Positions 1-34,319 of a stretch of 34,319 nt of DNA are shown here, one piece after another. Where the stretch lies: the NCBI GenBank assembly GCA_029974695.1, contig JARKQW010000029.1, positions 1 to 34,319 on the forward strand, written 5' to 3'. Within the stretch, counting starts at the first letter, position 1. Each line of letters starts with the position of its first letter. The position numbers and the translations under genes are program-made. Source of the DNA: Syntrophobacteraceae bacterium (lineage in GTDB: Bacteria; Desulfobacterota; Syntrophobacteria; Syntrophobacterales; Syntrophobacteraceae). Under the pieces are notes generated by a model. The model did no database searches, was not told the origin of the DNA, and was given only the letters and a program-made list of their open reading frames with translations.

Positions 1-131
1 ATCGGGAAGAGAGGGTCCGTTGCCCGTTGACGACGGAAGATGCGCTCGAGGAGGCGCCGACGGCTCCGTGGTCATGGAGAAAATGCGAAACCCCGGGGAT
101 CCGCCTTTTTCTTCCGACGAAAGAAAGGTCT

Positions 132-1796
<1,665 letters not shown>

Positions 1797-1826
1797 TCAG
1801 AAGACGGGATGAAAGAATCGCCGGGT

Positions 1827-2114
1827 CTATTCAATGACCGCCAGGATGTCATCTTCCCGCATGATGAGGAGCTCTTCGCCTTCCACCTTGATCTCGTTGC
1901 CGGCGTATTTGCTGAAGAGCACACGATCGCCCGCTTTGACGTCCAGTGGTCTTCGGCTGCCGTCCTCCATCAGCTTTCCGTTGCCGACGGCGAGGACTTC
2001 TCCCTGCACGGGTTTTTCCTTGGCGGTGTCGGGGATGATGATTCCCCCGGCCGTCTTCTGTTCTTCCTCGGTTCGCCTGACCACAACTCGATCATTGAGC
2101 GGTTTCAGTTTCAT
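1827..2114 (-). CDS. groS: 10 kDa co-chaperonin GroES
   Basis: GroES caps the GroEL ring. The 95-residue product starts [14 protein letters not shown] and contains the mobile-loop region [19 protein letters not shown] and the typical [20 protein letters not shown] and ILAVIE C-terminal strands. The frame stays open 47 codons further upstream, to 2255. The start at 2114 is chosen because homology begins exactly there and because the ATG is preceded by GGAAAGGAG at good spacing. The leader of about 140 bases contains no recognised gene. This is the first gene of the groES-groEL operon, controlled by the CIRCE element upstream. Confidence 0.97.
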
Positions 2115-2248
2115 GGATTCGGCTCCTTTCCAATTCGTCAGTACACCAGTTGGGATTTGAACGAAGGCGGGGACCCGGCTTCTTCCGGGAGGGCCCCTTT
2201 TGTTCGGCTCTTCAAGCCGATTGCGAGGGCACACACCGCCCTCTTCTA

Positions 2249-2275
2249 TTAGCACTCAGACTTAGTGAGTGCTTA
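2249..2275 (-). promoter_or_regulatory. CIRCE operator (HrcA binding site) of groESL
   Basis: On the plus strand the site reads TTAGCACTC, nine bases, GAGTGCTTA. The CIRCE consensus is TTAGCACTC-N9-GAGTGCTAA, so 17 of 18 arm positions match. HrcA, the heat-shock repressor, is the known ligand of this element in many bacteria; no hrcA gene is in the window. The element overlaps the -10 box of the groESL promoter and contains the stop codon of the upstream kinase gene (2262-2264). Confidence 0.95.
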
Positions 2276-3968
2276 TAATCATTCGTGGATTGCTTTGCAA
2301 GGGGGAAGAAGTGGGGATGGGGAAAAAAAGTGAAAAGGTGGTGCCCCCCTCATCGTGGTGAGTCACCTCGATACGCCCGCCGGCATTTTCCACCAGTTGA
2401 TAGACGATGCTGAGTCCCAGGCCGGTTCCGCTCTGCTTGGTGGTGAAAAACGGCTCGAAGACCCGGTCCCGAATCTCCGCCGAAATCCCTTGCCCCCGGT
2501 CTCGAATATCAATGCGGGCCTCGGGTACCGGGGAATCTTTCCTCGAGCTCCGGCTCACCCGGATGGACAGGTCTCCGCCGTCCGGCATCGCTTCCAGGGC
2601 ATTCACCAGTAGATTCCAGAGAATCTGTTGAAAATGATGAGGGTCCAGGGACAAGGTAGGACCGTCGTCAAAAACGGTCCGGATTCGATGGAGGACAGAA
2701 ACCCTCTCTCGCGATCTCAACAAGGCCACGACCTCCCGGATCGCGGAACACACCGACAGGTCCTCGATCCTTCCGGGCTTTCTGGACCCCTTTGCCAACC
2801 ACAAGAAATCGTTGACCAGGTCTTTGATCCGGAGGATCTCTCGATCCACGATGTCCATGAGCCTCGATTGGATCGAATCCGCCTGGATTTCCCCCCGCAG
2901 CATTTGGAAGGACCCGCTCATGGCCGCCAACGGGTTCTTGATTTCATGGGCGATTTCCGCCGCGATCTTCCCGGCAAAGGCCAGCCGTTCCATCCGCCGC
3001 ACGTGATCTTCCATGGCCTTAAGATGGGTTAGGTCATGAAAGATGACGATCCAGCCGGAGACCCCCCCGTCCCCTTCCTGGAGAACCGAAACCGTGTACC
3101 CCAGGGTCAGGTCCTCCCCATCGGGTCGACGGTAGTGGATTTCCTTTCTTCTCGTGCTGCGTACGGCCGAAGAAAGGGACGACGGGACCTCCCGGGACCA
3201 GTCGACGGGATTCACCGAAGAAAATACCTCTTGGAGGGGCCGCCCCCGAAGTTCTTCCGCCTTCAAACCCAGCGTCTCCAGGGCCGCCCGATTCCAGAAA
3301 AGCACCGTGCCCTTCTCGTCGATGGTGAGGAGTCCGCTGCTTATGCTTTCGACAATGTTGCGATGCAGGGCCTCCAGTTGTCGCAGGTCCGATTTCTGCT
3401 TTTCCACCTGACGACTCGAACTCCTCAGCTCTTCGGCGAGATATCCGCTGAGATAGGCCACCAGGTAAAACCCCGCAATGCTCATGAGTATGGTGATGAA
3501 ATAGGTGCCGGAGTCCCTCAGGTGGGTGGTGTCGGCCACGATCTGCAGGGGAGAGATCCAGCCGAAGTATTGAAGATCGAGAAGGAATCCGTAGGAAAGG
3601 CTGCACATGGAGGCGGTGAGGAGGCTCCCCCGACGTTGCAGCAGGAGGGCGGCACTGATGATGACCGGCATGTAGAGAAACGCAAAGAGGCTCTCGATCC
3701 CTCCCGAAAGAAAGATCAGGACCGTCACCGCTTCCACGTCGAAAAAGAGCTGAATGTAGCCGAACCGTTCCAGGTGCCGGATGTGTTTCAAGCTGACCGC
3801 GGCCACGATGGTGAAGAGGAAGATCACCATGGCAAAGAAGTACAGGGGCTGAATACGAGCGGCCAGGAGGTCCCCCTCCCGGCGACTCTGCACCACCAGG
3901 GTGAGCACCAGAAAGAAGACCCCGAGCAGGAGGCGGAAGAGGAGGAGCCCCTGGATCTTGCGCTTCAT
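2262..3968 (-). CDS. pilS: PilS-like membrane sensor histidine kinase
   Basis: Probable sensor kinase of the PilS/NtrB type, which senses a membrane or pilin signal and phosphorylates an NtrC-type regulator. The N-terminal 180 residues hold about six hydrophobic segments, followed by a linker helix, a PAS domain (about residues 200-315), a HisKA box with AHEIKNPLAAM (His341) and a HATPase domain with DRGQGI, FEPFFTTK and GTGLGLSIV. The ATG at 3968 is preferred because GGAG lies six bases upstream and the first membrane segment follows. A GTG at 4019 would add 17 residues and begin six bases after the pilC stop. It follows pilC in the same direction. A pilR-type regulator gene, the usual next gene, is absent; groES follows. 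The last codons overlap the groESL promoter and CIRCE. Confidence 0.85.
   Translation of the reverse strand: MKRKIQGLLLFRLLLGVFFLVLTLVVQSRREGDLLAARIQPLYFFAMVIFLFTIVAAVSLKHIRHLERFGYIQLFFDVEAVTVLIFLSGGIESLFAFLYMPVIISAALLLQRRGSLLTASMCSLSYGFLLDLQYFGWISPLQIVADTTHLRDSGTYFITILMSIAGFYLVAYLSGYLAEELRSSSRQVEKQKSDLRQLEALHRNIVESISSGLLTIDEKGTVLFWNRAALETLGLKAEELRGRPLQEVFSSVNPVDWSREVPSSLSSAVRSTRRKEIHYRRPDGEDLTLGYTVSVLQEGDGGVSGWIVIFHDLTHLKAMEDHVRRMERLAFAGKIAAEIAHEIKNPLAAMSGSFQMLRGEIQADSIQSRLMDIVDREILRIKDLVNDFLWLAKGSRKPGRIEDLSVCSAIREVVALLRSRERVSVLHRIRTVFDDGPTLSLDPHHFQQILWNLLVNALEAMPDGGDLSIRVSRSSRKDSPVPEARIDIRDRGQGISAEIRDRVFEPFFTTKQSGTGLGLSIVYQLVENAGGRIEVTHHDEGGTTFSLFFPIPTSSPLQSNPRMIISTH
2272..2300 (-). promoter_or_regulatory. 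Housekeeping-sigma promoter of groESL
   Basis: Read on the minus strand, TTGCAA (2295-2300) and TATAAG (2272-2277) are separated by exactly 17 bases. They sit immediately upstream of, and overlap, the CIRCE operator. Both hexamers lie within the coding sequence of the upstream sensor kinase gene. Confidence 0.7.
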
Positions 3969-4025
3969 GGAGAGCTCCGTGCGGGCGGATGGGGGCTGTG
4001 CATCCCATTCGGGAGACACGGGGCC

Positions 4026-5240
4026 CTATCCTCGACCCACCACGTCCGCGATCTGGAAAATGGGCAGGTACATGGCAATGAGCAGAAATCCGATGGTGAC
4101 CCCCAAAAACACGATCATGAGGGGCTCGAGCATGGAGGTGAGGGCTTCCACGGCGATGTCCACTTCCTCGTCGTAGAAGTCCGCGATTTTGCTCAGCATC
4201 TGGTCCAGGGCGCCGGTGGCCTCACCGATGGCAATCATCTGGGTGACCATGGGAGGAAACACGGCGGTTTCTTCCAGAGGCTCGGCCACGGTGCGGCCTT
4301 CGGCGATGGCGGCCCGTGCCTTGCGAATGGCCCGTTCGATGACCGTATTTCCCGAGGTGGCCGCAACGATGTCCAGGCCTTCCAGGATGGGCACGCCGCT
4401 CGAGAGCATGGTTCCCAGGGTCCGGGTGAATCGGGCCACCGCCACCTTGCGAATGAGAATGCCGAAGACCGGGGCCTTGAGGAAAAGGCGGTCCGTGATG
4501 TCCCGGCCCTTCTCCGTCTTGCGCACCCGCTTGAGCAGAAAAATGAGAACGATCAGGCCCAGGACCATCCAATGGAAATAGGCCTTGGTGAAATCGCTGA
4601 CGTTCATGACAAACAGGGTGAGGGCCGGCAGCTTTGCCCCGGCATCCTTGAAAAGGCCTGCGAAAACGGGGATCACGTAAATGAGGATGACGGCCACGAC
4701 GATGATGGCGATGGCCACGACGATGATGGGGTAAGTCATCGCCCCTTTGACCTTCTTCTTGAGGTTGGCCACTTTTTCGATGTAAGCCGCCAGGCGGCCC
4801 AGGATGGTGTCCAAAATGCCGCCCGCCTCCCCCGCCGCCACCAGGTTGACGAAAAGATCGTCAAAGGCCTTGGGATGCTTTCGAATGGCATCGGACAGGG
4901 TCGCCCCTTCCTCCACGTCCACCTTCACCTGTTTGACGATCCTTCGAAAGGTGGGATTCTCCTGCTGTTCCCGGAGGATTTCCAGGGCCTGCACCAGGGG
5001 TAGACCGGCATCGATCATGGTGGCAAACTGCCGCACGAAGATCACCAGGTCCCGTTCCTTGATCTTTGCCTGCAGGAAAGGAAGGTACTCGCTGAGGTCC
5101 TTGGGCTTCTGTTTTAGGCTTGTGATGTTGATGCCTTTGCGAGTCAGAAGTTGCTGGGCGATGCCGGGATTGTCCGCTTCCATTTCCCCTTTTTGCTTCT
5201 TCCCGGCCCGGTCTGTTCCTTTCCAAAGATAAATAGGCAT
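4026..5240 (-). CDS. pilC: Type IV pilus inner-membrane platform protein PilC
   Basis: PilC/GspF-family polytopic protein that couples the pilus motor ATPases to pilin assembly in the inner membrane. The 404 residues match the usual length. It starts MPIYLWKGTDRAGKKQKGEM, typical of PilC, and has two GspF repeats. The first (about residues 70-190) includes FVRQFATMIDAGLPLVQALE. The second (about 270-395) includes FTRTLGTMLSSGVPILEGLD. Membrane segments are visible near residues 170-195, 220-240 and 375-395. It lies between pilB (54 bases upstream) and pilS (6 to 57 bases downstream, depending on the pilS start), so one operon is likely. Confidence 0.95.
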   Translation of the reverse strand: MPIYLWKGTDRAGKKQKGEMEADNPGIAQQLLTRKGINITSLKQKPKDLSEYLPFLQAKIKERDLVIFVRQFATMIDAGLPLVQALEILREQQENPTFRRIVKQVKVDVEEGATLSDAIRKHPKAFDDLFVNLVAAGEAGGILDTILGRLAAYIEKVANLKKKVKGAMTYPIIVVAIAIIVVAVILIYVIPVFAGLFKDAGAKLPALTLFVMNVSDFTKAYFHWMVLGLIVLIFLLKRVRKTEKGRDITDRLFLKAPVFGILIRKVAVARFTRTLGTMLSSGVPILEGLDIVAATSGNTVIERAIRKARAAIAEGRTVAEPLEETAVFPPMVTQMIAIGEATGALDQMLSKIADFYDEEVDIAVEALTSMLEPLMIVFLGVTIGFLLIAMYLPIFQIADVVGRG

Positions 5241-5294
5241 GAGTCTCTCCTGTTGGGGCGGAGGGGTCGGCCGCCGTGACGCCTTCCCCGGCCA

Positions 5295-6989
5295 CTAATC
5301 CTTGACGGAACAACGGATCACTTCCTCGATGGAAGTAATTCCGGCCTTGAGCTTGTTGATGCCGCTGCGCCGGAGAGTCACCATTCCCAGCCGAACCGAT
5401 TCCTTCTTGATCTCCGCCGAGGAGGCCCCCAAGAGCACCAGTTCCCGGATGGGATCGTGCATCGGCATGACTTCATACAGGGCGATTCTGCCCCGGTATC
5501 CCGTATGATTGCATACGGGACAGCCCTTTCCCAGGTAACAGGCAAAAGACCCCAGCTCGTCTTCTCGAACCTCCAGGTCCAGCAACGCTTCCGGCGGAAC
5601 GTTTTCCTCGATGCGGCATTCCGTGCAAACCCGGCGGGCCAGCCGCTGGGCCACCACCAGGTTGACCGCGGAGGACACCAGGAAGGATTCCACCCCCATG
5701 TTCAGGAGCCGACTGATGGTGCTGGGGGCATCATTGGTGTGAAGGGTGCTCAGGACCAGGTGACCGGTCAATGCGGCCTTGATCCCGATTTCCGCGGTCT
5801 CGAAATCCCGGATTTCCCCCACCATGATGATGTCCGGGTCCTGCCTCAAAAACGAGCGCAAAGCCGAAGCGAAATTGAGCCCGATGGCATCCAGGATCTG
5901 CACCTGGTTGATCCCGGGAAGGTTGAATTCCACGGGGTCTTCCGCCGTGGATATGTTGTGACTGGTCTTGTTCAGCTCCGCCAAGGCACTGTACAGCGTG
6001 GTCGTCTTCCCGCTCCCCGTGGGACCGGTGACCAGTACCATGCCGTAGGGGGCATGAATGGCGGAACGGAAGGCCTTGTACTGGGATTCTTCGAAACCCA
6101 ACTTGGTCATGTCCACCTGGAGGTTGGACTTGTCCAGGAGCCGAAGGACCACCTTTTCTCCAAACAGGGTCGGGAGAACCGACACCCGGAAATCCATCTC
6201 CTTGCCCTTGGCCTTGAGCTTGATGCGCCCGTCCTGGGGAAGCCTCCGTTCGGCAATATCGAGCCGGCTCATGATCTTGATTCGCGAAATGATGGCATTG
6301 CGCAGGGCCAGGGGAGGACGCATGATCTCGTGGAGCATTCCGTCGATGCGAAAACGCACCCGCATCATCTTTTCGTAGGGCTCCACGTGGATGTCGCTTG
6401 CCTGCTTTCGGATGGCGTCCATGAGGATGAGGTTCACCAGTTTTACCACCGGCGCCTGTTCCGCCGCATCCTCGAGGAAGGACAGGTCCACGTCCTCCTG
6501 GGATTCCACCACATCGACGTCCACCTCTTCCTTGAGCATGCCCAGCATGTCTTCGATGTTTTCATCGGCCCCGTAATGCTGACCGATGATCTTCTTGATG
6601 GACGTCTCCGAGGCCACGTGGACGTGGATGTTCTTTCGGGTGAGGAAGCGGATGTCGTCGATGACGAACAGGTTTCCCGGGTCCGCCATGGCCACGTTCA
6701 GGGTGTTGCCCATGATGCCGAAGGGAATTGCCTGGTATTTTTGAGCGACATCCATGGGAATCAGGCTGATGACGGCCTTGGGGACCGAAAGTTTCGCCAG
6801 GTTTACCTCGGGGACATGGAACTGGCGCGCCAAGAACCCCACCAGGGTGTCTTCGCCGATCATCCCCAGCCTGATGAGCACGGCCCCGATGCGCTCCCCG
6901 GTCTGGTTGTGCTCTTCCAGGGCACGAGCCAGCTGGTCGTTGTCGAGCAACCCTTCGGAAACCAACAATTCGCCGATCTTCTTGGACAC
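5295..6989 (-). CDS. pilB: Type IV pilus assembly ATPase PilB
   Basis: Hexameric cytoplasmic ATPase driving pilus extension (GspE/PilB family). The 564-residue product has an N-terminal MshEN/GspE_N region (residues 1-140) and a C-terminal ATPase. Walker A GPTGSGKT is at 322-329, the Asp box AEDPVEF at 349-355, Walker B DPDIIMVGEIRD at 384-395 and the His box GHLVLSTLHTNDA at 409-421. A zinc-binding cysteine set is at 455, 458, 490 and 493. The start is GTG at 6989, with only a weak ribosome site (GAAGG about 12 bases upstream). It is the first gene of the pilB-pilC-pilS set. A GspE of a type II secretion system is less likely because pilS and a PilC-type platform protein follow. Confidence 0.95.
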   Translation of the reverse strand: MSKKIGELLVSEGLLDNDQLARALEEHNQTGERIGAVLIRLGMIGEDTLVGFLARQFHVPEVNLAKLSVPKAVISLIPMDVAQKYQAIPFGIMGNTLNVAMADPGNLFVIDDIRFLTRKNIHVHVASETSIKKIIGQHYGADENIEDMLGMLKEEVDVDVVESQEDVDLSFLEDAAEQAPVVKLVNLILMDAIRKQASDIHVEPYEKMMRVRFRIDGMLHEIMRPPLALRNAIISRIKIMSRLDIAERRLPQDGRIKLKAKGKEMDFRVSVLPTLFGEKVVLRLLDKSNLQVDMTKLGFEESQYKAFRSAIHAPYGMVLVTGPTGSGKTTTLYSALAELNKTSHNISTAEDPVEFNLPGINQVQILDAIGLNFASALRSFLRQDPDIIMVGEIRDFETAEIGIKAALTGHLVLSTLHTNDAPSTISRLLNMGVESFLVSSAVNLVVAQRLARRVCTECRIEENVPPEALLDLEVREDELGSFACYLGKGCPVCNHTGYRGRIALYEVMPMHDPIRELVLLGASSAEIKKESVRLGMVTLRRSGINKLKAGITSIEEVIRCSVKD

Positions 6990-7079
6990 GAACGCTTAAC
7001 CCTTCTCTGAACGTCGCCGCCTGTTCGGATTCTCAGGTTTCTCCGGCATCGACCCTTCCCCGAAACGCTCTCCCATTAT

Positions 7080-7100
7080 CGCATCGTGGGTTTTGATGCG
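7080..7100. promoter_or_regulatory. Inverted repeat between divergent pilB and PxxKW genes
   Basis: CGCATC (7080-7085) and GATGCG (7095-7100) form a perfect six-base inverted repeat around nine bases. It lies between pilB, which reads left, and the small cysteine-rich gene, which reads right. The position suits a shared operator. A GATAAT sequence on the minus strand at 7074-7079 could be a -10 box for pilB. The binding protein is unknown. Confidence 0.35.
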
Positions 7101-7137
7101 CCACGAGATTTTGGGCCGATACGGACGATCAAAAGGC

Positions 7138-7165
7138 TTGACAGGGCCGAATTCCTGGTTATTAT
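7138..7165 (+). promoter_or_regulatory. Strong housekeeping promoter of the PxxKW gene
   Basis: A perfect TTGACA (7138-7143) is followed after 16 bases by TATTAT (7160-7165), a five-of-six match to TATAAT. The hexamers are about 55 bases upstream of the ATG at 7221, which has its own GGAGG (7208-7212). Confidence 0.7.
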
Positions 7166-7220
7166 TCGCTGCAATTTTCCTGGAGGATGGACCAAAATAT
7201 CAGATTCGGAGGTATTTGTC

Positions 7221-7508
7221 ATGATTTGTGCCACTGTGAAGGCCGGTTCGGAATGCGCCTTCATGACCAAAAGCGGTTGCGGGTTCAACGGGGGCTCCTG
7301 TCATCCCATTGTGGATCAGTGTGAAGGTTGTCAGCGAGTGGTGGATTTGGCCTCGGGAAGATACTGCAACAGTTACCCCAATCCTGCGGCCAAGTGGAGG
7401 ACCAGCGTGTGCAACTTCGCCAGCCACGCCAAGGCGTCCACCCAGGCGCAACAGCAAGCGAAAATCAACCCCCTCAAGGCCTCGAAGCGAAGCACCAAGC
7501 GAAAGTAA
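7221..7508 (+). CDS. PxxKW family cysteine-rich small protein
   Basis: A 95-residue protein of unknown function with eight cysteines (3, 12, 20, 27, 34, 37, 49, 64), including CEGC (34-37), and the PNPAAKW motif (53-59) that names the PxxKW family of cysteine-rich proteins known from deltaproteobacteria. The C-terminal 25 residues are Lys/Gln/Ser-rich and cysteine-free. The frame is open further upstream to 7086, but the ATG at 7221 has GGAGG at eight-base spacing and removes a leader that would contain the promoter. The cysteine pattern suggests metal or iron-sulfur binding, which is inference. It is monocistronic: a good promoter precedes it and a long inverted repeat follows. Confidence 0.85.
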   Translation: MICATVKAGSECAFMTKSGCGFNGGSCHPIVDQCEGCQRVVDLASGRYCNSYPNPAAKWRTSVCNFASHAKASTQAQQQAKINPLKASKRSTKRK

Positions 7509-7811
7509 CGGATCATTGGGAGAGGTGGGAGTGATCCGTCCGGCCGGCCGGAACGAGTCCCCCTCGATGTCATTGCTCTCACTTCCCAATGACACCCTTT
7601 CAGGGGCACCTCTTTTCTATCGGAATCCCCCGGGAAAATCTTCATCGAATCCTGCCTGCGGAAATCGGCGCAAACCCTCGCCCCGAGATGCCTTCGGCTT
7701 TGTATGTGCTTTTACCGCCGGGACGGGTTATGGTATTCTCACTCAAGGCAGGAGATTTCAACCCATCGGCCTGTGTTTTTGGCCGGGAAGTGTCGCAAGG
7801 ATACGGGGACG
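7509..7811. other. Intergenic region with long-range inverted repeat
   Basis: About 300 bases with no credible gene. TCATTGGGA (7513-7521) and TCCCAATGA (7584-7592) form a perfect nine-base inverted repeat enclosing 62 bases. Inside it are a second hairpin, CGGATCA to TGATCCG (7510-7536), and the palindrome TCCGGCCGGCCGGA (7538-7551). There is no T tract, so intrinsic termination is uncertain. I could not identify a convincing promoter for the following porA gene. Confidence 0.4.
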
Positions 7812-9044
7812 ATGCCAAGAAAGGATTCCAACACAGTGGAGCGCACACTTATTTTGACGGGCACTCAGGCAGCCGCTCTGGCTGCCAGGCTTTCTCGCGT
7901 TCAGGTGATCACCGCCTATCCGATCACGCCGCAATCCAAGATCCCCGAGATCTTATCCGAGTACGTGGAGAAGGGAGAGCTCCAGGCCGAGTTCGTGCGG
8001 GTGGAGAGCGAACATTCCGCCATGGGGGTCTGTATTTCCGCCTCCCTGGTGGGGGCCAGGGTGTTTACGGCCACCGCCGCCAACGGGTTGGCCTATATGC
8101 ACGAGCAGCTGCACTGGGCCGCCGGGGCGCGCCTTCCCATCGTGATGCCGGTCACCAACCGCGGCCTGGGGGCCCCGTGGACCATCCTGAACGACATGCA
8201 GGATACCCTCTCCCAGCGGGATACGGGTTGGATTCAATTCCACTGCATGAACAACCAGGAGGTGTTGGACAAGATCATCCTGGCCTACCGGGTTGCCGAA
8301 CAGATCATGGTTCCCATCATGGTCTGTTTTGACGGCTTCCGGCTTTCCCACACCATGATGCCCGTCTCCGTTCCCCCCCAGGACCGGGTGGATGCCTTCC
8401 TGCCGCCCTACCGCACCCCGTACGAACTCAGTCCTCACAATCCCGTAAACATCAACCCCGTGGTCATGTCGGACCCCTTGCCCGACAGCCGGGGAAGGCT
8501 TTGTCCCAGCTACATGGGCTTTCGTTTTCGGCTGCAGGAGGAGCTCGAGTCGGCACTTGCCGTGATCGCGGATGCAGGGCGCCGGTTCGGGGAGTTCACC
8601 GGCCGTTTTTACGACGACGTGCTGTATCGCTACCGGGCGCAGGATGCGGACGTTCTTTTCGTCACCATGGGCTCTCTTTCCAGTGAAGCGACCGACGCCG
8701 CGGACCTGCTCCGGGAAGAGGGCGTGAAGGCGGGAGTGGTCGGCCTGGGGGTCTATCGACCCTTTCCCGCCCGGGAATTGGCCGAGGCCGTGCAAAACGC
8801 AAAGGGAATCGCCGTCCTGGAAAAGGGGATCAGTTACGGCTACGAAGGAGCCCTGGCCACGGAGCTCAAGGCGGCCCTTTTTAGCCACAACGGCCGTCGC
8901 CCCACCCTTCACAACTACATCCTGGGTCTGGGGGGAAAAGACGTTAAGCCCTCGGACCTGACGGGACCGGCCAGGGAAGTCATGGAATCCGCTCACAAAG
9001 GGATTCGGCAGGAAAAACCCCGCTGGCTGGGGTACGGAATCTGA
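7812..9044 (+). CDS. 2-oxoacid:ferredoxin oxidoreductase, alpha subunit (PorA-like)
   Basis: Alpha subunit of the pyruvate/2-ketoacid:ferredoxin oxidoreductase family, which oxidatively decarboxylates 2-oxoacids to acyl-CoA and reduces ferredoxin, or runs in reverse. The 410-residue product has the pyrimidine-binding domain with the family segment AYPITPQSKIPE (about 33-44), ESEHSAMG, FTATAANGLAYMHEQ and PIVMPVTNRGLGAPW, then the transketolase C-terminal-like domain (about 270-400). ATG 7812 is chosen because homology starts about 15 residues later; the frame is open upstream to 7704. The beta-subunit gene follows after 34 bases. The gamma and delta (ferredoxin-like) subunits normally encoded beside it are absent. 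Substrate cannot be assigned from sequence; pyruvate or a branched-chain 2-oxoacid are possible. Confidence 0.9.
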   Translation: MPRKDSNTVERTLILTGTQAAALAARLSRVQVITAYPITPQSKIPEILSEYVEKGELQAEFVRVESEHSAMGVCISASLVGARVFTATAANGLAYMHEQLHWAAGARLPIVMPVTNRGLGAPWTILNDMQDTLSQRDTGWIQFHCMNNQEVLDKIILAYRVAEQIMVPIMVCFDGFRLSHTMMPVSVPPQDRVDAFLPPYRTPYELSPHNPVNINPVVMSDPLPDSRGRLCPSYMGFRFRLQEELESALAVIADAGRRFGEFTGRFYDDVLYRYRAQDADVLFVTMGSLSSEATDAADLLREEGVKAGVVGLGVYRPFPARELAEAVQNAKGIAVLEKGISYGYEGALATELKAALFSHNGRRPTLHNYILGLGGKDVKPSDLTGPAREVMESAHKGIRQEKPRWLGYGI

Positions 9045-9078
9045 TATTTCGCCAAGAGAAAGGGGCCAGGCAGGAACT

Positions 9079-9981
9079 ATGTCGACGACGATCATGGAAT
9101 TCCCCGACCAGGAATATATTCTCCCCGGCACCCGCACCTGTGCCGGTTGCGGCTTGCCCATTGCGTATCGCTATATCCTCAAGGCCTTAGGCCCAAAAAC
9201 CATCGTAACTCACCCCGCATGCTGCCTCACCATTTTGCACGGGATCTACCCCAGGACCCCCGTCGCCGTCAATGCGGTGAACAACACCTTTGCCAGCACG
9301 GCGGCTTCCGCTTCGGGATTGGCTGCAGGGCTCAAGGCGACGGGCCGGGAGGATTACACCGTCCTTGCCATGGCCGGTGACGGCGGGACCTTCGATATGG
9401 GCATCCAGGCCCTCAGCGGGGCCGCCGAGAGGGAAACGGATTTCATCTACGTATGCTACGACAACGAAGCCTACATGAACACCGGCGTCCAGCGATCCAG
9501 CGCCACCCCTTCGGGGGCTCTCACCACCACCACCGCCGTGGTGCCCAAGGAACAACCCAAGAAGGATTTCATCCAGATCATGGAGGCGCATCATCCCGCC
9601 TATCTCGCCACCACCTGTTCCTCCTTTCCTGGAGACCTCTACAACAAGTTCGCCAAGGCCAAGGACATCCGCGGGACCCGCTTCGTCCATCTCATGGTCC
9701 CCTGCCCGTCCGGCTGGGGATTTCCCACCAGGGACACGGTGAAAATCGGTAGACTGGCGGTGGAAACCGGGGTGGTCGTGCTCTACGAAGTGGAGCGCGG
9801 CGGGCCCATTCGCCTCACGGGCAAGAGCCTCAGCATGGCGCGAAGCGGCAGGAAGCGACCGGTGGAAGAATATCTTCGGCCTCAAGGTCGGTTCAAGAAA
9901 ATGACTCCCGAGCGGATCGCTCTTTTCCAGCAGGAGGTGGACCAACGGTGGGCGGGGCTCCTGCAACGGGCGGGATTCTAG
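9079..9981 (+). CDS. 2-oxoacid:ferredoxin oxidoreductase, beta subunit (PorB-like)
   Basis: TPP-binding beta subunit that pairs with the upstream alpha subunit. The 300-residue product has the thiamine diphosphate motif GDGGTFDMGIQALSGAAER beginning at residue 101 and the downstream YDNEAYMNTGVQRS segment that completes cofactor and Mg binding. Cysteines that fit ligands for the proximal 4Fe-4S cluster are seen at 21, 24, 48 or 49, and 209 (CAGC, PACC, VPCP). The ATG follows AGGA six bases upstream. It is the last gene of the plus-strand pair and converges on fabH. Electron acceptor and substrate are not visible here. Confidence 0.92.
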   Translation: MSTTIMEFPDQEYILPGTRTCAGCGLPIAYRYILKALGPKTIVTHPACCLTILHGIYPRTPVAVNAVNNTFASTAASASGLAAGLKATGREDYTVLAMAGDGGTFDMGIQALSGAAERETDFIYVCYDNEAYMNTGVQRSSATPSGALTTTTAVVPKEQPKKDFIQIMEAHHPAYLATTCSSFPGDLYNKFAKAKDIRGTRFVHLMVPCPSGWGFPTRDTVKIGRLAVETGVVVLYEVERGGPIRLTGKSLSMARSGRKRPVEEYLRPQGRFKKMTPERIALFQQEVDQRWAGLLQRAGF

Positions 9982-10121
9982 TTCCAGCAACGCGAAAAAG
10001 AACGCTCTTAACGGGTCGACGAGGGTCTCGTCCTCGGGGCGGAGGCCCGAACGGGACCCCAAGGTGTGCTACGAGCCCCGGCTTTCCTCGGGAGGACGGA
10101 GGGGGCCCCGTTTTCGGTTTT

Positions 10122-11135
10122 CTACTCCCACCACCGCAACAAGGCGCTTCCCCAGGTAAAACCCGCCCCGAAAGCAGACATCACCAAGTAGTCCCCCTTG
10201 CGAACCCGGTTTTCCTCCACCACCGCCTGATACAGGCACAAAGGGATGGTTCCCGCGGTGGTGTTGGCATAGCGGTCGATGTTGACGATCACCTTGCTCC
10301 TGTCGATCTTCATGCGGTTGGCACTGGCTTCGATGATGCGCAGGTTGGCCTGGTGAGGGATGAAAAGGGCCACATCGTCTCCCGTCAGCCGGTTCCTCTC
10401 GAGGATCTCCGCAGAAACATTGGCCATCTCGATGACCGCGTGCCTGAAGACCTGCCTGCCCTCCTGGTACACGAAATGTTCCTTGTTCTTGACCGTCTCG
10501 CAACTGGCGGGCCGCTTGCTCCCCCCCGCCTTCATGTGCAGGAAGTCTCCCCCCGCCCCGTCCACGTACTGTACGAAATCCAGGACCCCGTACCCTTCCT
10601 CGGGGCAGGGCTCGAGCAGCGCAGCTCCTGCGGCGTCGCCGAACAGCACACAGGTGTTCCGATCCTCGTAATCGATGATGGTGCTCATGACATCGGATCC
10701 GATCACCAGGACCTTGTCGTACCTGCCCGCCTCGATCATCTGGGCCCCCGTGGTGAGGGCAAAAACAAAGGCCGAACACCCCGCGGACAGGTCGAAGCCC
10801 CAGGCCCGGGAAGCGCCGATCTCCTTTTGCACCAGACAGGCAGTGGCCGGAAAGAGCATGTCGGGAGTGACCGTCCCCACGATGATGACATCGACCTCTT
10901 CGGGAGAAGCCCCCGCCCTCTCGAGACATTCCCGAGCGGCGCGAACAGCCATATAGGAGCTGCCGAGGCCCGGCTCCAGGATCCTTCTTTCGCGGATTCC
11001 CGTACGGGTCACGATCCACTCGTCGGTGGTGTCCACCATGTCCTCAAACTCCCGGTTCGTCATGCGCCGTTCCGGAAGAAAACGGCCCACGGAACGAACG
11101 TATGCGTTTCTCCGCGGCGTTCTTCGATTTGCCAT
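10122..11135 (-). CDS. fabH: Beta-ketoacyl-ACP synthase III (FabH-like)
   Basis: KAS III family enzyme that condenses an acyl-CoA with malonyl-ACP, normally to start fatty-acid synthesis. The 337 residues are slightly longer than typical FabH. The catalytic triad is visible: Cys120 in SAGCSAF, His261 in IPHQAN and Asn291 in YANTTAGTIP. The family segments DEWIVTRTGIRERR and FGDAAGAALL are also present. Its ATG overlaps the stop of the upstream SDR gene by one base (TAATG on the minus strand), so translation is probably coupled. Because it sits with an SDR gene and not a fab operon, it could serve a dedicated acyl or ketoacyl pathway instead of housekeeping synthesis; that is inference. Confidence 0.92.
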   Translation of the reverse strand: MANRRTPRRNAYVRSVGRFLPERRMTNREFEDMVDTTDEWIVTRTGIRERRILEPGLGSSYMAVRAARECLERAGASPEEVDVIIVGTVTPDMLFPATACLVQKEIGASRAWGFDLSAGCSAFVFALTTGAQMIEAGRYDKVLVIGSDVMSTIIDYEDRNTCVLFGDAAGAALLEPCPEEGYGVLDFVQYVDGAGGDFLHMKAGGSKRPASCETVKNKEHFVYQEGRQVFRHAVIEMANVSAEILERNRLTGDDVALFIPHQANLRIIEASANRMKIDRSKVIVNIDRYANTTAGTIPLCLYQAVVEENRVRKGDYLVMSAFGAGFTWGSALLRWWE

Positions 11136-11926
11136 TACATGATTCCTTTATAATATCCCCCGTCGATCTGGATGGACGCACCCGTGATGTACCCGGCCTG
11201 CTCCGAGGCAAGGAAAGCCACCAAGGCACCGAACTCCTCCGGGGTCCCCAGTCTGCCCATGGGCACCTGGGACTCCCATCCCCGGATCACGGCCTCGGGG
11301 GTGGTGCCGTCCCTTTCCGCCACGAACCGAGCCAGGCTCCTCACCCGTTCCGTCATGGTATATCCCGGGCACACGTTGTTGACCGTAATGTTGTAAGGGG
11401 CCATCTCGTTGGACAGGGTTTTTGCCAGCCCGACCACCGCCGATCGCACCGTGTTGGACAGGATCAGCCCATCGATAGGCTGCTTTACGGAAATGGAGGT
11501 CATGTTGATGATCCTTCCCCAACGCTTCTCCATCATCACCGGCAGGACCTCCCGGGTCATAATGATGGCGCTCATGAGATTGAGCCGGACCCCCTGCTGC
11601 CACAGGTCGTCATCGATTTCGAGGAAAGTCCGGGAGGGAGGCCCCCCTGCATTGTTCACCAGGATATCCGCAGTCCCAAAGTGTTCCATGGCCTGTCGAA
11701 CGAAGTTTCTCGCCTGCTCCGCCACGGAGACGTCGGTAGGAATGCCGATGACTTCCCCCTCCGAAAGGACCTTGATTTCCTCCACCGTCTTGGGAAGCTC
11801 GGCATCATCCAGCGCTCCAATGGCCACTTTGGCCCCTTCCACGGACAGCCGGACGGCAACGGCCTTCCCCAATCCCTGGCTGCCTCCGGCAACCAGGGCC
11901 ACCTTTCCTTTCAAACCCAAATCCAT
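11135..11926 (-). CDS. Atypical short-chain dehydrogenase/reductase lacking the catalytic Tyr-Lys
   Basis: Rossmann-fold SDR protein of 263 residues. The cofactor motif is AGGSQGLGKA (13-22), a variant of TGxxxGIG, and NNAG is at 91-94. The active-site Ser is plausible at 144, but where YxxxK should stand (157-161) the sequence reads SNTVR, so both catalytic Tyr and Lys are missing. The C-terminal part (NVCPGYTMTE, IDGGYYKG) is otherwise classical. I recall an SDR subgroup annotated as BKR-like that lacks the tetrad, and this fits it. ATG 11926 is chosen because GAGGAGGG precedes it and the Rossmann strand follows. It overlaps fabH by one base, suggesting a joint function in ketoacyl chemistry. 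Confidence 0.88.
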   Translation of the reverse strand: MDLGLKGKVALVAGGSQGLGKAVAVRLSVEGAKVAIGALDDAELPKTVEEIKVLSEGEVIGIPTDVSVAEQARNFVRQAMEHFGTADILVNNAGGPPSRTFLEIDDDLWQQGVRLNLMSAIIMTREVLPVMMEKRWGRIINMTSISVKQPIDGLILSNTVRSAVVGLAKTLSNEMAPYNITVNNVCPGYTMTERVRSLARFVAERDGTTPEAVIRGWESQVPMGRLGTPEEFGALVAFLASEQAGYITGASIQIDGGYYKGIM

Positions 11927-12037
11927 TGGTACCCTCCTCGTTCCGAACAAACCCCGCCCCGACCCGACATTTTCCCACTGCCCCCCGCGAATCCCACACC
12001 GGTTTTTCCGGGCATGCCGGACCCGCTCGAGGGGAGT

Positions 12038-12754
12038 TTATACCTCGTAGAGCGAACGCATTTTCGCGGTGTAGGCGCCTTGTTCCTCATAGATGAAAAA
12101 GGGAGGAGCGATCCGGAGCTCTTCTCCCCCTCCCTTGCGAAATTCCACGTGCACGAGCGTCCCCGGGGCGGACTCCCGGGAATGGATCACGGTGAGTTCC
12201 TTGGGGCTAAACCCATGGGCCTCGGATTCCACCAGGGCCCGGGCGAGGCGGGCGGCTGGGTAGATCAGCCCCAAACGTCCTCCCGTGGGCAACAGGTGGC
12301 GGGCCGCTTTGAATACGTCCCCCACCGAGGCCGCCAGTTCATGCCGGGCGACGGCCCTGGTCGGCTCCGGATTGATTCTCCCCATATGAACGGCCCGATA
12401 CGGCGGGTTGCTCACCACCACGTCGAAGCTCCGGGGAGGAAGATGACCCGCGACCTCTCGAAAATCCATTTGAAGAATGCGAATACGCGGTTCCCAACCG
12501 TTGCATTGAACGTTCTTTCGGGCAAGCTCCGCCAGTTCGGACTGGATCTCGATTCCCACCAGTTCGGCCCCCCGGCGCCTGAAAGCCAGGATCAGCAGGA
12601 CGATCCCGCACCCCGTGCCCAGATCCAGAACCCTGTCCGATTCCCGGATGTTGGTGAGACCTGCCAGCAACACGGCATCGATGGAGAAGCGGTAGCCGTC
12701 CCGGCGTTGGAGAACGGTCACCTTGCCCTGGAACATCGTATCCGAAGTGATCAA
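12038..12754 (-). CDS. trmN6: tRNA1(Val) (adenine37-N6)-methyltransferase-like protein (TrmN6/YfiC)
   Basis: SAM-dependent methyltransferase predicted to N6-methylate A37 of tRNA-Val or another RNA adenine. The 238-residue product has motif I LDLGTGCGIV (43-52), an acidic residue ending strand 2 (GIEIQ) and the N6-adenine methyltransferase signature NPPY (116-119), preceded by DVVVS. The opening GYRFSIDAVLLA is typical of the TrmN6 group. It lies 28 bases downstream of the DUF1015 gene in the same direction. The exact tRNA target cannot be read from sequence; HemK/PrmC-type enzymes share NPPY but have a different N-terminus. Confidence 0.85.
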   Translation of the reverse strand: MITSDTMFQGKVTVLQRRDGYRFSIDAVLLAGLTNIRESDRVLDLGTGCGIVLLILAFRRRGAELVGIEIQSELAELARKNVQCNGWEPRIRILQMDFREVAGHLPPRSFDVVVSNPPYRAVHMGRINPEPTRAVARHELAASVGDVFKAARHLLPTGGRLGLIYPAARLARALVESEAHGFSPKELTVIHSRESAPGTLVHVEFRKGGGEELRIAPPFFIYEEQGAYTAKMRSLYEV

Positions 12755-12782
12755 AGAGATTTCCTTGCCTGAAAGCCTACCC

Positions 12783-14111
12783 CTAGGGCCATAGGGTGTG
12801 AATGACGAGACCGCTCCCGACCTTGGGGTAAAAGTACGTGGACTTATGAGGCATGATCAGACCGGAGTTTGCCGCTTCCTGGACCTGTTCGATGCGAGTG
12901 GGGTTGATAAAGAAGCCGGCCTCGTAGACCTGAGCGCGCACTCCGTCGAGCCCTTCGCTCAATTCGTGCTTGAAGTGGATGTTGTTCTCGTCGGCCAGAA
13001 ACCCTTCGTCCAACCCCATGAGGTGCCGCAGAATCACCTGATCCAGGACCACCACATCCAGCCGGTGAAGCACCCGGGCAATTCCTTTTCCCTCCAGGTG
13101 GCGGGAAACGGCTTCTTCCCGGGCCTTGAGAAGATAAAAAGCATCGTCCCCCTGCCGGAAAAGACCGATGGCGTTTTCCTTGGCCGCCCTTGCAGATTCG
13201 AGGGCCGTGCGCCATTGCCGCTCTCCCTCCGGCCCCGACGGAAACCGGGCCACCTCGAAGAACTCCGAGGCCTTTTGCAGGAACGACTCGGGTTCCCACG
13301 CTCCCAGGTGCCGAAGCATGCGGTGGGTGGGAAGAATGATCATCCCCTCCTGGTTCAGGTTTGCCAGGTAGATCAGGATGTGCTCATAGGGGGCGTCCGG
13401 CCTTGCGGAGGCGAAGCGCTCCCTCTGGATGTCCCGGTATTTCAAGGCCGTCTCGTAGCGATGATGCCCGTCGGCGATGAAGATCGCCTTATCCCCCATG
13501 AGTTCCCGAACCTCCTTCAGAACCCGGGGACCCGTGAGCGCCCAAATCCGGTGTCGCATTCCCCATGCGTCCGCGAAAGACAAGGTGGGTTCCCCTTCCT
13601 TTCCCTGCCGAAGGCAGCGGTCCACCGCCCGGGACGGGTCCGAGTAAAGGGCAAAAACCGGGCTCAGGTTGGCCCGGCAGGAAAGCATCAGGCGAAGCCG
13701 TTCGTTCTTGACCGCCTGAAAGGTCTTTTCATGCGGCTTTACCATGCCGGTGGTGAATTCGGCCAGGCGCATGGTACTGATGAATCCGAAGCGGGTCCGA
13801 CGGACCCCCTCGCCCAGGGTGAAATCCAGTTCATAATAATAGATGGCGGGTTTCGGCTCCCGCACCAGGATCGACTCGGAAAGCCACCTGTCGAGAGTAT
13901 TGCCCGCCCGGGTGTGCGGGTTGTCCTCCTCGGTGTCCTGGGGGGTCTTCTTCCCCAGCTCCAATCGGATCATGTTGTGGGGATGGATTTGATAAAAACG
14001 GTCCTGCTCGGCCGGTGAAATCACGTCATACGGCGGGATCACCACCTCGGCCAGGTCGGGCACCTTTTCCGGATTGTAGCGAAGCCCCCTGAAAGGGACA
14101 ATCTCTGCCAT
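12783..14111 (-). CDS. DUF1015 family protein
   Basis: A 442-residue cytosolic protein of the DUF1015 family, whose function I cannot state. Recognisable family segments are the start MAEIVPFRGLRYNPEKV, VIPPYDVISP (about 24-33), HPHNMIRLELGK, GMVKPHEKTF (about 140), ADGHHRYETALKYR (about 227) and the C-terminal FYPKVGSGLVIHTL. No signal peptide or membrane segment is seen. The ADGHHRYETA motif, rich in His/Asp/Arg, looks like a binding or active site. It precedes trmN6 by 28 bases. Spacing to the upstream DUF434 gene is about 200 bases, so it may have its own promoter. Confidence 0.85.
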   Translation of the reverse strand: MAEIVPFRGLRYNPEKVPDLAEVVIPPYDVISPAEQDRFYQIHPHNMIRLELGKKTPQDTEEDNPHTRAGNTLDRWLSESILVREPKPAIYYYELDFTLGEGVRRTRFGFISTMRLAEFTTGMVKPHEKTFQAVKNERLRLMLSCRANLSPVFALYSDPSRAVDRCLRQGKEGEPTLSFADAWGMRHRIWALTGPRVLKEVRELMGDKAIFIADGHHRYETALKYRDIQRERFASARPDAPYEHILIYLANLNQEGMIILPTHRMLRHLGAWEPESFLQKASEFFEVARFPSGPEGERQWRTALESARAAKENAIGLFRQGDDAFYLLKAREEAVSRHLEGKGIARVLHRLDVVVLDQVILRHLMGLDEGFLADENNIHFKHELSEGLDGVRAQVYEAGFFINPTRIEQVQEAANSGLIMPHKSTYFYPKVGSGLVIHTLWP

Positions 14112-14260
14112 GGACCCCTCTTTCTCTTCCCCGTTGCCAAATCGTTCTCAGCTCCACACGAAAGCACCACAAAGAATTCCTGCACAGCACCCTGAGCGCG
14201 GGGAACCCTTAGCTAACACACCCGGCTTCGTTTGACAAGCAACATGGGTCGGCACGATCC

Positions 14261-14282
14261 CCGGCTCCTGCACCGGAACCGG
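14261..14282 (-). other. Stem-loop downstream of the DUF434 gene
   Basis: CCGGCTCC (14261-14268) pairs with GGAACCGG (14275-14282) over eight positions (one G-U) around a six-base loop. It is about 30 bases beyond the DUF434 stop. There is no U tract on the minus-strand transcript, so it may be a processing or weak termination structure. Confidence 0.35.
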
Positions 14283-14309
14283 CGGTCTTCGCCCGCCCCC
14301 GTCCCGACC

Positions 14310-15044
14310 TCATCCTCGAATCCCCCCAAGCCAATCCCCTCTGGGCCCCGTCTCGCGGCGGCGATTGAGAACCAGGTAGGAAAAATCGGCAAAGACGGAC
14401 CGTATCCCGGCGGCATCCAGGGCGCAACGGGCCAGGTCCAGCCACCACCGGGCCTTCTCGATAACCGCCTGATCGCTGCTGGCCAGGACTCCGCGGTCGT
14501 GGGGAAATTCCCTCTCGGGAACAGGGACCGCCCGGGCATCGCCGGGAATGCCCAGGGTCTTCATCCTGCGCCGGTATTGATTGGCCAGGATTCCGCTGTG
14601 ACTCATGGGAGCGTCAAAGAAGAAGAAAAGCTCTCGGGGTCGAGACTCCTCCAAGAATCGGAAGATCAGATCCACGGCCATCTCGCTGACCTGGGTCAGG
14701 CGAAAACGGGCCGACTGACCGGCCAGGTCCCGCAAGGCCCCGTCATTGGCCAGGAGGAGTACGCGACCCAAGACGGCACTCTCCACCGTGATCTGGACAT
14801 TGTGGCCGTCCACGTAAAGGGGCTCGGTCCGCCACCGGGCGCCTCGACACCTCTTGGCGAAACGCCCCAGGGCCGTCTCCTGGCTGAAAACCCCCCTCTG
14901 GAGCAGGTGGCGCTCCACTTCGCTCAATCCGTACCGGTTGCCGACCCATTCGAGGGAGGCCGTTCTGGGATATTTTCGATTCTGGAAATAAAAGAAATCG
15001 GTGGCGGCCTCGTGGACGAGCCACGGCCTAAGCGCCTTCATCAT
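14310..15044 (-). CDS. DUF434 domain protein, possible nuclease-like
   Basis: A 244-residue protein with an N-terminal DUF434 region (residues 1-70, containing FYFQNRKYPRTASLEWVGNR) followed by a DUF5616-like region. It contains LYVDGHNVQITVESAVLGR (77-95) and the late segment LASSDQAVIEKARWW, whose Asp residues and spacing resemble the NYN/PIN-type metal-dependent nuclease layout. The family is best known from archaea and scattered anaerobic bacteria. Nuclease activity is inference. Two start codons are adjacent (15044 and 15041). It lies 57 bases downstream of the acyl-CoA ligase gene in the same direction; the functional link is unclear. Confidence 0.75.
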   Translation of the reverse strand: MMKALRPWLVHEAATDFFYFQNRKYPRTASLEWVGNRYGLSEVERHLLQRGVFSQETALGRFAKRCRGARWRTEPLYVDGHNVQITVESAVLGRVLLLANDGALRDLAGQSARFRLTQVSEMAVDLIFRFLEESRPRELFFFFDAPMSHSGILANQYRRRMKTLGIPGDARAVPVPEREFPHDRGVLASSDQAVIEKARWWLDLARCALDAAGIRSVFADFSYLVLNRRRETGPRGDWLGGIRG

Positions 15045-15101
15045 GGGACATACCTGATCTTTCGGACCGCATCGAGAAGGGCGTCGGGAAGGACCACGGG
15101 G

Positions 15102-16804
15102 TTACTTCTTCTCGCAGGGGACCTCGCTTTGTGCCTGGGCCTTGGCAATTTCTTCCCGGCGCAGCTCTTTGCGAAGCACCTTGCCTACGATGGTCTTCGG
15201 GAGAAACTCCCTGAATTCCACAGCCTTGGGAACCTTGTAGATGGCAAGCTTCTCCTTGCAAAACCCGATGATTTCCTCCTCAGCGGCCTCCTCGCCGGGT
15301 TTGAGCACCACGAAGGCCTTGACCGTCTCCCCCCGATACGGGTCCGGGATCCCGACGGTCACTGCGTCCAGGACCTTGGGATGCTCGTAGAGGACTTCAT
15401 CCACCTCCCGCGGATAAACGTTGTAGCCTCCGGCAATGATCATGTCCTTTTTTCGGTCCACAATGAAGGCATACCCCTCTTCGTCCACGGTGGCGATGTC
15501 CCCGGTGTAAAGCCAACCGTCTCGAAGCGACCGGGCCGTCTCCTCGGGCATCTTCCAGTAGCCCTTCATCACCTGGGGACCCCGGATCAGGAGTTCCCCC
15601 GGTTCCCCCACCGGGAGGTCCCGGACGCCCAGGTCCAGGTCCACGATGCGGTAGTAGGTCCCCGGTAGAGGTATGCCGATGGAGCACGTTTTGCGGGTCC
15701 CCAGGAGCGGGTTGCAGTGGGTCACGGGGCTGGATTCCGTCAGCCCGTAGCCTTCCACGATGGTGCTGCCGGTCAGTTCCTCGAACCTTCGCAGGACTTC
15801 GGCGGGCATGGGGGAAGCGCCGGTCACGCAAAGCCGGATGGAGGAAAGGTCGTAGTCCTGGACCTTGGGATGATTCACGATGGCCACAAAGATGGTTGGG
15901 ACCCCCGGAAAGACCGTCGGCCTACTCTTGTGGAGAATCTTCATGAACTCGTTGATCTCGAAACGGGGAATGATGATGGCGGCACATCCCGTGTACAAGG
16001 TCAGGTTCATGCCCACCGTCATCCCGAACACGTGGGAAAACGGCAGAATGGCAACGAAGCGTTCCTTCCCCCGCTCAATCTTCTGGAACCATGCGATGAT
16101 TTGGTTCACGTTGGCCACCAGGTTCCGGTGGCTGAGCATGACTCCCTTGGCGATCCCCGTGGTCCCCCCGGTATACTGAAGGACCGCCAGATCGTCGGGT
16201 TCCACCGTGCAAGGCAAGGTCGAGGGCTCGTGACTCCGAATGAGCCGGGTGAAGTTCAGGATGTCTTCGCCGTAAGGCACGGCGGTAAAAAGGTTCCCTC
16301 TTCTGGCCTTGATGGGATACAGCAGGCGGTACAGTCGGGGCAGATATTCCCGAAGGCTGGTTACGATCACCTTCTTGAGGCCCGTTTTGCCGAGGACGTT
16401 CCGGACCTTGGGGTACAGGTGATCCAACACCACCAGGTACTCGGTCTCCGAGTCCGTCCACTGGTGCACCACATTTCCCGTTCCACGTACAAGGGATTTG
16501 TGAGTACGGGAACGGCGCCGTTCCACAGGGCCGCGTAATAGGCGATGATGGTCTGGGGGCAGTTGGGCAGCATGATGGCGACCTTCTTCCCCCGCCCGGC
16601 TCCCATTTCGAGGAAGGCGCCGGCCATGCGCAAGACCTGGTCCCAGAGCTCTCCGTACGTCAGCTTGGCCCCGAAGAACTCCGTGGCAACGTTGCGGGGG
16701 AATCTCCCGGCCATCAACTCCAACTGATGGGGCAGCAACGGGTCCGAATTGTCCAGGGAGCGAGGAACACCGGCATCATAGTTTTCGTACCAGACAGGAT
16801 CCAT
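15102..16804 (-). pseudogene. Long-chain acyl-CoA synthetase (FadD-like), frameshifted
   Basis: AMP-forming acyl-CoA ligase split by one frame change. The first frame (16804 to 16472) gives 111 residues, MDPVWYENYD through NPLYVEREM. The second (16469 to 15102) continues with VHQWTDSETEYLVVLDHL and gives 455 more. Together they make about 566 residues, the normal FadD length. All key motifs are in the second part: the P-loop YTGGTTGIAKG, YGLTESSPVTH, LYTGDIA, and the C-terminal hinge GGYNVYPREVDEVL and LPKTIVGKVLRKEL, with the adenylation Lys. The break at 16470-16471 looks like two extra bases (or one missing). It may be a real mutation or a sequence error. Its position beside etfAB suggests fatty-acid activation for beta-oxidation. 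Confidence 0.88.
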
Positions 16805-17315
16805 TCGGCTCTCCGATTCCGTGAGACAACCATCTCATCCTTTTTCCGGAGTGAGCATCCAGCAGGCTGAAAAACCCGGCACTCCGTTTTCCAAGAAGCG
16901 ATCCTACTCTCCTTCGAGCGATTTGACCGGGACGAATCCCGTTTCGTCGTTCCCGCGCAGGCGTGAATCCGGAAAGAGCGTGCATACCCGCTGGATGCCC
17001 GCCTTGGCGGGCATGCCGCCCGGATGTTCTCGGAATCGCTCCACTCAGGCAGCAGCCAATCGCTCAATCGGGGCCTGCTATCCTCATCCCGTAACGGGAT
17101 GGTTAGGGAGGAAGGGGACGACAACCGACGAGCCACCTTTCCCCCCTCGCCACTCATCGAGGGGGAAAGAAGGTGCACCCGAGTCTCGAGGTCCTGCCGA
17201 GAACGGTTTACGAACTAAAGAACCCCACGGCCCTCTCCCGTCGCGGGGACGGAGAGCTTCCCTTCCTTGACGGCAGTTGGACGGACGGGGGGAACGACCT
17301 GCATGGTTCCAAGCC
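16805..17315. other. Intergenic region with a cluster of hairpins
   Basis: About 510 bases between the acyl-CoA ligase start and the etfA stop, with no credible gene. Short open frames here lack homology and ribosome sites. It holds at least four stem-loops between 16946 and 17172, listed separately, and a fifth possible one (CTCTCC at 17233-17238 with GGAGAG at 17251-17256) just downstream of etfA that could serve termination. Confidence 0.5.
16946..17172. repeat. REP-like hairpin cluster
   Basis: Four stem-loops follow each other: TTCCCGC to GGCGTGAA (16950-16967, imperfect); ATGCCCGCC-TT-GGCGGGCAT (16995-17014, nine perfect pairs); CATCCCG-TAA-CGGGATG (17085-17101, seven perfect pairs); and TTTCCCCCCTCG to CGAGGGGGAAA (17138-17168, one bulge). 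The first two resemble the common extragenic repeats of the type TTCCCGC...GCGGGAA. Copy number elsewhere in the genome cannot be judged from one window. Confidence 0.5.
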
Positions 17316-18305
17316 CTAGGAACAGGTGGACTTGAATTTCTTCATCTCTTCGTTGAATACGGGCAGGAAGGTGAAAAGGTCTTCCACCACTCCATAGTCC
17401 GCCTTGCTGAAGATAGGCGCTTCGGGGTCCTTGTTCACGGCTACGATATACTTGGACGAACCCATCCCGGCCAGATGCTGGATGGCTCCGGAAATCCCCA
17501 CGGCGATATAGAGGTTCGGATTCACCACCTTGCCCGTCTGACCCACTTGGTCGGAATGAGGTCTCCAGCCCGCATCCACCGCCGCCCGGGATGCTCCCAC
17601 AGCGGCACCCAGGATCTGCGCCAGTTCCTGGAGCAGGGCGTAGTTCTCCGGTCCTTTCATGCCTCTTCCCCCGGAGACGATGATCTCGGCTTCGGTGAGT
17701 TCCACTTTCCCCGTGGTGTCCAAATCCATGGTCCGGACCTCGGAGCGGCGTTCGGGAATCGGGAGCTGCAGGGTTTCCATCTCCGCCCTCTTTTGCTCCT
17801 GGGGGGCAAGACAATCCATGACATTGGGACGGCAGGAGATGAGAGGCAGCGCCCCGGGGGCCCATTCGCACCAGGCAAAGCATTTTCCTGAAAAGACGGG
17901 GCGTTTGGCTTTGATCTTTCCGTCCTCGCATAGGATTTGGGTGCAATCCTGGGCCAGCCCCGCTTCCAGCCGTCCGGCAAGACGGGCGCTCAAGTCCCCG
18001 CCGTTCAACGATGCGGGCAAGAGCACGACGCACGGGTTACACCGCTGCACCACCTCGGCCACAAGGGCCGAGTAAACCTCGGGAACGTAGTGCTCCAGGG
18101 AAGGATCATCCAGGACGTAGACCTTGTCCACTCCATACCGGCCCAGTCCCACCGCCTCCCCGGAAATCCCGGAACCCAGGGCAACGGCACACACATCCGA
18201 TCCCAGACGATCGGCCAACCTCTTGCCCTCGCCTGCCACCTCATACGATACTCGGCGAAACTTCCCGCCGCGGATTTCCATAACGACCAAAACGCAACCG
18301 GACAT
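17316..18305 (-). CDS. etfA: Electron transfer flavoprotein, alpha subunit
   Basis: ETF alpha binds FAD and passes electrons between acyl-CoA dehydrogenases and the quinone or ferredoxin pool. The 329-residue product has the usual length. Its C-terminal FAD domain is canonical: SGGRGMKGPENY (211-222), GASRAAVDAGW (237-247), QVGQTGKVV (253-261), GISGAIQHLAGM (270-281) and NKDPEAPIF (291-299). ATG 18305 is chosen over the longer frame because AGGAG lies six bases upstream and homology starts there. It follows etfB by 21 bases and is cotranscribed. The N-terminal domain is cysteine-rich for the family (C4, C39, C89, C92, C121, C126, C142, C146), but no ferredoxin CxxCxxC motif is present. Confidence 0.96.
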   Translation of the reverse strand: MSGCVLVVMEIRGGKFRRVSYEVAGEGKRLADRLGSDVCAVALGSGISGEAVGLGRYGVDKVYVLDDPSLEHYVPEVYSALVAEVVQRCNPCVVLLPASLNGGDLSARLAGRLEAGLAQDCTQILCEDGKIKAKRPVFSGKCFAWCEWAPGALPLISCRPNVMDCLAPQEQKRAEMETLQLPIPERRSEVRTMDLDTTGKVELTEAEIIVSGGRGMKGPENYALLQELAQILGAAVGASRAAVDAGWRPHSDQVGQTGKVVNPNLYIAVGISGAIQHLAGMGSSKYIVAVNKDPEAPIFSKADYGVVEDLFTFLPVFNEEMKKFKSTCS

Positions 18306-18326
18306 GGTCTGCTCCTGTGTCAACGG

Positions 18327-19124
18327 TCAGATCACCTTCGCTTCCTCGTGCAGCAGGCGAACCAGCTCTCTTGCTTTTCCCGCGGCGTCGAGGTTTCCGT
18401 CGAGGATGCGACCGGGCTTTCTCACCGGGGGCATCTCCAGGGCCGTCATGCGGATCTTGGCGGCGTGGGGACCGCATTGGGAGGGATCGATGCCCAGGTC
18501 GGACAGCTTTTTGAAAGTCAGGGGCTTTTTCTTGGCCTTCATGATGCCGGGCAGGGACGCATAACGGGGGTTCCATACGGCATGGGAACCTCCCAGGGTG
18601 ATGAGAGCGGGCAGATCCGCCACGGCGACGCTTTTTCCCCCTTCCACCGGACGTTCGATGATCACCCGGGAGCCGTCACATTCGATGCTGACCGCCAGGG
18701 ACCAGTGGGGCCGGCCGAGAAACTCCGCTACCTGCGCTCCTATCTGCGCCTGGTCGAAATCCACGGCCCGGGACCCGCAGAGGATGAGGTCCGGGTTCAG
18801 TTCCCGGGCGGCCGTGGCCAGAACCCGCGCCATCGCCAGGCTGTCGCTTCCCTCCATCGCCGGGTCGTCTATGAGAACCCCGTTGTCCGCTCCCATGGCC
18901 AAAGCGGTTCGAATCGCCTCCACGGTCCTTTGAGGTCCGACGCTCAGGATGCTCACCACTCCCCCGAGTTTCTCCTTCAAACGGAGGGCCGCTTCTACCG
19001 CAAATTCATCGTAAGGGTTTATGATCCATTTGAGGTCATCCGTGACGATGGACCTGCCGTTGCCCGCGATGCGAATGACCGACTCCGTATCCGGCGTCTG
19101 TTTGAGTAGGACTGCAATGTTCAC
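18327..19124 (-). CDS. etfB: Electron transfer flavoprotein, beta subunit
   Basis: ETF beta pairs with EtfA and carries AMP or a second FAD. The 265 residues include INPYDEFAVEAALRLKE (about 35-51), SVGPQ, AMGADNGVLI, LILCGSRAVDFDQAQIG and the family signature VADLPALITLGG, ending in NPRYASLPGIMKAKKKPL. The start is GTG at 19124, with AGGAG eight bases upstream. The DFDQAQIG segment contacts nucleotide in bifurcating and non-bifurcating ETFs alike, so bifurcation cannot be decided here. It is the first gene of etfB-etfA, with a candidate promoter about 100 bases upstream. Confidence 0.96.
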   Translation of the reverse strand: MNIAVLLKQTPDTESVIRIAGNGRSIVTDDLKWIINPYDEFAVEAALRLKEKLGGVVSILSVGPQRTVEAIRTALAMGADNGVLIDDPAMEGSDSLAMARVLATAARELNPDLILCGSRAVDFDQAQIGAQVAEFLGRPHWSLAVSIECDGSRVIIERPVEGGKSVAVADLPALITLGGSHAVWNPRYASLPGIMKAKKKPLTFKKLSDLGIDPSQCGPHAAKIRMTALEMPPVRKPGRILDGNLDAAGKARELVRLLHEEAKVI

Positions 19125-19228
19125 GGCTATTTCTCCTGGTGCCTTTGATCTCTTCCACGAACGCTCCGCTCACAAGCGCCGGGATCACGGGCTCCAAACG
19201 GGCAAATGGAGCGCGCAATTAACCTTTC

Positions 19229-19257
19229 TTCATAGCATACCCGCACCCTTCTGTACA
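19229..19257 (-). promoter_or_regulatory. Candidate promoter of etfBA
   Basis: On the minus strand, TGTACA (19252-19257) and TATGAA (19229-19234) are 17 bases apart, with TG one base before the -10 hexamer (extended -10 form). Each hexamer matches consensus at four of six positions. It is about 105 bases upstream of the etfB GTG. Confidence 0.4.
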
Positions 19258-19568
19258 GGGACAAACCGGCCGTGGGAAGAGAACGGGTCCCGGGAGGCAC
19301 CTCGCTCGGGTCGATGGTTGGAAGAGATGGTCGGACCGGAGAATTGAGGGGAGGCGATGAGGCCGCAGATCCTGCGGCACGGAAAGGGAAGATCCCCGGG
19401 AGGCAGGAGCGGGTTTCCTTGGACGGAGGCGAGGCTCACCCCAGGGGCAGAAGGTCCCGGCGCCGGGACACACCCATCCGTTCGGGGATCCGTTTCGCCG
19501 ACACCCCCCCCACGAGAACGACTCCCCGCAGTTCTCCCCCTTGCCTGCCGCTCGGGAAAACCTCGGCC
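19258..19568. other. Intergenic region upstream of etfB and downstream of fur
   Basis: No credible gene. A perfect 16-base palindrome, GTCCCGGCGCCGGGAC, lies at 19454-19469 and could fold as a hairpin downstream of the Fur-family gene. No T tract follows on either strand. I see nothing else recognisable. Confidence 0.4.
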
Positions 19569-20000
19569 TTAGGATTCCTTATGGCAATCGGAACAATAGC
19601 CCTGGATGAGCACCTGATGCCGCAAGACTCGAAAGTCATGCCCTTCGGGCAGCGTAATCTTGTGGCTCAATCCCGAAGCATCCAGGTCCGTGATGCTCTG
19701 ACACTTCAAGCACACCATGTGGTGATGAGGGTCCACCTTGGCGTCATAGCGGGCCACTTCCGTGACCGGACTCACCTTCTGCACCAACCCGACCTCGTAG
19801 AAGCGCTCGAGGGTCTTGTACACCGTGCCCAGAGAAATCATTGGAAACCGTTTTCTCACCTGCTGGTAAATGACCTCTGCGCTTGGGTGATCCAAGTTGT
19901 CGTAGAGCGCCTGGTAAATCGCGAGACGTTGATAGGTGACCTGCAGTCCATGGCCTCGTAGCGTGGCAATGAAATCCCTTTCGTTTTGCCCCTCCGTCAT
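19569..20000 (-). CDS. Fur-family regulator, PerR-like
   Basis: Metal-dependent repressor of 143 residues. The winged helix includes LQVTYQRLAIYQAL (19-32) and a recognition helix SLGTVYKTLERF (56-67). The regulatory metal ligands fit PerR better than Fur: His38, Asp86, His92 and His94 (PHHHMVC) and Asp105. The structural zinc site is CLKC (97-100) plus CSDC (136-139). PerR senses peroxide through iron-catalysed histidine oxidation; Fur, Zur and Nur members share the fold, so the signal is inferred. A candidate palindromic operator lies about 70 bases upstream, suggesting autoregulation. The ATG has AGGGGAT upstream. Confidence 0.88.
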   Translation of the reverse strand: MTEGQNERDFIATLRGHGLQVTYQRLAIYQALYDNLDHPSAEVIYQQVRKRFPMISLGTVYKTLERFYEVGLVQKVSPVTEVARYDAKVDPHHHMVCLKCQSITDLDASGLSHKITLPEGHDFRVLRHQVLIQGYCSDCHKES

Positions 20001-20062
20001 TTCATCCCCTTTCCAAGCGAAAACGATATCTCAACAGCATAAGATCGGCATGATACTCACTC

Positions 20063-20088
20063 TGCTATTATTCTAGAATAGTTATCAG
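20063..20088 (-). promoter_or_regulatory. Candidate Fur/PerR-type operator and promoter
   Basis: TATTCTAGAATA (20069-20080) is a perfect 12-base palindrome within an AT-rich stretch that stands out in this GC-rich window. Its size and AT content resemble PerR/Fur boxes (TTATAAT-N-ATTATAA). On the minus strand the half TAGAAT could be a -10 box, with TTGTGC 18 bases further upstream. It lies between mnmG and the Fur-family gene. Confidence 0.5.
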
Positions 20089-20118
20089 GGTAAGCACAAG
20101 CTTTTTTTTATAGTGATG

Positions 20119-22023
20119 TTAGGGAATGTTGCCCTCCGTTCTTGCCGGAGCCCCCCCTCCTTCCCTTTGGCCGTATCGCTTCAGGTAAACCAGGAGGATG
20201 GAGACGGCTGCGGGGGTGATTCCGGAAATCCTGGAGGCCTGACCGAGGCTCAGGGGGCGAATCTCCTGCAGTTTCTGACGGACCTCGTTGGACAACCCGG
20301 GGACGTCCCCATAAGGGAAATCCTCGGGGATCCTCACCTGCTCGAACTGCCGAAACTTCTTCACTTCCGCCTCCTGCCTGCGCAGGTACCCCTCGTATTT
20401 GCACTCGATTTCCACCTGCTCCTTCACGGAATCGGGGAGAGGAGTCGAGGGGGCACAAACGGCCTCGATGTCTTCATAACCGATCTCGGGGCGCTTCAGG
20501 AGGCGATCCAGGGAAACGGACCCCTCGACCGCAGGGGACCTTTTGGACTCCAACAGGGAACACAGCCGGGGGGAAGGAGCGATAAAGGTCTTGGCCAGCC
20601 TTTGGAGTTCCGCCCGGACGGCTTCCCGACGCTCGATCATTTCACGATATGCCGAGTGGGAACGAAGCCCCAGTCGATACCCTTTCTCGAGAAGGCGCAG
20701 ATCGGCGTTGTCCTCTCGAAGCAGCAACCGGTATTCCGCCCGGGAGGTAAAGATGCGGTAAGGTTCCCGAGTCCCCTTGGTCACCAAATCGTCTACCATC
20801 ACCGCCATATAGGCCTCGGAGCGATCCAGCAGGAAAGGAGGCTCCCCCCGGACCTTCAAGGCGGCGTTGATCCCGGCCCACATGCCTTGGGCGGCCGCTT
20901 CCTCGTACCCGGAGGTCCCGTTGATCTGCCCCGCCATGTAGAGCCCGCGGATCCGCTTGGTCTCGAGGGTCGGATGGAGCTGGGTCGGTTGGACGAAATC
21001 ATACTCGATGGCGTAGGCCGGCCGCATAAGGTCGGCATACTCGAGCCCGGCAATGGAACGGACGATCCCCAACTGAATCTCGTAGGGCAGGGAATTGCCC
21101 GTTCCGCTTGCATAGATTTCCTCGGTGTCGAGCCCTTCGGGTTCGAGAATGATCTGGTGGAATTCCTTGTGGGGGAATTTCATCACCTTGTCTTCCAGGG
21201 AAGGACAGTACCGGGCGGAAACCCCCTGAATGGACCCGTTGTACAGGGGAGACAGGTGGATGTGGCTTCGAACCAGCTCATGGGTCCCCTTGTGGGTCCT
21301 GCCGATGTAGCAGGGTAGCCGGGTAAGGGGAATCCGGGACGTGGAAAGAGAAAACGGGCGGGGGTTTTCATCCCCTTCCTGGACGGCGAAGCGGCTCAGG
21401 TCGATGCTCTGCCGCCGGATCCGGGCGGGGGTGCCCGTTTTCATTCGACCGAGGACAAACCCGAGAGTCCTCAACTGGTCGGCCAGAAGGTTGGAGGGGA
21501 ATTCTCCGGCCCTCCCCGCGGGGATCCGAGCCCGGCCGATATGGACCAGGCCGTGCAAAAAAGTGCCCGTGGTCAGCACCACGGCTCTTCCCGAAAAGAA
21601 CACCCCCAACTGGTCTACGACCCCCACCAGCCGGTCTCCCTCCACCACCAGGGATTCCACCAGGGATTGCTTCAGGTCCAGGCCGGCTTGCCGCTCGAGG
21701 GTATGCTTCATCAGAGTGCGATACCGTACCTTGTCGTTTTGGGTCCGAGTCCCACGAACCGCAGGGCCCTTCTTGGTATTCAGCAATCGGTACTGGATGG
21801 CGCTCTGGTCCGTCACTTTCGCCATCTCCCCGCCCAGGGCATCGATTTCCTTTACCAGGTGGCCTTTTCCGATGCCCCCGATGGAAGGGGAACAGGGCAT
21901 GTGTGCGACCGTATCTAGGGAAATGGAGAGCAGAAGGGTGGAGCATCCCATGCGGGCGGCGGCCAGGGCCGCTTCACATCCGGCATGCCCGGCACCCACG
22001 ACGATCACGTCGTACTTCTTCAT
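20119..22023 (-). CDS. mnmG: tRNA uridine 5-carboxymethylaminomethyl modification enzyme MnmG (GidA)
   Basis: FAD-dependent enzyme that, with the GTPase MnmE, installs the (carboxymethyl)aminomethyl group at U34 of several tRNAs. The 634-residue product has the full family length. The N-terminal dinucleotide motif is [14 protein letters not shown] (10-23). Further signatures are [19 protein letters not shown] (45-63), [35 protein letters not shown] and [17 protein letters not shown]. The helical tRNA-binding C-terminus ends at a typical segment with [18 protein letters not shown] 15-residue Gly/Arg-rich tail follows. mnmE is not in the window. The radical SAM gene is divergent. Confidence 0.97.
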
Positions 22024-22192
22024 AAGCTTTTGAAGCCTTCCTTATTGGATGAGTCCGTCCATCCGTGTTATTCTGAGCTTCCCAAGGCGGAACCCGGGGC
22101 TGTAGATCCTCCCAAACTCCGGAGGGTCGTCCGTTGGAGATGAGGGTGTGTGCGATCCCGCACCAAGCGGTCCGTTTCCTCTGCGTGGCGCC

Positions 22193-23257
22193 ATGTCCGG
22201 CAAGAAACCCTATCGAGACTTCAACTCCTATTTGTGCGAACGGTTCGGCTGTCGCGTGCAAAAGATCACCCTCGATGCGGGACTGACCTGCCCCAACCGG
22301 GACGGGTCCCTGGGCCGCCACGGCTGTATTTACTGCAACGAGCGCGGGTCCGGAACCGGGGCGTCCCGCTCCGGGTTGAGCATCACCCAACAGCTGCGAT
22401 CCGCAAAATCTTATCTCGCAAAAAAGTACAAGGCCAAGAAATTTCTGGCCTATTTTCAGTCCTTCAGCAACACCTACGGGCCCCTGGAGCGGTTGAGGTC
22501 CCTGTACGAGGAGGCCCTCGCCGATGAAGACGTGGTGGGCCTGTCCGTCGGGACCCGGCCGGACTGCGTTTCCGAGGAGGTCTTGGACTGCCTCGAGGCC
22601 TTTTCCGCGAAATCCCTGATCTGGATGGAATACGGCCTCCAGTCGGCCAAGGACTCCACCCTTGTGACCATCGGCAGAGGCCATTCGGTGGAATCCTTTG
22701 CGGACGCCGTCCGGCGCACCTGCCGCCGCGGTTTGCCCATATGCGTCCATGTGATTCTGGGATTGCCCGGGGAAACCGGCGAGGACATGATGAACACGGC
22801 TCGCTTCCTGGCCGCCCTGCCCATCCAGGCGGTTAAGATTCATCTGCTTTACGTGGTACGCGGCACTCTCCTCGAGCAGTGGTACCGGTGGGGGACGTAC
22901 TCGTGCCTGTCCCGGGAGGAATACGTGTCCCTGGCGGCCCGGTTTCTCGAGTTGCTTCCGCCTCACGTGATCGTTCAACGGCTGACGGGAGACCCCCACC
23001 CTGAGGAACTGGTGGCTCCCCAATGGGCCATGGACAAGCAGGGAAACCTTCAGGCCCTTCTGACCCACATGGGAGAAAAGGGACTGTACCAGGGAAGGCT
23101 CTTCCGGGGCGGGACGGAACAACCCGCCGGGGACCCGCTTTCACCCACCCTCGCCGGCCCCGGGGCCGGGACGTGTTTGGGAAGATCCGGGGAATCCTCC
23201 GGGGGGTCGGGGGAGCATGTTTGGTGCCGCGTTGACACGAAGCCCCGGGTCGGTTAA
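22193..23257 (+). CDS. TIGR01212/YhcC-like radical SAM protein
   Basis: Radical SAM enzyme of the TIGR01212 family, typified by E. coli YhcC, of unconfirmed substrate. The iron-sulfur ligands form the family's long-spaced pattern in TCPNRDGSLGRHGCIYCNE (one Cys, ten residues, then CxxC). Other hallmarks are the start KPYRDFNSYLCERFG, FLAYFQSFSNTYGP, SVGTRPDCV, EYGLQSA, HVILGLPGETGEDM and KIHLLYVVRGT. Residues up to about 304 match the normal family length; the last 50 are Gly/Ser/Pro-rich and look unconserved, as if a stop codon had been lost. The start at 22193 is chosen by homology but lacks a good ribosome site; a GTG at 22148 with GAGGG upstream would add 15 residues. Confidence 0.85.
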   Translation: MSGKKPYRDFNSYLCERFGCRVQKITLDAGLTCPNRDGSLGRHGCIYCNERGSGTGASRSGLSITQQLRSAKSYLAKKYKAKKFLAYFQSFSNTYGPLERLRSLYEEALADEDVVGLSVGTRPDCVSEEVLDCLEAFSAKSLIWMEYGLQSAKDSTLVTIGRGHSVESFADAVRRTCRRGLPICVHVILGLPGETGEDMMNTARFLAALPIQAVKIHLLYVVRGTLLEQWYRWGTYSCLSREEYVSLAARFLELLPPHVIVQRLTGDPHPEELVAPQWAMDKQGNLQALLTHMGEKGLYQGRLFRGGTEQPAGDPLSPTLAGPGAGTCLGRSGESSGGSGEHVWCRVDTKPRVG

Positions 23258-23371
23258 ATACACTTCTACGGCACGGCGGCCGGCCCCATGGCACGGAGAC
23301 GACCGCAAGTTCGCCAAAACCACCCGCAAGGGCCTTTTCAATTCAGACCGAAGGTTTCAGGGAGAAGGGCC

Positions 23372-23827
23372 ATGGGAGTTCATCGGCATAGGAACTCGAA
23401 AGACCGCGGGCACCCCCCCCGGGGGAGCGCGGGCTTTACCCTCATTGAATTGCTCATCGTCATGATCATCCTGGGGCTCTTGGCCGCCCTGGTGGCCCCC
23501 AAGATGTTTCAGAAGGTCGGCAGCTCCAAACAGAAGGCCGCCAAGGCCCAGATCGCCCTGCTGGGAACCGCCCTGGACGCGTACCGACTGGATATCGGAA
23601 GGTATCCGAGCACCGAGGAAGGCCTGGACGCTCTTCGGAAGAACCCCGGGCACACGGGTTGGGACGGCCCCTACCTGCCCAAGGACGTTCCTCCGGACCC
23701 TTGGGGAAGGGCCTACCTGTATCGATCTCCGGGAGAACATGGGGACTACGACCTGGTATCTCTGGGAGCCGACGGGCAAGATGGCGGAGAAGGCGAAAAC
23801 GCCGACGTCAACAGCTGGGACAACTGA
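23372..23827 (+). CDS. gspG: Type II secretion major pseudopilin GspG-like protein
   Basis: A 151-residue type IV-pilin-like protein with a class III signal peptide. After about 20 basic residues comes G/FTLIELLIVMIILGLLAAL, with cleavage by prepilin peptidase before Phe and Glu at mature position 5. The C-terminal GspG domain is recognisable: DIGRYPSTEEGLDAL, the DPWGRAYLYRSPG segment and the calcium-binding end DYDLVSLGADGQDGGEGENADVNSWD. ATG 23372 has GGGAGAAGG upstream; the frame is open further back but without homology. No other gsp genes are adjacent, unusual for a subunit normally encoded in an operon. It could also serve the type IV pilus system as a minor subunit, but the GspG domain argues for type II secretion. 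Confidence 0.93.
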   Translation: MGVHRHRNSKDRGHPPRGSAGFTLIELLIVMIILGLLAALVAPKMFQKVGSSKQKAAKAQIALLGTALDAYRLDIGRYPSTEEGLDALRKNPGHTGWDGPYLPKDVPPDPWGRAYLYRSPGEHGDYDLVSLGADGQDGGEGENADVNSWDN

Positions 23828-23962
23828 CCGAACGCCGGGGTAACGGTGCGCCTGCCGGGGTCTTCACGCAAGAGAGAAACCTTTCCTGCTTCCTGAAAAG
23901 CTGCAGACCGCATTCCTCGAAAACACCCGAAGGGAAGCATCCGCGGTGGGGTGGGTCTACTG

Positions 23963-23990
23963 CCGGGGGGTCATTTTCGGCCTTTTTTTT
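23963..23990 (+). terminator. Possible weak terminator of gspG
   Basis: GCCG (23962-23965) and CGGC (23978-23981) could pair around a twelve-base loop, directly followed by eight T residues (23983-23990). The stem is short. The position, between gspG and the promoter of the next unit, supports the call. Confidence 0.35.
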
Positions 23991-23999
23991 CCGATATAA

Positions 24000-24029
24000 T
24001 TGACACCGGTGCGTGAAAGTGATTGTATT
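24000..24029 (+). promoter_or_regulatory. Promoter of the tRNA-Leu gene
   Basis: A perfect TTGACA (24000-24005) is followed after 18 bases by TGTATT (24024-24029). Initiation would fall about 25 bases before the tRNA. The same transcript could continue into tig, since no terminator is seen between them. An isolated TATAAT at 23995-24000 overlaps the -35 box but has no good -35 of its own. Confidence 0.5.
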
Positions 24030-24060
24030 ACATGTTCATGGCCGATTGCGGACATTCCCG

Positions 24061-24149
24061 GCGAGAGTGGCGGAACCGGCAGACGCACTGGACTTAGGAT
24101 CCAGCCCTGTTGACGCAGGATGGGGGTTCAACTCCCCCCTCTCGCACCA
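24061..24149 (+). tRNA. tRNA-Leu (anticodon UAG)
   Basis: A class II tRNA with a seven-base acceptor stem (GCGAGAG with CTCTCGC), the D arm, an anticodon stem CTGGA/TCCAG with loop CTTAGGA and anticodon TAG at 24095-24097, a long variable arm typical of leucine, a TTC-loop GGTTCAAC, and an encoded CCA at 24147-24149. It reads CUA codons. It is 60 bases upstream of tig. Confidence 0.97.
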
Positions 24150-24209
24150 GCATTCTCTCGTGTCGGTTGCATAGAGCTTTATTTTATCCAACAAAGGAAA
24201 GGTTAAGAA

Positions 24210-25529
24210 GTGGGCATGAACGTCAACGTCGTGGATCTGGGTGCGCATCAGAAGAGACTTCAAGTTGAAATCCCCGCCGAAGAAGTCCGGCAGGAATTGG
24301 AAAAGAAGTACCGCGAGATCGGCAAGAGCGTACGCATACGGGGCTTTCGCCCGGGCAAGATCCCCCGCAGCATCCTCAAGTCCTACTACGGCAAGTCCAT
24401 TGAAAAAGAAGTCTCCTCGAGCTTCATCCAGGACACTTTCCCCAAAGCCCTCCGGGATACGGATCTCAAGCCTCTCATCGAGGCGGACGTGGACGAGATG
24501 AAATTTGCGGAAGACGGCAGCTTCACCTATTCGGCCGTGGTGGACGTGCGACCTTCGTTCCGGGTGGAGGGCTATAAAGGCCTCGAGATCGCCCGCCCCC
24601 CCGTCCGGGTAACCGAAGAACAACTCGAAGCCGAGCTCGAAAGCCTCCGACAACGGCATGCCCAGATCCGTGCCGTCGAGGCGGACCGGCCCGTTCGAGA
24701 AGGAGACGTCATTCTGGTGGATTTCACCCCCTGGGTGGACGGCAAGGCCTTTAAAAAGGGGGAAACCAAGGACTACATGATGGAGGTCGGCAAGAACGCC
24801 CTCCATCCGGACTTCGATCGTCATCTGCTGGGACATTTGCCGGGGGAATCCTTTTCCTTCGAACTGGATTACCCGGAAGACGCTCCCACTAAGGAGATCG
24901 CGGGCAAGCGCGTTCAGTTCGACGTGACTGTCCGGGAGCTCAAGGAGAAAGTCCTGCCGGAATTGAACGACGAATTCGCCCAGGAAGCGGGCTCCTTCGA
25001 TTCCCTCGAGGCCCTGAAGCAGGAACTGCGGGGCCGGCTGGAAAAGCGGGAAGAAGAGAAGAGCCGCTCCGAGGTCCGCAAGCAGATCTTGGATCGCCTG
25101 GTGCAGATTGTGGAGTTCGACCTGTCCGATCGAGTCGTCGAGAGGGAGGTGGATCATCTCATCGGCCTCCTCCAGCGCCAATTCGAAGCCCAGAGACTCA
25201 AGATCGACACCACCAGATTCAACACGCCGGAGATTCGAGAGGAGTACCGGCCCCAGGCCGTCCGGAATATACGCTGGCGCTTGATTTGTGAGCAAATCGC
25301 CCGACAGGAGGACATCGAACTCACGGAACAGGAGATCGAGGAGCTCTACGCGGAAGTCGCCCGTATGATCCGGGTGGACGTGGAAACGGTGAAAAGCCAA
25401 TACGCCGACAGCGTCGTCGTGGAACAAGCCAGGGAGAACCGGATTCAGGACAAGGTCTTTGAATGCATCGAATCCCAGGCGGTGTTTTTGGACCCACCGC
25501 AGGAAGCCCCAGGACCCCAGCAGGAGTAA
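24210..25529 (+). CDS. tig: Trigger factor (ribosome-associated chaperone and peptidyl-prolyl isomerase)
   Basis: Trigger factor binds the ribosome exit tunnel and shields nascent chains. The 439-residue product has the N-terminal ribosome-binding domain with signature [12 protein letters not shown] (45-56), the FKBP-type isomerase domain (about residues 160-245, [20 protein letters not shown] and [12 protein letters not shown]), and the helical C-terminal chaperone domain to the end ([16 protein letters not shown]). The start is GTG at 24210, seven bases after GGAAAGG; an ATG two codons later is possible but is 13 bases from that site. The clpP ribosome site overlaps the end of tig, so tig-clpP are translationally close, the common bacterial order. 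Confidence 0.97.
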
Positions 25530-25533
25530 ATTC

Positions 25534-26133
25534 ATGTCTCTCATACCCATCGTCATTGAACAGAGCAGTCGCGGGGAGCGGGCCTTCGACATCTTCTCCC
25601 GACTGTTGCGGGACCGAATCATCTTTCTGGGTACGGCCATCAACGATGATGTGGCCAACCTCATCATCGCCCAGATGCTTTTTCTCGAGTCCGAGGACCC
25701 GGACAAGGACATTCACTTCTACATCAATTCCCCCGGCGGCCTCGTCACGTCGGGCATGGCCATCTACGACACCATGCGGTACATCAAGCCCGACGTTTCC
25801 ACCCTGTGCATGGGGCAGGCGGCAAGCATGGCCGCCGTATTGCTCGCAGCGGGGGTCAAGGGAAAACGGTTCGCCCTTCCCCATGTACGAATCATGCTCC
25901 ACCAACCCATGGGCGGTTTCCAGGGGCAGGCCACGGACGTCGAGATCCAGGCCCGAGAGATCCTGCGCCTGAGGGAAGAGATCAACCAGATCCTTGTGGA
26001 TCATACGGGACGACCCCTCGATCAGATCGAACGCGACACGGATCGCGACTTCTACATGTCCGGCGAACAGGCCAAAGAGTACGGAATGGTGGACGAGGTA
26101 ATCCTCAGTCGAAAGACCGGCATCAAACCCTGA
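25534..26133 (+). CDS. clpP: ATP-dependent Clp protease proteolytic subunit
   Basis: ClpP forms the tetradecameric serine-protease chamber fed by ClpX or ClpA. The 199-residue product has the Ser98-His123-Asp172 triad: [10 protein letters not shown] (Ser98), [10 protein letters not shown] (His123) and DRDFYMS (Asp172). The oxyanion region SPGG is at 66-69. There is essentially no propeptide: it begins [23 protein letters not shown] 25534 has AGGAG eight bases upstream, overlapping the tig stop region; the frame open from 25459 lies inside tig and is not used. It is followed by clpX after 426 bases. Confidence 0.98.
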
Positions 26134-26559
26134 CCTTGGCCGTTTTTTCCCCTCGGCGGGCGGCAAGCTCTTCCTGCCGGGGGGGATTCCAGCATGGGAC
26201 CCGGCGGCTGCCATGGCGCTCAGGCCCGATCCTTTTCGGTCGTTCCCTTCTTTTTGCCCCCGCCCCTGGAAAACCCCTCATCCCATCCGCCGTGAAATCC
26301 GATTTCCTATGCATAGGCCTCTGGACAAAGAAAGAAATTGACCTTTTCTTTTCCAAAGGTTACCTGTGATGATGTGGGACGGCTGCGGGCGCCGGTCTAC
26401 ATTCTGCACGAGGAAACAGGGGCCCGCATTCCCGGAATGAGCGTCAAACTCGAGGGGTGGCGCCCTCCAAGCCCACGCCTGTTGCTAACCCAATCATTTA
26501 CACCGAAGCGGTTTCCTGTCGGTGAAGGTGTCGTACAAGATGGCCAAGGAGGATTTTTC
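26134..26559. other. Intergenic region between clpP and clpX
   Basis: About 425 bases with no credible gene; the clpX frame is open from 26338 but shows no homology before 26560. Contents noted are a run of six T (26143-26148) shortly after clpP without a strong stem, the perfect palindrome CCTATGCATAGG (26306-26317), and TTGACC (26338-26343) as a possible -35 box lacking a good -10. No clear sigma-32 promoter or CIRCE was seen. Confidence 0.4.
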
Positions 26560-27813
26560 ATGGCTAGGAAGCGGGATGATCGAGGCGGAGAGCTTAGGTG
26601 CTCTTTCTGTGGGAAAAGCCAAGACGAAGTGAAGAAGTTGATCGCCGGGCCGACGGTCTACATCTGTGACGAATGCGTGGAGCTCTGCAACGACATCATC
26701 GCCGAGGAATACGAACGGGAGGAGGCGGCCAGGGCCACCCAGATCCCCAAGCCCGTCGAGATCAAGGGCATCCTGGACCAGTATGTCATCGGTCAAGAAC
26801 GAGCGAAGAAGATCCTTTCCGTCGCCGTGCACAACCATTACAAGCGCATCGAGCTCAAGCTGGACAAGAACGATGTGGAGCTGCAGAAGAGCAATATCCT
26901 CATGATCGGTCCCACGGGCTCCGGAAAGACCCTTCTGGCCCAAACCCTTGCCAGGATCCTCAATGTTCCCTTCACCATCGCGGACGCCACGACCCTTACC
27001 GAAGCAGGCTACGTGGGAGAAGACGTCGAGAACATCCTGGTGAGCCTCATCCAGGCCGCCGATTATGACATCGAGAAAGCCTCCCGGGGAATCGTCTACA
27101 TCGACGAAATCGACAAGATCGCCAAGAAATCCGACAGCCCGTCCATCACCCGGGACGTTTCCGGGGAGGGTGTCCAACAGGCCCTCCTCAAGATCCTCGA
27201 GGGGACGGTGGCCAATGTTCCCCCCAAAGGGGGAAGGAAACACCCCCAGCAGGAATTCATCAAGATCGACACCACCAACATCCTTTTCATCTGCGGGGGA
27301 GCGTTCAACTACCTTGAAACCATCATCCAGTCCCGGGTCGGAGTCAAAGGGATGGGGTTCGGCGCCGAAATACGCAGCAAGGAAGACCGCAATATCGGCG
27401 AAATCCTCATCCAGGTTCAGCCCGAGGACCTCATAAAATTCGGCATGATCCCGGAATTTGTAGGCCGCATGCCGGTCATCGCCACCTTGAACGAACTCAC
27501 CGAAGATGAATTGGTGAGGATCCTGACGGAACCCAAGAATGCCTTGGTGAAGCAATACAAGAAGCTCTTCGAGCTCGAGGAGGTTCGTCTTCGGTTCACC
27601 GAAGGGGCGCTTCGGGCCATCGCCAAGGAAGCGCTGCGAAGAAAGTCCGGGGCCCGGGGCCTTCGGTCCATCATGGAAAACATCATGCTGGACATCATGT
27701 ACGATCTGCCCTCCCACCCCGAGATCCAGGAGTGCATTATCGGAGAAGACGTCATCCTGAAGCACGAGACCCCGCTTCTGCTCTACCGAGGCCAGAATCA
27801 AGAGTCTGCGTAA
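26560..27813 (+). CDS. clpX: ATP-dependent Clp protease ATP-binding subunit ClpX
   Basis: AAA+ unfoldase that recognises tagged substrates and feeds ClpP. The 417-residue product begins with the zinc-binding domain (Cys14, Cys17, Cys36, Cys39; CSFCGKS and CDECVELC). The AAA+ module follows: Walker A GPTGSGKT (117-124), Walker [11 protein letters not shown] (178-187), the pore loop GYVGEDVE (150-157), sensor region FICGGAF and sensor 2 [13 protein letters not shown] 26560 is fixed by GGAGG eight bases upstream. The preceding intergenic region is long, so clpX may have its own promoter. It is followed by lon after 112 bases. Confidence 0.98.
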
Positions 27814-27925
27814 CGGGAAGGCAGGGTTGAGGATGCGGCCCTGACGCCCCCGTCGCGGACACCTCGAAGTCACGACTTCAGATGGCTACATCCTATACGA
27901 TACCGAGGAAGAAGAGTGTCGTGCC

Positions 27926-30376
27926 ATGTTCAAGCTAAACCGAAACAAAGAGGATCAGCAGAACCCTGTCAGCCCCGTTTCTCTTCCGCTGTTGCCCCTC
28001 AGGGACATCGTGGTGTTTCCCTCCATCGTGGTTCCCCTGTTCGTCGGCAGGGATAAGTCGGTCAATGCCCTGGATAAGGCCATGAGTTCCGAGAAACGGA
28101 TCTTTCTGGCCGCCCAGACCAAGGCAAAGACCGATACCCCCGGCGAATCGGACATCTACCGTATCGGGACCATTGCCAACATCCTACAGATCCTTCGGTT
28201 GCCCGACGGAACGGTCAAGGTGCTGGTGGAAGGAGAACAGCGGGCCCGGGTGCTCCACTTCGTTCCCCACCCGGACTACTTCCACGTGCAGGTGGAGGTG
28301 CTCTCCGAACCTCCGCCCAACCCCATCCAGGTGGAAGCCCTGCGCCGCGGGATTCGCTCCACCTTCGAAGCCTACGCCAAACACAACAAGAAAATCACCC
28401 AGGAGATTTTGGACGCCGTCGCGGCCATCGACGAACCCTCCCGGCTGACCGATACCATCGCGTCCTACGTCCCCTTCAAACTGGACATCAAGCAGCAAAT
28501 CTTGGAGACCGTGGATGTGGCCCAGAGGATGGAGAAGGTTTTCGGGCACCTGCGGGCGGAAATCGAAATCGGGCTCACCGAAGAGCGCATCAAGGGTCGC
28601 GTGAAAAAGCAGATGGAAAAGACCCAGAGGGAATACTACCTCACGGAACAGATGCGCGCCATCCAGAAGGAAATGGGGGAAAAGGACGACTTCAAGTCCG
28701 AGCTCGAGGAGCTCGAGAAGCGCATCAAGCGCAAAAAATTGAGCCAGGAAGCCGCCACCAAAGTCCGGGCCGAGCTTAAGAAGCTCAAGCTGATGTCTCC
28801 CATGAGCGCAGAGGCCACGGTGGTTCGCAACTACATCGACTGGATCCTCTCCCTGCCCTGGTACGAGAAGACCCGGGACAAGCTGGACATCGAAGGGGCA
28901 TCGGTCATCCTCGAGGAAGATCACTACGGCCTCGAGAAGCCCAAGGAACGGATCCTGGAATACCTGGCCGTGCAGGCCCTGGTCAAGAAGATCAAGGGAC
29001 CCATCCTGTGTTTTGTCGGTCCCCCCGGGGTGGGAAAGACCTCCCTTGCCCGTTCCATTGCCCGCTCCATGAACCGCAACTTCATTCGGCTCTCCCTGGG
29101 AGGCGTGCGGGACGAGGCGGAGATCCGCGGCCACCGGAGAACCTACATCGGGGCGCTGCCCGGAAAGATCATCCAGAGCCTGCGAAAGGTGAAGAGCAAC
29201 AACCCGGTCTTCTGCCTGGACGAGATCGACAAGATGAGCATGGACTTTCGGGGGGATCCCTCGGCGGCCCTGCTTGAGGTGTTGGATCCCGAACAGAATT
29301 TCGCCTTCAACGATCACTACCTGGACCTGGATTACGACCTTTCCGAGGTCTTCTTCATCACTACCGCCAACAACCTCCATTCCATTCCGCCTCCCCTGAG
29401 GGACCGGATGGAAATCATCCAGATTGCCGGATACACGGAATTCGACAAGTTGAACATCGCCCGGAATTTCCTGGTCTCCAAGCAGTGCAAGGCCAACGGG
29501 CTGCAGCCGGGAAACGTGATCTTCACCGACGAGATCCTCCTGTACATGATTCGCCACTACACCAAGGAAGCGGGGGTCCGAAACCTCGAGCGGGAAATCG
29601 CGTCCGTGTGCCGCAAAGTGGCCAAGGAAGTGGTGCGGCAGGGGCCGGAAACCCGGATCGAGCTCACCGAGGAGCTGGTCCAGGAGTATCTGGGAATTCC
29701 CAAGTACCGGTACGGGAGAACCGAAGAAAAGGACGAGGTGGGCCTGGCCATCGGGCTGGCCTGGACGGAATTCGGCGGGGATATCCTGGGAATCGAATCC
29801 ATCATCATGCCCGGCAAAGGGAAGATGATCATTACGGGGAAACTGGGGGAAGTGATGCAGGAATCCGCCCAGGCGGCCCTGAGCTACGTGAGGTCCCGGT
29901 CGGCGCGCCTGGGCATCGAGCCGGATTTCTACCAGAAATTCGACATCCACGTCCATGTGCCCGAAGGAGCCATCCCCAAGGACGGTCCGTCGGCGGGCAT
30001 CACCATGGCCACCTCCCTGGTATCCGCCCTCACCCGCATTCCCGTACGATCGGACTTGGCCATGACCGGGGAGATCACCCTCCGGGGACGGGTCCTGCCC
30101 ATCGGGGGACTCAAGGAGAAAATCCTCGCCGCACACCGAGGACTTCTCAAGAAGGTCCTCATCCCCAAGGACAACGCCAAGGACCTCAAAGAGATTCCGG
30201 CCAAGATCCTCCAGGAGATCGAGATTGAGGTCATCGAACACATGGACGATGTCCTGGTGAGGGCACTGGCCCTCAAGGAGGGACAGGAGCTTTTCCGGGA
30301 ACCCGAGGAGGTGGAAGGCAAAGCGGTGCTCTTCGAGGCCAAGGAGCCGCCCGTGGACGAGATCCGGGCTCACTAG
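27926..30376 (+). CDS. lon: ATP-dependent endopeptidase La (Lon protease)
   Basis: Hexameric AAA+ serine protease degrading misfolded and regulatory proteins. The 816-residue product has the N-terminal LAN domain (about 20-215, [12 protein letters not shown]), a coiled-coil linker (about 220-290), Walker A GPPGVGKT (365-372), Walker [12 protein letters not shown], and the C-terminal protease domain with Ser689 in [11 protein letters not shown] and Lys732 in GGLKEKI, spaced 43 residues apart as in E. coli Lon. No signal peptide is present. A GAAGAG sequence serves as a weak ribosome site. It is the last protein gene of the tig-clpP-clpX-lon set. It could be heat-regulated, but no operator was seen. 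Confidence 0.98.
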
Positions 30377-30383
30377 AAAACCC

Positions 30384-30412
30384 TTGACTTTGCAGGGGCC
30401 TCGAAGTACATT
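30384..30412 (+). promoter_or_regulatory. Promoter of the tRNA-Val/tRNA-Asp unit
   Basis: TTGACT (30384-30389) and TACATT (30407-30412) are separated by 17 bases. It begins eight bases after the lon stop codon, with the first tRNA about 50 bases downstream, so the tRNAs do not depend on lon transcription. Confidence 0.6.
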
Positions 30413-30463
30413 TCCCCCTCGTTCAACCTGCAAGGCGGAAACGCTGGCCGGGCAGGTGGTCCC

Positions 30464-30539
30464 GGGCGGATAGCTCAGCTGGGAGAGCATCGGCCTTACA
30501 AGCCGGGGGTCACAGGTTCGAGCCCTGTTCCGCCCACCA
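30464..30539 (+). tRNA. tRNA-Val (anticodon UAC)
   Basis: Acceptor GGGCGGA pairs with TCCGCCC. The D arm is TAGCTCAGCTGGGAGAGC, the anticodon loop CTTACAA carries TAC at 30497-30499, the T arm reads GGTTCGAGCCC, and CCA is encoded (30537-30539). It reads GUA and probably other valine codons. A second tRNA follows after eight bases. Confidence 0.97.
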
Positions 30540-30547
30540 CGACATGC

Positions 30548-30624
<77 letters not shown>

Positions 30625-30634
30625 GAAAAATCCG

Positions 30635-30669
30635 GGAGTCGGCCCATGGGGTCGGCTCCTTTTTGTTTT
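30635..30669 (+). terminator. Intrinsic terminator after the tRNA operon
   Basis: GGAGTCGGCCC (30635-30645) pairs with GGGTCGGCTCC (30649-30659) through an eleven-base stem with two G-U pairs and a short loop. TTTTTGTTTT follows (30660-30669). Confidence 0.9.
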
Positions 30670-30737
30670 GCGGGGTTGCCGCAGGATCGAGGATTCATCC
30701 CCGAACGGAAATCCCTGATGCGGTTGAGTCACGGGTT

Positions 30738-30758
30738 CCCTCTCCCTCAGGGTGAGGG
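30738..30758. repeat. Short CCCTC/GAGGG hairpin
   Basis: CCCTCTCCCT (30738-30747) and AGGGTGAGGG (30749-30758) form a near-perfect stem with one mismatch and a one-base loop. It lies in the spacer between the tRNA terminator and the convergent secreted-protein gene. The type resembles extragenic CCCTCACCCT repeats common in proteobacterial genomes. Confidence 0.45.
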
Positions 30759-30899
30759 TGAGCCGGATCTTGGCGACTCTTGCCCGTCATTGGATTCGGC
30801 TCTCCGGAAAAGAAGGACGCATGGACGCTTCTAGGCTCGACCGGACGGGCCGGGAACCGGGGCCGCCCCCACCGGGCAACTTCTTTCCCCGATTTCTTT

Positions 30900-32237
30900 C
30901 TACTCGACCCCGTGGGCCGGTTTCAGGGTGTCCCTGGCGTTCCGGGAACACTCGATGCTCAGGCGAGAGTGGCCTACATACGCCTTCGCCCCCCCGGCCG
31001 CGTTGTGCACGGCGACTTGGTAGGTGCCCGTGTGGGGCAGAGTCAGGCGGACCGCCAGGGGCAACTCCCCCCGGTCCTTCTCCTGGAAGTCGCGGCCCCG
31101 GACCACCAGGTCCGCTCTCCCCCGAGCATCATCCCCCACGGCCTCGAGCCTGAGAACCACCTCTTCTTCCGCCGTGCCGGAAAACCGGAAGACGTCCCCG
31201 TCCCAAGCCGTCCAGGACAGGGCGTCTCCCAGGTACGAGTAGATCAGCTTGCCGCGGTTGGGGCAAAAGGTAAGGATGTATTGGGAAGACGCCTGGCAGT
31301 TGAGATACCCCCCCTGGTTGAGCCGGCTGGGATAGTCGTCGTAGGGGAACCCGAAAATGGGACCCACCGTCTTGTGCACCAGGGCGGAATAGTCGTTGTA
31401 GGGCTTTCCCTGGGGGTAGAAGGTCTTGGGATTCGTCTGTTTGTCGTAGGATTCGAGGATGCCCCGGTTGATGGCCGCGCAGTACTTTTCCCCGGCGGCG
31501 CTGCTGAAAAAGGAGGTGGGAGTGCACCCGTACACGTCCTTGGTGACGGCGTTGCCCGCGTTGCAGCCGGGGTAATGGGCCTTGCAGTCCTTGATGACGG
31601 GATCGAACTTCGAGCAATAGGCGGCACAGGTTCGGTCGCCGGGGCGGCAGAAATCCGCACAGTAATAGTAGGCGCTGATGCAGGCACGGTTGTTCAAAAC
31701 CTTGGTCGGGCACTTGCTGACGATATCCGCGGGGTTGAAGGCGGCCGTCACCGAACCCCCGTTGGTGCAGGCGCTTCCTCCCGGGGCCTCGATGCGCATG
31801 GGCAGGGAAATGGCGTCCACGAAGGTGATGTTCGAGGAAAGGACCCCTCCCGCTTTCAGGGTCATCTCCACGAAACCGCAGTGCTGCTTCATGGTATAGG
31901 CGTTCTTTCCCCCGATGATGTCCATCTTGGAGGTGTCGTCCCAGCAGCCGTAGATCCTTCCCGAGGTCCACGGGATGGGGACCTGGTATTGGTGAGACCC
32001 CCCGTGAGCGGAAAGGAGCTGGTTGTCCGGCACCAGGCGGCTCGAGAGGTCCGCACCGCGCAGGTAGAGGTCAAAATCGCAATTGTTCTTGACCGTAAGG
32101 GTATAGCCCCCTGCCACCGGGAGATCGGTTTCCGACGCCTCGCTGCAGGTACCCCGGCCGGAAACCGGCATACAGACCGTCACCGACAGGAACACGGCCA
32201 AAGCAACCGCTCCAAGGTTCTTTTCCCTGCGTTTCAT
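30900..32237 (-). CDS. Secreted cysteine-rich protein with thaumatin/GH64-like region
   Basis: A 445-residue exported protein. A signal peptide (basic MKRREK, then a hydrophobic stretch to about residue 27) is followed by 18 cysteines (31 to 430), an even number compatible with disulfides. Residues 44-150 look like the start of a thaumatin-like or GH64 beta-1,3-glucanase fold: YTLTVKNNC, GRIYGCWDD, then CGFVEMTLKAGG and SNITFVDAISLPMRIEA, where Glu124 stands at the place of the GH64 catalytic Glu. A Cys-dense insert (176-253) follows, then ALVHKTVGPIFGFPYDDYPS, like the FPYDD region of GH64. The last 95 residues resemble a bacterial C-terminal beta-sandwich (LTLPHTGTYQVAV). ATG 32237 has GGAGGG upstream. 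Function in glucan binding or cleavage is inferred. Confidence 0.75.
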   Translation of the reverse strand: MKRREKNLGAVALAVFLSVTVCMPVSGRGTCSEASETDLPVAGGYTLTVKNNCDFDLYLRGADLSSRLVPDNQLLSAHGGSHQYQVPIPWTSGRIYGCWDDTSKMDIIGGKNAYTMKQHCGFVEMTLKAGGVLSSNITFVDAISLPMRIEAPGGSACTNGGSVTAAFNPADIVSKCPTKVLNNRACISAYYYCADFCRPGDRTCAAYCSKFDPVIKDCKAHYPGCNAGNAVTKDVYGCTPTSFFSSAAGEKYCAAINRGILESYDKQTNPKTFYPQGKPYNDYSALVHKTVGPIFGFPYDDYPSRLNQGGYLNCQASSQYILTFCPNRGKLIYSYLGDALSWTAWDGDVFRFSGTAEEEVVLRLEAVGDDARGRADLVVRGRDFQEKDRGELPLAVRLTLPHTGTYQVAVHNAAGGAKAYVGHSRLSIECSRNARDTLKPAHGVE

Positions 32238-32435
32238 CCCACCCTCCTTCCGTGATCCATGCCGCCAACGCCCTTCGATTCGAAAGCCGCCCGGGAACAA
32301 AAGCACCCGTAACGCGACGGGGCCGGTTCTCGACCCCAGGCTGGATTCCACCATGATCCCCGGTTTTGCGCAAGGAAAAGGGAGGTCGGTCTTGGAAGAT
32401 TGCGGGCCCATTCATCCCCCTCCCCGAACCGCTCC

Positions 32436-32478
32436 CGTCAAGGGAGGGGAAAAGTCGAGGCACGCCGTCGAGGGAGGG
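32436..32478. repeat. Direct repeat pair CGTCRAGGGAGGG
   Basis: Two copies, 32436-32448 and 32466-32478, differ at one of 13 positions and are 30 bases apart. CCCTCCCC-like sequence at 32416-32425 could pair with the first copy as a hairpin. The motif resembles the CCCTCCCTTGACGGGAGGG extragenic element type. Confidence 0.5.
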
Positions 32479-32523
32479 ATGCGGCAAAGAATTCCACCGG
32501 ATTCTCCCCGGAAAACGGGGAAA

Positions 32524-32594
32524 GACCGGGAAGGGAAAAACCTGCCAGGGGTTGGCGCTCATGCCTCGAGTGGAAAAGGACCGGGAAGGGAAAA
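32524..32594. repeat. Direct repeat pair GACCGGGAAGGGAAAA
   Basis: Two identical 16-base copies at 32524-32539 and 32579-32594, 55 bases apart start to start, both followed within four bases by CCTGC. They lie just downstream of the unassigned gene ending at 32657. Confidence 0.6.
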
Positions 32595-32656
32595 TTCCTG
32601 CATGTCCATGGGTTATCGAAGAAGGAAGAAGGCGGGAGGTCCCGGGCAGGCGGGTG

Positions 32657-33262
32657 TCAGGAGAGGACCCTCAACCGGACCCGGTCCGATCCGGGGGAAC
32701 CCGCGGCTGCAAGCATCCCGTCCGGGTCCGTTTCGCGGCCGTTCACCCGGACGGACCTGCAGTGGGCACGAAAATCCCCGGTGTGATCCTCGAGAAATTC
32801 CCGCAGGTGGTTTCTTTCAAGAAGAATTCCCTTTTCCAGGACCCGGGGTCCCTGGGTTCGAGCCACCAGGTTGAAGAGCTTTACCCAAACGACGGCCTCT
32901 CGAATCCCCGGAACGGGATCCTCTTCTCGGTGGGAGATGTCGCTTCGAAACGCGGCGTAGAAGCCCCCCCGGCGCAGGGCCGCTCCCACCAGCCCCGGCA
33001 TGGCGGCGGAAAGGGCCAGGCGGGAGCCGTCTTTCAACCGGGTCGCGTCCAGGTCGTCCACGGGCCTCCCGTCCAGGAAGATCGTCCCCAGTTCCTCTTC
33101 GACGGAGTCGGGACTCAAGCCCAGCCGTTTCTCGAGCAAGTCCCGGAGGGTGCACCCCTCCCGGATTCCGACCAGGAAGCCGCGCTGGAGGAGCGGGTGA
33201 AAGAGGGACGGATGATCGGTAACGACGAGGAAAGAGGGTTCGTTGTGGACGGAGGGTTTCAT
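32657..33262 (-). CDS. Unassigned protein with possible beta-grasp region and internal LRRGG
   Basis: A 201-residue protein I do not recognise. No signal peptide or cluster of cysteines is seen. Residues about 30-95 (GCTLRDLLEKRLGL, then TIFLDGRPVDDLDATRLKDG and SRLALSAAMPGLVGA) have the strand-helix-strand order and LxDG-x-LAL ending seen in MoaD/ThiS-type beta-grasp proteins. This runs straight into LRRGG at about residues 97-101. A second similar piece (SVRVNGRETDPDGM to DRVRLRVLS) ends the protein. Beta-grasp assignment is inference from pattern only. ATG 33262 is preferred over 33289 because of GAGAACC spacing and gene context; neither start has a strong ribosome site. It is 99 bases downstream of the collagen-like gene and probably cotranscribed. 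Confidence 0.6.
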   Translation of the reverse strand: MKPSVHNEPSFLVVTDHPSLFHPLLQRGFLVGIREGCTLRDLLEKRLGLSPDSVEEELGTIFLDGRPVDDLDATRLKDGSRLALSAAMPGLVGAALRRGGFYAAFRSDISHREEDPVPGIREAVVWVKLFNLVARTQGPRVLEKGILLERNHLREFLEDHTGDFRAHCRSVRVNGRETDPDGMLAAAGSPGSDRVRLRVLS

Positions 33263-33361
33263 GGTTCTCGTTCCGAGGGCCGAGGGCAAGCCTGTCGGGC
33301 GGGCAAGAGAGCTCCGCGGGAAGCTGCGAGGTGCTCTCTCTCCGACGATCGGTGCAAACCT

Positions 33362-34319
33362 TTACTGCATTGATTCCACGACGGCGCAGACGGCGTAGAT
33401 GCCGACTCTGCCGGTGGTGGTGGCCGGGGCTCCCTCCTGGGGGATGGAGTAAAACCACACGGCCCAGGTCCGATGGTCATAGGGATAGGTGGCGTTGATT
33501 GCCCACTGGGAAGGCCATGCCACGGCCCCGCCCCCGAGAGCGTTGGTTCCCTCGGGACAGGCCAGCTTGAAGCCCTTCTGCTCCCCCGGCGCCAACTCGA
33601 TTTCCTTGTAGTCGTAAACGCGGGTGTAGTTGGACATTCCGGCCCTGCCGTCTTCACCATCCTTCCCATCCGCTCCATTTTCGCCTTTCCGGGCAAGAAG
33701 GAGCCACTTGTCGGAGGCTGCCGGTTCCTCTCCGATACAACCTTAGCCCCGTTGATCCGGTACCGGGAAAGGAGCTCGAGAAGCTCCCGGGCCATGGCGA
33801 CACGCTCCTCCCCCGAACCCATGACGGAAATATTGGCCATGACGGTGACGGGAACCTCGTCTCCCGAAGGCAGCACCAGGTCCGTCACCTCCACGGGCAG
33901 GAGCTTGGCGTTCGGGTCGTCTCCCAGTCGGACGTGCAGCTTTCGGGTCCCCGGGGGTGTGTTGCTCTTCGAGGTGATTTTCAACCACAAGTAATGGGTC
34001 CCGGCGGCGACGGTTCCCGGGTCGAAGACCATGGACCCGTCCTCGGCCGTGCTGGTCCCGGTGGGCGGCAGGAGGACGTCGAGGAATTCGTGTTCGATTC
34101 CCCGGGAGTCCGTCCCACGGATGCGCTCGATGCGGAAGAGCTCGATCTCCAGGAGCCGGTTATCCACGTTGGGCTTGGACTCCATCCCCACGCGGACCTG
34201 GAGGCTTCCCTCCTCGCCCTTGATCACTCGAATGGGAATTCCCTCGGCCTCCCCGGCGGCCAGGGACGGGTAACGCAACCCGGGGGACGGAACCGGCCCG
34301 ACAGTGCTTCGAAGGTCCC
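33362..34319 (-). pseudogene. Collagen-like Gly-X-Y protein, frameshifted and cut by the window edge
   Basis: The first frame is open from the window edge (34319) to 33730 and encodes a beta-rich region (LQVRVGMESKPNVDNRLLEI, LLPVEVTDLVLPSGDEVPV, then a helix ARELLELLSRYRINGAKVVSE). A frame change of two extra or one missing base at 33728-33729 leads into the second frame (33727 to 33362). That frame continues EPAASDKWLLLARKGENG, then Gly-X-Y triplets (GENGADGKDGEDGRAG) and a 90-residue C-terminal domain starting MSNYTRVYDYKEIELAPGEQ with two Cys. The joined product is at least 317 residues. No start is fixed, since the frame is open beyond the window. Function is unknown; a surface or exported role is suggested by the collagen-like stretch, as inference. 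Confidence 0.65.

Follow-up and report, generated by a model that had tools for sequence, protein, structure and literature searches.

The window, by which we mean the whole analysed stretch of 34,319 nucleotides, comes from a Syntrophobacteraceae assembly of 88.7% completeness and 5.79% contamination. According to Pfam matches its minus strand carries the gene order pilB-pilC-pilS-groES-groEL (Table 1). The pilS-like gene encodes a sensor histidine kinase with 6TM_PilS, PAS, HisKA and HATPase_c domains; both the input and the catalytic domains of a PilS protein were thus found. This domain organization, together with the location behind pilB- and pilC-like genes, resembles the known PilS/PilR systems. 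In contrast to these, pilS is followed by groES and not by pilR, and a response-regulator match was not obtained for any of the eight scanned ORFs (within 132-11135). In three relatives (L006, L016, L018) ileS and lspA are encoded 3' of groEL; the contig of the window ends before reaching these genes. An insertion of groESL between pilS and pilR was thus not observed in these three and was rejected. HATPase_c extends to residue 569 of 585; the kinase tail which overlaps the CIRCE operator is therefore not part of any recognised domain. Three tRNA genes on the plus strand (24061-24146, 30464-30536 and 30548-30621) are the only Rfam matches in the window at the gathering threshold.

Table 1. Positions of genes and sequence elements at the pilS-groESL locus of the window.
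Feature	Position	Strand	Basis
groEL (Cpn60)	132..1766	-	Pfam
groES (Cpn10)	1827..2114	-	Pfam
groES leader, CIRCE to groES ATG, 134 bases	2115..2248	-	sequence and comparison
CIRCE (HrcA operator), TAAGCACTC-N9-GAGTGCTAA	2249..2275	-	motif scan; conserved in relatives
pilS-like sensor histidine kinase, 585 aa	2262..4019	-	ORF list, Pfam
-10 hexamer TATAAG, sharing bases with the first CIRCE arm; 17-base spacing to the -35	2272..2277	-	sequence; kept in relatives
TGATTA, conserved, reaching from just before the -10 into it	2276..2281	-	comparison of 25 genomes
-35 hexamer TTGCAA, encoding L-Q of the kinase tail	2295..2300	-	sequence; kept in relatives
T-tract (7 T) in the FSLFFP codons, possible upstream promoter element	2323..2329	-	codon constraint and comparison
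pilC-like (T2SSF), ending 6 bases ahead of the pilS ORF	4026..5240	-	ORF list, Pfam
pilB-like ATPase (T2SSE, MshEN)	5295..6989	-	Pfam

Probable promoter and HrcA operator at the end of pilS

An earlier note on this DNA had described a groESL promoter and a CIRCE site embedded in the end of the kinase gene, and this anatomy is borne out. Read along the minus strand, TTGCAA (2300-2295) and, after 17 bases, TATAAG (2277-2272) are both kinase codons. The kinase ORF ends with ATT ATA AGC ACT CAC TAA, so that its last residues (IISTH) are encoded by the promoter and the first CIRCE arm, as had been stated, and the stop codon (2264-2262) is located in the CIRCE spacer. The -10 hexamer and the first CIRCE arm have four bases in common.

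The CIRCE site (2275-2249) differs from the consensus TTAGCACTC-N9-GAGTGCTAA at one position only; no other match with up to three mismatches is found in the window, and none occurred in 100 shuffles. The earlier note had named a missing HrcA homolog as one of two findings that would speak against its reading. An hrcA gene is however present in the same genome on contig C50 (E 1.3e-64; 218.9 bits, cut-off 22.2), and a CIRCE is located upstream of this gene as well. The genome harbours two further groES genes (contigs C141 = L096 and C424 = L095) with differing upstream sequences, both preceded by CIRCE-like sites, one with one mismatch and one with three. A weak CIRCE-like site with three mismatches was also seen at G000:C410:20047-20073 (L004).

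HrcA/CIRCE-controlled groESL operons are known from Bacillus subtilis, Geobacter, Desulfovibrio and other bacteria. The locus resembles them in the CIRCE consensus, the location of this site beside the -10, groES-groEL directly downstream and the presence of hrcA in the genome, and judging from these features HrcA control of groESL looks ordinary. It differs in that the promoter and one CIRCE arm of the window lie inside the coding sequence of the upstream pilS gene; what is unusual is the placement of the locus and not the switch. Furthermore, the near end of the CIRCE of the window is 134 bases and its far end 161 bases away from the groES ATG, while the five delta-proteobacterial groESL sites in a table of PMC545781 are nearer (-68 to -99).

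Two observations count against the promoter call or seem to do so. The -35 of the window matches the consensus in only four of six positions, and an automatic promoter scan of positions 1700-4100 reported no promoter. The scan is silent because its rule demands a T as the last base of the -10. We nevertheless call a promoter because the -35, TGATTA and CIRCE occur at fixed positions in 25 genomes of the window's family. In an ungapped alignment of these genomes anchored on CIRCE, the majority base has a mean frequency of 0.96 both at the -35 and at TGATTA, and of 0.96 and 1.00 in the two CIRCE arms. The T-tract further upstream reaches 0.94, and much lower values were obtained for the linker between T-tract and -35 (0.59), the -35/-10 spacer (0.60), the CIRCE spacer (0.56) and the leader (0.46). 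A TTG is found at offset -25 in 25/25, and the place of the -10 is taken by TATAAG (16/25) or TAAAAG (9/25), the latter being a further point against the call. In the three families of the order the -35 starts 25 (25/25), 26 (8/8) and 27 bases (5/5) before CIRCE; the latter two families possess TATATA (8) and TATATT (5) as -10, again 17 bases after the -35. A search with the consensus promoter pattern (up to two mismatches) gave matches in only four of 297 genomes of the phylum, all at the groES locus. These are the four genomes sampled from the window's family (4/4), while none of the seven from the other families of the order matched.

Transcription would be expected to start 6-7 bases past the -10, near 2265, within the CIRCE spacer. 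Because CIRCE overlaps the -10 and this likely start, HrcA bound to it should cover both and block initiation, and heat would free HrcA and allow groESL to be transcribed. We consider it highly probable that the locus holds an ordinary promoter of the sigma-70 type, repressed by HrcA via CIRCE and situated within the 3' end of pilS or tightly abutting it, and that it is the promoter DNA which is under selection; promoter activity and repression are here inferred from the sequence. A different main promoter of groESL, for instance one read by sigma-32, would leave the -35/-10 described here a minor role. Sigma-32-like sites are reported to precede groESL in some delta-proteobacteria (PMC545781), and the genome encodes an RpoH-like sigma factor of nearly full length, whose score of 279 bits is below the curated cut-off of 323. 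Against this stands that the -35, TGATTA and CIRCE are conserved at fixed spacing, and we regard such an arrangement as quite unlikely.

Adjacency and kinase stop codons within the order

The earlier note had asked whether the overlap is conserved in relatives. This is the case for the adjacency of the genes but not for the overlap of CIRCE with coding sequence, which was found in only three of 38 genomes. Kinase, CIRCE and groES lie in line in 38/39 genomes of the order (25/26, 8/8 and 5/5 in the three families), among them Desulfacinum infernum and D. hydrothermale. A groES match was obtained in all 39, and a kinase match in 25/26 genomes of the window's family. Only G010 deviates: at E 1e-60 it gave no kinase match, and its single groES is more divergent and lies in another upstream context. 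In the class outside the order, 14/16 genomes gave a groES match. Sixteen of their 17 groES loci have a CIRCE site (up to four mismatches), but no kinase match was found upstream of any of the 17, for two of which the upstream stretch covers less than 0.8 kb (about 0.5 kb at L086 and 0.7 kb at L079); second groES copies were read for three of the 14 genomes. Because no kinase match lies upstream of these loci, the pilS-groES adjacency appears to be specific for the order as far as it was sampled.

Promoters located in the last part of the preceding gene form a general class, and the locus is similar to its members in that promoter elements double as codons. It is unlike the class in general in that almost every examined genome of the order retains the tight arrangement. 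The kinase stop codon is found before the -35 in 20 of the 38 genomes, between -35 and -10 in 15 and inside CIRCE in three. In 14/38 it follows the -35 immediately (10 TGA, 4 TAA), giving kinase tails such as …LAK, …LAN and …LVK. G018, counted as between -35 and -10, uses the TGA of TGATTA just ahead of the -10. In G009 (L027) the -35 region looks tandem-duplicated by eye, with the kinase stop in the upstream copy.

The three genomes with a stop inside CIRCE are the window and its genus-mate G008 (both in the spacer) and G026 from another family. In the window and G008 the 7-T run is separated from the -35 by 22 bases, compared to 23 in 18/25 genomes of the family. The linker is one base shorter, which shifts the frame, and therefore the common stop (TGA or TAA) after the -35 is missed and the frame continues as far as the TAA of the CIRCE spacer. 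G026 (L062), the kinase frame of which crosses the whole CIRCE and ends at its final TAA, represents a separate route, since the common phase is kept and the stop is lacking by substitution. The extension of the kinase into CIRCE is therefore probably passive. A frame that is not random counts against this: the phase at the -35 is identical in 29/38 genomes, and therefore the frame changes only occasionally. On the supporting side, of the 18/38 genomes with a coding -35, 15 read it in phase 1, two in phase 0 and one in phase 2.

As the overlap of CIRCE and coding sequence is present in 3/38 genomes only, it is probably not what matters functionally; on the sequence comparison, the conserved feature is the promoter together with its tight placement behind pilS. 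Following our preferred reading, groESL lies directly behind pilS in this order with its promoter packed into or against the pilS 3' end; selection would hold the promoter DNA, and the last residues of the kinase would follow from the frame which happens to cross it. The kinase would then end at whichever stop of the promoter or operator falls in the arriving frame, and the locus would be a clear-cut example of how promoter DNA shapes the C-terminus of a protein to which it is unrelated. We did not recognise a paper on a pilS-groESL overlap among the openly licensed literature matches listed, which is weak evidence of absence.

The T-tract in the pilS codons

A further conserved element lies 22 bases upstream of the -35 of the window, in the codons for FSLFFP. 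The synonymous-constraint test covered 24 of 25 sequences of the family (in G007 the kinase is split over contigs). Among 240 windows of six pilS columns, the TFSLFF codons are the most constrained, and overlapping windows take ranks 1, 2, 4 and 5. The middle Phe is encoded by TTT in 24/24 (background 44%), Leu by CTT in 18/19 genomes with Leu at this position (background 19%) and Ser by TCA in 14/24 (background 6%). The T-run comprises 7-8 bases in 22/25 and five bases in 3/25 genomes, at a distance of 20-23 bases from the -35 in 24/25. In G009 the motif is found 41 bases upstream, and by eye a run of five T occupies its normal position.

With about 58-64 bases to the predicted start, the T-tract is situated at the outer limit of a classical UP element. 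It may be a DNA element spelled out by the codons of pilS; that it contacts the alpha subunit of the polymerase is in our judgement about as likely as not. Outside the window's family the pattern is weaker. T-tract (0.82) and linker (0.72) differ less in the second family (8 genomes), of which three Desulfacinum-like genomes have only four T and nevertheless keep the promoter; this counts against such an element. T-runs of the third family vary from 2 to 7.

Two other readings of the T-tract were weighed and rejected. As the U-tract of an intrinsic terminator it could insulate groESL from pil. Terminator-like sites on both strands number five, compared to 2.6 in shuffles, with minus-strand ones inside the pilS coding sequence (e.g. 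2352-2331 and 2479-2456), and the long T-runs of most genomes would suit this function. In the window the 40 bases preceding the T-run are more foldable than most of pilS, at the 0.16 fraction of the gene's own background. But in the family these 40 bases are not unusually foldable, with a fraction of at most 0.10 in 4/25 genomes and above 0.5 in 11/25, and a consistent hairpin is missing over the 25 genomes. Termination at this place would also remove the pilS stop codon, and we regard a terminator here as very improbable. Still more remote is the possibility that the kinase acquires an alternative tail by -1 ribosomal frameshifting. The heptamer U UUU UUC within the codons of FSLFFP corresponds to the slippery pattern and, in the window, is in the phase required. 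The -1 frame is closed by the TGA before the -10 in 16/25 genomes but elsewhere in 9/25, so a conserved alternative product is missing in the 25 family genomes.

PilS relatives from outside the order were compared at 23 of 30 loci, drawn from 34 hand-picked source genomes and omitting the shorter or weaker matches L124-L130. The motif F-x-[LIVM]-x-[FLVI]-P is present in 18/23 with T-runs of 2-4. None of these 18 has a long T-tract, and groES is absent from all fetched stretches. At the protein level, however, a long T-run is less available to these relatives because their motif lacks the two adjacent Phe, which is a further point against the proposed DNA element. In L101-L105, L107, L110 and L111 (same class, outside the order) a lysyl-tRNA synthetase-like frame was seen by eye to start after the PilS relative.

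Possible transcription from pil into groESL

No intrinsic terminator, in the sense of a hairpin with U-run common to relatives, was found between pilS and groES, and a consistent hairpin is absent from the 25 genomes; the leader of the window contains no T-run longer than two. In 36/38 genomes the kinase stop either falls within CIRCE or is separated from it by no more than 52 bases (exceptions G038 with 79 and G037 with 217 bases), so that a terminator would have little space. Because none was found, read-through from pil into groESL is plausible. Given the anatomy described above, the earlier note was right that a polymerase leaving pilS has to traverse CIRCE, and HrcA bound there would obstruct it.

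These observations allow a functional coupling, in which transcripts of pilB-pilC-pilS extending into groESL supply chaperonin during piliation, with HrcA on CIRCE acting as a roadblock at normal temperature. The adjacency in 38/39 genomes of the order, with no kinase match at the 17 groES loci read outside it, would fit this, as would the scant terminator space and the lack of a consistent hairpin. In passages of PMC10787695, type IV pilus genes of Syntrophobacter(ium) fumaroxidans including a pilS vary with the stage of co-culture and are higher in early co-culture; therefore a natural test condition for read-through may exist. Those passages, however, do not mention groESL, the gene order may be kept through descent alone, and CIRCE overlaps the coding sequence in few genomes only. 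Nor did we recognise a paper on an HrcA roadblock among the literature matches listed. We therefore treat the coupling as a tentative and rather unlikely reading. More doubtful is its extension, that the pilS 3' end serves as a dual-use stretch through much of the order, in which codons spell the T-tract element and often the groESL -35, so that pilus signalling and chaperonin supply would be physically tied and HrcA would set how much pil transcription passes into groESL. Even so, the T-tract and the possible coupling to pil are the parts worth an experiment, and the locus, conserved in syntrophic and sulfate-reducing anaerobes, could be used to probe whether a pilus operon feeds into a chaperonin operon.

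A structured regulatory leader of groES is unsupported across the family (mean folding z -0.48, n=25; two below -2). For the window, z is -2.92 for CIRCE, leader and the first 20 groES bases together and -1.77 for the leader alone. Just past CIRCE, two hairpins can be drawn in the leaders of the window (134 bases) and G008 (141 bases). The first of them differs in sequence between the two with its pairing kept, and the leaders of other genera are different.
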